A DNA stretch of 64,000 nucleotides, taken from assembly GCF_900115785.1 (NCBI RefSeq), contig NZ_FOYS01000006.1, forward strand, positions 1 through 64,000, in the 5' to 3' direction. Of this stretch, positions 1-64,000 are shown in pieces (the first letter of the stretch is position 1; each line of letters opens with the position of its first letter). The position numbers and the translations under genes are program-made. The notes beneath the pieces are model-generated. The model searched no databases, was not told the DNA's origin, and saw nothing but the letters and a program-made list of their open reading frames with translations. Source of the stretch: Halogeometricum limi. Its GTDB lineage: Archaea; Halobacteriota; Halobacteria; Halobacteriales; Haloferacaceae.

Positions 1-38
1 GAAAATCTATTTGTTGACTACGGCGTTTCGGCGCCGAA

Positions 39-257
39 TTAGGAGGCGTCTACTGCTTTCAGCGCGAACTCGAGGGCGGCGCGCGTTCGGCCCTCGGCGA
101 CGAGTGCCCACGCGGTGCTGGCCGCCTCGTCCGAGAGTCCGCCCGACTCCACCAGACCGGTGACGATTCCCGGCACCTCTCGCTCGTACCACGTCGCGGA
201 CTGACCGCCGCCGACGCTTTCTTGCGGGGTGTAACGCGCCTCCTCTCGGGTACTCAC
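39..257 (-). CDS. Small acidic protein of unknown function
   Basis: A 72-residue protein I do not recognise. It begins MSTREEARYT, has an amphipathic central part and ends in a helical Ala/Leu-rich stretch (about residues 43-70). There are no Cys pairs, signal peptide or membrane segments. The acidic composition and the GC-rich third codon positions agree with a haloarchaeal gene, whereas the longer overlapping frame on the same strand is Arg-rich and implausible. It lies at the window edge with no partner visible on its left. Confidence 0.6.
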   Translation of the reverse strand: MSTREEARYTPQESVGGGQSATWYEREVPGIVTGLVESGGLSDEAASTAWALVAEGRTRAALEFALKAVDAS

Positions 258-498
258 TGGCGACTCCTTCGCTCGTGTCCGAATCGGTCGTTCGCGTCCA
301 TACGATACCTACACGATTGTACCACATAGTTATCGTGCCACTCCGTCGCTTAATACGGACATATCGGTTCCGTCACTCGATTCCGAGTTCACATCGGCAT
401 CACGGGGTCGGCCGAGGCGCCTGCGTGCGTCACCACTATTCGACTATCGGTCGTTCGTGTTCTCGGGAGCGAAAAAATCGCGAAATCAGCGGGTGCGA

Positions 499-624
499 TT
501 ACCCGCTTCGGTCACAGTCTGGACACAGGGTCGTCGCAGAGAGGGTCATCGTCCCGGTCGCCGCGCGGGTTAGCGGAGAACCACACTGCGTACACCGTGG
601 CTGATCCGTATCTCCATGGCTCAT
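499..624 (-). CDS. Zinc-finger mini-protein (41 aa)
   Basis: The frame reads MSHGDTDQPR, then CTQC at residues 11-14 and CPDC at 34-37, and stops with TAA. Two CxxC pairs about 20 residues apart are the layout of the small one-domain zinc-finger proteins that are abundant in haloarchaea. It has no other domain. Function is unknown; members of this group have been linked to regulation in Haloferax, but nothing here shows a target. It was found by reading the minus strand. Confidence 0.6.
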   Translation of the reverse strand: MSHGDTDQPRCTQCGSPLTRAATGTMTLSATTLCPDCDRSG

Positions 625-1534
625 CGCGTCTTCTCGCTACGCTCGGAACGGGTTTGGTTATAGGGCCACTGTCGTCGCCGCTCTCGATTGGTGGTCTCCG
701 CTCGTCCGTTCTCGATTCTTGAGAGCACAGAACTGTTCGAACCGCCAGCGGTCTGGTCTCGACCCGTCTTCGGAGCTTTCCGGACGTGTTTTCTGACCCC
801 TAAACGACATGTTTAGTCTTCTCAGTCCCGTTCTTCGGGTCTTCGCCTCGCCGGTCTCGTCGTTCTGTCCAGATTTTCGATTCGTTTCACCGAGAATAGC
901 GTACGACGGCGATAGGAGTTCTCTCCGTGGCTTCGCTCACCATCGTACTTCGTTTACAACCTGTTAAATACACGAATTAACTACTGTATGCTAACCATAC
1001 CTGTCCAACTGGTCGTGTCTACTCTCTCAATCCGAAAAGTATCGGGGACTGAATTTCTCTCACAGTTGTATGTATGTAATGGCTGTACGTGTTCTCGACC
1101 GAATCTTTTCTCATTGTACAAACTCGTCGTCTCTCGACTCGCTTTTATTTTCGACGGCTCGAATCTCTCTTTTTCTTCTCTTTTATTATCCGTTCTGTGC
1201 GCTTCTGTACGGAAATTTGGGCCTACCTGACCGACTGCCGTCTTCCTCCCGAGTTTTTCCTGATTCGTCGGTGTGTACTACCGTCTCTAATCGATTCTAT
1301 CGAACGGTCGTTTCGGACGTAGTTCGTCGTCTGCCGCGTCCGACCGCGAGTCGAGGGTCCGTTCTTCTTCGTTTTCTCGTACCGAATCGACTGAGACCAG
1401 GTTTGATGCACTCGTGTTTCACATTTTTCATCCAATTTCTGCACGAACGTCTTCTCCCGGTGAGAAGAATTAGTATATGAATAGCTTGTTCCGTCAAGCA
1501 CCAGTCTCATGGAGAGATAGCAGAGAAGTCGTGT
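625..1534. other. Stretch without a recognisable gene, lower GC
   Basis: About 0.9 kb with lower GC than the surroundings, many TTT/TCT runs on the plus strand, and only short open frames whose products are basic and Ser/Leu/Phe-rich, unlike haloarchaeal proteins. I see no tRNA-like cloverleaf, transposase fragment or direct repeats. The last part (about 1460-1534) probably carries the promoter of the HTH gene that follows. It could be decayed mobile DNA or an untranslated regulatory region. Confidence 0.4.
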
Positions 1535-1918
1535 ATGTCCGTGTACAACACTCGGTCCGACGACGACGTGTCGTTGACGTGGGACGCGGCGTTCGAGGCG
1601 CTGAGTTCCCATCGCCGACGTATCCTCCTCGGACTCCTCTGCGACGAGGAGGAGATGGACGTAGCGACGGCCGCCGCCCGCATCGCGGCGGACGAGAACG
1701 ACCGGTCCGAGTGCGGGACGCCGGACGACGTGATGCTCTCGCTTCACCACGCCCACCTTCCCATCTTGGAGACGGCCGGACTCGTCGAGTGGGACCGCCA
1801 GACGAACCGGCTCTCGTTGGTCGCTGGCGTGGAGCAGTTCCCGCTGTTCACGGCCTCCGACCGGTCGCTCGTCAGTCGCCGCGGTGAGGTCGCTCCGGAG
1901 GTGACCGCCGATGTCTAG
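1535..1918 (+). CDS. Haloarchaeal winged-helix protein (DUF7344-like)
   Basis: A 127-residue protein with an N-terminal LTWDAAFEALSSHRRRILLGLL pattern (about residues 14-35), an Asp/Glu-rich middle, and a second helix with HHAHLPILETAGLVEWD (about 90-107). This is the usual form of the short haloarchaeal HTH proteins (DUF7344 group) that resemble ArsR-type winged helices: first helix with an SxRRR start, then recognition region and wing leading into a 'tnrlsl' strand. A DNA-binding role is inferred. The stop overlaps the start of the next gene by 8 bp, so the two are cotranslated. Confidence 0.75.
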   Translation: MSVYNTRSDDDVSLTWDAAFEALSSHRRRILLGLLCDEEEMDVATAAARIAADENDRSECGTPDDVMLSLHHAHLPILETAGLVEWDRQTNRLSLVAGVEQFPLFTASDRSLVSRRGEVAPEVTADV

Positions 1919-2084
1919 CGACGGGCAGTCGTCTTCGCTCGGCCGCACCGAGTGCGAGAGTTGCGGCGCGGTTCTCCGCGAGCAACTGCTGGAGAGATTC
2001 GCCGTCCGCGCGTCCGACGACCCGAACGACCACGTCCACTGCCCGGCTTGCGGCGACGAGATTCCGGTCTCGCCGCGGTCCTGA
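1911..2084 (+). CDS. Zinc-ribbon mini-protein (57 aa)
   Basis: Starts at an ATG inside the last codons of the HTH gene and reads to TGA. It contains CESC at residues 15-18 and CPAC at 44-47, a two-knuckle zinc ribbon, with a charged linker (LREQLLERFAVRA) between. No other domain. The 8-bp overlap with the HTH gene suggests that the two products act together, perhaps as a regulator and accessory protein; that is inference. Confidence 0.65.
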   Translation: MSSDGQSSSLGRTECESCGAVLREQLLERFAVRASDDPNDHVHCPACGDEIPVSPRS

Positions 2085-2170
2085 CGCGTCTACACCCTCA
2101 CACCCGTCGCTCTCTGTCGACCGGTTCGTGACCTAAAGGATTATTAGTCTCCGTGGTGCACGGTAGCACG

Positions 2171-2377
2171 ATGCTACAAATCGCGTCCCGGCCGCTCGCT
2201 CGCCTCTTCGGTCGTACCGACTCCGGACCGAAACCGTGTCCGTCGTGTGGGCTGTTGTTGGGCGCTGGTGGGGACGCGGCGTATCACTGCGACGTCTACG
2301 GGGCGGCGCGCGTCGAACGCTGTCCCGAGTGCGAGGAGACGCTCTCGGTGCGGTCTATCGTCCCGACCGATATCTGA
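2171..2377 (+). CDS. Zinc-ribbon mini-protein (68 aa)
   Basis: Reads MLQIASRPLARLFGRTDSG, then CPSC at residues 23-26 and CPEC at 52-55, with one further Cys (about 40) between. The two CxxC knuckles define a zinc ribbon; function is unknown. I chose the ATG at 2171 over two GTG codons 15-18 bp upstream because an AT-rich box (GGATTATTAG, about 2136-2145) lies about 30 bp before it, as expected for a leaderless haloarchaeal mRNA. It is the third short CxxC protein within 2 kb. Confidence 0.65.
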   Translation: MLQIASRPLARLFGRTDSGPKPCPSCGLLLGAGGDAAYHCDVYGAARVERCPECEETLSVRSIVPTDI

Positions 2378-2422
2378 GTCGGGCGTCGTCCGCCGAATGC
2401 GGGCGTCTCGCGGGACGCTTTC

Positions 2423-3802
2423 TCACTCGTCGCCGACGCCGTGTTGGACGAACACCGTCTTTCTGTTGACGAACTCGTGGATTCCTTCGACGCCCAGTTC
2501 TCGGCCGTATCCGGAGTCTTTCACGCCGCCGAAGGGGAGTCGCGGGTCCGACTTCGTGAGTTCGTTGACGAACACCGCGCCGGACTCGACGCGCGCGGCC
2601 ACGCCCTTGCCGCGTTCGAGGTTCGTCGTCCAGACGCTCCCCCCGAGACCGTACTGCGAGTCGTTCGCGAGTTCGACGGCCTCGGCCTCGCTCTCGACGC
2701 GGAAGACGGAGGCGACGGGTCCGAACAGTTCCTCGCATCCCGCGGGCGAGTCGCGGGGGACGTCCGTCAGTACCGTCGGCGGGTAGAAGTAGCCCTCGCC
2801 GTCTTCGGGTTCGCCGCCGAGTCTGACTTCTGCGCCCATCTCGACGGAGTCTTCCACCTGTTCGTGCAGTTCCTCCATCAGGTCCTCGCGGGCCTGCGGT
2901 CCCACGTCGGTGTCTTCGTCTTTCGGGTCGCCCATCTGCAACGCCTCCATCTCGGAGACGAACCGGTCGACGAACTCGTCGTAGACGGCGTCGTGGACGA
3001 TGAACCGCTTCGCGGCGATACAGGACTGCCCGGAGTTGATGGTCCGCGCTCTGGCACCCGTCTCGGCCGCCTCCGCTATCGGGGCGTCGTCCAAGACGAT
3101 GTGCGGGTCGCTCCCACCGAGTTCGAGGACGCTCTTCTTCAGGTTCTTGCCGGCCTGTTCTGCGACGGACCGACCCGCGGGGCCGCTTCCGGTCAGGGTG
3201 ACGGCGCGCACCCTGTCGTCCTCGATGATTTCCTCGACGAGGTCGGAGCCGACGAGGAGGCTCTGGAAGACTCCCTCCGGGTAGCCCGCGTCGCGGAACA
3301 CTTCTTCGATGGCTTTCGCGCATCCGGGCACGTTCGAGGCGTGCTTCAGGAGTCCGACGTTCCCCGAGGTGAGATGCGGGGCCGCGAATCGGAACACCTG
3401 CCAGAGCGGGAAGTTCCACGGCATGACCGCGAGAATGGGTCCGAGCGGGTCGTATCGGACGTACGTCTCGGCGTCCTCCGGCCCCTGCACCGTCTTCTCC
3501 TGCAGGTGTTCGGCGGCGTGTTCGGCGTAGTAGTCACACACCCACGCGCACTTTTGGACCTCCGACCGCGCCTCGGTGATGGGTTTTCCCATCTCTTCTG
3601 TCATCAACTCGGCGTACTTCTCCTCTCTCTCGCGGAGGACGTCCGCCGCGTCCGTGAGCAGTCCGCGTCGTTCGGTGAGCGAGGTCGCTCGCCACTCCTC
3701 GAACGTCTCCGCCGCCCGTGACAACGCCGCCTCGACGTCCTCCTCGTCGTGTTCGTCGTACTCCTCTACGATGGACTCGGTGTATGGGTTGACGCTTTGC
3801 AC
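2423..3802 (-). CDS. NAD(P)-dependent aldehyde dehydrogenase, Sad/YneI type
   Basis: A 459-residue aldehyde dehydrogenase. Motifs in order: PWNFPLWQ with Asn130, the cofactor loop TGSGPAG (about 204-210), LELGGSDP with general base Glu227, and SGQSCIA with catalytic Cys261. The WNFPLWQ, ELGGSDPHIVL and AAKRFI signatures match the succinate-semialdehyde dehydrogenase Sad (YneI) branch closely, so an acyclic semialdehyde substrate is likely. It lies next to an M24-fold gene on the same strand (94 bp), which may share its pathway. It is not the bifunctional PaaZ of the phenylacetate route, which is larger and has a hydratase domain. Confidence 0.85.
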   Translation of the reverse strand: MQSVNPYTESIVEEYDEHDEEDVEAALSRAAETFEEWRATSLTERRGLLTDAADVLREREEKYAELMTEEMGKPITEARSEVQKCAWVCDYYAEHAAEHLQEKTVQGPEDAETYVRYDPLGPILAVMPWNFPLWQVFRFAAPHLTSGNVGLLKHASNVPGCAKAIEEVFRDAGYPEGVFQSLLVGSDLVEEIIEDDRVRAVTLTGSGPAGRSVAEQAGKNLKKSVLELGGSDPHIVLDDAPIAEAAETGARARTINSGQSCIAAKRFIVHDAVYDEFVDRFVSEMEALQMGDPKDEDTDVGPQAREDLMEELHEQVEDSVEMGAEVRLGGEPEDGEGYFYPPTVLTDVPRDSPAGCEELFGPVASVFRVESEAEAVELANDSQYGLGGSVWTTNLERGKGVAARVESGAVFVNELTKSDPRLPFGGVKDSGYGRELGVEGIHEFVNRKTVFVQHGVGDE

Positions 3803-3896
3803 GGTGATATCCTCTACGTCGAGGCACGTCCGGACGAGTCATAACTGTCGGGGCCGCGGCACCCCGTCGCGACGCGGCCACCTCCGGAATCGGCCG

Positions 3897-5171
3897 TCAG
3901 TAGTCGATGACGGTTATCTCTTCGACGGGCCACTGACTCAGCAGTTCGACGCCGTCGGACCGGACGACGACCATCTCCTCGACGCGGACGCCCTGCCGTC
4001 CCGCGGGTTCCTGCGTCTCGACGGCCATCGTCATCCCTTCCTCTATCTCTATGGGGTGGTCGGGCGACAGACCCCGCCAGACGAGGGGGACTTCGTACAG
4101 TTGTAACCCGAGTCCGTGCGCCCAGTGGTTCGTCGTCAACTGCCAGTGCTCGTCCGCGCCGTACCAGTCGGCGTGTTCGCCTGCCATGTCGGGGAACGCC
4201 CGCGCTATCTCGGCCGTCGTCTTCCCCGGTTCTATCTCCTCTAACACCGCGTAGAGGTTCTCGCGGGCCGTCTCGTAGGCCTCTTCTTGCTCTCGCGTCG
4301 GTTCGCCCATCGAGAACGTCCGGTAGTAACACGACCGGTAGCCGAGGTAGCCGACGTTGTAGAAGTCGGCGTAGACGAGGTCACCGGGCCGAATCGACCT
4401 GTCGGTGGTGTTCGCCTGATGCTTCGGCCACGTGTTCGGCCCGGAGGTGAGATACCCCCCCTGCACCATCGCGCCGTGCCGCCACAGTTCGCGGACGGCG
4501 TCGCCCCACACCTCGGACTCGCGCTTTCCGACTTCCGCCTCGTTCACGATGGTCTGAAAGCCCGCCTCGCAGATGGCGGCGACCTGTCGGAGACACTCGA
4601 TTTCGTCTCTGGTCTTCGTCTTCCGCGCGTCCTCCATCACCGCGGTACAGTCGTCGGTTCGGACGTCGACGCCCTTCGACTCGAACGCCGAGACGAGTCC
4701 GCCGTTTCCGGTGTCCAGTCCCATCGGTTCGTTCGACAGGCCGTACTCTTCGAGGGCGTCCACCACGGTCTGTGCCATCTTGTCGAGGAGGAACGACCGG
4801 GCCGAGTCGCTCCCGGACGCCCGCGGGACGTTGCCCAGTCCGGGGCAGGCGTACCGGATATCGTTCAACCACGGGCAGTTGTATCGCTCGTTCGAGGCGT
4901 GGTCAGCCGTGTCCCAGTGGACGACGGCACCGTCCTCCAACAGCAGCGAGTAGTGGTCGGCGCCCGACCCACCCGTCATCGCCAGTCCGGTCACGTAGCG
5001 GATGTTCGGGTCGTCGACGAGGAGCATACTCCCCAGTCCCGCGTCGCGCATCCGTTCGAGCGCTCTCTCTTTTCGCTCCTCGCGCATCCGTTTCACGTCG
5101 ATTCGCTCCTCCCAGTCGACGGCCATCGTGCCACGGGTCCCACTCATGAAGTCGCGTTCGCGGAGAGGCAT
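3897..5171 (-). CDS. M24-fold (creatinase/aminopeptidase) protein
   Basis: A 424-residue protein with the N-terminal creatinase-like domain (about 25-185) and a pita-bread M24 domain (about 190-424). Metal-ligand candidates are Asp269 (in YADF), His352 (in WAHGLGL), Glu385 (in VETQEP) and Glu398. The usual second Asp, in the SDxTRT motif, is Cys281 here (SCYYRTF), so a normal dinuclear aminopeptidase centre looks incomplete. It could be a Xaa-Pro peptidase relative with one metal, or a non-peptidase M24 lyase/hydrolase. The ATG at 5171 fits an AT-rich box (AATTTAATG, about 5198-5207) some 30 bp upstream; another ATG at 5147 is possible. Confidence 0.75.
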   Translation of the reverse strand: MPLRERDFMSGTRGTMAVDWEERIDVKRMREERKERALERMRDAGLGSMLLVDDPNIRYVTGLAMTGGSGADHYSLLLEDGAVVHWDTADHASNERYNCPWLNDIRYACPGLGNVPRASGSDSARSFLLDKMAQTVVDALEEYGLSNEPMGLDTGNGGLVSAFESKGVDVRTDDCTAVMEDARKTKTRDEIECLRQVAAICEAGFQTIVNEAEVGKRESEVWGDAVRELWRHGAMVQGGYLTSGPNTWPKHQANTTDRSIRPGDLVYADFYNVGYLGYRSCYYRTFSMGEPTREQEEAYETARENLYAVLEEIEPGKTTAEIARAFPDMAGEHADWYGADEHWQLTTNHWAHGLGLQLYEVPLVWRGLSPDHPIEIEEGMTMAVETQEPAGRQGVRVEEMVVVRSDGVELLSQWPVEEITVIDY

Positions 5172-5285
5172 CGTCCGTACGGACTCCCGTCCTGCACATT
5201 AAATTATCCACTATCGGGCGTCAGTCCGTCTCTCGCCGTTCGTTCGGCCGCCGTCTTTACCAGACTCCCGCGAGTGAGGTATCGT

Positions 5286-5435
5286 ATGAGTTTTCGAGAC
5301 ACTATCGGCTGGTCGCTCATCACCTCTGGTATCGTCACGCTCCTCCTCGCGTACCTGCCGTTCCCGTCTTTCTGGTGGGGCATCGGTCTGCTCGTCGCCG
5401 GGATACTGGTGTTCACGACGCGCCGGGCTATCTGA
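5286..5435 (+). CDS. Small two-helix membrane protein
   Basis: A 49-residue protein: residues about 8-25 and 30-44 are hydrophobic (GWSLITSGIVTLLLAYLP and WWGIGLLVAGILVF), joined by a Pro-Phe turn and ending in basic TTRRAI. It is therefore a probable helical hairpin in the membrane with a positive-inside tail. No family is recognised. It is divergent from the M24 gene and 86 bp before the EthD gene. Confidence 0.55.
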   Translation: MSFRDTIGWSLITSGIVTLLLAYLPFPSFWWGIGLLVAGILVFTTRRAI

Positions 5436-5521
5436 GAGGCGAGTCACCGTCTTCGGTCCCGCGGGCCACCAGCAGTCCATCACCATTTATGATGCGGTGT
5501 GCTGAACCGTGAGCCGATACC

Positions 5522-6259
5522 ATGTACAAACACGTCGCCCTCCTCGTCCGGCGGGACGGGATGACGCACGAGGAGTTCGTCGACTACTGGCAGACGAACC
5601 ACACGCCCATCGCCCGCGACATCGAAGGGGTCGTCCGCTACCAGACTGTCCTTCCGGTGGACGCCGACGCGTCGGAGTTCGACGGCATCGCCGAACTCTA
5701 CTTCGACAGTCTCGACGAACTCCACGACGCCCTCGGGAGCGAAGGCTCGCGCGACTACGACCCCGCCCGCGGGAGAGCGAAGGAGGCCAGAGCGGACGTT
5801 GACAACTTCCTCTCCATCGCGGACCGCCCGCGACTCATCGGCGAGGAGTTCGTCGAGAAAGACGAGACGGGCGGCGACACGACGGGTCTGTACAAACACT
5901 CCGCGTTCCTCGTCCGCAAAGCGGGGATGACACACGAGGAGTTTCTCGACCACTGGGCGAACGAACACGTCCCACTCGCGAGAGAGATTCCGGGCGTCGT
6001 CCGCTACGCGCGCGTCGTCCCGACGGACCCCGAGAACGCCGAGTTCGACGGCGTCGCGGAACTGTACTTCGAGAGCCTCGACGCACTCCGCGCGGGACTC
6101 GGCCACGAGTCCTCCCGCGACTACGACCCGGACCACCCGAAGGCGGCCGCCCCGAGAGAGGACGTGGACAACTTCCTCTCCATCGCGGACCGGCCGCGGT
6201 TCGTCGGACGGGAGACGGTCCAGAAAGACGTGACGGGCGAGGAGACGGCGGACGAATGA
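5522..6259 (+). CDS. Tandem EthD-domain protein
   Basis: A 245-residue protein made of two copies of one EthD (dimeric alpha-beta barrel) domain: residues about 1-110 start MYKHVALLVRRDGMTHEEF and residues about 125-235 start LYKHSAFLVRKAGMTHEEF. Each copy repeats the pattern H-x4-R-x3-GVVRY, EFDGIAELYF and VDNFLSIADRPR. EthD proteins are small ferredoxin-like folds accompanying aromatic or ether catabolism; their chemistry is often unknown. The internal duplication makes a covalent dimer. It overlaps the HD gene by 4 bp (ATGA). A single-domain relative lies at 9847. Confidence 0.8.
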   Translation: MYKHVALLVRRDGMTHEEFVDYWQTNHTPIARDIEGVVRYQTVLPVDADASEFDGIAELYFDSLDELHDALGSEGSRDYDPARGRAKEARADVDNFLSIADRPRLIGEEFVEKDETGGDTTGLYKHSAFLVRKAGMTHEEFLDHWANEHVPLAREIPGVVRYARVVPTDPENAEFDGVAELYFESLDALRAGLGHESSRDYDPDHPKAAAPREDVDNFLSIADRPRFVGRETVQKDVTGEETADE

Positions 6260-6864
6260 GCGACGGAGACGCGAACGCCCCCGACTACCGCGCACAGGTC
6301 GAAGCGGCGTTCCCCGAGTTGGGCGACGTCGACGACGCAGAACTCCGAAAACGAGTGACCGAGGCGTGGTGTCTCGGCCTCGAACGCGGCGGATGGCGCG
6401 ACATCGAGGACATCCCCTACGCGTGGAACATCCACGAGGTGACGAACGTCGAACACGTCCGCGGCGTCACTCGAATCGCCGTCAGAAGCGCCGAGGAACA
6501 ACGCGACTTCCACGGCGCGGACCCGGATTTCGACGTGATTCGCGCGGCGTGTCTCCTCCACGACGTCGGCAAGTGCTACGAGTACGTCGACTTCGTGGAC
6601 GACGAACTCCTCTCGGACCCCGACCCGGAGTACGCCACGCAGGAGGTGCCGCACTCGCTGTCCGGATACGCCCTCGCGCACGAAGTGGGCTGTTCCCTCG
6701 CCGTCCAACGCGCCATCCCGCACTTCATCGGCGAGATTCCGACTCGAACGCTCGAAGCGGAACTCGTCAAGAGTGCGAACTCCGCCTCATCGAACGCCAT
6801 CACGCAGTCCGCCATGGGTATCAGTCTCCCCGAGTGGGTCGAGAAGTACTCGCAGACGCAGTAA
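6256..6864 (+). CDS. HD-domain phosphohydrolase-like protein
   Basis: A 202-residue protein with an HD domain: His67 in NVEHVRG, then CLLHDVGK with the His102-Asp103 doublet that names the family, and a downstream HEVGCSLAVQRAIPHFI region with further His ligands. HD proteins are metal-dependent phosphohydrolases or related hydrolases; the substrate is not evident. Translation is coupled to the tandem EthD gene by an ATGA overlap, so it probably acts in the same small-molecule pathway rather than in nucleotide signalling. Confidence 0.75.
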   Translation: MSDGDANAPDYRAQVEAAFPELGDVDDAELRKRVTEAWCLGLERGGWRDIEDIPYAWNIHEVTNVEHVRGVTRIAVRSAEEQRDFHGADPDFDVIRAACLLHDVGKCYEYVDFVDDELLSDPDPEYATQEVPHSLSGYALAHEVGCSLAVQRAIPHFIGEIPTRTLEAELVKSANSASSNAITQSAMGISLPEWVEKYSQTQ

Positions 6865-6937
6865 CGTCTCCTCGTTCGACCCGTCCCCCTTCCGACGGAT
6901 GCGGCGGTATTTGTGTCGTGGTACCGTACTACTCGGT

Positions 6938-7126
6938 ATGTCGATACCCGGCTACGACCTCGACGAACTCGACGACCGCTTAGAGACCGCTCTCGCGGGC
7001 CGTGACCTCGACCGGTACCTGACGGCGGACGAACGCGCCCGCTACGCCGCCGGGGCCGACCTGGTGGACCTCCTCTCGGGATCGGACATCCGCGACATCC
7101 TCCGTCTCACGCGAGACGAAGGCTGA
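6938..7126 (+). CDS. Small acidic helical protein
   Basis: A 62-residue protein (MSIPGYDLDELDDRLE...) rich in Asp/Arg/Leu with predicted helices and no Cys, signal or membrane segment. I do not recognise it. The start was placed at the ATG after an AT-rich element (GTATTTGTG, about 6907-6915), which is about 28 bp upstream. Its stop is 10 bp from the convergent epimerase gene. Confidence 0.5.
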   Translation: MSIPGYDLDELDDRLETALAGRDLDRYLTADERARYAAGADLVDLLSGSDIRDILRLTRDEG

Positions 7127-7136
7127 ATTCGGCGGG

Positions 7137-8099
7137 TCAGACCGGGTCCAGCCCGTTCTCCTCGCGGAGGACGCCGATGTAGTCGCGAAAACCCGCTTCG
7201 AGGTCGTACTCCGGTTCGTAGCCGAGGTCGGACTGCGACTTCGCCATGTCGAGTCGCTGCGTCCACGGCAGTTCGCCTTCGTCGGTGACTGTCAGGTCGG
7301 CCTCGGGAAGGATCCGTCTCACGACGTCTGCGGCCTCGCGAATCGTCGCGAGCTCGCCGCGAACGTTGTAGACTCGCTGTGTGAGGTCCTCCTCGGGGGC
7401 GAACGCCGCCAGTCGGAACGCCTGCGCGATGTCGCGGACGTGTTGCCAGTCGATGACCTGGTCGCCGTAGTCGACGCTGAACGACTCGCCGAGCGCCGGT
7501 TTCTCGACGATGTTCGCGAGGAACGCCGACCCGCCCGTCTCGCGGTACGGGCCGTACGCGACCGTCGGTCTGAGGCCGACGTGCGAGACGCCGAAGTCCT
7601 CGTGGTAGACGCGAGCCTGGTGTTCGTTGTACTCTTTCGTCGCGCCGTACAGCGTGTCGGGGTAGACGAGGTCCGACTCGGTGACGAAGTCGTCGCCGTA
7701 GTTCGCCGGCGGCGCGTACACCGCCGCCGACGACGCCCACGCGACGCGTTCGACCTGCTCCGAAAGCGTCCGCGCCGCCTCGAAGACGTTGTTCGTCCCC
7801 TCGATGTTCACCCGTAAGGCACCCCGCGGCGTCTCTCTCGCCGTCGTCGTCAGGAGGGCGGCGAGGTGGACGACGTGCGTCGCTCCCGTCTCCTTTATCG
7901 CCCGGACCACGTCCGTCGCGTCCGTCACGTCGCCCCGGCGGACGGTCACCTCGTCGGCGATACCGAGTCTGTCGAGGATGCGCGTGTCCGTCGACAGGTC
8001 GTAGGCGACCACGCTGTGGCCGTGCGCGAGGAGGTCCTGCGCGACGTACGACCCGATGAAGCCCGTTCCGCCCGTGACTAACACGGTCGATGAAGACAT
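7137..8099 (-). CDS. NAD(P)-dependent epimerase/dehydratase (extended SDR)
   Basis: A 320-residue extended short-chain dehydrogenase. The Rossmann motif TGGTGFIG is at residues 9-16, Asp34 (VAYDLS) suggests NAD preference, HLAAL is at 78-82, and the catalytic set is Ser123/124 with Tyr151-x3-Lys155 (YGATK). The fold is that of nucleotide-sugar epimerases, but its position as last gene of an EthD / ThDP-enzyme operon makes a catabolic alcohol or beta-hydroxy-acid substrate just as likely. It follows the ThDP gene by 51 bp. Confidence 0.8.
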   Translation of the reverse strand: MSSSTVLVTGGTGFIGSYVAQDLLAHGHSVVAYDLSTDTRILDRLGIADEVTVRRGDVTDATDVVRAIKETGATHVVHLAALLTTTARETPRGALRVNIEGTNNVFEAARTLSEQVERVAWASSAAVYAPPANYGDDFVTESDLVYPDTLYGATKEYNEHQARVYHEDFGVSHVGLRPTVAYGPYRETGGSAFLANIVEKPALGESFSVDYGDQVIDWQHVRDIAQAFRLAAFAPEEDLTQRVYNVRGELATIREAADVVRRILPEADLTVTDEGELPWTQRLDMAKSQSDLGYEPEYDLEAGFRDYIGVLREENGLDPV

Positions 8100-8150
8100 A
8101 CAGAACAGGTCCCGCGGCGGCGGGCAAAAGTGTTTCCCGACCGGTGGCCG

Positions 8151-9845
8151 CTACTCGTGAAGGCCGCCGACTGAAGCGTAGAACGACGACTGGAGCGTCT
8201 TCGCCATGTCCTGGTCGCGGTCGATTCGCACGTCTATCACCGTCGGCGTCGAACTCGCCTTCCCGTCGCGCAGGGCGTCGGCCAGTTCGTCGCCCGACGC
8301 CACGCGGATGCCCTCCGCGCCGAACGCCTCCGCTACTCGCACGAAGTCGGTGTCGTGAAACTCCACGCCCGCGATGTCGTCTGGGGCGTGTTGCATCTGT
8401 CTCACCATCCCGAGACTGGTGTCGTTGAGGACGACGAACGTCGGAGACACGCCGTACTCCACGGCCGTCTCGACGCTCGTCATCGTCATCGTAAAGCCGC
8501 CGTCGCCCGCGACGGCGACGACGTCCTTCTCCGTCGCCAGCGACGCGGAGACGGCGGCGGGGTTCGCCCACCCCATCCCGCCGACGCCACCGCTCCCGAA
8601 GTAGGTCCGAACGGCGGGCGTCTGGAGGTAGTTCAGGAGCCAAAAGCGGTTGTTTCCCGAGTCAGCCGTGACGATGGTGTCCTCGTCGACGACGCGCGAA
8701 ATCTCCTTCGCGGCGCGTTGCGGGAGGACGGGCGTCGCCTCCGAGTCGCACTCGGGCGCGTGGAACGACGCTCTCGCTTCCGCGGCCCGCGTCTCGGCCC
8801 AGTCGTTGGAGGCTTCGCCAGCGGCGGCGAGTTCGCGCAGCGACTCCGCGGCGTCGCCGACGAGTCCCACGTCCGCCGGGTAGACCCACCCGGCGTTTCG
8901 CGCGTCGATGTCGGCGTGGATTATCGTCTGCTCCTCGGGGCGGACGAACTCGGGCGCCTGCCAGTTCGTGTCCATCGGGTTCATTCGACACCCGACAACG
9001 AGGAGCACGTCGGCTTCGCTGACGACCTGATTCGCCCCCTCGTGGCCGAACGAGCCGATGACCCCACCGGCGAGGCGATGCGTCTCGGGGAACGTCGACT
9101 TCCCGAGGTAGGAGGTGACGACGACGGCGTCGTAGCGGTCGGCGACGGCTTCGAGTTCGTCGTACGCTCGTGCGGCGTGCACCCCGTTCCCGGCGATGAC
9201 CACCGGCCGTTCGGCCGATTCGAGCGCTTCGACGGCCGTCGCCACGTCGCGCGCCGTCGGCGCCGCCGTCCACGTCCGCGTCTGTGCCACGTCGTCCCAG
9301 ACGGGCGGGATGGGGTCCTCGGGCATCTCCGCGGTGACGGCGTTGCCGTCGAGGACGACGGCGGTCGGCCCGGGTCGCCCGGCGACGGCGTGCTTGAACG
9401 CCAACTGGAGACTCCGCACAGTCTCCGTCGGCGTCCGCGGGAACCAGTGTTCCTTCGTCACTGCGTCGAGAATCTTCGGCAGTTCGAGACCACCGTAGTC
9501 GCCGCGCGACTGCTGGTACGGCGCGATGGTGGAGTAATCGCCGCGCTCGGACGCCTCGGTGACGACCACCATCGGCGACGAGGCGAGGCGCGCCTCCATC
9601 TGTCCGATGGTCCCGAGGCTGCCTATCCACGGCCCCTGTCCGACGAGGACGCCCGGGTCGCCGGTGAGTCGGCCGTGCATCTCGGCCATCACGCTCGCCT
9701 CGCGTTCGTCGCGCGGGCGAACCACGTCGATGGACGAGTCGGGGAAGTGGTCGAACAGTTCGATGACGCGGCCGCCGGGGTAGCCGAAGACGCGTTCGAC
9801 GCCGAGGTTCTCCAGCGACTCGACGAGTCGTTCGCTCGTGTCCAT
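8151..9845 (-). CDS. Thiamine-diphosphate enzyme, acetolactate synthase/decarboxylase-like
   Basis: A 564-residue protein with the three domains of the ALS/POX/benzoylformate decarboxylase superfamily: N-terminal Pyr domain with the activating Glu47 (in RDEREASVMAE), central domain (about 190-330), and C-terminal PP domain with the ThDP motif beginning GDGG and ending VLND (about 445-475). It lacks features that would tie it to branched-chain amino acid synthesis and has no small-subunit gene beside it. Its start lies 1 nt after the EthD gene stop, so both are one operon; a decarboxylase or ligase step in breakdown of an oxo acid is a reasonable guess. Confidence 0.8.
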   Translation of the reverse strand: MDTSERLVESLENLGVERVFGYPGGRVIELFDHFPDSSIDVVRPRDEREASVMAEMHGRLTGDPGVLVGQGPWIGSLGTIGQMEARLASSPMVVVTEASERGDYSTIAPYQQSRGDYGGLELPKILDAVTKEHWFPRTPTETVRSLQLAFKHAVAGRPGPTAVVLDGNAVTAEMPEDPIPPVWDDVAQTRTWTAAPTARDVATAVEALESAERPVVIAGNGVHAARAYDELEAVADRYDAVVVTSYLGKSTFPETHRLAGGVIGSFGHEGANQVVSEADVLLVVGCRMNPMDTNWQAPEFVRPEEQTIIHADIDARNAGWVYPADVGLVGDAAESLRELAAAGEASNDWAETRAAEARASFHAPECDSEATPVLPQRAAKEISRVVDEDTIVTADSGNNRFWLLNYLQTPAVRTYFGSGGVGGMGWANPAAVSASLATEKDVVAVAGDGGFTMTMTSVETAVEYGVSPTFVVLNDTSLGMVRQMQHAPDDIAGVEFHDTDFVRVAEAFGAEGIRVASGDELADALRDGKASSTPTVIDVRIDRDQDMAKTLQSSFYASVGGLHE

Positions 9846-9846
9846 C

Positions 9847-10167
9847 TTACGTCTCGTCGACCTGTACCGTCTCCTCGACGTACATCGTCGGCCCCGCCTC
9901 CATGTCGATGAACTCCGCGGCGTCGGCGTTCGTCCGTTCGCCCGCCTCGGACTCGAACGCCGCCGACAACGCCGCCATGTCCTCGAAGTAGAGTTCGACG
10001 ATGCCGTCGTACTCGGAGCGCTCTGGGTCCGTCGGAACGCTCGTCGTGTACTTCTTCAACCCCGGCATCTCCTTTGCGATGTCCGTGTGCTCGCCCAACC
10101 ACCGTTCGACGAACTCCTCGTGGGTGTACCCCTCTCTCCGAGAGACGAGATTGACCAGTTTAATCAT
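9847..10167 (-). CDS. Single EthD-domain protein
   Basis: A 106-residue EthD/dimeric barrel protein: MIKLVNLVSRREGYTHEEF, then AKEMPGLKKY and EYDGIVELYF, the same signature positions as each half of the tandem protein at 5522. It is the first gene of the operon with the ThDP enzyme and epimerase. A box (AAAGTAGTC, about 10189-10197) lies about 26 bp before the ATG, so the mRNA is probably leaderless. Confidence 0.8.
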   Translation of the reverse strand: MIKLVNLVSRREGYTHEEFVERWLGEHTDIAKEMPGLKKYTTSVPTDPERSEYDGIVELYFEDMAALSAAFESEAGERTNADAAEFIDMEAGPTMYVEETVQVDET

Positions 10168-10498
10168 GCACGTCTTCCCTCCATGGGAGACTACTTTGCT
10201 CTGTCGCCACGACCGACGTCTTCCGGCGGATGCGCCGCTATTACACGCATAGTCGCGTCACGAATAGTGGCGGTGCAGTCGCTCTTCGCCGCCGCCTCGC
10301 GGCGGGCCGCGGGGCGGGCACGGCCGACGACGAACGGCGGAACGCCCGCGTGCCGTCGGTCCGAGTCCACGGCGTCGGGCTATCTCGGAGGCACGCCGCC
10401 GTCTCGTTCGTTCTACAACTGGGTGCCTTCGAGGATATACGTTCACCCGTCTATATCGGTGTTTTATATATGTGGTCCCACCCCTGCGACGGGCCGAT
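10168..10498. other. Intergenic stretch with promoter of the EthD operon
   Basis: About 330 bp between the 3' end of the hydroxyacyl-CoA dehydrogenase and the EthD operon. It holds the presumed EthD promoter near 10190 and, at 10455-10472, a notable AT run (TTTATATATG) that could be a terminator region for the dehydrogenase gene or another promoter. No credible coding frame is seen. Confidence 0.4.
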
Positions 10499-11383
10499 TC
10501 ACCGACTCGCCGCCTCGTCGCTGACGCCGACTTTCTCGCCGTCTTCCCATCGGTAGAAGCCCTCGTCCGTCTTCGCACCCAGCTTTCCCGCCCGAACTTT
10601 CCGCTTCAGAACCTGCGGCGGCCGGAACCGTTCGCCCAACTCCTCGCGGAGGTACTCCAACACGTCGAGTCGGACGTCCAACCCCACCACGTCGCCGAGT
10701 TCGAGGGGACCCATCGGATAGTTGTAGCCGAGTTCCATCGCCGCGTCGACGTCCGTCGCGGAGGCGACGCCCTCCTCTACCATCCGCATCGCCTCGCACC
10801 CGAGCGTGATACCGAGTCGGGAGGACGCGAACCCCGGCGAGTCTCTCACTTCGATTGCCGTCTTTCCCACCTCGTCGACGAACTCGCGGGCGAACGCCAG
10901 CGTCTCTCCGTCCGTCTGTTCGGCGACGACGACTTCGACCAGCGACATGAGGTGGACGGGGTTGAAAAAGTGCAGGCCGACGCCGCGTTCCGGTCGGTCG
11001 AGGGCACTCAGAATCTCCGTCACCGACAGCGACGACGTGTTCGTCGCGAGGAGCGTCTCCGCGTCGACGAGACGCTCCACCTCCCGCATCGTCTCCCGTT
11101 TGAGGCGCATCTCCTCCGGTACCGCTTCGACGACCAACGCCGCGTCGGTTACCGCGGTTTCGAGCGACGTCGTTCCGGCGAGGCGACCGAGCGTCTCCGC
11201 CATCGTTTCCGAATCGACCTTCCCGCGTTCGACGCCGCCGCGAAGGTTCTCCTCGATGGCGTCGAGTCCGCCGCGGACGTACTCCCCTTCGACGTCGCGG
11301 ACGGTCACCTCGTGTCCGGCCATCGCGGCCACCTGCGCGATTCCGTGACCCATCGTCCCCGCACCGAGTACGGCTACCTTCAT
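10499..11383 (-). CDS. 3-hydroxyacyl-CoA dehydrogenase
   Basis: A 294-residue protein with the N-terminal NAD-binding motif VLGAGTMGHG (residues 5-14) and the family signature VGLHFFNPVHLM, giving His138 and Asn141 as catalytic residues; a conserved SSLS precedes at about 117-120. It oxidises (S)-3-hydroxyacyl-CoA with NAD. The length matches the single-domain archaeal and PaaH/HbdA enzymes. Near the paa genes it may act on 3-hydroxyadipyl-CoA (PaaH role), but the sequence alone does not settle this. The start at the MKVAVLG ATG removes a basic, implausible extension. It is divergent from the CoA ligase gene. Confidence 0.9.
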   Translation of the reverse strand: MKVAVLGAGTMGHGIAQVAAMAGHEVTVRDVEGEYVRGGLDAIEENLRGGVERGKVDSETMAETLGRLAGTTSLETAVTDAALVVEAVPEEMRLKRETMREVERLVDAETLLATNTSSLSVTEILSALDRPERGVGLHFFNPVHLMSLVEVVVAEQTDGETLAFAREFVDEVGKTAIEVRDSPGFASSRLGITLGCEAMRMVEEGVASATDVDAAMELGYNYPMGPLELGDVVGLDVRLDVLEYLREELGERFRPPQVLKRKVRAGKLGAKTDEGFYRWEDGEKVGVSDEAASR

Positions 11384-11483
11384 GCGTGGACGCCGCGCGC
11401 GGGAGTGATAACCGTTCGCCCGACTCCTCCGCCGTCCGAACCGACGCCCGCGTCCGGGTAACCGCGTTCGGTCGACCGCATCA

Positions 11484-11492
11484 CTTTTATCA
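11484..11492 (+). promoter_or_regulatory. TATA box of the phenylacetate-CoA ligase gene
   Basis: The sequence TTTTATCAC lies about 27 bp before the ATG at 11515, with a purine/C-rich element just upstream as in BRE-TATA promoters. This spacing implies a leaderless transcript. Confidence 0.45.
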
Positions 11493-11514
11493 CGTTCAAT
11501 CATCGGATTTCTGT

Positions 11515-12798
11515 ATGGTACATCGGAGCGTCGAGACCGCATCCCGCGAGGACCTGCGGGAGATACAGACCGAGCGACTACGAGAGACGGTTCGGAACGC
11601 CTACGAGAACGTCCCGTTCTACCGAGACGCCCTCGACGACGCGGGCGTCTCTCCGGCGGACGTCGAAGACGTCGACGACGTTCGAAAGCTCCCGTTCACG
11701 ACGAAAGAGGACTTCCGCGACGAGTACCCGACCGGCTTGTTCGCCGTCGAGATGGACGACGTGGTGCGCATCCACGCCTCCTCGGGGACGACGGGGAAAC
11801 CGAAGATAGTCGGCTACACGCAGGCGGACCTGGACGTGTGGACGGACGCCGTCGCGCGCTGTCTCGTCGCCGCGGGAATCGGTTCCGAGGACGTGGTGCA
11901 GAACGCCTACGGCTACGGCCTCTTCACCGGCGGCCTCGGTCTCCATCAGGGTATCGAGGAGATCGGTGCGACGGTCATCCCCACCGGCGGCGGCGGAACG
12001 CAACGACAGGTCGAGATGCTCGCGGACCTGCAGTCCGACGCCATCGCCTGCACTCCGTCGTACGCGCTCTACCTGGCCGAAACGGCCGCGGAGATGGGGG
12101 TCGACGTTCGAGAACTGCCGGTCCGGGCCGTCCTCTTCGGCGCAGAACCCTGCACCGAACCGATGCGCGAGGAGATAGAAGAACGATTGGGGGTGACCGG
12201 CATCGACCTCTACGGCCTCTCCGAAATCGTCGGCCCTGGCGTCTCCATCGAGTGTCTCGAACAGGACGGCCTCCACGTCTGGGAGGACCGCTTCTACCCC
12301 GAAGTCGTCGACCCAGCGACGGGCGACCCCGTCGAGGAGGGCGAGGAGGGCGAACTCGTCCTGACGACGCTCTCGAAACAGGCCGTTCCGGTCCTCCGGT
12401 ACCGGACGGGGGACCTGACGACGCTGAACTACGAGACGTGCGACTGCGGTCGCACCGCCGTCAGGATGGACAACGTCACCGGTCGGACCGACGACCTGCT
12501 CATCGTTCGCGGCGTCAATCTCTACCCCAGCGAGATAGAGTCCGTCGTCTTGGAGTTCGACGACGTCGCGCCGTACTACCGTATCGACCTGCGGCGAGAA
12601 GACGAACTCGACACGCTCGAACTCACCGTCGAGTTGGAAGAGGGGTTCGACGGCTCCGTCGCCGACGTGCGCGAACGCATCCTGACGCGCCTGTCGAACG
12701 TGCTCTCCTTCACGCCCGACGACCTGACGCTGGTCGAAGCGGGCAGTATCGCCCGGACGGAAGTGGGCAAAGTCCAACGCGTCTACGACCACCGTTGA
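11515..12798 (+). CDS. paaK: Phenylacetate-CoA ligase family protein
   Basis: A 427-residue AMP-forming ligase of the PaaK branch. N-terminal VPFYRDAL region, LPFTTKEDFRDEYP (59-72), the P-loop SSGTTGKP (89-96) and a downstream YGLSEIVGPG motif are typical; the C-terminal small domain contains GVNLYPSEIE and ends near a conserved Lys (EVGKVQR). It would activate phenylacetate to phenylacetyl-CoA, the first step of the pathway whose epoxidase genes lie at 17.7-20.5 kb. Other aryl acids are possible substrates. Confidence 0.85.
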   Translation: MVHRSVETASREDLREIQTERLRETVRNAYENVPFYRDALDDAGVSPADVEDVDDVRKLPFTTKEDFRDEYPTGLFAVEMDDVVRIHASSGTTGKPKIVGYTQADLDVWTDAVARCLVAAGIGSEDVVQNAYGYGLFTGGLGLHQGIEEIGATVIPTGGGGTQRQVEMLADLQSDAIACTPSYALYLAETAAEMGVDVRELPVRAVLFGAEPCTEPMREEIEERLGVTGIDLYGLSEIVGPGVSIECLEQDGLHVWEDRFYPEVVDPATGDPVEEGEEGELVLTTLSKQAVPVLRYRTGDLTTLNYETCDCGRTAVRMDNVTGRTDDLLIVRGVNLYPSEIESVVLEFDDVAPYYRIDLRREDELDTLELTVELEEGFDGSVADVRERILTRLSNVLSFTPDDLTLVEAGSIARTEVGKVQRVYDHR

Positions 12799-12987
12799 TA
12801 GCTCTCGTCTCCCGCTCTCCTCCCCTCCCCCGAACCCCCTCCCCACCACTCACCCTCTCTCGTCGCCGGGGTCCCGTCGTCGGTGTGTCCCGTTCCTCTC
12901 TGCGCCGGCGGTGTTAGCCCCCCACCCCAACTCCGTCTCGCCTCACCAAATCCCACGCTCGACCGTTCTCTACCGGCGGCGGAACCG
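12799..12987. other. Pyrimidine-rich convergent intergenic region
   Basis: Between two convergent genes the plus strand is strikingly C/T-rich, with runs such as CTCCTCCCCTCCCCC and later CCCCCCACCCC. It has no open frame of haloarchaeal character. Such a tract may act in termination for the ligase gene; this is inference. Confidence 0.35.
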
Positions 12988-13401
12988 CTACCCCGGTCTG
13001 TACACTCGTCCGCGAAAGGTGGCGATTCGTCCTCCGTCGCCGTCGCTGACGACGACCTGATACTCGGCCGTCCGCCCACCCCGGTGCGTCTCCTCGGCGA
13101 CGGCCCGGATGGTGTCTCCTGCGTCGGCGGCGGCGAGGTAGGAGACGTTCGTCTCCAGGGCGAACGCCGCGTCGCCGTGGCTGTTCGAGGCCGCCGCGAA
13201 CGCGGCGTCCGCGAGCGTATACACAGCGCCGCCGTGGGGCGTTCCGTGGAAGTTCAGGTGGCGCTCGCCGACGGTGAGCGTCGTCTCGGCCCGTCCCTCG
13301 GTCACGTCGACGAGTTCGACGCCGACCGTCTCGCAGAACGGGTCGCTCTCGGCGCGTTCCCGAATACTCGCTGCGTCGCTCCCGTCACTCTCGTTGCTCA
13401 T
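12988..13401 (-). CDS. paaI: PaaI-type hotdog acyl-CoA thioesterase
   Basis: A 137-residue hotdog-fold protein. The signature LNFHGTPHGGAVYTLADAAFAAASN (about 54-78) carries the His-Gly-Gly turn and catalytic Asp of PaaI thioesterases. It hydrolyses aryl- or acyl-CoA esters, in PaaI acting as a rescue enzyme for stalled CoA intermediates. The start at MSNESDG was chosen because the 34 upstream residues are basic and hydrophobic and unlike the family. It is divergent from the MaoC gene. Confidence 0.85.
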   Translation of the reverse strand: MSNESDGSDAASIRERAESDPFCETVGVELVDVTEGRAETTLTVGERHLNFHGTPHGGAVYTLADAAFAAASNSHGDAAFALETNVSYLAAADAGDTIRAVAEETHRGGRTAEYQVVVSDGDGGRIATFRGRVYRPG

Positions 13402-13496
13402 CGTCTCCCCGTCGTCGCCTCGCCGGAAGTAGCCACCGTTTGTCAGAAACGATAGGTATGTAAAGTACTTTATCAGATGATGGCGACGGGTGGTGT

Positions 13497-13964
13497 ATGG
13501 CATACAGCTACGAACCGCACTACTTCGAGGACTTCGTAGAGGGCAAAGAGTTCGAGAGCGTCGGGCGAACCGTCACCGAGGCGGACTTCATGATGCACTC
13601 GGCGCTGTCGGGCGACTGGACGGAACTGCACACCAACAGCGAGTACGCCGAGGACACCCAGTACGGCCAGCGAATCGCGCACGGCCCGATGACGTTCGTC
13701 CAGTCGACGGGGTTCGTCTACCGGTCGGGTATCGTCGAGCGAACGGCCCTCGCCTTCCTCGGGATGAACTACATGAACCTCCCCAACCCCGTGTTCATCG
13801 GCGATACCCTCTCACAGACGATGGTCGTCACCGAACAGAAGGAGTTGAGCAGTCGCGACGACGCCGGACTGGTCGTCATCGAAGTGGAGATGACGAAGCA
13901 GGACGGGACGCTCGTCCTCGAAGGCGACATGAAGTTCCTCATCAAGACCCGCAACGGCGAGTGA
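13497..13964 (+). CDS. MaoC-type (R)-enoyl-CoA hydratase
   Basis: A 155-residue hotdog protein with the hydratase-2 motif: GDWTELHTNSEYAEDTQ (about 36-52) giving Asp and His, followed by QRIAHGPM. Such enzymes hydrate enoyl-CoA or dehydrate 3-hydroxyacyl-CoA. Its place between a PaaI thioesterase and a luciferase-like oxidoreductase, near other paa genes, suggests a role in aromatic or beta-oxidation-like CoA chemistry. It could also be a substrate-specific dehydratase of another acid pathway. Confidence 0.85.
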   Translation: MAYSYEPHYFEDFVEGKEFESVGRTVTEADFMMHSALSGDWTELHTNSEYAEDTQYGQRIAHGPMTFVQSTGFVYRSGIVERTALAFLGMNYMNLPNPVFIGDTLSQTMVVTEQKELSSRDDAGLVVIEVEMTKQDGTLVLEGDMKFLIKTRNGE

Positions 13965-14089
13965 ACGGCACGTGGTAGTCGCGCAGATGCTCGCTCACAC
14001 CGCGGAGTAAGACCGACGAGTGACCGGGCGCGTCGCACGCTCCGCACGCCGTACCTAACTATTAATACGGCACCTCCGGTGGGTTCGGT

Positions 14090-15094
14090 ATGAAACTCGG
14101 GACGGGACTGTTCACCTGCCAGCGACGGCCCGACGACGACCGGTCGGCCAGCGAGGTGTACGACGAGATGCTGACGCTCGGGCGGGCGATAGACGACGCC
14201 GGACTCGACAGCGCGTGGGTGTCCGAACACCACTTCGCGGAGGACGACTACCTCGCCGGGACGATGCCCGCACTCGGTGCGCTCGCGGCCGTCACCGAGG
14301 ACGTCGAACTGGGGACGTGTATCGCACTCGCCCCACTGTACGACGCCGTCCGACTCGCAGAGGACGTGGCGACGGTGGACAACCTCTCGGGCGGGCGGAC
14401 GACGCTCGGACTCGCCATCGGGTCGAACCCCGCCGAGTTCGCCGCCTTCGGCGTCCCGCGAGACGAGCGAGTCGAACGACTCGAAGACGCGGTGAACCTC
14501 TGTCGGGCGGCGTGGTCACCCGGTCCGCTCGACTACGAAGCGCAGTTTCACGACGTCTCGCCGGACGTGACCGTGACACCGAAACCGGCCCACGACGTGC
14601 CCGTCATGCTCGGGGGGTCGGCGAAACCGGCCGTGCGCCGCGCCGCCCGCGTCGCCGACGCGTGGTGTTCGCCGTCGTCGCTCTCGCTCGGTGGGGTCAA
14701 AAAGCGCGTCGACGATATCCACGCGGTGCGCGAGGAGGAAGGAATCGACGGCGAGTTCACCGTCTACGTCCTCCAACACGGGTTTGTCGCCGACTCCGAG
14801 GAGGAGGCGTGGGAGGCGATGCGAGAGGGGTATCTCTACATCCAACGGCGGTACGCCGAGATATTCTCCGGCGAGTCCGTCGCGGAACTCTCCGAGGAAC
14901 GCGTCGACGAACTCCGCGAGCAGGCGATATACGGAACGCCCGAACAGGTGACCGGGGAACTTCGCCGATACGAGGACGCCCTCGGCGACGACACCCACTT
15001 CGTCTTCCGCACGTACCACCCCGGAATCGGCACCGACCGGATGGTCGAGTGCATCGAGCGACTGGGTTCGGAGGTTGCGCCGCGTCTCCGCTGA
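14090..15094 (+). CDS. LLM-class flavin-dependent oxidoreductase
   Basis: A 334-residue luciferase-like TIM-barrel protein: MKLGTGLFTCQ first strand, SEHHFAEDDYL (about 44-54), LGLAIGSNPAEF (about 107-118), VPVMLGGSAKPAVRRAARVADAW (about 167-190) and the final GTPEQVTGEL. These are the common landmarks of bacterial luciferase/F420- or FMN-dependent monooxygenases and reductases. Either cofactor is possible in haloarchaea. A box (ACTATTAATACG, 14056-14067) about 28 bp upstream supports the ATG at 14090. Confidence 0.85.
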   Translation: MKLGTGLFTCQRRPDDDRSASEVYDEMLTLGRAIDDAGLDSAWVSEHHFAEDDYLAGTMPALGALAAVTEDVELGTCIALAPLYDAVRLAEDVATVDNLSGGRTTLGLAIGSNPAEFAAFGVPRDERVERLEDAVNLCRAAWSPGPLDYEAQFHDVSPDVTVTPKPAHDVPVMLGGSAKPAVRRAARVADAWCSPSSLSLGGVKKRVDDIHAVREEEGIDGEFTVYVLQHGFVADSEEEAWEAMREGYLYIQRRYAEIFSGESVAELSEERVDELREQAIYGTPEQVTGELRRYEDALGDDTHFVFRTYHPGIGTDRMVECIERLGSEVAPRLR

Positions 15095-15172
15095 CGCACG
15101 GTCTCGACCCGCCTCTCGGAAGGAGTGCCGGCCGACGAAACGCCAAAGAGGGCTCGCGCTGAGACGCACACG

Positions 15173-15559
15173 ATGGACGTAGAGGAGTTCTTCGAGTCGA
15201 TGCCGTTCGCGCAGTTGCTCGGAATCGAGGTCACCGAGGTGGCGGACGGACACGCCGAGGGTCGCATCGAGATGCGCGAGGAGTTGTCGTGGAACGCCGA
15301 CCGGGTGATGGCCCACGGCGGCGTCACGTTCACCCTCGCGGACACGGTCGGCGGGGCGGCACTCGTGAGCGAAGTCGATCGACCCGTTCCGACGATAGAC
15401 CTCAGAATCGACTACCTGAGTGCGGGGACCGGCGACCTGTACGCGGAGGCCGACGTGGTTCGCGTCGGCGGCGACGTGGGAACCGTCGACGTCGACGTGT
15501 ACGCGACGGACGACGACGCGCACGTCGCACAGGCCCGCGGCGTCTACAAGACGGGGTGA
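15173..15559 (+). CDS. Hotdog-fold thioesterase
   Basis: A 128-residue hotdog protein, a second PaaI/YiiD-like thioesterase: PFAQLLGIEVTEVADGHA near residue 12-28 and AHGGVTFTLADTVGGAAL (about 45-62) with the usual His-Gly-Gly turn and Asp. It probably hydrolyses acyl- or aryl-CoA. The start at MDVEEFFE was preferred to a longer frame with a charged extension because family members begin close to the FF-E segment. Confidence 0.8.
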   Translation: MDVEEFFESMPFAQLLGIEVTEVADGHAEGRIEMREELSWNADRVMAHGGVTFTLADTVGGAALVSEVDRPVPTIDLRIDYLSAGTGDLYAEADVVRVGGDVGTVDVDVYATDDDAHVAQARGVYKTG

Positions 15560-15917
15560 TACTCGACTCGAAAGGTAATTCGGTTAATTTTTCGAAATCG
15601 ACAGGAGAGAACACAACGCACGTCTGAACCACGGTCACTCGAACCGCGCCCGACGAGCGAAACCACTGCTCGTTAATAATCCGCTGTCAGCGTCGCCGAA
15701 CGAAACGGCCACGGTGGCGACGTCGAAACGCGACGCTCGACGAAACGAGTTAGATTCGACGACAACACCGAATCTCACATGCGCACCGGGAGTACGTCGA
15801 GGTGGTTCACAACGCGCTGGAACGAACAACCGAGCGATAATCGACGTTCTCGGGAGCGATTATCGTCCAATTTATTATCTGGATAGCCGGTCGAGGAACG
15901 CGCCGACTCTCGTCCGA
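15560..15917. other. Convergent intergenic region, probable terminator
   Basis: The first 35 bp after the thioesterase stop include TTAATTTTTCG (about 15583-15593), a T-rich run fit for termination. The rest, up to the end of the lipoprotein gene on the other strand, has only basic frames and no recognised element. Confidence 0.4.
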
Positions 15918-16367
15918 CTACGTCGTCCGGACGCTCGCCATCGTCGTGTTCGACGCGCCCTCGACGGCCACGCTCGGTCCCGACGGCGTGGCCGCGGGCG
16001 TCCGTTCGCTCGTGTCGTCGACGGAGGACCCGCCACCCGACGACCCGCCGTCGCCGTTCGACGCCTCGGGGACGGGACCGCTTCCCGTCTCGGGTTCGGG
16101 AGTCGGCGCCGGCGGACCCGCCGACGACGTCGGTTCTGCGGCCGTCGCCGCCGGTGGCGGCGTCGCCGTCGGACGCCCCGGTGGTGCTTCGGTCCCGTCC
16201 GCGTCCACCCGCGTCGCCGTCGCTGTCGGCCCGATATCCGGGTTCGGACCCGGCCGGGGACCGTCCGTGACGGTGCTCTGCTCTCGCGTCACCGTCGGCG
16301 TCTGTTCGGGCCCGCCGCCCCCGCACCCCGCGAGGACGACGAGGAGGACGACGAGGAGTCGCTTCAT
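15918..16367 (-). CDS. Low-complexity lipoprotein
   Basis: A 149-residue exported protein: MKRLLVVLLVVLAGC gives a short signal with lipobox LAGC at residues 12-15, so Cys15 would be lipid-modified and the protein held on the outer face of the membrane. The mature part is Pro/Thr/Ser/Gly/Ala-rich and probably disordered, with no domain. The signal lacks a twin arginine. It is 6 bp from the Tat-exported protein gene on the same strand, and the two are probably one operon (this gene second). Confidence 0.65.
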   Translation of the reverse strand: MKRLLVVLLVVLAGCGGGGPEQTPTVTREQSTVTDGPRPGPNPDIGPTATATRVDADGTEAPPGRPTATPPPAATAAEPTSSAGPPAPTPEPETGSGPVPEASNGDGGSSGGGSSVDDTSERTPAATPSGPSVAVEGASNTTMASVRTT

Positions 16368-16373
16368 CCCCGC

Positions 16374-17486
16374 TCAGTTCATCGTCGTGTTGGAGTCGCC
16401 GCTGACGCCGTCCGTCGCCGCCGTCTTGTTCGTGACGCTCGCGGTGAACGAACTGTTGACCACGGTGACCGCGGGGTGGTTCGCGGAGATGGTCTGGAGA
16501 CTCGGGTAGTGCAGCGACGCGGCCGACCCCGCGCCGGGTTGGTCGGTGAGGTCCGGATAGCCGTCCTCGCCGTTCATCACCAGCGCCGAGTTTCCGCTCG
16601 CGTCCTGCGTGAGGTTGAGGTGGTCCACGAACGTCGACTGCTCGCCCTGCCAGTCGGCCGTCGTCAACTCCCGCCGGGTCGTCGTCGTGTCGCTGAAGTT
16701 CCCGTACTCCGTGTACTGGGCGGACCCGCCGACAACGTTTCCGTTGCCGTCGGTCTTGTTGTTGATGCCGAGAAGCACGATGGTGTAGCGGAGGTTCACC
16801 GTCACCTCGCCCGTCTCGCCGTCAGTCTCCTCGTTCACCACGTCGGTGGAGTCGGCCGCGCCGTAGTACCCCGCGTCCATCCCGGGGTAGTTGTTCTGGG
16901 GACCGTGTCCGACGACGACGTTCCCGCCCTCCTCGTACTGCGAGGCGCTTCCGATGGAGTTGCCCTCGAGGTACGACTGCTGGGAGGCGACCGCGTTCGA
17001 CCAGTTCCAGTTCGCGTAGTCGGGACGGCCCTGCCCGTCGAATAGCTTGATCGTCGCTCCCTCGATGTTCGGGTCGTCGTTCCCGCGCGAGAGTATCTCG
17101 TCTCGGACCGCGGTCGGCGACAGGTCGACCGTCAGCTTTCCGGACTCGCCGGGCGCTTGGACGAGATTTCCGTTCCCGTCGAACGACTCCTCGGTCAGCC
17201 ACGGCGTCGCGCGGAAGACGGGCCACCAGTCGCCGCTCTCGTCCTGCGCCTCGACGAGGAAGTGCACCTTTCCGACGGGGTCGTCGAAGCCCTCCCAGTC
17301 CACGGTGAACTGCGGGGAGATTCCGACCTCGTTCACCTCACCGTCGTTCGTCGTCGCCGACACGTTGCTCGAGTTTATCTCGACGTGCGACGTCGCCGAC
17401 GCGCTACCGGACGCCAGCGTCAGTCCTGCACCCGCGATACCTACCGCACCGATTCCTTTCACGAAGGTTCGTCGTCCAAAGTTCAT
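16374..17486 (-). CDS. Tat-exported protein of unknown function
   Basis: A 370-residue protein with a twin-arginine signal (RRTFVKGIGAVGIAGAGLTL, beginning at residue 5), hydrophobic core and ASA cleavage region near residue 33. The mature part is Asn/Thr/Asp-rich with beta-type segments and a long middle that mentions no known catalytic motif. It starts at MNFGRRTF because the codons before it give a non-signal extension. Neighbours are a lipoprotein gene and, downstream on the other side, the paa operon end. Surface adhesion or binding is possible but unsupported. Confidence 0.65.
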   Translation of the reverse strand: MNFGRRTFVKGIGAVGIAGAGLTLASGSASATSHVEINSSNVSATTNDGEVNEVGISPQFTVDWEGFDDPVGKVHFLVEAQDESGDWWPVFRATPWLTEESFDGNGNLVQAPGESGKLTVDLSPTAVRDEILSRGNDDPNIEGATIKLFDGQGRPDYANWNWSNAVASQQSYLEGNSIGSASQYEEGGNVVVGHGPQNNYPGMDAGYYGAADSTDVVNEETDGETGEVTVNLRYTIVLLGINNKTDGNGNVVGGSAQYTEYGNFSDTTTTRRELTTADWQGEQSTFVDHLNLTQDASGNSALVMNGEDGYPDLTDQPGAGSAASLHYPSLQTISANHPAVTVVNSSFTASVTNKTAATDGVSGDSNTTMN

Positions 17487-17731
17487 TGTGTGTCCCACCG
17501 AGTTGCCTACCTCGGTTGCTCGAACCACCGGACGACTATCACTAAACTATCAGTTTGCTAACGTGCGCTCAACCGGTCGTTCAGGCGTTTCAGAGCCGAT
17601 ACTACCCAATGTCCCGAACGAGTTAGCTGGCTCGTACGTTCGGCTCAACGACTACTTATGCGGACGAATCGACTCGTTTCGCAGAAATATCCGACAGCTC
17701 TTCGAACGACGGCACTCGATTCGGAAACGAC

Positions 17732-17899
17732 TCAGCCGAACTTCTCGAACGGTTCCTGACAGTCGTTGCAGTAGTGCATCGACCGGCAGAGTCCGGGTCC
17801 TTTCGGGTGTTCGCGCTCGGTGTTCGTGCCGTCGCAGTACGGACACGCGGCCGTCTCGTCCTTTCCGCTGGTGTCGACGCTGGGGTCGAGTCCTCGCAT
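17732..17899 (-). CDS. Zinc-ribbon half of a split PaaD
   Basis: A 55-residue protein with CPYC at residues 19-22 and CNDC at 44-47, ending EPFEKFG. This is the C-terminal zinc ribbon of bacterial PaaD, which has a CPxC, then a CRDCLEPF-like ending. Here it is a separate gene, starting 2 nt after the stop of the DUF59 half. Both products together should do what a single PaaD does: help assemble or insert metal into the PaaABC phenylacetyl-CoA epoxidase. It is the last gene of the paaABCD operon. Confidence 0.75.
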   Translation of the reverse strand: MRGLDPSVDTSGKDETAACPYCDGTNTEREHPKGPGLCRSMHYCNDCQEPFEKFG

Positions 17900-17901
17900 G
17901 G

Positions 17902-18324
17902 TCAGATACTCAGTCCGAACTCGCGGAGGTCTTCTCTGCCCGTCTCGGTCACCATCTCGACGGACCAGGCGGGACTCCAGACGAGGTTGAGCAGCACCGA
18001 TTCGACGCCCTCGACGGCCAGAACCGCCTTGCGGATGTCGTCTCGGAGCATGTCGCGCGCGGGACACCCGGTGTAGGTGAGCGTCATGTCGATGCGCGCC
18101 TCGCCCGTCTCCGCGTCCACGCCGACGGCGTAGATGAGACCCAGGTCGACGATGCTGATGGGCATCTCGGGGTCGTCGACGGAGTAGAGCGCGTCCCACA
18201 CGTCGCGTTCGACGCCTTCTGCGCCCACGCCCGTCGCGGGGAACCCCTCGACGTAGTCTCCCTCCGCGTAGTCGGTGTACGCGCAGTACTTCGCGCCGCC
18301 CTCGCCGGTGAACTCGCTACTCAT
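17902..18324 (-). CDS. paaD: PaaD DUF59 (MIP18-like) subunit
   Basis: A 140-residue protein whose residues about 40-135 form a DUF59/MIP18 domain: DPEMPISIVDLGLIYAVGV, then LTYTGCPARDMLRDDI with the conserved Cys, and VWSPAWSVEMVTETGREDL. In PaaD of bacteria this domain precedes a zinc ribbon, which here is the next gene. The extra N-terminal 40 residues (with KYCAYTDY) are specific to this version. The start overlaps the end of paaC by 8 bp. The role is epoxidase maturation, by family analogy. Confidence 0.85.
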   Translation of the reverse strand: MSSEFTGEGGAKYCAYTDYAEGDYVEGFPATGVGAEGVERDVWDALYSVDDPEMPISIVDLGLIYAVGVDAETGEARIDMTLTYTGCPARDMLRDDIRKAVLAVEGVESVLLNLVWSPAWSVEMVTETGREDLREFGLSI

Positions 18325-19186
18325 CGTCGGGGTCCTTCATGAATCGGGTCGCCTCGTGCAGTTCCATCTCGCGGTACGCGCCGGTGAAGTCGTCGAACAG
18401 GACGCGCCAGTGTTCCGTGTGGTCGCCGTCGCGACCGAGGTGGTCCGGGAGTGCGTCGGCGTCGACGCTCCCGTCGTCGCTCACTGCGGGCGGGCGGAGG
18501 TCGATTCCCACGTCGGTCATCGTCTCCGTCACCGTCTCTAGCCACTCCGCGCGCATGTCGGCCAGCGTCCGCGTCCGGACGCCGAGTTCGTCGATGACCG
18601 CTTCCGCGTCGGCGGCGTCGCGCGCGGGTTCGAAGAGCGTCAACGCGTGGGGGAACAGGCGGTCCGTCGCCTCCTGCACGCGTCGGCGGCCCTCGTCCGA
18701 GGAGACGAGTCGGCGGAGCCAGTTTACGGCGTGTTCGCGGTGGTAGTCTTCCTCGCCGAGCACCTTCTCCACGCGGTCACGGATTCGGGGGTACGACGAG
18801 TCGGCGAGTGCGTGCAGTTGCAGGTGTTCGGCCTCGTCGTAGAAGTACGACCGGACGATACAGTCGGCCCAGTCGCCCTCCGCGAACGGGAGTTCCACGA
18901 GCGTCGAGTGTCTGAACGTCTCGGGGTCGCGTTCCCAGATGAGGTCGGGTTCGGTGTACCCGAAGTCCTCTAAGAGGTCGTACCAGAGTCTCGCGTGCCC
19001 GAGTTCGTCCTGCGCGATGTTGGCGATGGCGATGTCGGACTCGATGGTCGGCGCGCGCACCTGCCACTCGGTGTAGCGGTCCGCGAGGACGAACTCGTCG
19101 TCGGCCATCCGTCGAAGCAGGAGTTCGACGGCCTCGCGTTCTCGGTCGGAGAGGTCCGTCGGTCCCGAGAGCGATTCGACGGACAT
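18317..19186 (-). CDS. paaC: 1,2-phenylacetyl-CoA epoxidase subunit PaaC
   Basis: A 289-residue ferritin-like four-helix protein, the non-catalytic partner of PaaA. It keeps motifs such as NIAQDELGHARLWYDLL (about 57-73) and FYDEAEHLQLHAL, and EEDYHREHAVNWLRRL. In bacteria PaaC forms a heterodimer with PaaA and binds no diiron centre, although the helices are conserved. Its start and the paaB stop share TGATG. The C-terminal 60 residues are Asp-rich. Confidence 0.9.
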   Translation of the reverse strand: MSVESLSGPTDLSDREREAVELLLRRMADDEFVLADRYTEWQVRAPTIESDIAIANIAQDELGHARLWYDLLEDFGYTEPDLIWERDPETFRHSTLVELPFAEGDWADCIVRSYFYDEAEHLQLHALADSSYPRIRDRVEKVLGEEDYHREHAVNWLRRLVSSDEGRRRVQEATDRLFPHALTLFEPARDAADAEAVIDELGVRTRTLADMRAEWLETVTETMTDVGIDLRPPAVSDDGSVDADALPDHLGRDGDHTEHWRVLFDDFTGAYREMELHEATRFMKDPDDE

Positions 19187-19500
19187 CAGCTCTCACCTCG
19201 GTTCTTCTCGGCTTCGACCTGTTCGGTCTCGGAGTCGGCCACCTCTTCGGCGACGGCGCCGACGTTGAACGTCATCGCCCACCGGTAGGACTTGTCCGTC
19301 GTCCCGCCGAACTTGGCGTGTTCGGCGTCGACTTCGGATATCTCGTCTTTCGGGACGACCCAGATGCTGTTGGTCGGCTTACGGCGTGCGTGCTGAATCT
19401 GCGCGAACATCAGGGCCATCTCGCGGTCCGGCGCGTGGACGTTCCCACAGTGCTGGTGGTAGTCGCCCTTCTTGTCTTGTCTGAACACTTCCCAGATCAT
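19186..19500 (-). CDS. paaB: 1,2-phenylacetyl-CoA epoxidase subunit PaaB
   Basis: A 104-residue protein starting MIWEVFRQDKKGDYHQHCGN and containing MALMFAQIQHARRKPTNSIWVVPKDEI, the conserved body of PaaB. It is the small structural subunit that bridges PaaAC dimers. The start codon is two nucleotides after the paaA stop; the longer open frame upstream lies inside paaA and is not family-like. The tail after residue 90 is Glu-rich. Confidence 0.9.
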   Translation of the reverse strand: MIWEVFRQDKKGDYHQHCGNVHAPDREMALMFAQIQHARRKPTNSIWVVPKDEISEVDAEHAKFGGTTDKSYRWAMTFNVGAVAEEVADSETEQVEAEKNRGES

Positions 19501-19502
19501 GG

Positions 19503-20459
19503 TCAGTCCGCCGTGGCGGGCGTGGCCCCGCCGGTGTTCGCCTCGTACTCGTCCATCGTCTCGCGCACCCACTCGACGGCGTCGTGCGCCCGCTTACGCG
19601 AGTCTATCTGTCCCAAGCCGGGTTCGTACTCGTTCTTCGCTATCTGGAAGAACTCGTCCCAGTCTAAGTCGTCTTCCTCGACGACGTAGCCACCCTCGTC
19701 CTCTCGGTACTCGACGCGCGGGTACTCGGGCAGTTCGAGGCCGTACTTCTCTATCTTCGGCATGTACATATTCAAGAACGCCTGCCGAAGTTCGTCGTTG
19801 GTGTTGAGTTTCAGCCCCACCTGCGAGGAGAAGTCGTGGTGCGTGGACTTCGCGTCCGTCGGGCCGAAGAACTGGATGATGCGCGGCCACCACGTCTCGA
19901 AGGCGTCCTGCAGCATCTCCTGTTGTTTCTTCGTCCCCTGCGACAGTTCCCGGAGGATGCTCTCGCCGTGCTTGACGTGGAAACCCTCCTCGAAGCACAC
20001 TTTGTCCATCGCGTGCGCGTACGGTTCCCAGCTAGAGGACTTCAACGTCGCCTGCCGGCGCATCGCCGCGCCGTCGACGAAGAATCCGATCATCGGCGTC
20101 TCCACCCACGACTCTAGCGGGTAGTGGAAGCAGTTCAGGAACTTCCCTTTCCCCTCCGCGAGTTCGTCGAGCATCTCGTCTCGCGTCTTGATTCCGAGGT
20201 TCTCGGCGGCGCGGTACAGCAGTTGACCGTGGCCGAGTTCGTCCTGCACCTTCGCCGAGAACGCGAGCTTTCGCTCCAGACTCGGCGCTTTCCGGATGAA
20301 CGGGCGTTCGAGGTATGCGCCCATTATCTCGGAGTTGGCGTGGAACTGAATCATCCGCGTCGCCGCCTTCCGGTACTCCTCCGGCATGTCGTCTTTCGGG
20401 GAGAACTGTCTCGGTCCCGCCCGTTCCTTCACGGTGTCGAGGTCCATCTCTATCATCAT
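19503..20459 (-). CDS. paaA: 1,2-phenylacetyl-CoA epoxidase catalytic subunit PaaA
   Basis: A 318-residue diiron oxygenase subunit. Ligand candidates follow the PaaA pattern: Glu44 (FHANSEIMG), Glu74 and His77 (QDELGHGQ), Asp129 region (FFVDGAA), and Glu158 with His161 (FEEGFHVKHG). With PaaBC it converts phenylacetyl-CoA to the 1,2-epoxide using O2 and reducing power; the reductase PaaE is not in this operon. It is the first gene, and the order paaA-B-C-D with 1-8 bp overlaps or 2 bp gaps implies one transcript. Two ATGs (20459, 20456) are possible. Confidence 0.92.
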   Translation of the reverse strand: MMIEMDLDTVKERAGPRQFSPKDDMPEEYRKAATRMIQFHANSEIMGAYLERPFIRKAPSLERKLAFSAKVQDELGHGQLLYRAAENLGIKTRDEMLDELAEGKGKFLNCFHYPLESWVETPMIGFFVDGAAMRRQATLKSSSWEPYAHAMDKVCFEEGFHVKHGESILRELSQGTKKQQEMLQDAFETWWPRIIQFFGPTDAKSTHHDFSSQVGLKLNTNDELRQAFLNMYMPKIEKYGLELPEYPRVEYREDEGGYVVEEDDLDWDEFFQIAKNEYEPGLGQIDSRKRAHDAVEWVRETMDEYEANTGGATPATAD

Positions 20460-20535
20460 CTATCATCGATTACCACTTACCCATTAGCCCGTCCATAGAC
20501 TGGCTTTATATTATCGCGCGTGTTTCTACCTACAC
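20460..20535. promoter_or_regulatory. Divergent paaA / HTH_10 regulator promoter region
   Basis: The 76 bp between the two start codons hold one AT-rich box, GGCTTTATATTATCGCG (about 20502-20518), usable in both directions. For the regulator it lies 25 bp before the GTG start. For paaA it is about 50 bp away, and a four-codon mini-ORF (ATG GGT AAG TGG stop, 20470-20484) lies between box and paaA start. The arrangement fits control of the operon by the divergent regulator. Confidence 0.55.
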
Positions 20536-21174
20536 GTGATAGACGAGTGCCTCGTCGCGGAGTTCAGAATTGAGGGCGACGACTGCCCACTGGCGGCGGC
20601 GACGGAGGGTCTCGACGCGACCATCGACGCCCGCCCGCCGCAACTCCGTTCGGACGGGAACGTCCTGCTTCAGTTCTCCGCGCAACCGAGCGAGGAACTC
20701 TCCGCGACGCTGGACGCCGACGACCGGATTCGCTACCTCCACGTCACCCACGCCGACGGCCGGAGCAACTACCGCTGTCTGTCGAAGCATCCCTGCGTCG
20801 TCCACGAACTCGTCGACGAGGGCTTTCTCGTCGAGTCGATGCGCTACGAGAACGGCGGGTCGACGATGCGCGGGGCCGTCGTCGGCTACGACGTCCTCCG
20901 CGGGGTGATGGAGGCGGCGGGTCGGACCGTCGGCGTGAGCCTCCAGCGCGTCTACCCCCTCCGAACCGACGACGACGAACCCGTCGGGCGAGCGTACGAA
21001 CTCACGCCGAGACAGGAAGAGAGCGTTCGCGTCGCCGTCGAGATGGGCTACTTCGACCTCCCCCGCCCGGTCACGTCCGAGGAGGTGGCCGCGGAGTTGG
21101 GTATCTCGAAGACGGCCTTTCTCGAACGACTCCGGCGGGCGCAGGGGTCGCTGTTCGGGTCGCTGTTCGGCTGA
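20536..21174 (+). CDS. HTH_10 (Bat-type) transcriptional regulator
   Basis: A 212-residue regulator with the bacterio-opsin-activator C-terminal helix-turn-helix: LTPRQEESVRVAVEMGYFDLPR (about 153-174) followed by VTSEEVAAELGISKTAFLERLRRAQ. The N-terminal 150 residues match the ligand-sensing barrel seen in short HTH_10 proteins. The start codon is GTG, with a TATA box 25 bp before. Being divergent from paaA and in a common promoter region, it probably senses phenylacetyl-CoA or a later intermediate and regulates the operon; that is inference. Confidence 0.8.
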   Translation: MIDECLVAEFRIEGDDCPLAAATEGLDATIDARPPQLRSDGNVLLQFSAQPSEELSATLDADDRIRYLHVTHADGRSNYRCLSKHPCVVHELVDEGFLVESMRYENGGSTMRGAVVGYDVLRGVMEAAGRTVGVSLQRVYPLRTDDDEPVGRAYELTPRQEESVRVAVEMGYFDLPRPVTSEEVAAELGISKTAFLERLRRAQGSLFGSLFG

Positions 21175-21228
21175 CTCGTTCCGCCGCCTTCGCCCAACGT
21201 TTTGTACCGCCTCGTCGTAGCCGCCGCT

Positions 21229-21993
21229 ATGCGTGTCGAAGACGACGACGGCGTGCGCCGAATCACGTTCGACCGGCCGGACGTAAAGAACGCCTTCACC
21301 GGCGACGTGGCCCGCGAACTCGCCGCGGCCCTCGAAGAACTCTCCGCGGAGACGCACGACGCCGCCGTCTTGACGGGCGACGGCGACGCCTTCAGCGCCG
21401 GCGGCGACATTCAGGCCATGGCGGACAGAGACGAGACGGCCCGCGAGTCCTACCAGCGAGTCAGAGAGACGCTGGGGGCCGTCGCCGAAGCGGTGCTCAC
21501 CGCACCCGTCCCCGTCGTCGCGCGCGTCAACGGCGACGCCGTCGGCGCGGGGATGTCGCTCGTCGCCGCCTGCGACTTCGCCTACGCGGCGGACGACGCG
21601 CGGTTCGCCGCCTCGTTCGTCAACGTCGGCCTCGTCCCCGACCTGGGTGGGACGGTGACACTCCCGCGACTCGTCGGCCTCCGGGCGGCGAAGGAACTCG
21701 CGTTCACGGGCGACCTGCTATCGGCCGACAGAGCGAACGAACTCGGACTCGTGAACGACGTGGTCCCCGCCGAGGAACTCGACGCGACGGTCGGGGAGAT
21801 GGTCGAGAAACTGGCCGCGAAACCGACCGAGAGCATCGCACTGGCGAAGGAGGCAATCCACGCGAACCTCGGCCGGCCCTGGGCCGACGGGTTAGAACGC
21901 GAGGCGCAGGCGCAGACGCTGGCTTACGACACCGACGCGCACGAGGAGGGTGTGAGCGCGTTCTTGGAGGGGCGACGGCCGGACTTCGACTGA
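21229..21993 (+). CDS. paaG: Enoyl-CoA hydratase/isomerase, PaaG-like
   Basis: A 254-residue crotonase-fold protein. The oxyanion loop FSAGGDIQAM (55-64) and the helix VNGDAVGAGMSLVAACDF (100-117) are standard, but at the position of the two hydratase glutamates it reads FVNVGLVPDLGGT (130-142), with Asn132 and Asp138. In PaaG, 1,2-epoxyphenylacetyl-CoA isomerase, the single catalytic residue is an Asp in a VPDxGG motif, so an isomerase that forms the oxepin-CoA is more likely than a hydratase. It is transcribed away from the paa operon behind the regulator. Confidence 0.8.
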   Translation: MRVEDDDGVRRITFDRPDVKNAFTGDVARELAAALEELSAETHDAAVLTGDGDAFSAGGDIQAMADRDETARESYQRVRETLGAVAEAVLTAPVPVVARVNGDAVGAGMSLVAACDFAYAADDARFAASFVNVGLVPDLGGTVTLPRLVGLRAAKELAFTGDLLSADRANELGLVNDVVPAEELDATVGEMVEKLAAKPTESIALAKEAIHANLGRPWADGLEREAQAQTLAYDTDAHEEGVSAFLEGRRPDFD

Positions 21994-22004
21994 TCCCGCC
22001 GGTC

Positions 22005-22508
22005 TCAGTCCAGTTCTTCTCGAATCAGGCTGTCCTCGTCCACGTAGTATCGAACGGTCCACGGCGGGTAGTCGGCGTGTTGAGTCGCCGTCGAGTTCGG
22101 ACCGCCGGTCGGTTCGTTCACGTACGCGCCCGCGCAGTGGACAGTCGCCGTGTAGCCGTCCTGTACCTCCTCGACCGACCGGACGCTACAGGACTTCTCC
22201 GAGAGGCCGACGGTGGCGTCGGGACTCCAGAGTTCGTTGTACCGGTGCCGGAACTCGTAGGTGAGGACGTACGATTCGACGGACTCGGCCGTCGGATTCG
22301 CGGGTCGCTCCGGCGCGGACTTCGGCCCCGACGGGAAGACGGCCGTCTCGTCCGGGTACGGCGTGGTCGGCGCTTCGGTCGTCGGTGTCTCGCTCGTCGA
22401 GGTCACAGGCGAGTCCGTCGACGCCGCCGTCTGGGGACCGCCGAACGACCCGACGCACCCGGCGAGAGCGACGAGGACGACGAGACTCAGGAGGGCAGTT
22501 CTCTTCAC
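22005..22508 (-). CDS. Lipoprotein of unknown function
   Basis: A 167-residue protein with a lipobox signal MKRTALLSLVVLVALAGC (Cys18), a Thr/Ser/Pro-rich linker to about residue 65, and a C-terminal globular part (about 70-165) with two Cys (KSCSV, VHCAG) that might form a disulphide. No family recognised. It is convergent with paaG (11 bp) and sits behind the amidohydrolase gene on its own strand. Confidence 0.7.
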   Translation of the reverse strand: MKRTALLSLVVLVALAGCVGSFGGPQTAASTDSPVTSTSETPTTEAPTTPYPDETAVFPSGPKSAPERPANPTAESVESYVLTYEFRHRYNELWSPDATVGLSEKSCSVRSVEEVQDGYTATVHCAGAYVNEPTGGPNSTATQHADYPPWTVRYYVDEDSLIREELD

Positions 22509-22590
22509 GACTTCCGCTACAGGACACCGGCTGAAAGTGTCACCGGAGAGTTCGAAGCGCGCTTCAGTTTCGGCGGCCGTCTCGGACCGT

Positions 22591-23463
22591 CTACAACCCG
22601 AGGAACGACTCGGCGTTCTCCCACAGAATTTTCCGCTGGACGGCGTCGCTCGCGTCGAACACCTCGTCGAACGACTCGAACCACCGTTCGGGACGAATCA
22701 TCGGGTAGTCCGTCCCGAACATCACCTTGTCCTGCAGAACCGTCTTCGCGTAGTGGACCACCTGTTCGTCGACGTACTTCGGCAACCATCCCGAGAGGTC
22801 CATGTAGACGTTTCCCTTCTGCTGGCAGATGGCCAACTGCTCGCGCTCCCACGGAAACGCCGGGTGCGCGATGAGGATGGGCATCTCGGGGTGTTCGGCC
22901 GCCACGTCGTCGACGAGCATCGGGTTCCCGTACTTTATCTTCAGGCCGCGGCCGCCGGGCGCGCCCGCGCCGAGCGTCGAGTTGCCGCCGTGGAAGACGA
23001 CGGGCACCCCGAGGTCTTCGATGGTGTCGAACAGGTCTCGGTGCGCCTCGTCGCTCGGGTCGAACCCTTGCGCTATCTGCTGGAACTTGAAGCCCGAGAG
23101 CCCGAGGTCCTCGACGCACCGAACCGCTTCCTCGACGCAGTCGTCTTTGAGGGGGTCCACGCTGCCGAATCCGACGAAGAAGTCCGGGAACTCGTCGCGC
23201 ACCTCGGCGACGTAGTCGTTGGGAACCGGCGGATTGCCCGTGTTCGTCTCGGCGTCCCACCCGAGCAAGACGGCTCTGGCGATACCCTGTTCGTGGTACT
23301 CCTCCCGCATCGTCTCGTACTCCCACGTCTCTATCTCGGTACCGAACTTGCGCGCGGCGTCGCGCATCATCTCGCCACCCGCGTCTTCGAGGAACTCCGC
23401 CGTCGGCTGGTGGGCGTGGGTGTCCACGATTCGGGGTTCGTCCAGCATATCTCTCACTGACAT
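22591..23463 (-). CDS. Amidohydrolase-2 family metal-dependent hydrolase/decarboxylase
   Basis: A 290-residue TIM-barrel protein of the amidohydrolase-2 (ACMSD-like) family. Metal ligands: HAH at residues 16-18 (IVDTHAHQP), His in VVFHGGNS, His in LIAHPAFPWE and Asp in FGTDYPMIRPE. Members decarboxylate or hydrolyse small acids and lactones. Substrate unknown. The ATG at 23463 fits an AT-rich box (CTATTTTTC, about 23490-23498) about 30 bp upstream; a GTG start at 23541 is the alternative. It lies next to paa genes, but is not a known paa component. Confidence 0.8.
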   Translation of the reverse strand: MSVRDMLDEPRIVDTHAHQPTAEFLEDAGGEMMRDAARKFGTEIETWEYETMREEYHEQGIARAVLLGWDAETNTGNPPVPNDYVAEVRDEFPDFFVGFGSVDPLKDDCVEEAVRCVEDLGLSGFKFQQIAQGFDPSDEAHRDLFDTIEDLGVPVVFHGGNSTLGAGAPGGRGLKIKYGNPMLVDDVAAEHPEMPILIAHPAFPWEREQLAICQQKGNVYMDLSGWLPKYVDEQVVHYAKTVLQDKVMFGTDYPMIRPERWFESFDEVFDASDAVQRKILWENAESFLGL

Positions 23464-23963
23464 TAGTGATATACCGTCTTCGAGGTCGAAAAATAGCCCG
23501 GCGACGACTCGCGCCGTCGCCGACGCGTCCTCTCGCGACACTCGTCACTGAACTGCCAGTTCAAAGGCGGTTTTTCACGGTTACAAACAGTATAACGTCG
23601 CTTTTCTCGTTCGTCGACGCGTCTCGAATCTCGCTTCAGTCACTCGATTCGGAAGAAGACCCTGCGAACGCCAGCGGGAACTCCCGACTCTCGGCGGAGA
23701 CGAACGCCGCCGCGAAACTCTCACTCGGCGTAGATTCTCGCGTTCGGACGCGACCGAGTGAGGGCTCTCTCAAAGCCGCGAGAACGCGCTCGCCGAGTTT
23801 TCAGGTGCGTAACGGACCGCGCGTCCCGACAACTGGGGCATAACAAAGTCTATCTCGGGCAGATTCCTATACGAAGGCCGCATCAGCGGCGTCACGTTCC
23901 AATAGCCCCACTCTCAAGTGGCGGCGGCGGGAACGTCACGACGGGGACGGCCACCGGAGAACC
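23464..23963. other. Intergenic stretch and left border of the glycan locus
   Basis: About 500 bp without a credible gene. Near the left it has an element for the amidohydrolase promoter. At 23837-23848 it has GGCATAACAAAG on the plus strand, the promoter box found before several glycan-locus genes. A GGAG 7 bp before the ATG at 23964 could act as a ribosome binding site for a leadered message. Confidence 0.45.
23837..23848 (+). promoter_or_regulatory. CATAAC-type promoter box, GT2 gene
   Basis: GGCATAACAAAG, one of the set of similar boxes in this locus. The ATG at 23964 is about 120 bp further, so this transcript would have an untranslated leader of about 90 nt, in contrast to the leaderless genes. 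Confidence 0.45.
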
Positions 23964-24995
23964 ATGTACAAAGGCAAACGAGTCGCAGTCGTCGTACCAG
24001 CCTACAACGAGGAGGGGTTCGTCGGACGAACCCTCGAGAGTGTGCCGTCGTACGTAGACCGCATCTACGCCGTCGACGACGGGTCGTCCGACGGCACGTG
24101 GGACGAGATACAGAACACGTCGCGCCGACTGAACGAGAGACAGGCGGAACCGGTCGCCACCGACGGCGGGCGGCACGACGGCGCCCGCGTCGTCCCGATT
24201 CGACACGAGACGAACAGCGGCGTCGGTGCCGGCATCAAGACCGGCTACTACCGAGCGATGGAGGACGACATGGACGTCGTCGCCGTCATGAACGGTGACG
24301 CGCAGATGGACCCCGAAGTGCTCCCGCACTTTCTGAACCCCATCGTCGAGGACCGCGCCGACTACGCGAAAGGTGACCGCATCAGTCGCCGCGAGAACGT
24401 CGGCGAGATGAGTTCGTTCCGCCTCTTCGGAAACCGCCTGCTCACGAGGCTCACGAACCTCTCCAGCGGCTACTGGAAGACCATCGACTCGCAGAACGGC
24501 TACACCGCCGTCTCCGTGGAGATGCTCGAACGGATTCCGCTCGAAGAGGTGTACGACCAGTACGGTTTCCTCAACGATATGCTCACGACGCTGAACCTCC
24601 ACGACGCGCGCGTCGTGAACGTCCCGCACCGAGCGGTCTACGGCAACGAGCAGAGTGGAATCGTCTACCGCAAGTTCGTCCCCAGCCTCTCCGGACTGCT
24701 GTTCCAGAACTTCCTGCGTCGCCTCGCCTCCCGGGCCACGGACCGCTCGTACCAACCCGCCGTCGTCGGCTACGTCGTCGGGATGGTCGGGATGCTCCTC
24801 GGCGCACTCGGCGCCGCACGCGGCGTCACGCGCGTCCTGCGCCGCAAAGAAGAGAGCTCGTTCCTTCGGTCTGTCGCGGGCCTCCTCGCGGGTGTACTCG
24901 CGTTCGTCGCGGGCGCGTTCCTCGACAAGCGCGCGAACGAACACCTCGAACTCGGGTTCGAGACCGACGCACCGGCGTACGACGACGACGCGTAG
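23964..24995 (+). CDS. Family 2 glycosyltransferase with C-terminal membrane helices
   Basis: A 343-residue protein. The GT-A domain (about 6-240) shows VVVPAYNEEGFV, AVDDGSSDGTWDEI and the catalytic VVAVMNGDAQMDP, as in dolichol-phosphate mannose synthase-like enzymes. Two hydrophobic stretches (about 272-292 and 307-325) anchor the C terminus. It probably moves a sugar from a nucleotide to a polyprenyl phosphate at the inner face of the membrane. It is the first gene of the polysaccharide locus. Confidence 0.85.
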   Translation: MYKGKRVAVVVPAYNEEGFVGRTLESVPSYVDRIYAVDDGSSDGTWDEIQNTSRRLNERQAEPVATDGGRHDGARVVPIRHETNSGVGAGIKTGYYRAMEDDMDVVAVMNGDAQMDPEVLPHFLNPIVEDRADYAKGDRISRRENVGEMSSFRLFGNRLLTRLTNLSSGYWKTIDSQNGYTAVSVEMLERIPLEEVYDQYGFLNDMLTTLNLHDARVVNVPHRAVYGNEQSGIVYRKFVPSLSGLLFQNFLRRLASRATDRSYQPAVVGYVVGMVGMLLGALGAARGVTRVLRRKEESSFLRSVAGLLAGVLAFVAGAFLDKRANEHLELGFETDAPAYDDDA

Positions 24996-25031
24996 ACGTA
25001 CGTAGACGACTCGGTTCTCTTCGCCGTTCTC

Positions 25032-25670
25032 TCACTCGAACAGCGGAAGCAAGAGCGCCGCGAGCGACTCGGTGTCTCTCACCGTGACCGTCGAGGGCCG
25101 GTGTTCGTCTCCGACGTACACCGTCTCGAACCCGTGCTCCTGCGCGGGTGAGACGTCGGTGTCGTAGGAGTCGCCGACGTAGACGAACGCGTCCGCTGGC
25201 AGCCGTTCTTTCGCCGCCTCGAACATCCTCGCGTCCGGTTTCTTCGCGCCCACCTCGCTGGAGACGACCAGCGCGTCTACCCACTTCTCTAACCCGTGCA
25301 TCTGGAGTTTCCGTCGCTGTACCGTCTCGTTTCCGTTCGTGAGCACGCCGGTCTGGTGGCGAGCGGAGACCGTTTCGACGAGTCGCCGGACCGAGGGCGC
25401 GACGCGAGAGGCGATACACTCCGTCCGCACGAACGACGCCGCCAGCATCTCCGGCGGCGTATCGAGCGCGTACTGCTCGCAGACCGTCTCGAACGCCCGT
25501 TCGTACGGGTTCGGCTCGAACGCGTCGAGCGCGTCGGTCAGTTCGTCGGAGAACGTCTCCGTCATCTCCGCCGTCGTCTCCCCCGGGACGCTCTGTTCGA
25601 ACCACGCGGAGAACGGAGTGGCGTAGGTGAGGAGCGTACCGTCGAGGTCGAAATAGACGCTCGTCGTCAT
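25032..25670 (-). CDS. HAD-superfamily hydrolase
   Basis: A 212-residue haloacid-dehalogenase phosphatase: motif I YFDLDGTLL (Asp8, Asp10), motif II GVLTNGN, motif III Lys in EVGAKKPDARMF, motif IV YVGDSYDTD. A short helical cap lies between motifs I and II. It dephosphorylates a small phosphate compound; sugar phosphates are plausible given the neighbours. It is convergent with the glycosyltransferase and separated by 61 bp from the sulfatase-like gene downstream on the same strand. Confidence 0.85.
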   Translation of the reverse strand: MTTSVYFDLDGTLLTYATPFSAWFEQSVPGETTAEMTETFSDELTDALDAFEPNPYERAFETVCEQYALDTPPEMLAASFVRTECIASRVAPSVRRLVETVSARHQTGVLTNGNETVQRRKLQMHGLEKWVDALVVSSEVGAKKPDARMFEAAKERLPADAFVYVGDSYDTDVSPAQEHGFETVYVGDEHRPSTVTVRDTESLAALLLPLFE

Positions 25671-25731
25671 CGTCGTACCGACGACGCCCGGTAAAAAACA
25701 GCTTTCGGCGTCGGGCCGCGCTTTCGGGGGT

Positions 25732-27129
25732 TCAGAGGTATCCCAAGTCCTCTAAGTGAGAGGTCATCGAGTCGTCGAACTCCGCGCGCTCTTCGCGCTC
25801 GGACTTCGGGAGGCCGTACGTGTTCAGCCACGACTCGCACTCCTCGGCCAACCGCTCGCGCGCGTCGGGATGCTCGTCGGAGACGTCGGTCACCTCGTCC
25901 GGTATCGCGAACAGTTCTTCGCCGGACTCGCTGCGCTGGTACCGGTAGTCGTGCGTCCGGAGACTCGTCAAGTCGCCCGCGTGGTAGCGCGAGGCGTCGA
26001 ACGAGTCGTCTCGCTCGCGAATCATCTCGAGTTTGCTCGCACAGCGGGCACCGCTGCGCTGGGTTACGGCGAACTCGCGGTCACCGTCGCGCAGGTCCAT
26101 CCCGACGGGGACGTCGGCGTCGACGCCGGCTTCCGAGAGGACCGTCTTCATCGCGTCCGCGTGCTGGACGACGTCAGAACGCGTCCCGGAGAGGCCGTCG
26201 ACGCCGGAGACGACGAGTGGGACGTGCGAGACGGCGTCGTCGGCGACGACCATGTGTGCGAGCATCCCCTTCTCGCCGAACAGTTCGCCGTGGTCGGAGG
26301 TGACGACGACGAGGGGGTCGTCGAGACGCTCTTCGGCGTACTCGACGATGCTGCGGACCGTGTCGTCGACGTAGCGAATTAGCGCGTCGTACATCGCGTG
26401 CAGGGCGTTCCACTCGTCCTCGGTGAACGACGCGCCCCGGGCGATGTAGCCGTGGAGGTCCGACGACATCTCCATCGCCAGTTTCAACGCCTCGTCGACG
26501 GACATCTCGAAGCCGTCGGCGTACAGGTCCTGGTACGGTTTCGGCGGGTAGTACGGGTGGTGACTGTCGCCGAGGTGCGTGTAGAGGAACAGGCTCTCGT
26601 CGTCGCGTGCGGCCTCGCGGATGTGCCGCCGTGCGATGGCGTCGCTGATGTATCCGACGGAGTGTTTCGCCGTGTCGGTGGTGTATCCGGCGGAGTGAGT
26701 GTTGAGTTTCGTGAGGTAGCGGAGCACCGTCGGCACTCCGGCCTCTTCGAGCAGCGTGTCTCTCCCGAGGTAGTGGAAGTCGTCGAACCCGCGCGCGAGT
26801 CCGGTGACGTCGCTCAGTTGGGGGTTCGGCGAGATGCAGGCCGTCCGGTAGCCCGCTCTCTGGAGGGCTTCCGGGATGGTCGGCACGTCGCTGGACAGTC
26901 GGTTCTCTTGGGTCCACGTTCGGTGCGAGGAAGAGGCCAGTCCCGTGAGGATAGAAGCGCTCGACGCGCGGGTCCAGACGTCGTGAGAGAAACAGTTCTC
27001 GAACGCCGCGCCGTCGGTGCGCTCGCTCAGCGACTTCAGGAACGGCGTCGTGTCACGGTGGTACCCACCGAGTGTGGTGTGGTCCTGCCGGACGCTTTCG
27101 AGGGTGATCCAGACGATGTCGCGTGACAT
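25732..27129 (-). CDS. Sulfatase-like (alkaline phosphatase superfamily) protein
   Basis: A 465-residue protein. First metal site WITLESVRQDH (Glu11, Asp16), nucleophile region DVWTRASSASILTG, and later VVTSDHGELFGE with metal ligands. Aligning by LTG places Thr53 where sulfatases have the formylglycine Cys/Ser and there is no CxPSR, so it resembles Thr-nucleophile enzymes of the superfamily (phosphoglycerol or phosphoethanolamine transferases). Activity as a phosphotransferase or phosphodiesterase on the glycan is as likely as sulfate removal. The C terminus ends in MTSHLEDLGYL, a tag shared with other proteins of this locus. No signal peptide is seen. Confidence 0.75.
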   Translation of the reverse strand: MSRDIVWITLESVRQDHTTLGGYHRDTTPFLKSLSERTDGAAFENCFSHDVWTRASSASILTGLASSSHRTWTQENRLSSDVPTIPEALQRAGYRTACISPNPQLSDVTGLARGFDDFHYLGRDTLLEEAGVPTVLRYLTKLNTHSAGYTTDTAKHSVGYISDAIARRHIREAARDDESLFLYTHLGDSHHPYYPPKPYQDLYADGFEMSVDEALKLAMEMSSDLHGYIARGASFTEDEWNALHAMYDALIRYVDDTVRSIVEYAEERLDDPLVVVTSDHGELFGEKGMLAHMVVADDAVSHVPLVVSGVDGLSGTRSDVVQHADAMKTVLSEAGVDADVPVGMDLRDGDREFAVTQRSGARCASKLEMIRERDDSFDASRYHAGDLTSLRTHDYRYQRSESGEELFAIPDEVTDVSDEHPDARERLAEECESWLNTYGLPKSEREERAEFDDSMTSHLEDLGYL

Positions 27130-27228
27130 TTGACACCCGAACGATATCGCTCCGGGGCATTAATTCGTCAGCGACTAACGCCGAAATCGTTCGAAACAGG
27201 TCCGATTATCCACCGGTTGTCGCCCGCG

Positions 27229-28743
27229 TCACCGGCGGGCGCTCGCGACGATGCCCTGGATGTTGCTTCGGATTCCCCAGTGGAACTGGTGTTCGAGCAG
27301 TGCGACCATCGCGAAGTAGGTGACGGCGCCGACGACGATGCCGACGACGAGCTCGGCGATGGCGGGGAACTCGATGAGCGAATCGACGTACCAGACGGTG
27401 CCGGCCATCACCGCGCTGGCGGCGACGGGGAACGCTATCTCTCGCACCGTCTCGGACCAGTGCATCTCCAGCATCTTCGCCGTGATGTAGATGTCGATGG
27501 GCATCATCGGGACGATGTAGATGGCCGTGACGACGGCGGCGGTGCCGGCGATACCGTACCCCCACGTTATCGTCACCGGATAGATGGCGATGGCGATGAG
27601 GGCGACGCGGAGCGCGCCGAGTTTCGTGAGCAGGTCCGGTCGGCCGAGCGCCTTCCAGATCGGACCGAACGTCTGTCCCAGCGCCCGGAGGAAGCCGTAG
27701 ATGGCGAGAATCTGCATCGGCAGCACCATCGACGTCCACTCTTCGCCGAGCGCGACCATCACGAAGTCGGGGGTGACGACGGCGATACCGAACGCGACGG
27801 GGGCGGAGATGAACGCGTTCACGCGCAGCGTCTTCTTGAACGTGCTCCGCAACTGCTCGGCGTCGTTCTGGAGTCGCGAGAACGCCGGGAACATCACGCT
27901 GGAGATGACGCTCGTCAACTCCGTCGCGGGGGCGTTCGAGAAGCGGTAGGCGTACTGGTAGAACGCCAGCGGTGCCGCGCCGATGAACGCGCCGACGAAG
28001 AAGTCGTCACCCTCGCTGTAGAGGAAGTAGAGGATGGACGACCCGGTTATCCACTTGCCGTAGTTGATGAGTTCGCCCGCCGACTCGCGACTGAACCCGA
28101 GTCCGGGGCGGTAGTCGTGCAGGAGGTACGACAGGACGAGGCGAAGCAGGTCCGAGGCGACGTACCCCGCCACGAGAGAGAGCGCCGTCGGACTGACCAA
28201 CGCCCACGCGATGGCGACGACCACCTGTACCACGTCGCCGCCGACGCGGTAGACGAACTGCTTGTGGAAGTCGAGGTTCTTCTGGAAGTAGACCATCCCG
28301 GGGTTCTTGAACCCGAGCAGCAACGGCGAGAGCGCGATGACCCGAATCAGCGTCGTCGTGCTCTCGACGTTGCCGTCGCCGAGTATCTGCGCGATGAACG
28401 GCGCGGCGAGAAACAGCACGCCGGAGATGATCGCTCCGCGGGCGATTTCGAGTATCCACACCGTGTTCAGGTGTTCGTCCACGTTCTCGTCCTCGTCGTG
28501 GACGAGTGCGGCGTCTAGGCCGACGTTCGTGAACTTCTTGATACCGCTCAACGCGAGCAGTGCGACGCCGACGAGACCGATCTGCGTCGGGCCGATGAGT
28601 CGCGCGAGGACGAGGAGCATCACCAACTGGAGGATGCGCCCGAAGGCGTTCTGTCCCATCGCCCAGATGGCGCTCTTGACGACGCGCTCTGCGGTTCCAC
28701 CGCTGGGAACGAGACGACGGAGAAGAGCGCGGAGTCGGCTCAC
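27229..28743 (-). CDS. Polysaccharide flippase (Wzx-like, MATE/MVF fold)
   Basis: A 504-residue membrane protein with about 14 predicted helices (first: LQLVMLLVLARLIGPTQIGLVGVALLAL), the form of O-antigen/teichoic-acid flippases. It should move lipid-linked oligosaccharide to the outer face. The start is taken as the GTG at 28743, where GTGA overlaps the stop of an 11-codon mini-ORF, and this gives the same 504-residue length as the paralogue at 30023; a GTG 18 bp upstream is the alternative. The two paralogues share GYGRWITG/YGKWITGS and APATELT/APSTEVT motifs. Confidence 0.85.
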   Translation of the reverse strand: MSRLRALLRRLVPSGGTAERVVKSAIWAMGQNAFGRILQLVMLLVLARLIGPTQIGLVGVALLALSGIKKFTNVGLDAALVHDEDENVDEHLNTVWILEIARGAIISGVLFLAAPFIAQILGDGNVESTTTLIRVIALSPLLLGFKNPGMVYFQKNLDFHKQFVYRVGGDVVQVVVAIAWALVSPTALSLVAGYVASDLLRLVLSYLLHDYRPGLGFSRESAGELINYGKWITGSSILYFLYSEGDDFFVGAFIGAAPLAFYQYAYRFSNAPATELTSVISSVMFPAFSRLQNDAEQLRSTFKKTLRVNAFISAPVAFGIAVVTPDFVMVALGEEWTSMVLPMQILAIYGFLRALGQTFGPIWKALGRPDLLTKLGALRVALIAIAIYPVTITWGYGIAGTAAVVTAIYIVPMMPIDIYITAKMLEMHWSETVREIAFPVAASAVMAGTVWYVDSLIEFPAIAELVVGIVVGAVTYFAMVALLEHQFHWGIRSNIQGIVASARR

Positions 28744-28775
28744 CGCCGACCCTCCGCGCACACGCGAGATTCCAT
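28740..28775 (-). CDS. Mini-ORF coupled to flippase gene (11 aa)
   Basis: Reads ATG, product MESRVCAEGRR, TGA. The TGA overlaps the GTG start of the flippase gene (GTGA). Its ATG lies about 36 bp after the centre of a CATAAC-type promoter box at 28805-28816, the normal distance for a leaderless start, so ribosomes would load here and pass to the flippase start. The peptide shows no likeness to the other mini-ORFs, which argues for a coupling role. Confidence 0.4.
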   Translation of the reverse strand: MESRVCAEGRR

Positions 28776-28804
28776 GACCTGTGTACGAAGCCGTCTTCTT
28801 GGCG

Positions 28805-28816
28805 TATCGTTATGCC
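28805..28816 (-). promoter_or_regulatory. CATAAC-type promoter box, flippase gene
   Basis: Minus strand GGCATAACGATA, 36 bp (centre) before the mini-ORF ATG at 28775. Confidence 0.5.
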
Positions 28817-28931
28817 GCTGGTAATGCCCGATACTCTCTCTCGCGCCACCGCCGGTACAGGCGTCTTCCGACGCCATCTGTGGTGATTAGTAACCGGCGA
28901 ACAAAGGGCGTCCGAACCGAACGACCGCACA

Positions 28932-29915
28932 ATGAGTACCCACTCGGAACCCGGTCTGGTCTCGGTGGTCATCCCGGCGTACGGGCGCCCCGAGTACCTC
29001 GACGCGGCCGTCGAAAGCGTCAACGACCAGACGTACGGTCCGATCGAACTCGTCGTCGTCGACGACTGTTCGCCGGACCCCATCGAACCCATCGTCGAGG
29101 ACGCGACGACCGACGCTCTCTCGTCGGTTCGCGTCGTCCGTCACGAGGTGAACCGCGGCGCGAACGCCGCGCGAAACACCGGCATCGAGGCGTCGAACGG
29201 GGAGTTCGTCGCCTTCCTCGACGACGACGACTACTGGCGACCGACGAAAGTCGAAAAACAGGTCGCCGCGTTCGAAGCGGGCGGGAAAGAGGTCGGCTTC
29301 GTCTACACCGGTCAGGAGAACGTCAGCGCCGACGGGACGACGACGAACTACCGCGTCCCGAGCACGCGTGGGTGGGTCACTCGGGACCTGTTCCGCGGCG
29401 CGTCGCTCTGTCCGTTCTCCTCGGTGATGGTCCGCCGGTCGGTCGTCGACGAGGTCGGCCTCCTCGACACGCGCTTCCCGAGTTGGCAGGACCGCGAGTG
29501 GTATCTGCGCATCTCCGAAGCGTGTGCGTTCGAGGTGGTCGAAGAACCCTTGGCCGTCCGCCGCGTCGACTCGCACGGTCAGATAAGCGACAACTACGAG
29601 CAGAAACGCGACGTGTCGTATCCGCTGTTCTTGGAGAAACACCGCCCGCTGGCGCGCAAGTACGGCAAGCGACACGAGAAGGCGCTCGTGGCGGCGCAGT
29701 CTCGGTCGCTCGGTCACGCGGCACTGATGAACGGCAGGTACCGCGACGCCGTCCGATTCCTCCTTCGAAGCGTCCGTTACGACCCCTCGCAGACCGAGTC
29801 GTATCCCGCACTCGCCGTCGCTCTCGGCGGCGAACGGACCGTCGGTGCAGCACAGCGTCTCAAGCGATTCGCAGAACGACTCCGCGGGAGTCGCGAGTTC
29901 GGCAACTCGGCCTGA
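28932..29915 (+). CDS. Family 2 glycosyltransferase
   Basis: A 327-residue protein. GT-A motifs: VSVVIPAYGRPEYL, VVDDCSPDP, GANAARNTGIE and FLDDDDYW (the DxD metal site, about residues 97-102). A Trp/Arg-rich acceptor part QDREWYLRIS follows, and the C-terminal 80 residues form a helical tail (HAALMNGRYRDAVRFLLRSVRYDPSQ) seen in WcaA-like transferases. It is soluble or peripheral. It is divergent from the first flippase gene. Confidence 0.88.
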   Translation: MSTHSEPGLVSVVIPAYGRPEYLDAAVESVNDQTYGPIELVVVDDCSPDPIEPIVEDATTDALSSVRVVRHEVNRGANAARNTGIEASNGEFVAFLDDDDYWRPTKVEKQVAAFEAGGKEVGFVYTGQENVSADGTTTNYRVPSTRGWVTRDLFRGASLCPFSSVMVRRSVVDEVGLLDTRFPSWQDREWYLRISEACAFEVVEEPLAVRRVDSHGQISDNYEQKRDVSYPLFLEKHRPLARKYGKRHEKALVAAQSRSLGHAALMNGRYRDAVRFLLRSVRYDPSQTESYPALAVALGGERTVGAAQRLKRFAERLRGSREFGNSA

Positions 29916-30022
29916 ACGCGCTCTCGACGACCGCTCGCTCTCTTCTCGTCCGGTTCGTGTAGTCCCCGAGAAAAAACAGTCCGCGCACGCTGGTCTTCGC
30001 CGAACGCGACCCCCCGCCGTCC

Positions 30023-31537
30023 TCAGAGGACGTTCGAGGCGACTTGCGTGACCAACCGTCGGATGCCGTAGTCGAACGTGTTCTCGACGAACAGGATGAC
30101 CAGCCCGTACGAGACGACGCCGGTCAGAATCGCCGCGACGAACTGGACGAGTGCCATCTCCGGCGGCACGACGTTCTGGACGGCGAACACGGCCGCGCCC
30201 ATGATTCCGCTCACGACCAACGGCATCCCGATGGTCATCACGAACCGCCGAACCGACCCGTCTATCTCGCGGAGGACGAGGTAGTTGATCGTTATCTCGG
30301 AGGTGAAAAGCGCGCTCAAGAGGACGGCGGCGGCCGCGCCGGTCACGCCGAAGCGCTCGACTGCGGGGAGGATGATGACCGCCAGCGCGATGGTCTTCAT
30401 CACCATCACCTTCGTCACGTAGTCGGGGCGTCCGATGGCCTTCAGGAGCGGTCCGGACGTCGCTCCGACGGAGAGGACGAACCCCCAGATGGCGAGCACC
30501 TGCATCGCACCGACCGCGGGTAACCACTGTTCGCCGAGGAACGCGAGGACGAACGACTCCGAGACCAGGAAGATACCCACGGCCATCGGCGCGGAGACGA
30601 GCGACGTGAGCTTCAGGACGTTGAAGTACGTCCGTCGCAGCGCCGCGGCGTCCTCTTGGAGCTTCGAGTAGGCGGGGAGCATCACCGTCGAGATGACGCC
30701 CGTCACCTCCGTCGACGGTGCGCGGGCGAAGCGGTAGGCCAGTTGGTAGAACCCGAGCGCGGCGGCTCCGAGCGCCCACCCGACGACGGCGTCGTCACCC
30801 TGCGTGAACAGGAACGCGAAGATGCCGTACCCCGTTATCCACCGGCCGTAGCCGAACATCTCCCGCGCCATCGGTATATCGAACTCGAAGACGGGGCGGC
30901 GACTGTCGAGGAAGTACGACACGGCCGTTCGCGTGGCGTCGCCGAGCAGTCGTCCGAACACGAGCGCCCAGACGTTCTCTAAGACCAGTGCGAGTCCGAT
31001 GGCGACGACCACCTGCATCAGCGTCCCCGAGAGCCGGTAGACGAACTCTCTGTGGAACTCCATCTCCTTGTGGAGATACATCATCGCCGGGTTGCGCAAC
31101 CCGACGAGGAGCGGCGACAGCGCGATGACGCGGAAGATGTCCACCGTCCGCGGTTCGTTGAAGAACTGCGCGAGGTACGGCGCGGTCACGTAGGCGACGG
31201 CGACGATGAGCAGTCCGCGCATCGCCTTCATCGTCCAGACGGTGCCCAGGTACGCGTCTACGTCGTCCTCTTTCCGCTGAATGAGCGCGGTGTCGAGTCC
31301 GAGGTTCGACACCTGTGTCATCGCGGCGAGACCGAGCATCGCGAAGCCCAAGAGACCGAAGTCTGCGGGCGCGAGCAATCGCGCCAGCACGACGTACATC
31401 CCGAGTTGCAGGACGCGGTCGGAGACGTTGATGGACGTCATCCAGATACCGCCCTTCACCGTCCGCTCACCGATTCCGCCGGACGAGGGGACGAGACGGG
31501 CGACGAGACGACGGAGCGGAGCGAGTGGCCCGGCCAT
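30023..31537 (-). CDS. Polysaccharide flippase (paralogue)
   Basis: A 504-residue multi-spanning protein with the same fold and length as that at 27229; comparable segments are SGGIGERTVKGGIW against SGGTAERVVKSAIW, and LLVGLRNPAMMYLHKEMEFHREFVYRL against the equivalent LLLGFKNPGMVYF part. It probably exports a related lipid-linked unit. Its ATG is 1 nt after the stop of the AsnB-like gene, so they form an operon. Two flippases suggest two glycan repeat units or a recent duplication. Confidence 0.85.
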   Translation of the reverse strand: MAGPLAPLRRLVARLVPSSGGIGERTVKGGIWMTSINVSDRVLQLGMYVVLARLLAPADFGLLGFAMLGLAAMTQVSNLGLDTALIQRKEDDVDAYLGTVWTMKAMRGLLIVAVAYVTAPYLAQFFNEPRTVDIFRVIALSPLLVGLRNPAMMYLHKEMEFHREFVYRLSGTLMQVVVAIGLALVLENVWALVFGRLLGDATRTAVSYFLDSRRPVFEFDIPMAREMFGYGRWITGYGIFAFLFTQGDDAVVGWALGAAALGFYQLAYRFARAPSTEVTGVISTVMLPAYSKLQEDAAALRRTYFNVLKLTSLVSAPMAVGIFLVSESFVLAFLGEQWLPAVGAMQVLAIWGFVLSVGATSGPLLKAIGRPDYVTKVMVMKTIALAVIILPAVERFGVTGAAAAVLLSALFTSEITINYLVLREIDGSVRRFVMTIGMPLVVSGIMGAAVFAVQNVVPPEMALVQFVAAILTGVVSYGLVILFVENTFDYGIRRLVTQVASNVL

Positions 31538-31538
31538 C

Positions 31539-33341
31539 TCAGGCTGTTACGGGCTCGGACTTCGGTCCGAACTCGAGGCCGGGAAACTCCGACTCGACCG
31601 CTTCGAGCCATATCTCTTGGGTCACCATCGAGAACAGCTCTCTCCAGTAGCTTCCCTGCCGCGCGCAGTGGGCCGCCATCGCGTTCGTCACGGCGGTGTG
31701 GTCCGCCCACCCGCGGTCACAGAACCGGTCGAGTTTGTCGATGACGAACGAGCGCAGTTCGCCGTCGGTCCGGACCCACTCCTCGTAGTCGGGGTAGCCG
31801 AACGGAATCTCGTCTCCGAGGAACGGGACCGCCCGTCGGAAGCGCCGCTTGCTCAGGAGGAAGCGGACGCCGCCGGGTCCGTACTTGAGTTTGTTCACGG
31901 CCGGTGGCGTCCAGTTCGCGGCTTCGGGCACCCACGCCTGCTTGGGCGCGAGGTCACCGAGCATCCCGTGGCGGAAGTCGTTCTCCAGTCGCATCTCCGG
32001 CGAGATGCGGAGCGAGACTTCCAGGACGCGCTTGTCGGCGAACGGGTTCGACACCGGGACGAAGTGACCGATAGAGCGCGGCCCGCCGCGGAAGATGTAC
32101 CGCGCCTGTCGGCTGGCGATGTTCCAGATGTCGATGCGGTTGCAGTGGTTCGACTCCGGACTCGTCCGTCCGTACGACCGGGCGACCGACTCCTTCGCGA
32201 GACTGCGGTCGAAGTACTCCTGGTCGAGCAAGTCGTTCCAGAGGTTCTCCTCGAAGCTGTCGGTCTTTTTGTAGATGTCGTCTGGACCGAACGACTCCGT
32301 CAGCATCTGGGGCGTGAGCTTCGACCCGGCCAGCGTGATGTCGCCGAGACTCCCGAGGAAGAGTTTGTCGCAGTCGTCCCGCATCTCGTGCATGCTCGGG
32401 AGGTGATGGAAGTTGTTCATCGGTACCGTACCGTCGGTCAGTCTAATTCCCTCTTCGGCGTACTCGGTGAGGTACTGTCCGAGCGGGAAGAACTCGAAGT
32501 CGGCGTGACTGGCCATAGCCGAGAGGCGGGCGATGAACGGTTCGTCGCTGCCGGAGACGCCGAAGGAGTACGCCGTCGTCCTCGCCGTCTTCGGCATCGC
32601 GGCGAGAATCAGGCGACTGTCGAGGCCACCGCTCAGGTGGATTCCGTAGTGGTGGTCGTCGTCGGTCCGCAGTTCCATCGCCTCCCGCATCGCCTCCGTC
32701 AGGTCGTCTGCGGCCTCCTCGACGTCGTCGTAGTAGTCGCCGTACTCCATCTCCCAGTAGGTCGACTCCGTCCGCCGGAGGCCGTCGTCTGTGAGTTCCA
32801 CGTCGGTGACCGTCGCGGCGGGCAGGAGATTGACCTCCTCGAAGTGGGTCTTCTCTTCGAGCGGGTAGCCGAAGTTGAGCGCCTCGGTCATCGCCGTTCG
32901 GTTCAGCGTGACGTCCAGACGGTCGACGTCCGCGAGGTAGTGGAGGACGCCCAGGACGCTCGTCGCGCCGACGAACAGGTCGTCAGTCTCGTAGACGAAC
33001 AACTGCTGAAAGTTCAGCCGGTCCGTGACGACGCGGAGGCGGTCCTCGGACTCCAACACGCCGAGGAACTCGCCGTTGACGCGGTCGAAGTCGGGGCCGA
33101 CCGACCGGAGAGCGGAGGGGGTGAGCGGTTCCGAATCCAGGTAGGCGTCGCCGACGACGGCACCGAGTTCGCCGTCCGATTCGACGGCGACGTCGACGCG
33201 TTCCTCCGACGCCGTACAGACGAGCGAGTTTCGTCCCTCGTGCCACACCGCGCCTTCGCCGCACAATTCGGCGATTTTGTCGGCACGGTCTGCGCCTACG
33301 TCTGAGATGCCGCGAGAGTCGTAGGCAACGAATAGACTCAT
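31539..33341 (-). CDS. AsnB-like amidotransferase-fold protein lacking Cys2
   Basis: A 600-residue protein with an Ntn-like N-terminal domain (1-200), followed by an ATP-pyrophosphatase domain with the P-loop HLSGGLDSRLIL (about 235-246). Class II glutaminases need Cys at position 2, but this starts MSLFVAYDSRG, so it cannot use glutamine in the normal way. Such proteins occur in glycan and lasso-peptide loci and may adenylate a carboxylate, for example a uronic acid or an amino-acid side group, and condense it with an amine. A box (GGTAACTATACT, minus, near 33374) about 33 bp upstream marks it as first gene of the operon with the flippase. Confidence 0.8.
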   Translation of the reverse strand: MSLFVAYDSRGISDVGADRADKIAELCGEGAVWHEGRNSLVCTASEERVDVAVESDGELGAVVGDAYLDSEPLTPSALRSVGPDFDRVNGEFLGVLESEDRLRVVTDRLNFQQLFVYETDDLFVGATSVLGVLHYLADVDRLDVTLNRTAMTEALNFGYPLEEKTHFEEVNLLPAATVTDVELTDDGLRRTESTYWEMEYGDYYDDVEEAADDLTEAMREAMELRTDDDHHYGIHLSGGLDSRLILAAMPKTARTTAYSFGVSGSDEPFIARLSAMASHADFEFFPLGQYLTEYAEEGIRLTDGTVPMNNFHHLPSMHEMRDDCDKLFLGSLGDITLAGSKLTPQMLTESFGPDDIYKKTDSFEENLWNDLLDQEYFDRSLAKESVARSYGRTSPESNHCNRIDIWNIASRQARYIFRGGPRSIGHFVPVSNPFADKRVLEVSLRISPEMRLENDFRHGMLGDLAPKQAWVPEAANWTPPAVNKLKYGPGGVRFLLSKRRFRRAVPFLGDEIPFGYPDYEEWVRTDGELRSFVIDKLDRFCDRGWADHTAVTNAMAAHCARQGSYWRELFSMVTQEIWLEAVESEFPGLEFGPKSEPVTA

Positions 33342-33507
33342 TTCGTCAGAAGAGATGTGCTGAAGCGAGTATAGTTACCTCGCCGTTAACGGCGGAGAGC
33401 GTCCGTCGTAGTCGAATTGTAATTCAGCGCTGCTCTCGCGCCGTCCGACGGACGGCCCGCCGAACCGCCGCACCGAGGCCCGACCGAGGCCCGTTCGACG
33501 GGTTCGC

Positions 33508-34746
33508 TCAGATACTTCCGTCGGCCGTCACTTCGACGGCGGCGTCGATGATGCGTCGGCGTTCGTCCTCGTACTCCAGTTCGTGGTCGGTGACGGACCG
33601 ACCGATGTCGTACAGTTCCTCGTCGTCGAGGGGATTCCCGTCGGCGTCTTCGACGGACTCGCCCTCCGGCCGGCGGGTGTAGCGCCACGACCCGCCGTGG
33701 GCGACGCGCCAACCGTCGTTGTTCCGACTGGTGACGACGGGGTGGCCGATGGAGTCGTCTATCGTCTCGCCCGCGCCGATACGGGTGAGGAGGTCCGGGA
33801 GTCCCGAGAGCGAAAACGGGCGCTCGACGCGTTCCTGCGGGTGGTTCGCGACGAACAGGGGGACGCGGACCGTGTCTTCGTAGAGCAGTCCGTGACCGTA
33901 GTGTCCGTCTCGTTCGCCGAACGACTCGCCGTGGTCGGCGTGGACGCAGAGGGCGGTGTCGTCGTCTATCGCACGCGCCATCCGGTCGACGAACTCGTCG
34001 GTGAAGCGAATCGTGTCGTCGTACGCGCGCAGGAGTCGGTCGTGAAGCCACCCCGAGACGGGCGTGTTCTGCTTCGCGCCGCCGAACAGCCAGGCGTTCG
34101 CCGCGTAGGCCGCCGCGGACGACTGCGAGCGGTAGCCCTTCGGCGGCAGATACGGCATGTGGACGTCGACGAGGAATATCCACAGGAAGAACGGTTCGTC
34201 GTCTTCGCGGGCCTCGTCGAGCCAACTCGTTATCTGGTCGTAGTAGGCGTCCCACGACATGTACATGTCTTGGCCCTGCCACCAGTTGACGACCTGACTC
34301 GCGAGGTCAGAGACCGCTCCGCCGCGGTCGCTTCCCTTCTCGATGGTGCCGCTCGTGAGGTCGTCGTCCATGAAGTCCTGGAAGTGGTCGAAGCCGGCGT
34401 CGTAGCCGAAGAACCGCGAGGTCCACGGGTTCGCCGTGAACCCCGCCGTCTTGTAGCCCATGTCTTTGAACTGCTGGGGGAGCGTTCGGCCGGCCTTCAG
34501 ATTCTGTCGCATGACCTCCTTTCTGTCCGCCGCCGTCGACCGCTCGATGGGGTAGCGACCCGTGAAGAACGTCGAGGACGACCCGCTGGTCGCTCCGGCC
34601 GGGGCGACGGCGTTCTCGAAGACGAGGCCGTCTTCGGCGAGGCGGTCCATCGCGGGAGTGAGGCCGGCGTCGCTGCCGAGGAACCCACACCGGTCGGAAC
34701 GGAAACTGTCGACGGTGACGAGGACGACGTCACGCTTGTCGGGCAT
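33508..34746 (-). CDS. Sulfatase-like protein
   Basis: A 412-residue member of the alkaline phosphatase superfamily. Metal ligands Asp13 and Asp18 (TVDSFRSDRCGF), a nucleophile region APAGATSGSSSTFFTG in which Thr53 falls on the sulfatase Cys position, FLVDVHMPYLPP, and CVHADHGESFGERD. As in the other sulfatase-like proteins of this locus there is no CxPSR, so a formylglycine enzyme is unlikely. It may transfer or remove a phosphodiester group on the glycan. A box (34771-34782) 30 bp before the ATG indicates a leaderless mRNA. Confidence 0.75.
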   Translation of the reverse strand: MPDKRDVVLVTVDSFRSDRCGFLGSDAGLTPAMDRLAEDGLVFENAVAPAGATSGSSSTFFTGRYPIERSTAADRKEVMRQNLKAGRTLPQQFKDMGYKTAGFTANPWTSRFFGYDAGFDHFQDFMDDDLTSGTIEKGSDRGGAVSDLASQVVNWWQGQDMYMSWDAYYDQITSWLDEAREDDEPFFLWIFLVDVHMPYLPPKGYRSQSSAAAYAANAWLFGGAKQNTPVSGWLHDRLLRAYDDTIRFTDEFVDRMARAIDDDTALCVHADHGESFGERDGHYGHGLLYEDTVRVPLFVANHPQERVERPFSLSGLPDLLTRIGAGETIDDSIGHPVVTSRNNDGWRVAHGGSWRYTRRPEGESVEDADGNPLDDEELYDIGRSVTDHELEYEDERRRIIDAAVEVTADGSI

Positions 34747-34770
34747 GCGTCGGACTACCCGTTTTCGCGG

Positions 34771-34782
34771 TATTGTTATGCC
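34771..34782 (-). promoter_or_regulatory. CATAAC-type promoter box, sulfatase-like gene
   Basis: Minus strand GGCATAACAATA, 30 bp (centre) before the ATG at 34746. Confidence 0.5.
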
Positions 34783-34918
34783 GCGAGTACCCCCGAAACG
34801 AAGCTGGCGATGCGCTCACGAATCTCACCCCTCCCGAACGGCGTCAGACCGCTCTCACGCCCGTAGCCGGTCTATAACAAACCCCTCGGTTGCCGAACTT
34901 GCTCTCACATTGGTCACT

Positions 34919-35164
34919 ATGAACTCGAAAACGAGCGACTCCGTGTCCGAGACCGACGCCGGACAGATTTCACTCCCGGAACACATCTTAGAGCGCGTGG
35001 ACGCACGCGTCCCTCGAACGAACTTCGAAACGAGAGACGAGTACGTCGCGTACGTCCTCGAAGAAGTACTCGCACGCGTGGAGGACGCGGGTGACGACGA
35101 GTACGAGTCGGTCGACGAGCGAGAGGTCCAGAGCCGTCTGAAGTCGCTCGGCTACCTCGAATAA
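34919..35164 (+). CDS. Small ribbon-helix-helix-like protein with LGYLE tail
   Basis: An 81-residue acidic protein. Residues about 16-52 (ISLPEHILERVDARV, then FETRDEYVAYVLEEVLARVE) have the strand-helix-helix look of CopG/RHH proteins, including the 'sr.eyv...l' region. The C terminus, EVQSRLKSLGYLE, copies the end of sulfatase-type proteins in this locus (RLRGLGYME, HLEDLGYL). A box (CTATAACAAACC, 34871-34882) lies 42 bp before the ATG. It may be a regulator, or a free-standing version of the tail domain of those enzymes; I cannot decide. Confidence 0.65.
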   Translation: MNSKTSDSVSETDAGQISLPEHILERVDARVPRTNFETRDEYVAYVLEEVLARVEDAGDDEYESVDEREVQSRLKSLGYLE

Positions 35165-35235
35165 CGTCCGCTCGGCTCGAAACGCGGAGACCCGACGCGG
35201 GCAGAGCGGTATCGCAGGTGTCCGTGGTCGGCCGT

Positions 35236-37878
35236 TCAGCCGAGGTTCACCACGGCGTCGCCGTTGATGTTCATCTTCGTGATGCTCCCCGAGAAGCGGA
35301 AGCCGTCCTTCCCCTCTTCGACGACGCCTGCGACCTTTCCGTCGAACACCTTGTCTTCGACACTGTCGAGCGCTTTGTCGGTCGTGACGCTCAGGTCGGG
35401 TGCGGCCTCGATGTCGCCCGAGACGTACACCTTGTAGGTTCCCGCGGCGCTACTGGTCGACCCGTCGATGACGAGCGTGTTCGGCAGCGCTTCGTTGCCG
35501 CCGAGGGTGCTCGGGTCGACTTGGGTTCCGTTGACGTAGACGTTCGCGTCGCCGTTCATCGAGAAGTCCGTAATCTCGCCGGAGTAGACGTAGCTGTGTT
35601 CGACGTCCGTGAGCGCTCCCTCCGCGCTCTTCGTCGAGACGTTGTCCGAGAGGTCGTCGTTCTCGTCCGGCGAGACGGCGATGTCCTCGGAGACGGTCAG
35701 GCGGTAGGTCGTGCTCGTGCCCGTGCCTTCGATGGTGACGGTGTTCGGCAGGTCCGTCACGGGGTCGGTCGTCGATCCGCCGACGTACTTCGCGGGGTCT
35801 ATCTCCTTTCCGTTGACTTTCACCGTCGCGAACTCCGCGCCCTCGAAGGCGAGGTTCGTGATGCTGCCCGTGTAGTGGAACACGTCCGTCCCGGCGTCCG
35901 GGCCGACGCGCCCGGAGGCGGTCTGTGCGTCGACGGTGTCTTCGAGGCCGCTCGCACCCCGGACGATTTCGCCGTCGACCGTGATGTCGAACGTCGTTTT
36001 GCCGCCGCCCGTACTCTTGACCGAGATGGTGTTCGCCGAGAGCAGTTCGGGCGACACCTGCACCGACCTCGACCCGTCGGCCGTCTCGATGTAGTAGTTC
36101 GAGTTGTCGGCACCCGTCGCGGAGAAATCCGTGACGTGACCCTCGTAGAGGTAGCTGTCGGTGCCCGAAACGGGTCCGAGGCTGTCGGTGACGGTGTTGT
36201 TCTCGACGACGCCTTCTCCGGAGGCGGCGGGCTTCATCGTTCCGCTGGTCGAGACGGTGAACTCCGTCTCGCCGGTCCCCTTACTCTCGACGCGGAAGCG
36301 GTACGGGAGGTCGTAGCTGGACGAGTCGTCCGTGCTGTCGCCGGAACTGCCGCCCGTGCTTCCGTCGCTGGTCGAGGGAGTGCCGTCGCTCGGCGTCGTC
36401 TTCGGCAGCGAGGGGAGCGGGCAACTGTCGCCGGACGTGATACCCGACGTGCTCACGCGGCCGTTCCGGAACGTCGTCGACCGGCCGCCGACGTCGATGT
36501 TCGTGTTCTTGACGACGGAGCCGTCGCAGTTGTCCAGAACGATACCGTCGTTGTTGTTCCGCGAGGAGATGCAGCAGTTCTCGATGACCGAGTTGGTTCG
36601 GTCCTCGAAGTACATCGCGGCCTTACTCCACGCGGACCCGGTGACGCTCACACCGTCTAGTTCCATCGCGTACGGCTTGCCAGCGTCGCGACGAATCTCC
36701 TGTCCGTAGATGGGGATGACCTCCCCCGCGTCGCACTGGACGCGGGTGTTTCGGATGACCGCGCCGCCGGTGTCGAAGTTGATGTAGATTCCGGCGAGCG
36801 CTTGGCCGGACGTGTTCTTGACGATGACCTCGCAGTCCTCGATGACGGGCCCCGAGTACGTCTTGTCGTTCGTCTGCGCCCAGATGCCCCGGTTGAGTTG
36901 GATGGGTTCGCCGTCGTCGAACGTGGACTCCTTCTTCTCGTTGCGGGGGTCCCAGTCCTCCGTGTCCATCACGACCGTACAGTTGCGAATCGTGGAGTCA
37001 CGACCCGCGGCCCGGATGGCCGTGTGGACGACGTTCTTCATGTAACAGTTCTCGATGAGGTAGGTTCCCGCCCCTTTCCCGGTGTAGATACCGGACTCCG
37101 ACCCGTTGTGAATCTCGATGTTCCGAAGCACCATGTGACCCTCGTGACCGCGACCCGACCAGATGTCGAGAGAGGACTTGGGGTAGTGCTGGAACTCCGT
37201 GGGACCCGTGCGGTAGAGGCCGTCGACGACGGCGACGCCGTTGGGGTCGGTGACGTTCGCGCCGAACATCGTCGGACAACTCGGCGTCCACCCGTCGTAC
37301 TCGACGTTCTCTAAGCGGAAGTTGTCCTTGATGTTCCCGCCCATTCCGACGCCGGTTCTGTAGTCGTCGCGGCGGTCGATGGTGAAGTCCTTCAGGAGGG
37401 CGCCGTCGACGTTGTTGAAGTTGATCCAGCGGAGGTCTTTCTCACCGACGGGCACGGTGAAGCGCACGTCCGAACGGTCGCTTCCGATGCCGACGATACC
37501 GACGCGGTCACGGAGGCGGTGTTGGTTCTCGACGAGGTACTCTCCCGGCGGGAACTCGAGGAGGGTGCCCGACTGGAGGGCGTTGTCGAGTTTCCGGTCG
37601 ATGGGGTTCCGGCCGTTGGGGTCCATCCCGACGTCGTCGACGGCGTTCAGGACGCGGTCGAACGTCACGCCGCCGCGTTCGACGCTCGCAGCGGCGGACG
37701 TCGACGCCGCACCGGCACCGGCGGCGACGGCGGCGGCGGCGGCACCCAGCTTGAGGGTGTCGCGGCGGCCGAGGAGTTTGGCGTCGTCAGTCGGTCGTTC
37801 GGTAGTGGCGTCGTTGGTTGGCCGTTCGGTCGGTTCGGTGCCCGCGTCGTGTGGGCGGTCAGCAGGTTGTTCTGCCAT
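35236..37878 (-). CDS. Tat-exported right-handed beta-helix protein with four C-terminal modules
   Basis: An 880-residue protein from the ATG at 37878 (GTG at 37884 is the alternative). A Tat signal (RRDTLKLGAAAAAVAAGAGA) follows a long Thr/Pro-rich N-terminus of 35 residues. Residues about 70-490 are a parallel beta-helix (repeats such as NVEYDG, IRNCTVVMD, VIEDCEVIV, VIENCCISS, VVKNTNIDV), as in pectate lyases and C5-epimerases. A Ser/Thr/Asp linker leads to four repeats of about 85-95 residues, each a beta module ending in a YxGxIT-D/N-F/M pattern plus a NG-x-V motif. It is likely to act on or bind an extracellular polysaccharide. A box (AGATAATAAATG) is 30 bp before the ATG. Confidence 0.8.
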   Translation of the reverse strand: MAEQPADRPHDAGTEPTERPTNDATTERPTDDAKLLGRRDTLKLGAAAAAVAAGAGAASTSAAASVERGGVTFDRVLNAVDDVGMDPNGRNPIDRKLDNALQSGTLLEFPPGEYLVENQHRLRDRVGIVGIGSDRSDVRFTVPVGEKDLRWINFNNVDGALLKDFTIDRRDDYRTGVGMGGNIKDNFRLENVEYDGWTPSCPTMFGANVTDPNGVAVVDGLYRTGPTEFQHYPKSSLDIWSGRGHEGHMVLRNIEIHNGSESGIYTGKGAGTYLIENCYMKNVVHTAIRAAGRDSTIRNCTVVMDTEDWDPRNEKKESTFDDGEPIQLNRGIWAQTNDKTYSGPVIEDCEVIVKNTSGQALAGIYINFDTGGAVIRNTRVQCDAGEVIPIYGQEIRRDAGKPYAMELDGVSVTGSAWSKAAMYFEDRTNSVIENCCISSRNNNDGIVLDNCDGSVVKNTNIDVGGRSTTFRNGRVSTSGITSGDSCPLPSLPKTTPSDGTPSTSDGSTGGSSGDSTDDSSSYDLPYRFRVESKGTGETEFTVSTSGTMKPAASGEGVVENNTVTDSLGPVSGTDSYLYEGHVTDFSATGADNSNYYIETADGSRSVQVSPELLSANTISVKSTGGGKTTFDITVDGEIVRGASGLEDTVDAQTASGRVGPDAGTDVFHYTGSITNLAFEGAEFATVKVNGKEIDPAKYVGGSTTDPVTDLPNTVTIEGTGTSTTYRLTVSEDIAVSPDENDDLSDNVSTKSAEGALTDVEHSYVYSGEITDFSMNGDANVYVNGTQVDPSTLGGNEALPNTLVIDGSTSSAAGTYKVYVSGDIEAAPDLSVTTDKALDSVEDKVFDGKVAGVVEEGKDGFRFSGSITKMNINGDAVVNLG

Positions 37879-38186
37879 GGACACTCGTTTAGTATTAGGT
37901 TAAGATAATAAATGCATCGATTATTCCGGGGGCATATAGTTAGTAAAAATGCCATAGTTACGTGACTTTCACAAAATACTGAACATCTTGTTTTCCTCTA
38001 GATTACCGATTCTAACGGCACCTTTACTTACCTGTTTGGGTTCTCGGCGCTCGAAAAACAGCGTCCCAAGGTCACCGCGTAGATGGCTCAAAAACAGCGA
38101 AAACAGTCTTAAGGTAGCATTAACAGCTGTTTCACGGGATGCCCTCTGGCTCTCCAGTGAGGTCGTGCGGGAGAAGGCGGCGTGGG
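37879..38186. other. AT-rich region between the two beta-helix genes
   Basis: The 300 bp between the two beta-helix genes has the AT-rich promoter of the first gene (about 37900-37920, AAGATAATAAATG) and other AT-rich patches, e.g. TAGTTAGTAAAAATGCC. The nearer part to 38186 includes ATGGCTCAAAAACAGCG and could contain a terminator for the second gene. No credible coding frame. Confidence 0.4.
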
Positions 38187-39791
38187 TTATCGGGGGTCGA
38201 GGACGGTTCCGTAGAGTTGGTCTTCTGTCGCCCCGATGACTGCCAACGCGTTCGGCATCGAGTCGGACCCACCCAGACAGGTCGTCCCCGAGAGCGAACT
38301 TCCGAGTTGCCGTGTGTCCACGTCGGTCAAGAGCGCAGACTGAAGTCGCTCGATGTTCTTGAGAGTCGCCAGACACTCCGACGTCCCGACTTTGCTCGAC
38401 ACTCGAAGCGGGTAGCCGCCCGTGAGGACGCTCACTCCGTCGACGATGGTCCCCGCGGAGTCGTCGAGGACGATGCCGTCGACGCCGATGCCGGGGAGGT
38501 CTATCGTCACGTTCGAAAGCCGCGACCCGGGGCGGCCCTGCAAGAGGAGTCCGACCGTGTTCGACGCCTGCCCGGATATCTGTATGTTCTCGAACGTCAT
38601 GTCCCACGGCTTCGTGGGCCGTTGCGGGCCCGTCGCGGGTTCGTCGACGACGATGGTCGGATAGCTCGTGTTGTTGAAGAACCGGCAGTTTCTGACGGTC
38701 GCCGCGCCCTGATTGTGCTCTATCTTCAAGAGCGCTTCCGTGCGCGGGGAGGACCGCGCGATGACGGTACAGTCTTCGACGAGTCCGCCCGTGAGGCCGT
38801 ACTTGCCGGACTGCATGTGGATGCCGCGGGCTTGACGCCACTTTCCGCGGTTTCCGGGCGTTCGGTCGGTGTCGTCGATGACGACCGTCGCGCCCTTCAC
38901 CCACGACCCCTCGCCGGCGATGCGGACGCCGTCGCCGTAGTTGTTCTTAAACAGGCCGCCCTCGACGCGCACGTCTCCTTGCGCTTTGGAGGCGTAGATT
39001 CCGTGCTCGCCGCCGTTCTCGATGTGGAGGTTCCGGTAGTAGAGCGTCCCGAGGTGGCTCCGTCCGGTGAACACCGTGATGGAGTTCCCCGGATAGTGCG
39101 CCATGTCCTGCGGTCCCTTCCGAACGAACGTGTTCACTTCGGCGACGCCGTCGGGGGTCATCACCTGCACGACGATGCCGTTCTCCGCGCCCGACTCGGA
39201 GTCCTCGCGGGGGTTCGACCCGGCTTTCTCGACGTTGAACAGTTTGAGGTTGTCGTCGACGAGAAAGCCCATGCCTATCGACCGGTCGAACTTCCGACCC
39301 TGTTGCATGGTGAAGTTCTCCACGAGGATGTCGCGGCCCCCGTCGACCATGATCCACCGGAACGACCGCCCGGCGGGAATCGTGAACTGCACGTCGCGGC
39401 GCGACCGACCGGTACCGAGGATTCCCCACCGAGAGACCCCTTCGACGTCGTGTCGACGCTCGACGAGATAATCTCCGGGCGGAACCTCGATGAGCGTCCC
39501 CTCTCGGAGATGCTGGTCGAGCGAGTCGTCTATCGGTTCTTCGCCGTTCGGGTCCCAGCCGAGGTCGGAGACGGCGTCTCGGATACGGTCGAACTGGATT
39601 CCGCGGCGGACCTTCGGATTCGGTTCGTCGTCCGCTTCTGGCGTGTTCGTGAACGGCCCCGGTTTCTCGGGTGCCTGCGTCGGCGTCCCGTCGCCGCCGC
39701 CCCCACACCCTGCCAGCGACGCGATTCCCGCCGTCCCGAGTAGGCCGAGGACGTCACGACGCCCGAACGTTCGCTCAGTGTCTCGTGTCAC
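38187..39791 (-). CDS. Tat-exported beta-helix lipoprotein
   Basis: A 534-residue paralogue of the beta-helix domain at 35236. It starts with GTG and has RRDVLGLLGTAGIASLAGC, a twin-arginine signal with a lipobox, so it should be anchored outside the membrane by lipid at Cys28. The conserved block FDRIRDAVSDLGWDPNG...EVPPGDYLVE matches FDRVLNAVDDVGMDPNG...EFPPGEYLVE in the other. Later turns contain IENGGEHGIYASKA and VEDCTVIARSS. It lacks the C-terminal modules. It follows the phosphodiesterase gene by 23 bp and is probably in its operon. Confidence 0.8.
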   Translation of the reverse strand: MTRDTERTFGRRDVLGLLGTAGIASLAGCGGGGDGTPTQAPEKPGPFTNTPEADDEPNPKVRRGIQFDRIRDAVSDLGWDPNGEEPIDDSLDQHLREGTLIEVPPGDYLVERRHDVEGVSRWGILGTGRSRRDVQFTIPAGRSFRWIMVDGGRDILVENFTMQQGRKFDRSIGMGFLVDDNLKLFNVEKAGSNPREDSESGAENGIVVQVMTPDGVAEVNTFVRKGPQDMAHYPGNSITVFTGRSHLGTLYYRNLHIENGGEHGIYASKAQGDVRVEGGLFKNNYGDGVRIAGEGSWVKGATVVIDDTDRTPGNRGKWRQARGIHMQSGKYGLTGGLVEDCTVIARSSPRTEALLKIEHNQGAATVRNCRFFNNTSYPTIVVDEPATGPQRPTKPWDMTFENIQISGQASNTVGLLLQGRPGSRLSNVTIDLPGIGVDGIVLDDSAGTIVDGVSVLTGGYPLRVSSKVGTSECLATLKNIERLQSALLTDVDTRQLGSSLSGTTCLGGSDSMPNALAVIGATEDQLYGTVLDPR

Positions 39792-39814
39792 ACCCGTTCA
39801 CCCCACCCAGAGGT

Positions 39815-41410
39815 TCACTCCATGTACCCGAGACCACGCAGTCTGTCTTCGACCGTCTCGGTGTCCGTCGCGGTGGCTTCGGCTCCTTCGCGTTTCGTGT
39901 ACTGGTTCGTCTGTACCGCCTCGGTCGCCGGAGCCGAGTCGGGGTCGAATATCTCCGCGAGCACGTCGCCGTCCGCCAACTCGGGGACCTCCTGTCCAAG
40001 CGAGTGCAGGACCGTCGGCGCCACGTCGACGACGTCCGCGTCTTCGACGCGCGTGCCCGCGCTGACGTCGTCGCCCCACGCGAAGAAGATGCCGTGCGGC
40101 CGGTGGTACGCGGCGATATCGGTCGCCGGTTCGACAGCCTCTGCTGCGAGTTTCGGCTCGACGTGGTAGCCCTCCTTCGCCTCGACGACGATGTCCGGGG
40201 CGTCGGGGTCGTTCGGGAACAGTTCGTCCCCGTCGTGGACGGTGAGAAGCGGGTCGCCCGTCTCGGGGTCCGTCGCCGCTTCGAGCACGCGCACCACCTC
40301 GCGCTTCGTGCGCGAGACCGCCTTCGGTGGCACCGTCCCCTGTTCGAACCGCTCGGTGTCGTTGATGTAGACGCTGCCGAGGCCGTGGAGGAACGCGTCC
40401 GTCCGGTCGAACTCTACGTCGTACAGTCCGTGGCTGCCGGGGATGCGCTCTGCGAAGAAGTCCACGACGGACTTCGGGAGGGTCTGGACGAGTTTGTCGT
40501 CCGTGATTCCCGCCTTCTGGAGGGCACCCTGCACGCGGTCTTTGTTCAGGCCGACGCCCGAGAGCACACCGCGTGCGCCTTCGGAATCTTTGGTGGTTAA
40601 TAGTCCTTCGTCTGCCAGTATGCGGTTGACACTGATGACTTTCTCGATTGGTGCGAAGCCGTGGTCCGAGACCACGTAGAGGTTCGAATCGCGGTCCTCG
40701 CAGTAGTCCATCACCTCGCCGAGGATGTCGTCGAGTTTCTTGTAGTGCGCCAACAGCGTCTCGTCGTCCCAGATGAGGTGCTGGAGTCGGTCGGGGGCGA
40801 CGTAGACGAAGAAGAACAGTCGCCAGTCCTCGTTCTCCATGAGCAGTTCCATCAGGTCGTGACGCGTCTGCATCACGTGGTCGAGGTCGTCGAGGAACTC
40901 GTCCTCGCGGCCCGCGTAGTCGCGCCACTTGATGTCTATCTCGTAGTCGGGGATGCGCCGGTCGAACTCCTCGCGGAGCGACTCGGGGTTGACCGCCTCG
41001 CCGTCTATCTGCGGCGTCATCATCCCGCTGACGATGCCGCTGTCCTCGCCGGGGTCGCTCGTCGGGTACGTCATCGGGACGTTCGCGACGACGGAGGGAG
41101 AGACCAGTTCCCAGAGCGGCGGTTGCTTTACGTCCGCGCTGGAGTAGGGCGACTGCTTGTACGAGGAGTCGAGTTTCATGAACTCGTACAACCCGTGCTT
41201 GTCGGGCCACGTCCCCGTGGCGATGGAGGGCCACGCGACGGGCGTGTTCGCCGGAGTCGTGCTTCGGAGGGGACCCGACGCGCCCTCGTTCAGGAGACGC
41301 TCGAAGTTCGGTAACTCGCCGTCGTCCACGAAGCCTTCGAGGAGTCCCCACGGGACTCCGTCGAGACCTAAGACGAACGCTCGGCGAGTTTCGTCGTACG
41401 TATCGTTCAC
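39815..41410 (-). CDS. Type I phosphodiesterase/nucleotide pyrophosphatase-family enzyme
   Basis: A 531-residue member of the alkaline phosphatase superfamily. Metal site FVLGLDGVPW, a nucleophile region TTPANTPVAWPSIATG in which a Thr is the expected nucleophile, FVYVAPDRLQHLIW, and YVVSDHGFAP; a late HGIFFAWG completes the site. It ends in RLRGLGYME. These proteins are widespread in archaeal and bacterial glycan loci and are thought to cleave a phosphodiester or transfer a polar group. The GTG at 41410 is 31 bp after a CATAAC box (41436-41447); a GTG at 41422 is also in frame. Confidence 0.78.
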   Translation of the reverse strand: MNDTYDETRRAFVLGLDGVPWGLLEGFVDDGELPNFERLLNEGASGPLRSTTPANTPVAWPSIATGTWPDKHGLYEFMKLDSSYKQSPYSSADVKQPPLWELVSPSVVANVPMTYPTSDPGEDSGIVSGMMTPQIDGEAVNPESLREEFDRRIPDYEIDIKWRDYAGREDEFLDDLDHVMQTRHDLMELLMENEDWRLFFFVYVAPDRLQHLIWDDETLLAHYKKLDDILGEVMDYCEDRDSNLYVVSDHGFAPIEKVISVNRILADEGLLTTKDSEGARGVLSGVGLNKDRVQGALQKAGITDDKLVQTLPKSVVDFFAERIPGSHGLYDVEFDRTDAFLHGLGSVYINDTERFEQGTVPPKAVSRTKREVVRVLEAATDPETGDPLLTVHDGDELFPNDPDAPDIVVEAKEGYHVEPKLAAEAVEPATDIAAYHRPHGIFFAWGDDVSAGTRVEDADVVDVAPTVLHSLGQEVPELADGDVLAEIFDPDSAPATEAVQTNQYTKREGAEATATDTETVEDRLRGLGYME

Positions 41411-41435
41411 CAGGTGTAACACGTCACGGTTTCTG

Positions 41436-41447
41436 CTTAGTTATGGG
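41436..41447 (-). promoter_or_regulatory. CATAAC-type promoter box, phosphodiesterase gene
   Basis: Minus strand CCCATAACTAAG, 31 bp (centre) before the GTG at 41410. Confidence 0.5.
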
Positions 41448-41546
41448 CCGTATTCCCGATTAGACGGCGATTCACGCCGGTTTCAGGCGCGGGATGAGGT
41501 AACAAGGCGGGGGCGTCTACGGAAGAACACTCGGCGACGACGGCGG

Positions 41547-42602
41547 CTACTGCGCGAGTTCTCGGTACAGGTCGTCGAGTCGTTCGGTCGCGACGGACCA
41601 CGAGTACGTCTCCAAGACGCGTTCGCGACTCGTCCGACCCATCTGTTCGAGGCGTTCGGGGTCGTTGACGAGGTCCGACAGCGTCGCGGCCAGCGTCTCG
41701 GCGTCGCCGGGTTCGACGAGGACGCCGTTGTCGTCGTCGATGAGGCTCGGAATCGCGCCGACCGTCGTCGAGACGAGGGCGTTCCCGCCCGCCATCGCCT
41801 CCAAGAGGGCGATGGGGAGGTTCTCGGCGTACGTCGGGAGGACGAACACCGAGCCGTCGTTCAGCATCTCACGTTTGCGCTCCTCCGAGACGTAGCCCTC
41901 GTAGGTCACTCGCTCGTGTTTCTCCGCGAGGTCCGCTGCGAGGTGCGAGAGCGGACCGCTCCCGGCGATGGTCACGTCGCAGTCCTCGCCGTTCTGCATC
42001 AGCGTGTCGACGGCCTCGACGAACTCTTCGATACCCTTGCGTTCGAGATGGTTCGAGATGAAGACGAGATGCGGCGGCGTCGCGTCGTAGCGCGGGTCGT
42101 ACTCCCCCGGGTCGACGGCGTTCGGGAGGACGGTTATCTTCTCTTCTGCGACGCGGAGACCCACGATATCGCGCCAGTAGTCCGAGAGGACGATGACGGT
42201 GTCGCACTGCGAGAAGACGAGCGACTGGTAGAGGCGAATCGGCTTCGAGTCGGTCTGCATGAAGTCGTCGAACGAGGAGCCGTGGACGTGCATCACGACG
42301 GGGACGCGCCACAGCGTCGACGCGAGAACCGCGTACACCCCGGACTGGTAGAAGGAGTTCCAGTGGCTGGTGTGGACGTGGACGACGTCGGGTGGCCGTC
42401 TGAACGGAAACTTCAGAATCTGCGCGAACGCGAGCACCATCGCGACGAGAAAGTCCTGCGTCGACTCGCTCATCGGGACGGAGACGTCGTAGATTCGAGA
42501 CGAGACCCTCGCCGGGAGGCGGCGGCGTTGTTCTCTCATATACTGCGCGATACCACCGGTCGTACCGGCCGGTCCTACTAACAGGACGTCTGTCTCCCGC
42601 AT
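41547..42602 (-). CDS. Family 4 glycosyltransferase (GT-B)
   Basis: A 351-residue retaining GT-B enzyme: N-terminal LVGPAGTTGGIAQYMRE, VVHVHTSHWNSFY, then HLVFISNHLERKGI in the donor domain and the E-x7-E motif region PTYAENLPIALLEAMAGGNALVSTTVG. Short hydrophobic stretch about 50-63 may touch the membrane. It adds a sugar to the lipid-linked precursor. A box (GCATTACTATG, minus, near 42635) is 33 bp before the ATG. Confidence 0.88.
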   Translation of the reverse strand: MRETDVLLVGPAGTTGGIAQYMREQRRRLPARVSSRIYDVSVPMSESTQDFLVAMVLAFAQILKFPFRRPPDVVHVHTSHWNSFYQSGVYAVLASTLWRVPVVMHVHGSSFDDFMQTDSKPIRLYQSLVFSQCDTVIVLSDYWRDIVGLRVAEEKITVLPNAVDPGEYDPRYDATPPHLVFISNHLERKGIEEFVEAVDTLMQNGEDCDVTIAGSGPLSHLAADLAEKHERVTYEGYVSEERKREMLNDGSVFVLPTYAENLPIALLEAMAGGNALVSTTVGAIPSLIDDDNGVLVEPGDAETLAATLSDLVNDPERLEQMGRTSRERVLETYSWSVATERLDDLYRELAQ

Positions 42603-42717
42603 TATACTCTACGTGGGGCCACTGCAAGACATAGTAATGCGGCAGTTACGCCGGTACGAGGCGAGAACTGGCAAAGTGGGATGAAACGGCGAATCCGAAC
42701 GGTCGGTTACCAGCGAG

Positions 42718-44604
42718 TTAACTGGCCGTCTCGTCCGGTGGCTCCAGCGAGTAGCCCTGCTGGTCGACGAAGTACATGTTGTACTCGCCGTTCGTCTGGA
42801 TGCGCGAGATGCGCGGGTTCGTGGCGTTCGCTATCCGGTCGAAGTCGTCCTCTTGGTACCGAAGCCCGTGGTAGCCTTGCAACTCCCTCGCCCTGTCTTT
42901 CTCGGAGACGACGAGGTAGTAGAACGGCTCGTCGGACAGCCTGTGTTCCCTGAAGCGAGTGACGTTCTCCAGACTGTCCACGGTGTCTTGTCCGAGCGTC
43001 CACATCAGGCGGGGGTCGAAGTCGTCGTTCAGTGCGTCGCTGAACCGGCCGGGGCCGGCGCGGATACCGGCGACGGCGGCCCCCTCGGCGCGGTACTCGA
43101 AGGTGGCGTCGTAGCCGACGAACTGCTGTTCGGGACTCTGCGGCGAGGGGTTGTAGATGTAGGGCGAGGGGAAGTACGCCGCCAGCGACAGACACAGCAC
43201 CGCGATGGTTATCACCGCGACGATGGCCTGTTCGCGTCCCTCGATGGCGCCTTCGAGCACCTTCGAGAGGTGGAACAGGGCTATCGCACCCAGCACGCCC
43301 GCGAGCACCATCGCGAAGCCGAGATGTCGGAAGAAGTAGCCCGACACGTCGCCGATGAACTGCACGGCGAAGAACGGTCCGAGCGTCAGGGCGGAACACC
43401 CGATGTAGGTCACCGCCATGTCGCTGTCGGAGCGGTGTCTGACTATCCCGAACGCCACGGCCGCGAGGAGTCCCGTCGCGAGGACGATGAACACGGCGTT
43501 GACGGCGAACAGTTTGAGGAACAGTTCGACGAGACTGACGCCGATGGCCTCCGCGGAGCCCGTCCGTTGTTGGGCGACCTCACCCGCGCCGGACCCGCTC
43601 GCGAGGAACCCCTGTGCGGACATGAGCACGTTGTTCAGGAGGCGGTACGTCTGCTGGTACTGCGTCGCCCACGTGGCAAGGAGGGCGGCGAGGAACGCGA
43701 CCTGTCCGACGATGAGGCGGTGCCGTTGGCCGCCGTCCGTCGCCGCGGCGTGCGTCACGCGGACGCGTCGCCGCCACGCGAGGCCGACGGCGAGGATGGT
43801 CCCCATGAAGATGAGGACGTTCACCGCCACCTGCGGGTGGTAGAACACGTTCGCCACCAGGGCGATGGGGAGGAGGAAACTGGAGGCCGACGCCCAACTG
43901 GGGAGCGAGACGTCCTCCGCCGAGCGCGTGAGGTGCTTGAACAGCAAGTAGAGGACGAACGGGAAGTACAGCGTCGTCAGCGTGTAACTGTGGAAGTGAG
44001 AGTGCGTGCTGATGTTGTTGATGGGGAGCATCAGCATCGCGACGAACGACGCGATGACGACGGCCCGCGAGTCGCGGAGGACGACCCAGACGGCCAGAGG
44101 GACGAAAAGCATCGTCAACACCGACATCGCGAGCATCGCGTACATCATCCCCCATCTGACGGGGACGCCCATCACCTGCGAGAGGAACAACGCGAGCGAG
44201 TGACCGCCGGGATAGATGAGGTCGAAGAACCCGAAGTCGGGTCCGAGCATGCGCTTTGCCCAGCCGAGGTGCGTCAGTGCGTCACCCGACCCGTAGAAGT
44301 AGTACCCGCGGAAGAACGGGAGCGCGAGAAACGACACCGTGCTCAGACCGGCGAGGCCGACGCCGGCCGCCTTCGTGAGGCGTCGACCGAACAGCGTCGC
44401 GAGGATACCGATGGTCGCGGCGGTGACGACGCCGAACCAGAAGGCCGGCGGGGTCGCTCTGTATATCGATACTTCGTATCCGGTACTCGGGACGGACCGC
44501 GCCGCGAGAACCGCACCGGCGAGTCCGAGAAAACCCACGAGGAGGAGTGCTCTCGTCCAGCGCGGAGAGGAAGGGTCAGAACGGCGACTGAGTGAGGGAG
44601 ACAC
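42718..44604 (-). CDS. Multi-spanning membrane protein (GT-C or polymerase-like)
   Basis: A 628-residue protein with 12-14 predicted transmembrane helices and a soluble C-terminal domain (about 470-628). After the first two helices an external loop YGSGDALTHLGWAKRMLG contains an acidic pair resembling the catalytic loop of GT-C transferases; a Wzy-type polymerase is the main alternative. The GTG at 44604 was chosen because upstream codons are basic and not hydrophobic, and a mini-ORF ends 5 nt before it. The C-terminal soluble part has YNPSPQSPEQQFVGYDA and other Tyr/Asp-rich motifs. Confidence 0.7.
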   Translation of the reverse strand: MSPSLSRRSDPSSPRWTRALLLVGFLGLAGAVLAARSVPSTGYEVSIYRATPPAFWFGVVTAATIGILATLFGRRLTKAAGVGLAGLSTVSFLALPFFRGYYFYGSGDALTHLGWAKRMLGPDFGFFDLIYPGGHSLALFLSQVMGVPVRWGMMYAMLAMSVLTMLFVPLAVWVVLRDSRAVVIASFVAMLMLPINNISTHSHFHSYTLTTLYFPFVLYLLFKHLTRSAEDVSLPSWASASSFLLPIALVANVFYHPQVAVNVLIFMGTILAVGLAWRRRVRVTHAAATDGGQRHRLIVGQVAFLAALLATWATQYQQTYRLLNNVLMSAQGFLASGSGAGEVAQQRTGSAEAIGVSLVELFLKLFAVNAVFIVLATGLLAAVAFGIVRHRSDSDMAVTYIGCSALTLGPFFAVQFIGDVSGYFFRHLGFAMVLAGVLGAIALFHLSKVLEGAIEGREQAIVAVITIAVLCLSLAAYFPSPYIYNPSPQSPEQQFVGYDATFEYRAEGAAVAGIRAGPGRFSDALNDDFDPRLMWTLGQDTVDSLENVTRFREHRLSDEPFYYLVVSEKDRARELQGYHGLRYQEDDFDRIANATNPRISRIQTNGEYNMYFVDQQGYSLEPPDETAS

Positions 44605-44609
44605 GGCTG

Positions 44610-44681
44610 TCAGCCCTCCGTCGACGGCTGACGTACCGTTTCGTCTTCGAGTCCTGTGCGGACTGCTCCGAGAACGAACAT
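44610..44681 (-). CDS. Mini-ORF before membrane protein gene (23 aa)
   Basis: Reads MFVLGAVRTGLEDETVRQPS then TEG and TGA. The stop is 5 nt before the GTG start of the membrane protein. Its ATG is 34 bp after the centre of a box (GCCAATAACCAAAG, minus, 44709-44722). Same arrangement as the mini-ORFs at 28740, 52968 and 54158. Confidence 0.4.
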   Translation of the reverse strand: MFVLGAVRTGLEDETVRQPSTEG

Positions 44682-45050
44682 CACGTCTCGTGTGAACGCT
44701 GAAGGCGACTTTGGTTATTGGCAGTGTAACGCGGCGAGAGCCCTCAGCGTGCAATCAAAAGGGTGTGAACGACACGCATTCGGCACCGACTAGCACCCCT
44801 CGGAGTCGGCGCCGACCTCCCCGTCTCGACCACCGGACCACGACGGTTCCGGGCGAACTGTTGCAGACTGTTCTACCGTTTCAACGTTTATTGCTGTATA
44901 ACCATATCGCTCCGAAGCGTCGGTCCGTACCGTGTGTGTGTACGCCGCCGCGACGCTCGCCGACCGCGACGTTCTGTCTCGTCGCCGCGGGGCTTTTCAC
45001 CGCGCGTTCCGTCTGCGACGTTGGTGTGCGAGGCGCCCGATAGTGTGACA
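44682..45050. other. Intergenic region with two opposed promoters
   Basis: Holds the box for the minus-strand mini-ORF (44709-44722) and, on the plus strand, TGTATAACCATAT (44893-44905), a similar CATAAC-type box about 150 bp before the ATG at 45051 (a GTG at 44934 in the same frame is 37 bp after it, but gives a basic Arg-rich extension). No other gene seen. Confidence 0.4.
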
Positions 45051-45305
45051 ATGAACGGACACGAATTCAACCGGCCTCCGTGGAAAGGCGACGAGTACAG
45101 CCATCGAGACGGCACGACGGAGGTCGTGTTCATGACAGAAGACGGACGAGTGCTCACGTTTCGCGAGTATCCCGACGTCGAGACGTTCGAGCAGTCGGTC
45201 GCCACCGCGGCGTATCGCGGTGTGAACGACGACGTGGCTTCGCTCCCGGAGGCGTCCGCGTTCGCCGGTCCGGACACCGACCAGGAGACGGACGACGACG
45301 AGTAA
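45051..45305 (+). CDS. Small conserved-looking acidic protein
   Basis: An 84-residue protein: MNGHEFNRPPWKG, then VVFMTEDGRVLTFREYPDV (about 26-44) and FEQSVATAAYRGV, tail Asp/Glu-rich. The TEDG-x-VLTFREYPD motif has the look of a short haloarchaeal domain family, but I cannot give a function. It lies 33 bp before the glycosyltransferase gene on the same strand and is likely cotranscribed. Confidence 0.6.
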   Translation: MNGHEFNRPPWKGDEYSHRDGTTEVVFMTEDGRVLTFREYPDVETFEQSVATAAYRGVNDDVASLPEASAFAGPDTDQETDDDE

Positions 45306-45337
45306 CCGCGTTACAGACGCAGACGGACGACGAACCG

Positions 45338-46321
45338 ATGCCCCACTCTCCCACGAATGCACCCGAATTCGACGATTTGAGCGGTCTCCCAGACTCGATG
45401 CTCTCTTCCGATAGACTCTCCCAGTTGCCCGAGACGTACCGTTCCCGCGTAGAGACCGGGTTCGACGCGACGCACGACCCCGACCCCGCCGCCTCGCTCG
45501 TCGTCGTGACGTTTCGGACCGCTCGTCCGGTGTTCGAGTCGGTCCTCTCTGCGCTCGCCGCCCAGACGGACGACGACTTCGAACTCGTCGTCGTGAACAA
45601 CGGTGTCGACTGGGACATCGAGTCGCGACTCCGCGAACTCGACCAACAGACCGCCTACGTCGAACTCGTGCGGAACTGCGGTGTCACCGTGGCGCGCAAC
45701 CTCGGCGCGGAACTCGCCCTCTCTGATCTGCTTTTGTTTCTCGACGACGACGGCGTCCCCGACCACCGGTTCGTCGAGGCGCACCGTCGCGCACACAAGG
45801 AGAACGACATCGTCGCCGTCCGGGGCCGCGTCTTTCCGAAGTCGAAGACGTTCTACAACCGGTTTCAGCAGTGGTACAACCTCGGAGACGAGTCGCTGCC
45901 GTATCTGTTGAACATCGAGGGGAACGCGTCTATCGACCGCGAGGCGTACGACGACGTGTCCGGGTTCGACGAAGCCCTCGGTGGACGGGCGGGACACGAG
46001 GGAATCGACCTCACCTACCGTCTCCTCCGCGAGGGCTACGAACGCGACCAGATACAGTACTGTCCTCACGCGGTCATCTACCACGACTACGCGACGAGTC
46101 TCGTCGGCTACATCCACAAGCGAATCGTCAGCCGTCGTCACCGCCAGCGACTCTCGGCGCAGCGTCCCGAACTGTTCGAGTTCGCGAGCACGTACTCGCC
46201 GCCCCCGGGGATGGACCCCGACAACTCCCGGTTCGACAACCTCGCGCAGACGCTTCTCGCCGTCGTCGTCTACGTCGGCAGTCTCGTGTTGGACCTCCGC
46301 GACAAGGTTTCGAACGACTGA
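45338..46321 (+). CDS. Family 2 glycosyltransferase
   Basis: A 327-residue GT-A transferase starting at MPHSPTNAPEFDD. The core starts late (about residue 50): SLVVVTFRTARPVFESVL, LVVVNNGVDWDIE, GVTVARNLGAEL and LLFLDDDGVPDHRFV with the DxD, then FDEALGGRAGHEGIDLTYRLL, the GGRxGxExxDL acceptor motif of rhamnosyl-type transferases. The N-terminal extension is acidic. The C-terminal helix may be amphipathic. It is convergent with the deacetylase gene, 8 bp apart. Confidence 0.85.
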   Translation: MPHSPTNAPEFDDLSGLPDSMLSSDRLSQLPETYRSRVETGFDATHDPDPAASLVVVTFRTARPVFESVLSALAAQTDDDFELVVVNNGVDWDIESRLRELDQQTAYVELVRNCGVTVARNLGAELALSDLLLFLDDDGVPDHRFVEAHRRAHKENDIVAVRGRVFPKSKTFYNRFQQWYNLGDESLPYLLNIEGNASIDREAYDDVSGFDEALGGRAGHEGIDLTYRLLREGYERDQIQYCPHAVIYHDYATSLVGYIHKRIVSRRHRQRLSAQRPELFEFASTYSPPPGMDPDNSRFDNLAQTLLAVVVYVGSLVLDLRDKVSND

Positions 46322-46329
46322 CCGCGCTC

Positions 46330-47187
46330 TCATCCGACGAACTCGGTCAGTCGCCACCGCAACGCCGACAGGTCCCAGCGGACGCGCCGTTCGTTCTCGT
46401 GCGCGCGCACGCGTGGTAACCGGAACTCGTCCGTTCGCTCCGGGTCGAACACGACGCCGCGGCGCGAGGTGACCGCCACCTCGTGCGACCGGCGGACGAC
46501 GTCGACCGCTTCTTCGGAGTACCGGCCGAACGGGTAACAGAACCGGTCGACGGTCACGCCCAGTCGGTCTTCGAGTTCGTCTCTCGCGCCCACTATCTCC
46601 CGTTCCAGCACCGCCCGGTCGTGGATTCGTGCGAGGTCGGGATGCGTCCGCGTGTGCGTCCCGACGGTGACGAGAGGGTCCGACGCGACCGCGCGCAGTC
46701 GCTCCCACGACATCACGCCGGGGTCGCGAACCGTCTCGTCCGCGAACGACGCCGGGTCGTTAAACGCCTCGTACTCCGTCGGGGAGCGAGCGAACCGGTA
46801 CGCGTAGCCCTCAGGCGCGGCGCCGACGAAGTCAACGGGGACGAACAGCGTCGCCGGAACGCCGTACTCGCGGAGGACCGGGAGAGCGTTCTCGGCGAAG
46901 TCGTCGTAGGCGTCGTCGAACGTGAGCGCGACACGTTCGTCGCCGTCCGAGTCGAGGACTGCGGGGAGGTCGACCACGCGAAAGTGCTCCGTGAGGTAGT
47001 CGAGGTCGCGGCGGAACCGGTCGACCGAGACGTTCCCGTAGCCCGCCGGATTCCCGACGGCGTGGTACGCGAGGACGGCGTTCGCCGTCTCGGGATAGCA
47101 CCGAGAGAAGTTCGTCGCCGCGTCGAGTCGTTCGAGAGCGTCGAACCCGGCGCGCGCGACGTCGCGCGAGAAGTCGGACCCTCCCAC
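46330..47187 (-). CDS. Polysaccharide deacetylase (NodB-type)
   Basis: A 285-residue carbohydrate esterase 4 protein. NodB motifs: VLAYHAVGN, VALTFDDAYDDF with metal and base aspartates, THTRTHPDL with the His-x3-His pair, and FCYPFGRYSEEAV. No signal peptide, so it probably acts on the cytoplasmic lipid-linked unit or nucleotide sugar. It starts directly after the FkbM gene stop (no gap) and is the third gene of that operon. Confidence 0.88.
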   Translation of the reverse strand: MGGSDFSRDVARAGFDALERLDAATNFSRCYPETANAVLAYHAVGNPAGYGNVSVDRFRRDLDYLTEHFRVVDLPAVLDSDGDERVALTFDDAYDDFAENALPVLREYGVPATLFVPVDFVGAAPEGYAYRFARSPTEYEAFNDPASFADETVRDPGVMSWERLRAVASDPLVTVGTHTRTHPDLARIHDRAVLEREIVGARDELEDRLGVTVDRFCYPFGRYSEEAVDVVRRSHEVAVTSRRGVVFDPERTDEFRLPRVRAHENERRVRWDLSALRWRLTEFVG

Positions 47188-48048
47188 TTACGGCTCCCGG
47201 ACGGCGCCGAGAAAGTGGCCGCCGTCCCAGTCGACGAGGCGTTCGACGCGGAGTCCGGACGACTCCAAGATGTCGCGTATCTCCTCGCCCTCGTCGCCAC
47301 GGCTGAAGTGCTTCTCGTAGACGTTGACGTAGACGGCGCGACAGTCGAGCAGGGTGTGTTGGAGGCCCTGCAGGACGCCGAGTTCAGCGCCTTGTACGTC
47401 TATCTTCAGGACCGTCGGAGCGGGAACGCCGTCGGCAACGAGCGAGTCGCCGCGGTCCGTCTCGACGGCGACGCTCCGACGCTCCGAGGCGCCGTGGAGG
47501 ACGCCGAACGCGCCCGTCCCGTCGGGACTGCTGACGCCCAACTCCGCTCGGCCGCAGGAGTCGTCGAGCGCGAGTCGTCGGACGATGGCGCTCCGGTCGT
47601 TGCGTTCGAGGTTCTCGCTCAATCGCTCGACGTTCTCGGGGTGGGGTTCGATGGCGACGACGCGTTCGCCGGGGAGTCGTCCCGCCGCGAGGACGCTGAA
47701 CACGCCGACGTGTGCGCCCACGTCCCACACCACGTCGTCGTCGCGAAGCGACCGCAGGAAGTGACGGAGTACGGTCTTGTCGGGGTCCGTTCGGTACTTC
47801 GCGAACCCCTGGTACTCGAATCGCGTGGTGACGCGAAAGCGCGTCTCGTCGTCGCCGGCGTGAAACACCACCTCGTTCGGGAGGACGACGGCCGCCGCGC
47901 GGTTCGTCACGTCGCCGAGGGCGCTCGTGAGACCGCTCCGTCTGGCGGCGTTCGCTACCGGCGTGCCGGCCACGCGGCCGACGACGGCGTCTCGCGCGAC
48001 GCTCACGCCGTCTCGAACGCGCGCCCGGACGTCGTCTCTCAGCGTCAT
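47188..48048 (-). CDS. FkbM-family methyltransferase
   Basis: A 286-residue S-adenosylmethionine-dependent enzyme. Motif I VVWDVGAHVGVFSVLAAG, then VVAIEPHPENVERLSENL, and VLKIDVQGAELGVLQGLQ (motif IV of FkbM). It would O-methylate a sugar or lipid carrier group. The ATG at 48048 is 1 nt after the stop of the FG-GAP gene; the longer open frame upstream runs inside that gene. Confidence 0.88.
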   Translation of the reverse strand: MTLRDDVRARVRDGVSVARDAVVGRVAGTPVANAARRSGLTSALGDVTNRAAAVVLPNEVVFHAGDDETRFRVTTRFEYQGFAKYRTDPDKTVLRHFLRSLRDDDVVWDVGAHVGVFSVLAAGRLPGERVVAIEPHPENVERLSENLERNDRSAIVRRLALDDSCGRAELGVSSPDGTGAFGVLHGASERRSVAVETDRGDSLVADGVPAPTVLKIDVQGAELGVLQGLQHTLLDCRAVYVNVYEKHFSRGDEGEEIRDILESSGLRVERLVDWDGGHFLGAVREP

Positions 48049-48049
48049 C

Positions 48050-49189
48050 TCAACCAACGTTGAACCACGCGTCGACGCTCGGTTCGACGTAGGACTTCCC
48101 GACGATGTCCAGTCGGCCGTCCCCGTCCAGGTCGACGAGTTTCGCCTCGTGCGTCGGAACGCCCTCCACGAGCAGTTCCTCCTCGAACGTTCCGTCGCCA
48201 CGGTTCCAGAAGACGAACTGTCGGGGGTCGTGTCCCTCCTCCAGACCCATCTCGGCGACGTACACGTCCGGGTGCCCGTCGCCGTTCAGGTCGGCGACCT
48301 GCAGCGAGTGCGGGTTCGACAAGTCGTCGTGGAGGATGGTCGGCGTCCAGTCAGGCGGGTCGAACACGCCGAGACGGGCCGGTCTGTCGCCCTGATACGG
48401 GAGGTCACCCTCGGTGACGACGACTTCGTCCTCGCCGTCGCCGTCCACGTCGGCGGCGACGACGCGGGTCCAGTCCCAGCCCTCGGCGATGGTCTCTCGG
48501 GACCACGACCCGTCGTCCTCGCGGTGAAAGAGGTTCGGCCCGGCGAGAATCTCGACGCTGCCGTCGCCGTCGACGTCCGCGACCTGGACGCCCTCGACGT
48601 CGATGTCCTCGGCGACGACGTGGCGGTTCGCGACCGGCCACGGTTCGCGTCGCGGGTCCTCTGGGACGTCGTAGTAGAAGACGACGGCGCTCTCCTGTGA
48701 GAGAGCGACGACTTCGTTCTCGCCGTCGCCGTCGACGTCCGCGACGGCCACGTCGTGGTACTTCTCGAAGTCGTCGGTGACGAGGCGGCGCGTCCACTCG
48801 TCTCGGGGGTCGTCGGGTTGTTCGAACCAATAGAGGTCGTGTTGGTTGATGTTCTGTCCGGCGACGAGGTCGAGTCGTCCGTTACCGGTGATGTCGCCGA
48901 GTGCACCGCCGACCGACAGGTCGGGCGCGCGGGCGACGTCGTGGCGTTCCCACCCGGGGTTCTCGTACCAGAAGACGTTCCACTCGCGGCGGTGAATCCC
49001 CTCGCGCGTCCCGGGCAGTTTGCGGAGGTCGATCTCTTTGTCGAGCACCGGAAGCGTGACGGGGTACTCGCCACCGAGTGCGCCGACGAGTACGTCCGGG
49101 CGACCGTTTCCCGTGAGGTCCGTCGTGAGACAGAAGCTCATCCGGCCGCACGGGGGGTCATCGTCGAGACGACGGTGCTGAAGCTCCAT
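48050..49189 (-). CDS. FG-GAP/VCBS repeat protein, no signal peptide
   Basis: A 379-residue seven-bladed beta-propeller type protein with calcium-loop repeats: DLTGNGRPDVLVG, DITGNGRLDLVAG, DVDGDGENEVVA, DVDGDGSVEILAG, DVDGDGEDEVVV, DLNGDGHPDVYVA and DLDGDGRLDIVG, seven in total. Proteins of this type are usually exported, but the N-terminus (MELQHRRLDDDPPCGRMSF) has no signal, and the gene is first in an operon with cytoplasmic FkbM and deacetylase enzymes. It might be a carbohydrate-binding or polysaccharide-lyase-like (rhamnogalacturonan lyase) fold. A box (GTATTACAATCGG, minus, near 49219) is 30 bp before the ATG. Confidence 0.8.
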   Translation of the reverse strand: MELQHRRLDDDPPCGRMSFCLTTDLTGNGRPDVLVGALGGEYPVTLPVLDKEIDLRKLPGTREGIHRREWNVFWYENPGWERHDVARAPDLSVGGALGDITGNGRLDLVAGQNINQHDLYWFEQPDDPRDEWTRRLVTDDFEKYHDVAVADVDGDGENEVVALSQESAVVFYYDVPEDPRREPWPVANRHVVAEDIDVEGVQVADVDGDGSVEILAGPNLFHREDDGSWSRETIAEGWDWTRVVAADVDGDGEDEVVVTEGDLPYQGDRPARLGVFDPPDWTPTILHDDLSNPHSLQVADLNGDGHPDVYVAEMGLEEGHDPRQFVFWNRGDGTFEEELLVEGVPTHEAKLVDLDGDGRLDIVGKSYVEPSVDAWFNVG

Positions 49190-49254
49190 ACCCTACCGAC
49201 CCCCGAAAGCCCGATTGTAATACTGCTCTTAACCGCTCAGACCGGTGGAAGTCG

Positions 49255-50202
49255 TCATCCTGAGGGCTCTGCCGTCGCGGTATCTGCGCCGACCGTGTCG
49301 TCGCCTTCGGTCGCGTCCAGGTCCGTCAGTTCCGCGAGGAGGGCCGCACCGTCGGCTATCGTCTGCTCGACGTCTTCGGGGTCGTCGTGTTCGTACACCA
49401 GCCACTCGGTTCCGCTCTCGCGCGCGGCGCGCGCCACCGAGTCGAAGTCGACGACGCCCTCGCCGGGGTCGACGTTCTCGTAGGTCCCGAACCGCCCGCT
49501 CGGCCGGACGTCGCGGAGGTGGACGAGCGGAATCCGTCCGGCCGCGAGGTCGACGGCCGCGGCGGGGTCGAATCCGGCCGCCGTCACCTCGCCGACGTCC
49601 ACCTCGAAGAACAGGTCGTCGGGCGTCGTCCGCGCGAGGAGGTTCCAGAAGCCGGACTTGCTCGGAATCTCCGCGGGGTCGGCACGCCGGAGTCGGTTGA
49701 GAACCTGCCCGCCGACGTTGGCGACGCCCTGCGGAATCGGCGTCCGCTCGAACACCGTCCCGACGAGTCGGGGGAACATCGGATACAGGTCGTGCCGTAT
49801 CGTGTGGTAGCCCAGGTCGACGTCGTGCCCGTCGAGTTCGTGCGCCACGTCGGCGACGCTGTACGAGAGCGACCGGACGGCGTCGCGCGTCTGGAAGTTC
49901 CGATACGAGATGTGCGGGACGACGACGCGGTCACAGTCGACCGTCTCCAACCGCTCCAACAGGTCGTTCTCGCCCTCCACTGCGTCTTCGACCGCCGAGA
50001 GGTCCGCGTGCACCGCGACGGGGACGACGCCCGTCTCGTCGAGTGCGTCGGCGACGGCGGCGGGGTCGGTCTCGAAGAAGCGGTTCGCGAACTCGACGCC
50101 CTCGAACCCGGCGTCCGCGACGCGGCGAATCACGTCGGGCAGCGAGTCCGTCGAATCTCGGACGCTGTACAACTGGATGGCTGGGCGGGGCGGGCGCTCC
50201 AT
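49255..50202 (-). CDS. Sugar phosphate isomerase/epimerase (AP-endonuclease-2 TIM barrel)
   Basis: A 315-residue TIM-barrel protein: AIQLYSVRDSTDSLPDVIRRVADAGFEGVEFAN is the start typical for xylose-isomerase-like sugar isomerases; FFEVDVGEV, PLVHLRDVR and WLVYEHDDPEDV supply metal-ligand candidates (Glu, Asp, His, Glu). It would isomerise or dehydrate a sugar or inositol. It shares a divergent promoter with the Gfo/Idh/MocA gene, and the two families often work on one sugar. Confidence 0.82.
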   Translation of the reverse strand: MERPPRPAIQLYSVRDSTDSLPDVIRRVADAGFEGVEFANRFFETDPAAVADALDETGVVPVAVHADLSAVEDAVEGENDLLERLETVDCDRVVVPHISYRNFQTRDAVRSLSYSVADVAHELDGHDVDLGYHTIRHDLYPMFPRLVGTVFERTPIPQGVANVGGQVLNRLRRADPAEIPSKSGFWNLLARTTPDDLFFEVDVGEVTAAGFDPAAAVDLAAGRIPLVHLRDVRPSGRFGTYENVDPGEGVVDFDSVARAARESGTEWLVYEHDDPEDVEQTIADGAALLAELTDLDATEGDDTVGADTATAEPSG

Positions 50203-50272
50203 ACCCGGCTGTGTCGTCTCCGAGCCATTGTAATGGAGCTACTAAGCGTAGACCGCGTCGCCTCCGACCGTT
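50203..50272. promoter_or_regulatory. Divergent promoter of isomerase and oxidoreductase genes
   Basis: Two boxes are visible. CCATTGTAATGG (50225-50236) is a near-perfect palindrome and is about 30 bp before the isomerase ATG. GCTACTAAGCG (50238-50248) is about 30 bp before the oxidoreductase ATG. Both spacings fit leaderless mRNAs. Confidence 0.5.
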
Positions 50273-51544
50273 ATGGCGCGTATACTCAACGACCCGAATC
50301 GCGTACCGACCGACGTGACTCTCAGAATCGGATTCGTCGGCACCGGCGCACCCGACGGTGACGGCTTCGCGATGGCGTATCGACACGCCGCGGGTTACGA
50401 ACGTCTGGACGACTGCGAACTCGTCGCCTGCGCGGACATCGTCCCGGAGAACGCCGCCGCGTTCGCCGACGAGTACGACATCGACGACCGACACGTCTAC
50501 GATGACTACGAGGAGATGCTCGCCACGGCCGAACCCGACGTGGTGAGCGTCTGCGTTCCGCCCGCCCTCCACGCCGACATCGTCGTCAACGTCGCTCAAA
50601 GCGGCGTCGTCAGCGCGATTCACTGCGAGAAGCCGATGGCGCTGACCTGGAGCGACGCGAAGCGGATGGTCGACGTCTGTGAGAACGAGGGCGTCGCGCT
50701 CACCATCAACCATCAGCAACGCTTCGGGAAGCCGTACCGGAAGGCCAAGGAACTGCTGGACGACGGGAAGATAGGCGACCTGCGCCGCGTCGAGTTCCGC
50801 GAGGAGCATCTCTACGACACGGGAACGCACGCGTTCGACCTCGCGAACTTCTACAACGACATGGAACCCGTCGAGTGGGTGCTCGCGCAGATAGACTACA
50901 CCGACGAGAACGTGCTGTTCGGCGCGCACAACGAGAACCAGGCCGTCGCCCAGTGGCGCTACGAGAACGGCGTCTACGGCCTCGCGTCGACGGGCCGCGG
51001 CGAGGCGTTCTGCGGCGACGCCCTGTTCCGCCTGTACGGAACCGGGGGCGTCGTCGAAGTCCGCGAGGACGGCACCCTCGCGTACCGCCGCGACGGCAAG
51101 TCGTGGAAGACGGTCAAGACCGGGACCGACGGCCGCTACCGCCCCAAACCGGGGAAAGTCCGCGCCGGAACTCGCCTCGTCGCCAAGCGTCTCTCCTCGC
51201 GCCTCGGCGACAGACTCGATTCGACGACGTACACCGAACGCGCCATCGAGGACGTCGTCACCGCGCTTGAAGAGGGCGAGGAGTCCGAACTCGGCGGGCG
51301 GAACGCGCTCGCGGCGGACGAACTCATCTTCGCGTCGTGGGAGTCCTCGCGCCGCCGCGGCCGAGTGGACCTTCCGCTCGACGTCGAGGACAACGCCTTG
51401 GAGTCGATGGTCGCAGAGAAGAAAGTCGGACCCGACGCGACGAAGCGCAGTCTCGCATCGGACGAGGACGAGAGCGCCGACTCGGAGTCGAGTCGCGGCC
51501 GACTCGGCGCGATTCGCTCTCGACTGGTCGGGTTCGTGAAGTAG
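50273..51544 (+). CDS. Gfo/Idh/MocA-family oxidoreductase
   Basis: A 423-residue enzyme. The Rossmann start RIGFVGTGAPDGDGF (about 24-38), ACADIVPENAAAFADEY, VSVCVPPALHADIV and IHCEKPMALTW with the catalytic Glu-Lys-Pro are canonical; a His in DTGTHAFDLANF sits at the active site. It oxidises or reduces a sugar at a ring carbon with NAD(P). The C-terminal 60 residues are Ser/Glu-rich and not conserved. The product of this gene and the divergent isomerase may make a sugar for this locus. Confidence 0.88.
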   Translation: MARILNDPNRVPTDVTLRIGFVGTGAPDGDGFAMAYRHAAGYERLDDCELVACADIVPENAAAFADEYDIDDRHVYDDYEEMLATAEPDVVSVCVPPALHADIVVNVAQSGVVSAIHCEKPMALTWSDAKRMVDVCENEGVALTINHQQRFGKPYRKAKELLDDGKIGDLRRVEFREEHLYDTGTHAFDLANFYNDMEPVEWVLAQIDYTDENVLFGAHNENQAVAQWRYENGVYGLASTGRGEAFCGDALFRLYGTGGVVEVREDGTLAYRRDGKSWKTVKTGTDGRYRPKPGKVRAGTRLVAKRLSSRLGDRLDSTTYTERAIEDVVTALEEGEESELGGRNALAADELIFASWESSRRRGRVDLPLDVEDNALESMVAEKKVGPDATKRSLASDEDESADSESSRGRLGAIRSRLVGFVK

Positions 51545-51552
51545 CGCGGCGA

Positions 51553-51714
51553 CTACCGGGAGTCGTCGCTCTCACCGACTCCCGGCGGGTAGGAGACGCT
51601 CGGAGCCGACGTCTGTTCGGCTGCCGTCGGAGACGGTCCACTGCAAGCGCCGTTACACCCCGCGAGGAGGACGATGACGGCGACGACGGATACGTGGAGG
51701 GCTCGTCGTACCAT
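51553..51714 (-). CDS. Small lipoprotein (53 aa)
   Basis: Reads MVRRALHVSVVAVIVLLAGC, with Cys20 as the lipobox cysteine, then NGACSGPSPT and a Pro/Ser-rich tail to a TAG stop. It is a very short secreted lipoprotein with two further Cys nearby. No family. It is convergent with the oxidoreductase gene. Confidence 0.6.
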   Translation of the reverse strand: MVRRALHVSVVAVIVLLAGCNGACSGPSPTAAEQTSAPSVSYPPGVGESDDSR

Positions 51715-51846
51715 ACCACACAAATCTCAACTGAACTATATATTACTCCGGGTCGGACGGCGGACGGCGCTTCCGCTACTGACTCGGTCGATTCCGACGG
51801 CGTGTCGCACTGTTCGTCGTTCTCGCGAGCGGCGAATGGGGCCGTC

Positions 51847-52971
51847 TCAGTCGACGAATTCGTTCATCAGGCTCGCCGTCAGGTCGGCGACTTCGCGGCG
51901 CACTTCTCGCGCACGAGTCAGATCCGGTTCCGCGTCGCGGTCGGTGAGCGAGTCCACGTAGTCGACGATGTCGTCGGCGTCGCGCGAGTGGAATATCTCG
52001 CCCTCCTCGATGAGGGCGCGGTCCACCGAGATGAGGGTGCTCGGGAAGAACGACACGGCGGGCGTCTCCATGCGGGCCGCCTCGCGCGCCATCGTCCCGG
52101 ACCCGGTCAGCACGCAGCGAGCGTGCCAGGCGAGTTCGAGACCCGAAATCGCTTCGTCCGGAACGTACACCTGTTCGTCGGGCAGTCCGGCGGCGAACTC
52201 TCTGTCGGCGTCTTCGCGGGGGAGGTAGACGACGTTAATTCCGCGTTCGACCGCACCGGCGAGGACGTCCGGCACCAGCGACCCGTCGGCGTCGACGTAC
52301 GTCGCCGAGAGCGCCTCGGGGCGGACCACGATGAAGTCTTGGCTGTCGAACGGCAGGTCGTCGAGGAACGTCGGGTCGGGGTCGAAGGAGGCGACGTAGA
52401 CGTCCTCTTTGTAGCCGTCGTAGGTGTGGATGCTGTCGGGGTCCGCCCCGCGGTCGGTGAGCACCTCCGTCTGAAACGCCGCGGGGACGACGTTGTGCGT
52501 CGCCTGCGCTTCGAGCCGGTGGTACAACTCTTCGGACTTCAGACCGTCGACGTACGCGCAGATGTCGTTGTCCGTGAAGTGAATCGAGGGGATTCCCCGC
52601 GCTTTCGCCGCGAGGATGCACATCGCGTTTCGCGACGACAGCGCCACGTCGGCCGTCGGCGCCTGCAGCGCGAGTTGGGCGGTTCGGAGCGGAATCCCTA
52701 TCTTGCGGAGATGAGGGTTCTCGTAGTCGCGGCCGAGCGTTCGGAACTCGTAGCCGACTTGCCTGGCGAGGGGGACCGTCTCCGTCTTCTCTCGCACCGT
52801 CACCGTGGTCTCCACGTTCGAGAGCGAGTCGGTCAGCGCCTTGAAGAAGAACGGGTGAGAGGGACTCGCGAGGTCGACCCAGACGCCGATGGTTCGCCCG
52901 ACACTACTCGTGGTCGTGGTCGTCGTCTCGGTCTCTTCACCCTCGCTCTCGGCGAACGTCGCACGGCTCAC
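51847..52971 (-). CDS. DUF354 family (GT-B-like) protein
   Basis: A 374-residue protein. After a Thr-rich N-terminal tail it has the DUF354 pattern GVWVDLASPSHPFFFKALTDSL, VALSSRNAMCILAAKARGIPSIHFTDND, and a C-terminal half with VVRPEAL, VVYLPRE and LTGSGTMAREAARMETPAVSFF, reminiscent of UDP-GlcNAc epimerase/GT-B folds. DUF354 proteins occur in archaeal polysaccharide loci. The start is GTG, overlapped by the stop of a 25-codon mini-ORF (GTGA). Confidence 0.8.
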   Translation of the reverse strand: MSRATFAESEGEETETTTTTTSSVGRTIGVWVDLASPSHPFFFKALTDSLSNVETTVTVREKTETVPLARQVGYEFRTLGRDYENPHLRKIGIPLRTAQLALQAPTADVALSSRNAMCILAAKARGIPSIHFTDNDICAYVDGLKSEELYHRLEAQATHNVVPAAFQTEVLTDRGADPDSIHTYDGYKEDVYVASFDPDPTFLDDLPFDSQDFIVVRPEALSATYVDADGSLVPDVLAGAVERGINVVYLPREDADREFAAGLPDEQVYVPDEAISGLELAWHARCVLTGSGTMAREAARMETPAVSFFPSTLISVDRALIEEGEIFHSRDADDIVDYVDSLTDRDAEPDLTRAREVRREVADLTASLMNEFVD

Positions 52972-53045
52972 GGCGACGCACCACCGTCGGGGAGATTGAT
53001 ACAGATGCCACCGGTCGTGCGGAGGCCATCAGATACTCTCGTCAT
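52968..53045 (-). CDS. Mini-ORF coupled to DUF354 gene (25 aa)
   Basis: Reads MTRVSDGLRTTGGICINLPD then GGASP and TGA, its stop overlapping the GTG start of the DUF354 gene as GTGA. The ATG is 33 bp after the centre of a CATAAC-type box (53072-53083). Same layout as the flippase mini-ORF. Confidence 0.4.
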   Translation of the reverse strand: MTRVSDGLRTTGGICINLPDGGASP

Positions 53046-53071
53046 CTATCGAATACAGGAGCGAGTACACA

Positions 53072-53083
53072 CTTGGTTATGCG
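53072..53083 (-). promoter_or_regulatory. CATAAC-type promoter box, DUF354 gene
   Basis: Minus strand CGCATAACCAAG, 33 bp (centre) before the mini-ORF ATG at 53045. Confidence 0.5.
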
Positions 53084-53130
53084 TCGGTGAACGCTCTATG
53101 GTAACGATTTAGCCGAATTTTCTGACGGTT

Positions 53131-54165
53131 TTAAGCGGTCGCACCGGGGCGGTCAGGCGCCGAGAGCGACGCCTGCGTCTCGTCGCCCCCGCCGGCTTCG
53201 GTCACGTTCAACCACAGCGTCACGTGGCGGTACGACGACTCGATGTCGGGGTTCTGCGGGACGTCGTCTTTATAGACGAGGTACGCCAGACGAAGGTTGT
53301 CACCGGCGATACTGGGCTGGATAGTGCTCGTCACCTGCCACCGGTCGCCCGAGTCGACCGTTCCCGAGAAGCGGTCCAGTTCGCTCGTCGCGACCACGTC
53401 GCCGTTCTGTTCGACGCGTTGGAGTTGCACGACGACGGTGTAGTCCATCGACTCCTGCTCGTAGTTCTCGACGAGGAGGACGAGTTCGCTGCTCTCTCCG
53501 ACCGTGAGATTCTGGGGGTAGCCGGAGGCGGTCAGCGACCCGTCGTCCTCCTCCGTCAGCAGCGACGCCTGCGTGTAGGACGTGCCGTCGACGGGAGAGA
53601 CGAGCGCGAAGGTGACGACGGCGGTGGAGACGACGATGGCCGCGGCGAGGGCGACGTTGAGCGCGCCGTCCCAGTCCGACCGGCCACGCGCGGCGTTCCG
53701 GTACGCGACGAGGACGCCGACCGGAATCACGTAGGCCGCCTCGGCGGGGAGGCGGAGGCGCCGGACCGCACCGAGGAGAAGGCCGACGACGGCGACGCTC
53801 CCGCAGACGACGGCGACGTTGCCGGCGACGAACTCGTATCCGACGACTTCGAGTGCCCACGCGAACACCGGGACGAGAGCGATACTCAGACCGAACGAGA
53901 GAGCCAGTCGTTCGAGGAACGGGAGTCCGGCGTACTCCGTCTCCCCTCCCGCGAAGGCCGAGGAGATATCTCCGATGCTCGGTCGGACCTCCGACCGCGC
54001 GGGAAAGACGAGCGTCGTCAGCGCGTATCCGGGGAGGAAGAGGACGAGAATGCCGCCGAGGACGGCTCTCACGGTGACCGGTTCGAGGTTCAAGACTGCG
54101 AGGACTGCACCCGCGACGAGTGCGACGGTGGCTACGACGTCCGCAAAGACTGCACGGTTACTCAC
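53131..54165 (-). CDS. DUF1616 membrane protein
   Basis: A 344-residue protein with about five to six transmembrane helices in the N-terminal 200 residues (VVATVALVAGAVLAVL, GGILVLFLPGYALTTLVFPA, LSFGLSIALVPVFAWAL, GSVAVVGLLLGAVR, LAAAIVVSTAVVTFALVSP), followed by an external beta domain (about 215-325: LTVGESSELVLLVENYEQESMDYTVVVQL). This is the DUF1616 design. Function unknown, with a surface role. The start is GTG, overlapped by a 20-codon mini-ORF stop. Confidence 0.8.
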   Translation of the reverse strand: MSNRAVFADVVATVALVAGAVLAVLNLEPVTVRAVLGGILVLFLPGYALTTLVFPARSEVRPSIGDISSAFAGGETEYAGLPFLERLALSFGLSIALVPVFAWALEVVGYEFVAGNVAVVCGSVAVVGLLLGAVRRLRLPAEAAYVIPVGVLVAYRNAARGRSDWDGALNVALAAAIVVSTAVVTFALVSPVDGTSYTQASLLTEEDDGSLTASGYPQNLTVGESSELVLLVENYEQESMDYTVVVQLQRVEQNGDVVATSELDRFSGTVDSGDRWQVTSTIQPSIAGDNLRLAYLVYKDDVPQNPDIESSYRHVTLWLNVTEAGGGDETQASLSAPDRPGATA

Positions 54166-54220
54166 GACGCATCACTCCGAACTCGAAGCGGCGCCGGCAC
54201 GTGCGGTGGGAGACGTTCAT
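54158..54220 (-). CDS. Mini-ORF coupled to DUF1616 gene (20 aa)
   Basis: Reads MNVSHRTCRRRFEFGVMRRE and TAA. The last codons overlap the GTG start of the DUF1616 gene by 8 bp (GTGAGTAA). The ATG is 40 bp after the centre of a CATAAC-type box (54255-54266). Confidence 0.4.
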   Translation of the reverse strand: MNVSHRTCRRRFEFGVMRRE

Positions 54221-54254
54221 AGGGGTATCTCGTCCGTCCTCTCTTCGGTACGCG

Positions 54255-54266
54255 CTTTGTTATGGC
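54255..54266 (-). promoter_or_regulatory. CATAAC-type promoter box, DUF1616 gene
   Basis: Minus strand GCCATAACAAAG, 40 bp (centre) before the mini-ORF ATG at 54220. Confidence 0.5.
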
Positions 54267-54547
54267 CGAAATAATCCGCTGCCGGACGCCGAGTCGTTTC
54301 GTCGCGGCACCGTCGATTCTCAACTGATAGATAGCTACTCCAGCGACGGTGAACGTTCTTCACATTCGCTCTGTGGGCTACTCTAACCATCTCGTATCAG
54401 AGAATGTCCGGTTAGACAAACGTTACTGCAGTGGATATTGTCTCTGGAAAAGATACGATTGTGACATAAATGTCAATGTGTTAAAATTAGGGCGTTATGT
54501 GTGGAACTAACGAATATCCGTCGAGCAGTACACTACTCTCAGAAACA
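54267..54547. other. AT-rich intergenic region
   Basis: About 280 bp with an AT content clearly above the surrounding genes, including TGTGACATAAATGTCAATGTGTTAAAATTAGGG (read in short pieces at 54459-54490); TGACATAAATGTCA is a palindrome, 54461-54474, that could be an operator. It separates the DUF1616 gene from the barrel protein gene. No gene. Confidence 0.45.
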
Positions 54548-55765
54548 ATGATTCGGCCCTCTCCCCGGAAAACCGCCGACGTGGCCCTCGACTGGGCGCG
54601 AGAGCGAGACTACGCAGGATACGACCCGTACGACGGCCTGAACAGCCCCGTCCTGTCGTCGTTCGCGTCGAACTGGCTGACTCGTCTCGTCGCCATCCAC
54701 GGCGTCAACAAGTCCCCGATAAACCTCCGTCCCGTCCTCGGTATCGAACCCGAGCGGAACCCGAAAGGCGTCGCCCTGTTCGCTTCGGCGTGTCTCCGTC
54801 TGTACGAGGCGACGGGCGAGGAGGCGTACCTGACCGAAGCCGAGGAACTCCTGCGTTGGCTCGCGCAGAACACCTCGACGGTCACCACGCGGCACGCGTG
54901 GGGGTACAACTTCGACTGGCAGAACGCCCGTCGGTTCTTCCTGCCCGCGTACCATCCGTCCATCGTCGTGACGGTGTTCTGCGCCCGCGCGTTCCTCGAA
55001 CACCACGAGGTGACGGGCGCGGACTGGTCGCTCGACGTGGCCGACGACGCGGCGGCGTACATCCGAGAGGGAATCAACGTCGTCGACGTCGACGGCTTCG
55101 ACGCGTACACGTACACGCCGTACGGCGACTTCGTCGTCATCAACGCGAACGCACTCGCCGCGGCGTTCTTCCTCCGTCTGTCGGGCCACACGGCCGACGG
55201 AGAACTCCGTTCTCGGGCGGTAGAACTGTTCGAGTTCGTCCTCCACGCCCAAGACGATACCGGGGCGTGGTACTACTCGATGCCCGCGTCCGACTCACAC
55301 CTCAGCCACGACAACTTCCACACGGGGTTCGTCTTGGAGAGTCTCTCCGAGTACGTGACGACGTTCCCGGGTGACGAACGCGCCCGCGAGGCGTACGACG
55401 ACGGTATGGCGTTCTTCGTCGACGAACTGTTCGAGGCGGACGGTGCGCCGAAGTTCGAGTCCGACAAGTCGACGCCGTACGACGCACACGCGTCCGCGCA
55501 GGCGCTCATCACGCTCGCCCAGTCCGACTCCCTCGAAGCACGGGAGACGGCCGAACGCGTCCGCGAGTGGACGATGGAGCATCTCTACGACGAGGAGGGC
55601 TACTTCTACCGCCGCGTCGGGCGAGTCCTGAACGACGAGACGCCGTACATGCGCTGGAGCCAGGGGTGGATGACGCTCGCACTCTCGACGCTCGTCCGCG
55701 CCGAGGCCGAACGGGACGACGTCGAGGCGCACGCCGAACGCAGCGCCGTTCCCGCAGAGGACTGA
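54548..55765 (+). CDS. (Alpha/alpha) toroid-fold protein
   Basis: A 405-residue protein, mostly helical and rich in Trp, Tyr and His. It follows the repeated helix-pair pattern of six-hairpin toroids: RLYEATGEEAYLTEAEELLRWLAQN, YDWQNARRFFLPAYHPSIV, YTYTPYGDFVVINANALAAAFFLRLS, GAWYYSMPASDSHLSHDNFHTGFVLESL. Unsaturated glucuronyl hydrolases and polysaccharide lyases use this fold, so cleavage of the local glycan is a candidate function; conserved acids cannot be assigned with certainty. An ATG 51 bp upstream (54497) is an alternative start. Confidence 0.65.
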   Translation: MIRPSPRKTADVALDWARERDYAGYDPYDGLNSPVLSSFASNWLTRLVAIHGVNKSPINLRPVLGIEPERNPKGVALFASACLRLYEATGEEAYLTEAEELLRWLAQNTSTVTTRHAWGYNFDWQNARRFFLPAYHPSIVVTVFCARAFLEHHEVTGADWSLDVADDAAAYIREGINVVDVDGFDAYTYTPYGDFVVINANALAAAFFLRLSGHTADGELRSRAVELFEFVLHAQDDTGAWYYSMPASDSHLSHDNFHTGFVLESLSEYVTTFPGDERAREAYDDGMAFFVDELFEADGAPKFESDKSTPYDAHASAQALITLAQSDSLEARETAERVREWTMEHLYDEEGYFYRRVGRVLNDETPYMRWSQGWMTLALSTLVRAEAERDDVEAHAERSAVPAED

Positions 55766-55906
55766 GACGGGCGGGGGCACTCGTCTCACCGACCGTCTCT
55801 CGTCGACGCTCGGTACCCTCTCGCCGGCGTTTCGCTCGATTCCCCTCCGCCGGCGGTTCTCAGCCCACCGTATCTTTTTGTACCGAGACGCGGCCATGTC
55901 CGGTAG

Positions 55907-58900
55907 ATGACCCACCCGCGCCGCGCCGCCGTCCCCCTGTTCGCTCCGACGACGCTCGCCGTCGACGGCGCGGCACTCGCCGCGGACGGGCGAGACGACC
56001 GACGACTCGCGGAACGCGCCCGGTCGGTCGCACGCGCGTGGCGGTCGACCGCAGGTGACGAGACGCCGAGAGAGCGTATTTCGGACGCGCTCGGACTCGC
56101 CGCGCCGTCCAGTGGCGACGGCCGCGGCGATGCACTCGGTGTCGACTGCGACGACGGCGACGGCGACGACGATTGCGGCGGCACGGCCACCACCGCGCCA
56201 GTCGCCGTCGAGTCGGTTTCGGCGGGCGGACTCGACGCCGCGGGACGCGAACCGGCCGCGAGGAGACTCGTCCGACGACTCGACGAGACCACCCGTTGGG
56301 GCGTCCTCACCGACGGCCGGTACTGGCGACTGTACGGCGGTGACGACCCGGACGAGGAACGGTTCGCGGAGTTCGACCTCCGAGCGGTCTTCGTCGGCGG
56401 TGACGGCGACGCCGACTCCGCGTCGCCGTCGCTCCACGCCTTCGTCTCGCTGTTCGCCCGCGAGGCGTTCGCCGGCGACGACTCGTTTCTCGACGGACTG
56501 TTCGACGCGGACACCGAGCGACGCCGGACGACGCGAAACTCGCTCTGCGACCGGTTCGTCGCGGCCGTCGAGACGCTGTCCGAGACGACCGGCGCGACGC
56601 CGGAGACGGCGTCGGCGCTCTGTTTCTGCCTCCTGTTCGACCTGTACGCCCTCGACCGGGCCGGCGTGTCGCGGTTCGCCGGCCGCTCGGACCACCTTCG
56701 GCGGGCGCGTCGGCGACTCGCGGCGTCCGGAGGAACTACGCCGGCGACCACTGACGAACTCGACTCCGCGACGCGCGACTGCCTCTCCGCGTGGGTCGCG
56801 AGCGCGGCGGATTCGACGCTCGGCGGGCCGTCCGCGGGTCGGTCCGACGCCGACCCGTCCGAGAGCGTCGCCGACTCCACTTCTGGAGTCCGCGCGCTCG
56901 ATGCCGGCGCACTCGACGCCGACACGGTCCGGCGAGTCTGTACGCTCCTCGCGGCCGTTCCGGTCGGTGACGACGTCCGCGTCGTCGACTTCCGAACCGT
57001 CGAGACGCGTCTCTTCGCGGACGCGCACGAACGACTCGTCGACGCGCCGTTCGCCGACCCGTCTTCCGGTTCGACGACTCGACGGAAGGCGGACGGGTCG
57101 TTCTACACGCCGGCTCCGGTCGTTCGGTACCTCGCCGCGCGGGCCGTCGACTCGGCCGTCGGAGACGCGGAGACGGCGACTGCCGAAGACGGGACGGCGT
57201 CGATGGGCGCGGTCCGGGAACGACTGTTCGACGTGCGAGTCCTCGACCCGGCGATGGGGGGCGGGACGCTCCTCGTCGCCGTCGCCGACCGTCTCGTCTC
57301 GCACCTTCGGCGACTCGCCCGCGAGCGAGACGCTCCGGTCGAGTCGTACGCGTCTCTCCGTCGAACCGTCGTCTCGCGATGTCTCTACGGTGTCGACGGC
57401 AACCACTCGGCGGTGGCGGTCGCCCGTCTGGCCTGCCACGCGGAGACGCTGGGCCCCGATTCTCCGCCGCGCGACCGACCGCGGTGGTTCGACCACCTCC
57501 GATGGGGCGACACCCTCCTCGGTCCTGGTCCCGACGCGGAGTCGGAGTCGCGGTCGAACGACGCCGCCCGCCCCCCGGAGCAGTCTCTCGATTCGCCACA
57601 TCGCAGGCCGCCACCGATACGCTGGAATTCGGGGTTTAGCGGTGCTTTCGGAGCCGAGAACAGCGGACAAGGTGGTGTTCGGTTCGACGCCGTCGTCGGG
57701 AACCCGCCCTGGAAGGGGACGGCGGGGCGGGCCGGCGTCAGTGCTCGCCTCGCGGCCGACGTGTCGACGTACCTCAGAGAGACGTTCGAATCGACGAAGG
57801 GAGCGCAACCGAACCTGTACGCGGCGTTTCTCGAACGCGCGTGTCGCCTCGCGCCGAGCGGATACGTCGCGTTCGTCGTCCCGGACGCGATACTCGTCAG
57901 ACTCTCCGCCGCCCCCGCCCGTCGGTTCCTCCTCGAACGCGGCGTCCTCACGCACGTTCTCCGCGTCGGCCACGTCTTCCCCGACGCGAACGAGGGGGCG
58001 GCTATCGTCGTCTGCGGCCCCGTCGAGGTTGTCGGTACCGAGGTGGACGCTTCCGGCGCGGCCGAGACGGCGATTCGGACGTGGTACGGCGACGCCGACG
58101 AGTTCGCGGACGCCGTCGCGGCGGGGTCGCTGACGTACGGCCGACTCCGACGCGACGTGGTCGAGACCGAACCGTACGCTCGCCTCCAACTGCTCCGCGA
58201 CGACATCGCCGACGGAGTGTTCCGAAAACTCGAACGGTTCGACCCGCTCGAATCGGTGGGAACCGTCGCTCGCGGCGAGGAGTTCGGCAAGCGGGACGAA
58301 CGCGTCGTCTCGGGCGCGGACCCGTGCGGGGAGACGCGACGGCTCGTCCCCGGGTCGGCCGTCCGGCCGTACGCGCTTCGGAGCCGAGAGGTCCGGCGTG
58401 TGGCGACCGACGCGGTGACGAAAGACGTGTACGACCCGCCGAAACTGTGCTGTCGGCAGACCGGCCGGTTCCTCGTCGCGACGCTCGACACCGACGGCGT
58501 CGCGAACCTGAAGTCGGTCTACGACGTCCACGCTCGAGACGGCGACGAGCGGACGCTCTCGCACCTCCTCGGCCTCGTGAACTCGACGGTGTACAACTAC
58601 TACCACTACGTCCGACGGAACGCGTACCCCGCGCAGTTCCCGCAGAACAACCAGCGAAACTACGAGACGCTCCCCGTCTGGAACGGGAGCGCCGACGACG
58701 AACTGGTCGAACTGGTCGACCGGCGGCGAACCCTCGCGCGAGAACTGGCCTCGCTGGACACCGAGATAGCCGCCGCCGTCCCCCCGGAAGCGGCGTCGGT
58801 CCCCCTCTCGCGGTTCGACCCCGTCCGTCTGGACGACTCGCTCTCTCGGTCACACCGGCGAGCGACCCCGGGCCTCCGTATCGCAGACCTGTCGGTGCGG

Positions 58901-59398
58901 GTCGAAGACGGCGCGGTGGTCCTCCGGGTGACGTACGTCGGCGGCGACGGCGGGGATGACGCCGACAGGCGTGGCGACGGGGCGGGCGACGACGGACGCG
59001 CGTGGACGGCCGCCCGAGACGTGTTCCGGTTCGAGGCGCCGACCCCGGACGAGAGGGCGGTCCTGACGACGTGGCTCCCGGCCGTCGGCGCGGCGACGGC
59101 GGCGGTCCGACGGGCGTCGGGACTCCGGCCGGTCGGCCGCAGTTCGCGGACGACGCCGGAGAAGCGACTTGCGGCGCTCTGCGTCCCGGACCCGACCGAG
59201 TACGCGCGACGAGTGGCGCGGTACGCGCGAGACTGCCGCGACGCGGCCGCCCTGTCCGCGTCGGCGTCGGCGTTAGACGACCGCATCGACGACCGCGTCG
59301 CGTCGCTGGTCGGTCTGACCGACGCGGAACGCGCGCACGTTCGAGCGACGATGACGGCGGTTCCCGGGTGGACGTCGCTTCGCGACGCCTCGCCGTGA
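55907..59398 (+). CDS. Type IIG-like N6-adenine DNA methyltransferase, nuclease degenerate
   Basis: A 1163-residue protein with an N-terminal region that keeps the type IIG framework: APVAVESVSAGGLD, then TTRWGVLTDGRYWRLY (residues 128-143), a long helical part, methyltransferase motif I DPAMGGGT (447-454), motif IV NPPW (599-602), and a C-terminal target-recognition part with LLGLVNSTVYNYYHYV and NNQRNYETLPVWN. In intact enzymes the segment before WGVLTNG contains an ExK nuclease motif; here it is Glu102-Ser-Val104, so DNA cleavage is probably lost. Low-complexity Asp/Gly insertions occur at 80-92 and 1010-1035. TATCTTTTTG is 33 bp before the ATG. No separate restriction or BREX partner is near. 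Confidence 0.8.
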   Translation: MTHPRRAAVPLFAPTTLAVDGAALAADGRDDRRLAERARSVARAWRSTAGDETPRERISDALGLAAPSSGDGRGDALGVDCDDGDGDDDCGGTATTAPVAVESVSAGGLDAAGREPAARRLVRRLDETTRWGVLTDGRYWRLYGGDDPDEERFAEFDLRAVFVGGDGDADSASPSLHAFVSLFAREAFAGDDSFLDGLFDADTERRRTTRNSLCDRFVAAVETLSETTGATPETASALCFCLLFDLYALDRAGVSRFAGRSDHLRRARRRLAASGGTTPATTDELDSATRDCLSAWVASAADSTLGGPSAGRSDADPSESVADSTSGVRALDAGALDADTVRRVCTLLAAVPVGDDVRVVDFRTVETRLFADAHERLVDAPFADPSSGSTTRRKADGSFYTPAPVVRYLAARAVDSAVGDAETATAEDGTASMGAVRERLFDVRVLDPAMGGGTLLVAVADRLVSHLRRLARERDAPVESYASLRRTVVSRCLYGVDGNHSAVAVARLACHAETLGPDSPPRDRPRWFDHLRWGDTLLGPGPDAESESRSNDAARPPEQSLDSPHRRPPPIRWNSGFSGAFGAENSGQGGVRFDAVVGNPPWKGTAGRAGVSARLAADVSTYLRETFESTKGAQPNLYAAFLERACRLAPSGYVAFVVPDAILVRLSAAPARRFLLERGVLTHVLRVGHVFPDANEGAAIVVCGPVEVVGTEVDASGAAETAIRTWYGDADEFADAVAAGSLTYGRLRRDVVETEPYARLQLLRDDIADGVFRKLERFDPLESVGTVARGEEFGKRDERVVSGADPCGETRRLVPGSAVRPYALRSREVRRVATDAVTKDVYDPPKLCCRQTGRFLVATLDTDGVANLKSVYDVHARDGDERTLSHLLGLVNSTVYNYYHYVRRNAYPAQFPQNNQRNYETLPVWNGSADDELVELVDRRRTLARELASLDTEIAAAVPPEAASVPLSRFDPVRLDDSLSRSHRRATPGLRIADLSVRVEDGAVVLRVTYVGGDGGDDADRRGDGAGDDGRAWTAARDVFRFEAPTPDERAVLTTWLPAVGAATAAVRRASGLRPVGRSSRTTPEKRLAALCVPDPTEYARRVARYARDCRDAAALSASASALDDRIDDRVASLVGLTDAERAHVRATMTAVPGWTSLRDASP

Positions 59399-59660
59399 GT
59401 CGGCGACCGATTGCGTGTTCGACGGCGGCACCCTCGCGAGCGTCGTCTTCCCGTGACTGACGGGTCTCGCGCCGACTCCCGTCGACGTTCTCGGCCGGAC
59501 GGCTCTCTCGGAACACTGCTGTTTACGGAAGAATGATGGAGCACGTCGAAGTCGCCACGCGTCCGACGTGCGCGTTGGAGCGCCACGAGACGCCCGAGTT
59601 CCCCCCGGAACGCATCGGCGTCTCGTCGGTCAGCGGTTCGCTCGGTCGTCGTCGGGTCGT
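59399..59660. other. Convergent intergenic region
   Basis: About 260 bp between the methyltransferase and the HalOD1 gene ends; only short Arg-rich frames. No structure recognised. Confidence 0.35.
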
Positions 59661-59939
59661 TCAGTCGGCCGCGATTTCGGTCTGCGGGATGACGTCGACG
59701 TCCCACGACTGGTCGACGACGACTTCGCACCCGTCCAGGGTGAAACTCACGTGACCCTCGACCATCGATTCGCTGCTCGGCATCCCGACGAACAGTTGCT
59801 TGACGGCGTCGAGGTCGACCACGTCGTGGAGTCGTTCGCCGAGTTCGAGCGGTTCGACGCCCTTCGCGTCTGCCACTGCGGTCACGATCTGCCAGTCGAG
59901 GTCTTCGTCCACCGTCTTGCCACCGTGTTTCTGAGTCAT
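59661..59939 (-). CDS. HalOD1 output-domain protein
   Basis: A 92-residue protein: WQIVTAVADAKGVEPLELGERLHDVVDLDAVKQLF (about 16-50) and ending VSFTLDGCEVVVDQSW. This is the haloarchaeal HalOD1 output domain, found alone or attached to sensor modules. Probably part of a signalling pair, though the partner is not clear; the large Bat-like regulator is next on the same strand, 157 bp upstream. A box (ACTTATCCC) is 27 bp before the ATG. Confidence 0.85.
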   Translation of the reverse strand: MTQKHGGKTVDEDLDWQIVTAVADAKGVEPLELGERLHDVVDLDAVKQLFVGMPSSESMVEGHVSFTLDGCEVVVDQSWDVDVIPQTEIAAD

Positions 59940-60095
59940 ACTACAGCAACTGGGCTATCGGGATAAGTCAGTTGTAACTAACACGTTAGAGGGGAGACGA
60001 CCTGGATACTATCTGTATAGCTATTCACTCGTGTCTTATTTTCTTCAAACTCGATATATTCGTCGTCTCCGCGTGTCACCCGGACCGAGGGGCGC

Positions 60096-62858
60096 TCAGA
60101 GCCGCCTCTCTCCGTCCTCTGCGAGGAGTTCGTCGAGGAGTTTGCGCTCGGCCACGCGGAGATGCCGCGCGAACGTCGGTTGCGCCACCCCGAGTGACTC
60201 TGCGAGGCTACTGGCCGTCCGCTCGCGCGGCCACGCGAAGTAGCCGGAGAAGTACGCGGTCCGAAGCGCCTCGAACTGCCGGTCGGTCAGCGACTCCCGA
60301 AGCCGCGCCCGGAACGACTGTTGCGTCTCGATGGAGCGTTCTCGCGTCCGCTTGGCGCTCAGCTCGGTTCCGGGGAACGTCTCCTGAAGGCGTTCGACGA
60401 ACTCGCGGACGTCGGAGCCGGGCGTGAGTTCGACGACGACGTCGAGTGCGTCCGGCGTCGCGGTGAGCGTTCGGACGACGCCACCCAGTTCTGCGAGCCG
60501 CGACGGGAGCGCTTCGCTCGTCAGTTCGACCTCCAACAGCGTCTCGTCGTCTCGAGTGACGATGTCGCGCACGTGTTCGACGGCGAGGACCGACGACAGC
60601 GAGTCGAGGTCGACTTCGGTCCCCGTCACGGTCAGATAGAGCAGCGTCGACCCGCCCGCCTGCGGAACGCTGCCTTCCAGCCGTATCTCTCCGCCGACCG
60701 TCTGCGCGAGGCGGAGCAGTGGCGCGTTCGGACTCGTGACCCGGACGCCGAGTTCGATGAGCGACTCGGTGTGCAGCGACTCCTTTGCCTCCGCGCCGTT
60801 GATGGCGTTCGCCGTCGTCACGCCGAGTTCCTCGAACATCAGTCGCGTCTGGTCGTCGAACGCGTTCGGCTCCGTCGCGTAGACGGTCAGCGCGCCGTAG
60901 CTGAAGTCGTTGTACTGCAGTGGAACGCTGGCGACCGAGCCGAACTGGCGGTCGAGTGCGTCGCGCCGCCACTGATGGTCGCGAATCTCGGCGCCGACGT
61001 TGTCGACGAGCGTCGTCTCGCCCGAGTCGATGGTCAGCACGCTCGGTTCCGTCGCGAACGCGTCCGGGTCGTCGGCCAGGCGGTCGAGGTAGCCGCGTTC
61101 TTCGCCCGCCCACGCGTGCGGGACGACGGTCTCGGCCACCCGGTCGTACGTTCCGACCCACGCGAACGCGATACTCGGCCCGTCGACCAGTCGTTCGCAG
61201 ACTGCCCGCTCTATCTCCTCGCGCGAGTCGGACTCGACGAGGACGCGGTTGACCTCCCGGAGCAGTTCGTTGAAGCGGTTGAGGTTCGTCAGTTCGTCGT
61301 TTCGCTCGGCGAGTTCGCCCCTGCGACGTTCGAGTTCGACAGAGCGGTCCACCCGGTCGAGTGCGGCCTCGGCGTTCGCCGCGAGGAGGTGGGTCAGCGT
61401 CGACTGTCCGCGCGGGGCGTCTTCGCCGGCGCTGAGCGTCGCGAGGACGCCGTGTTTTCCGAGCGGAATCGCGACGCTCTCGCGGTCGGCCGTCGGGTCG
61501 TTCGCGGCCGCGAGGGTGTCCCACTCGTCGAGCGGCGTGTGGTCGGCCCCGAGATGGACCGTCTCCGCTTCGACGAAACACGTCCACAGAGCGCCGTCGC
61601 CGGGGCCGATAGCGGGGGCCGTCCCCTCCCCCTCCCACACCACCGGCCGGAGTCGACCGACGGCTTCGTCGTAGAGGTAGACGACGACGGACTCCAGTTC
61701 GAGAATCTGCGTCGCGGTGTCGAGTACCGTCTCGGCGACGGCGGGTTTCGTCTGCGACTCGAACAGTTCGCGCGCGGAGCGGTTGAGTGCGGTCAGCGTC
61801 TGCTCGTACCGTTTTCGGTCGCTGATGTCGCGTACGACGCCGACCGACCCGTGCGACCCGTCGCTGAAACTGAGCGCGGAGAAACGCGTCTCGACGGGTA
61901 TCGTCCCCCCGTCCGCGGTCTCGAGTTCGGCGTCGAGACGGCCGTCGTCCAGTTCGCCGGTGAGGATGTCCTGGATGACGTCGCTCGCCTCGACGATAAC
62001 CGACTCGTCTGCGAGGATAGTCGAGTGCGCCCCGATCAACGTCTCTCGGTCGTACCCGGTCATCTCGAGGACGGCGTCGTTCACCTCCGTGATGAGGAAG
62101 TTCTCGTCGAGGGTGTATATCCCGTCGTCGATGGTCTCTAAGATGCGCTCGTACCGGTCGAGCGACTCTCTCGTCTCCGTCTCTTCGGTCACGTCTCGCC
62201 AGCGGATCGCGAGGCCGTCTCGGAGGGGGACCGTCCGCACTGCGACCCGCCGACCGTCGTCCAACGTCTCCTCGAACGCCGCGGCGCTCTCCGAGAGAAC
62301 GGACTCCCAGCAACGCGGAGCGACCGCGCGCGCGTCTGCCCACGCCCGCCACAGCGTCTGGTCGCCGGGTGCGGGTTCCGTCTCGCGGACGACGTCGTCG
62401 AACGCCGTCGTCGCCGAACGGAGTCGCCACCGACGGTCGAGGACGCACACGGCGTCGTCGAACGCGGCGGCCGAGTCGACGAGGTCCGTCGTGGCGACGG
62501 TGTCCGCCGCGTCCAGTTCGGTGACGCCCGTGACCCACGCCAGTCGGGAGGGCAGTGTGTCGTCGGGGGGGAGTACGTCGTCCGCCCCCGCGCGGTACGC
62601 GCGTTCGACCGTCTCGTCGTCGGGGTCCGGAAAGACGGCGAGGACCAGTCCGCCGATTCCGCTCGCTCGTTCCGTCGCTTCGATGCTCGTACAGACGATG
62701 CAGTCCGCGCGCCCGTCCGACTCGACGTCGGCGGCGTCTCCGAGGGCCGTTCGCGTGTCGGCGAGCAACAGTTCGCGAACGTGCGTCGTGTGGGGGCCGT
62801 CACCGAGGAGACTCACCCGTACCTCTGCGGACTGCGATGGAGTCGACTCGGCGGTCAT
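60096..62858 (-). CDS. Bat-like sensor-regulator: PAS, PAS, GAF, GAF, HTH_10
   Basis: A 920-residue protein. Order: about 1-115 receiver-like fold without a clear phospho-acceptor; about 125-225 and 235-355 PAS domains (second: ILETIDDGIYTLDENFLITEVNDAVLEMTGY); 365-510 and 545-690 GAF domains; about 700-850 the bacterio-opsin activator partner domain; 865-912 HTH_10 (LTDRQFEALRTAYFSGYFAWPRERTASSLAESLGVAQPTFARHLRVAERKLL). Bat of Halobacterium has the same plan and activates retinal and bacterioruberin-type isoprenoid genes. Start at the ATG 29 bp after a CTTATTGCC box; an upstream TTG is in frame. Divergent from the terpene-synthase-like gene. Confidence 0.9.
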   Translation of the reverse strand: MTAESTPSQSAEVRVSLLGDGPHTTHVRELLLADTRTALGDAADVESDGRADCIVCTSIEATERASGIGGLVLAVFPDPDDETVERAYRAGADDVLPPDDTLPSRLAWVTGVTELDAADTVATTDLVDSAAAFDDAVCVLDRRWRLRSATTAFDDVVRETEPAPGDQTLWRAWADARAVAPRCWESVLSESAAAFEETLDDGRRVAVRTVPLRDGLAIRWRDVTEETETRESLDRYERILETIDDGIYTLDENFLITEVNDAVLEMTGYDRETLIGAHSTILADESVIVEASDVIQDILTGELDDGRLDAELETADGGTIPVETRFSALSFSDGSHGSVGVVRDISDRKRYEQTLTALNRSARELFESQTKPAVAETVLDTATQILELESVVVYLYDEAVGRLRPVVWEGEGTAPAIGPGDGALWTCFVEAETVHLGADHTPLDEWDTLAAANDPTADRESVAIPLGKHGVLATLSAGEDAPRGQSTLTHLLAANAEAALDRVDRSVELERRRGELAERNDELTNLNRFNELLREVNRVLVESDSREEIERAVCERLVDGPSIAFAWVGTYDRVAETVVPHAWAGEERGYLDRLADDPDAFATEPSVLTIDSGETTLVDNVGAEIRDHQWRRDALDRQFGSVASVPLQYNDFSYGALTVYATEPNAFDDQTRLMFEELGVTTANAINGAEAKESLHTESLIELGVRVTSPNAPLLRLAQTVGGEIRLEGSVPQAGGSTLLYLTVTGTEVDLDSLSSVLAVEHVRDIVTRDDETLLEVELTSEALPSRLAELGGVVRTLTATPDALDVVVELTPGSDVREFVERLQETFPGTELSAKRTRERSIETQQSFRARLRESLTDRQFEALRTAYFSGYFAWPRERTASSLAESLGVAQPTFARHLRVAERKLLDELLAEDGERRL

Positions 62859-63045
62859 GACGAGTGGGTTGCGCTCCCCCGGCAATAAGTGGTCGTTTCA
62901 GACTCGCAGAGAAATTCATTATTTTGTGAATGTATCTGGAATGCTCCAGGAATGCGGCAATATTATATTCTTATTTAGCTGAATGTCTGCTAATCAGGCT
63001 AGTTAAGTAGGAAGATTAATAAATTAGACCCTAATTAATACGGGT
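62859..63045. promoter_or_regulatory. Divergent regulatory region, Bat-like / terpene-synthase-like
   Basis: A 187-bp AT-rich region. Visible: a box for the bat-like gene (about 62882-62892), a run of ATTATATTCTTATTTAGC (62961-62978), and before the plus-strand gene an A/T box ATTAATAAATTAG (63015-63027) about 25 bp before the ATG. An inverted repeat AATTAG-ACC-CTAATT (63022-63036) overlaps that box and could be an operator. Confidence 0.5.
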
Positions 63046-64000
63046 ATGTCGGGGAGAGCAGCATACCAACACTCGGATGGTGTCCTTGGGGGGAACCACG
63101 CAGAGTGTATCGAGGAAGTCCAAGCAACCGAACTACCACCAGCAATCGTCGAACTCTCGAACGAGTACGACCGTCGGGTCGGCGACCGCGACGTGTTCCT
63201 CTGGAAGTGGATTCACACCCTGTTCGACGCGTTCACGCTACCCTGCGTGCCGTCGGAGGCGTGGGAAGAAGTGAAGGAGGCGAAGACGGTGTTCACGATG
63301 TTCATCACCGTCTTAGACGACGTCGCGGACCGGTCGGGGGACGGTGCGACGTTCGAACAGGCCCGCCGCATTCCGTACTCGCCCGAGTCCGTCGACTCGG
63401 AAGCGCCCGGCGTCGACACCGAAGTCGTCGAGTTCGCCGCGAAGCTCTGGGACGACGTTAACGAGCGATTAACGGACGCTCCGTGCTACGAAGAGCATCT
63501 CGACGTGTTCCGGTTCGACATCCGACAAGCGCTCAACGCGATGGAGTACGCGCGCGTCGTCAACGACAACAAAGACATCGCCAACATGGCGGAGTCGCGC
63601 CACCACGGTCCGTTCAACATGGTGATGTTCCCGTACGCGGGGATGGACCTGATGTGGACGCCCGACTTCGACCGGAACGAACTGGGCGAACTCCGGAATC
63701 TCCTCTTGGACCTCCAGAAGATGGCCCGTATCGGAAACTGGGTGACCACGTGGGAACGCGAACTGTTCGAGAACGACTACACCGCGGGAGTCGTCGTCGA
63801 GGCACTGGACGAGAACATCATCACGACCGACGACGACCCCGAGAACGCTATCGCGGCGATCAACGAGCACGAAGTCGTCGACCAGTTCGAGGAGGAGTGG
63901 GAACGACGCTACCGAGAGGTATCGGCCCGCGACTACGGCATCGATAGCTTCGACGCCGACACCCTCGTCCGCGGGATGCGGACGGTCATGGAGTTCCACC
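63046..64000 (+). CDS. Class I terpene-synthase-like protein (3' end outside window)
   Basis: The first 318 residues are visible. It has the Asp-rich metal motif LDDVAD (Asp91, Asp92, Asp95) in helix FTMFITVLDDVADRSGDG, and the second site N231-x3-T235-x3-E239 (GNWVTTWEREL), which is the NSE/DTE triad spacing. Arg185 (AESRHHGP) lies 46 residues before Asn231, where terpene cyclases keep the pyrophosphate-sensing Arg. All-helical, no signal. It is not a trans-prenyltransferase (no second DDxxD) nor a phytoene synthase. Substrate (geranyl, farnesyl or geranylgeranyl diphosphate) is open. Codon use is ordinary for the organism. Confidence 0.7.
   Translation, partial: MSGRAAYQHSDGVLGGNHAECIEEVQATELPPAIVELSNEYDRRVGDRDVFLWKWIHTLFDAFTLPCVPSEAWEEVKEAKTVFTMFITVLDDVADRSGDGATFEQARRIPYSPESVDSEAPGVDTEVVEFAAKLWDDVNERLTDAPCYEEHLDVFRFDIRQALNAMEYARVVNDNKDIANMAESRHHGPFNMVMFPYAGMDLMWTPDFDRNELGELRNLLLDLQKMARIGNWVTTWERELFENDYTAGVVVEALDENIITTDDDPENAIAAINEHEVVDQFEEEWERRYREVSARDYGIDSFDADTLVRGMRTVMEFH

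Follow-up and report, generated by a model that had tools for sequence, protein, structure and literature searches.

Known class I terpene synthases use three Mg2+ ions. Bacterial cyclases usually contact the diphosphate through a sensor Arg and a C-terminal RY pair. In Nostoc, sesquiterpene synthases reportedly form miniclusters, in which a P450 and a hybrid two-component protein accompany the synthase. We know of no receiver-synthase fusion from these miniclusters. The family described here resembles the miniclusters in that a synthase can lie beside a P450 and a sensor, but the synthases of Nostoc are canonical cyanobacterial enzymes.

The closest described relatives of our family are bacterial class I synthases (PF19086), for example, the T-muurolol synthase of Roseiflexus castenholzii (PDB 9hqz) and the N-terminal domain of geosmin synthase (5dz2). 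The family shares with them the all-alpha fold and the succession of DDxx(D/E) and N-x3-(S/T)-x3-E, with the right spacing and a basic residue before the Glu. It differs from them in sequence (about 14% identity), in the Thr fixed in the triad, in NW for ND, in a sensor column that is acidic and has no Arg, and in the lack of the RY pair. Specific to the family are the invariant residues R48, W55, W232, W236 and D201, as well as the link or fusion to signalling genes.

According to a 2023 paper, halocin and bacterioruberin were the only products assigned with confidence to an archaeal gene cluster (PMC10105419). The original prediction for our locus, an archaeal class I terpene synthase, stated that terpene cyclases are scarcely described in archaea. 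For validated enzymes this is broadly right, and our literature search turned up no study of an archaeal terpene cyclase. There is, however, a preprint whose title claims archaeal terpenoid biosynthesis (Samusevich et al., bioRxiv 10.1101/2024.01.29.577750, cited as ref. 48 in PMC12797696). In view of this preprint, we do not claim priority for archaeal terpene synthesis.

The gene, its motifs and its predicted fold

The window, the whole stretch of 64,000 nucleotides from Halogeometricum limi that was analysed, ends inside the gene of interest. The ORF starts with the ATG at 63046 and is open to the window edge. On the full contig it is complete (G000:C2:63046-64023) and has 325 codons. Its features are:

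63046..64000 in the window, + strand: gene for a divergent class I terpene synthase of 325 aa, with the stop ending at contig position 64023 (ORF, motifs, predicted fold and profile comparison)
63187..63189, + strand: codon of Arg48 (Arg in 76/76 homologues, non-Arg in aligned canonical synthases)
63316..63330, + strand: DDVAD (residues 91-95), the first of the two metal-binding motifs, closing predicted helix 70-95 at its C-terminus
63736..63762, + strand: NWVTTWERE, second metal-binding motif of the NSE/DTE type, residues 231-239, within predicted helix 210-241

Both motifs of the original prediction, DDVAD at 91-95 and N231-x3-T235-x3-E239, are present in the proposed order and spacing. The second follows about 140 residues after the first and has the form (N,D)-x3-(S,T)-x3-E. 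Across 76 distinct homologues the motifs are close to fixed: D91 is kept in 96% (the rest have Asn), whereas D92, a D or E at position 95, N231, T235 and E239 are kept in 100%, and R238 in 97%. Since the motif residues are conserved at 96-100%, they are not there by chance. Outside the metal ligands, R48, W55, D201, W232, W236 and D244 are found in 100% of the homologues. The Thr that replaces Ser in the triad had been noticed in the single sequence. It is common to the whole family and therefore no local oddity.

The proposed pyrophosphate sensor fares differently. Arg185 does lie 46 residues before N231, but its assigned role is not borne out. Position 185 is Arg in just 11 of 76 homologues (Glu in 31, Trp in 10), and the canonical Arg column aligns to family position 188 (187 in hhalign), which is mostly Asp, Glu or Gly. 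Because Arg185 is not conserved and the canonical column lies elsewhere and is mostly acidic, we regard the distance of 46 residues as a coincidence of spacing. The C-terminal RY pair, usually about 80 residues past the triad, is absent too; the C-termini of the family are HLASxGxK-like. With sensor Arg and RY pair both missing, the diphosphate must be held otherwise. The conserved residues R48, R217, R228 and R238 are candidates for this role, and Arg48 may be an alternative diphosphate contact.

By itself, the window protein is hard to place. A single-sequence search against Pfam and NCBIfam gave no match, not even to PF19086 at E 1. A scan of its genome for Terpene_syn_C_2 gave no match, and a sequence search against the PDB gave nothing meaningful. 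For the relatives the profile search works: of 60 members scanned singly, 44 reach E 1 or better against PF19086 (Terpene_syn_C_2), with 7.1e-8 as the best value, and 8 match Terpene_synth_C. In a whole-genome scan, family members of about 37 haloarchaeal genomes exceed Pfam's curated cut-off, and L075 exceeds it too. Aligned with hhalign against 25 canonical synthases, the family scores a probability of 96.9% (E 3e-10, 282 columns), and the register puts DDVAD on DDQCD and NWVTTWERE on NDIISLEKE. Neither a profile built from the 60-member alignment nor a phmmer search with two relatives gave a match in the PDB. Hence, the link to PDB entries is one of fold.

The AlphaFold model, which was run on an alignment of 13 sequences, is all-alpha (pLDDT 86.9, pTM 0.86) and has both motifs on long helices. 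The first lies at the end of its helix and the second inside its helix, the usual motif places in class I synthases. Judged by this placement and by the register with canonical synthases, the two motifs would face one pocket. The top PDB match in Foldseek is a bacterial sesquiterpene synthase, the T-muurolol synthase (E 1.5e-4, probability 1.00, TM 0.59). Next to it, the best matches include geosmin synthase, further terpene synthases, and the farnesyl diphosphate (FPP) synthases of human and insect. All TM-scores to the PDB are moderate, about 0.5-0.6.

Taken together, the Pfam matches of the relatives, the profile-profile comparison, the AlphaFold model and the fixed motifs support homology to class I terpene synthases, as originally predicted. 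We take the window protein to be an authentic, divergent class I terpene synthase, which is likely to be active.

Distribution and phylogeny

The divergent family is found by profile search in 88 of 293 sampled genomes of the order (~30%), and in more genomes elsewhere in the phylum. Haloarchaeal members are 27-74% identical to the window protein. Six members are plasmid-borne, every one of them annotated as 'hypothetical protein'. Two members (G194:C1:488807 and G190:C1:2039635) have in-frame stop codons and are possible pseudogenes.

Canonical-type terpene synthases occur in just two of the 293 genomes (G227 and G279). They belong to the same superfamily and occur in the same order as our family, but those of L098 and L132 match PF19086 with E-values of 1e-49 to 3e-39, have a longer N-terminus and group with canonical synthases of Chloroflexota. 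In these two genomes, the canonical-type synthases of L098, L101 and L132 begin with an additional domain of some 120 aa, which looks SRPBCC-like by eye.

Bacterial relatives of the divergent family come from two genomes, a Chloroflexaceae bin (L012) and an Anammoxibacter bin (L013). Among 251 sampled Chloroflexota genomes, one has a member. No relatives were found in the viral contigs that we searched. In a tree from a quick search, which has long branches, the family and the canonical synthases of Chloroflexota and haloarchaea lie on opposite sides of a long supported branch (SH-aLRT 99, length 3.1).

Regulators, receiver fusions and neighbouring genes

In the window, the synthase is divergent from a regulatory gene:

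60096..62885, - strand: Bat-type regulator, 929 aa as listed, with PAS, GAF, BAT and HTH_10 domains, divergent from the synthase
62859..63045, no strand: A+T-rich divergent region between regulator and synthase, a putative promoter region
59661..59939, - strand: HalOD1 (halobacterial output domain 1) protein, downstream of the Bat-type regulator

The likely start of the regulator is the ATG at about 62858. Halogeometricum pallidum conserves the stretch just 5' of the synthase ATG. The divergent pair of the window is kept in six other loci; regulator and synthase are arranged in this way, with a gap of 141-210 bp, in L001, L002, L003, L004, L005, L045 and L083. Small genes like the HalOD1 gene adjoin the regulator in L002, L004 and L045.

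Other members have other partners. A PAS histidine kinase is the partner in, for example, L006, L009, L010, L011, L020, L022, L040, L046 and L053. A FilR1-type regulator forms an apparent operon with the synthase in L044, L048, L050-L052, L060 and others. The Anammoxibacter synthase is followed by a 1554-aa PAS-GAF-kinase-receiver protein. Counted over all loci, a histidine kinase, HTH_10 or FilR1-type regulator lies at most 1.2 kb from 47 of 76 synthases, compared to 18 of 125 control genes from the same loci (Fisher p 5e-12). As a control this is coarse: ORFs were selected by a composition filter, and related synthases, which are not independent, are counted separately. When members are grouped into clusters at 70% identity, the linkage is found for 28 of 53.

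In two members, and probably in a third, the link to signalling is a fusion:

L046:1074-2519, - strand: response-regulator receiver fused in frame to the synthase
L059:7763-9280, + strand: response-regulator receiver fused in frame to the synthase
L008:3-1271, + strand: receiver-like start and synthase, cut by the contig start, beginning inside the receiver-like sequence

Those of L046 and L059 are single ORFs of 481 and 505 aa. Both retain the acidic pair of the receiver, the phospho-acceptor Asp in LLDR and the KP lysine, together with DDxxE and the N-x3-(T/S)T-x2-E triad region. HalX sequence is clear in L059 and weak in L046. A PAS histidine kinase adjoins the fusions of L046 and L008. In the family tree, L046/L008 and L059 sit in two separate places, which suggests that the receiver-synthase fusion arose more than once. 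Our literature search found no report of a receiver-terpene synthase fusion. The signalling linkage of the family, up to direct receiver fusions, is the new element and the most interesting part of our analysis. Neither this linkage nor the wide distribution was visible to the original prediction, which had the spacing of motifs to go by.

Biosynthetic genes are neighbours of some members. Five loci, the bacterial L012 and L049, L065, L067 and L079 of archaea, have a P450 no more than about 2 kb from the synthase. We counted P450s in flanks instead of whole genomes, because the genome scan is biased by the choice of genomes. The archaeal flanks contain four P450s inside 2.5 kb versus one outside in almost twice the DNA, and the outside one is a fragment at the edge of its stretch. 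The genome of the window gene has five P450 matches, none of them beside the window synthase, and no tailoring genes or P450 were found next to this copy. Two polyprenyl synthases are encoded elsewhere in the same genome, a possible substrate supply.

Several neighbourhoods hold further genes. The biosynthetic-looking cluster at L049:2833-14821 comprises a synthase, a SnoaL-like protein, a P450, a hydrolase, an aminotransferase, an FAD oxidoreductase and an O-methyltransferase. At L065:7735-14228, two synthase paralogues enclose a P450 together with small proteins of 180-205 aa that are uncharacterised and recur in L056, L067 and L072. In the window, 55907-59398 (+ strand) is an ORF of 1163 aa whose NPPW motif is methyltransferase-like; it may encode a restriction-modification enzyme. 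L001 has tandem paralogues (15857-18128 and 19594-20000) that are very acidic, look secreted and have DVDIELDG-type repeats.

Just beyond the window edge (L001:8484-9392, - strand) and downstream lies a gene whose 302-aa product has conserved pairs of Asp and looks like a degenerate prenyltransferase. A second copy is found at G000:C5:313276. We considered this gene as a substrate partner. However, it occurs in 3 of 117 genomes, was not found in the flanks of the other members and has no Pfam prenyltransferase match; for these reasons we do not claim it as part of the system.

Proposed function and alternatives

The explanation that we favour, and consider quite probable, is an active, divergent class I terpene synthase from a haloarchaea-centred clade, which is probably controlled by the Bat-type regulator. 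Our results show the homology, predicted fold, fixed motifs, distribution, gene linkage and fusions, whereas we infer the catalysis, the substrate and product, the signal and the regulation. With its DDxx(D/E) and N-x3-T-x3-E motifs, the enzyme would hold Mg2+ for the ionisation of a prenyl diphosphate. The substrate could be FPP, GGPP or GFPP from the cell's own polyprenyl synthases, and the carbocation would yield a terpene hydrocarbon or alcohol. The divergent PAS/GAF/HTH_10 (Bat-type) regulator probably controls transcription of the synthase, and hence terpene production would respond to a sensed condition. In relatives, adjacent histidine kinases, FilR1-type regulators or a fused receiver domain probably take over this control. 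Against the favoured explanation speak the missing Pfam and NCBIfam matches of the window protein, the lack of sensor Arg and RY pair, the moderate TM-scores with FPP synthases close behind, and the absence of a P450 or tailoring gene next to the window copy.

Linkage to kinases and receivers would also be explained if the synthase fold had been recruited as a sensor or regulator that binds prenyl diphosphates without making terpenes. The neighbouring histidine kinases, HTH_10 and FilR1-type regulators and the receiver fusions fit such a role. However, nearly every member keeps all metal ligands, while pure binding would allow them to drift, and several members are adjoined by P450s and tailoring genes. 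We thus find a pure sensor unlikely. The protein could also be an enzyme of the trans-prenyltransferase type, which sets chain length or couples prenyl diphosphates and is not a cyclase. Farnesyl diphosphate synthase and other trans-prenyltransferases (PF00348) belong to the same fold superfamily, FPP synthases are among the top structural matches with nearly equal Foldseek scores, and Arg48, invariant and close to the N-terminus, could hold a second diphosphate. Yet the second motif is N-x3-T-x3-E and not a second DDxxD, the families matched are Terpene_syn_C_2 and Terpene_synth_C with neither PF00348 nor any other prenyltransferase family among them, and the genome already has two ordinary polyprenyl synthases. 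Hence, a chain-length or coupling enzyme appears quite improbable.

Least convincing is an ordinary bacterial-type terpene synthase that haloarchaea acquired recently. The two bacterial relatives from Chloroflexaceae and Anammoxibacter fit this reading, but the long supported branch to the canonical synthases, the wide spread of identities inside haloarchaea and the single member in the Chloroflexota sample all speak against it, and we consider it very unlikely.

As an extension of the favoured explanation, haloarchaea may run two-component systems with terpene synthesis itself as their output. In the fusions of L046, L059 and probably L008, phosphorylation by a PAS histidine kinase, which is encoded by a neighbouring gene in L046 and L008, would activate or inactivate the enzyme. 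In the clade of the window gene, a Bat-type regulator would act likewise at transcription, and the terpene would be a signal-controlled, possibly diffusible product. This extension is a tentative proposal, which we think could well be wrong.

If the family is active, standard annotation overlooks an enzyme class in about 30% of the sampled genomes of the order, and archaeal terpene chemistry would extend well past carotenoids and membrane lipids. The receiver-synthase fusions, two of three beside a histidine kinase, would make the control of terpene synthesis testable in genetically tractable haloarchaea.
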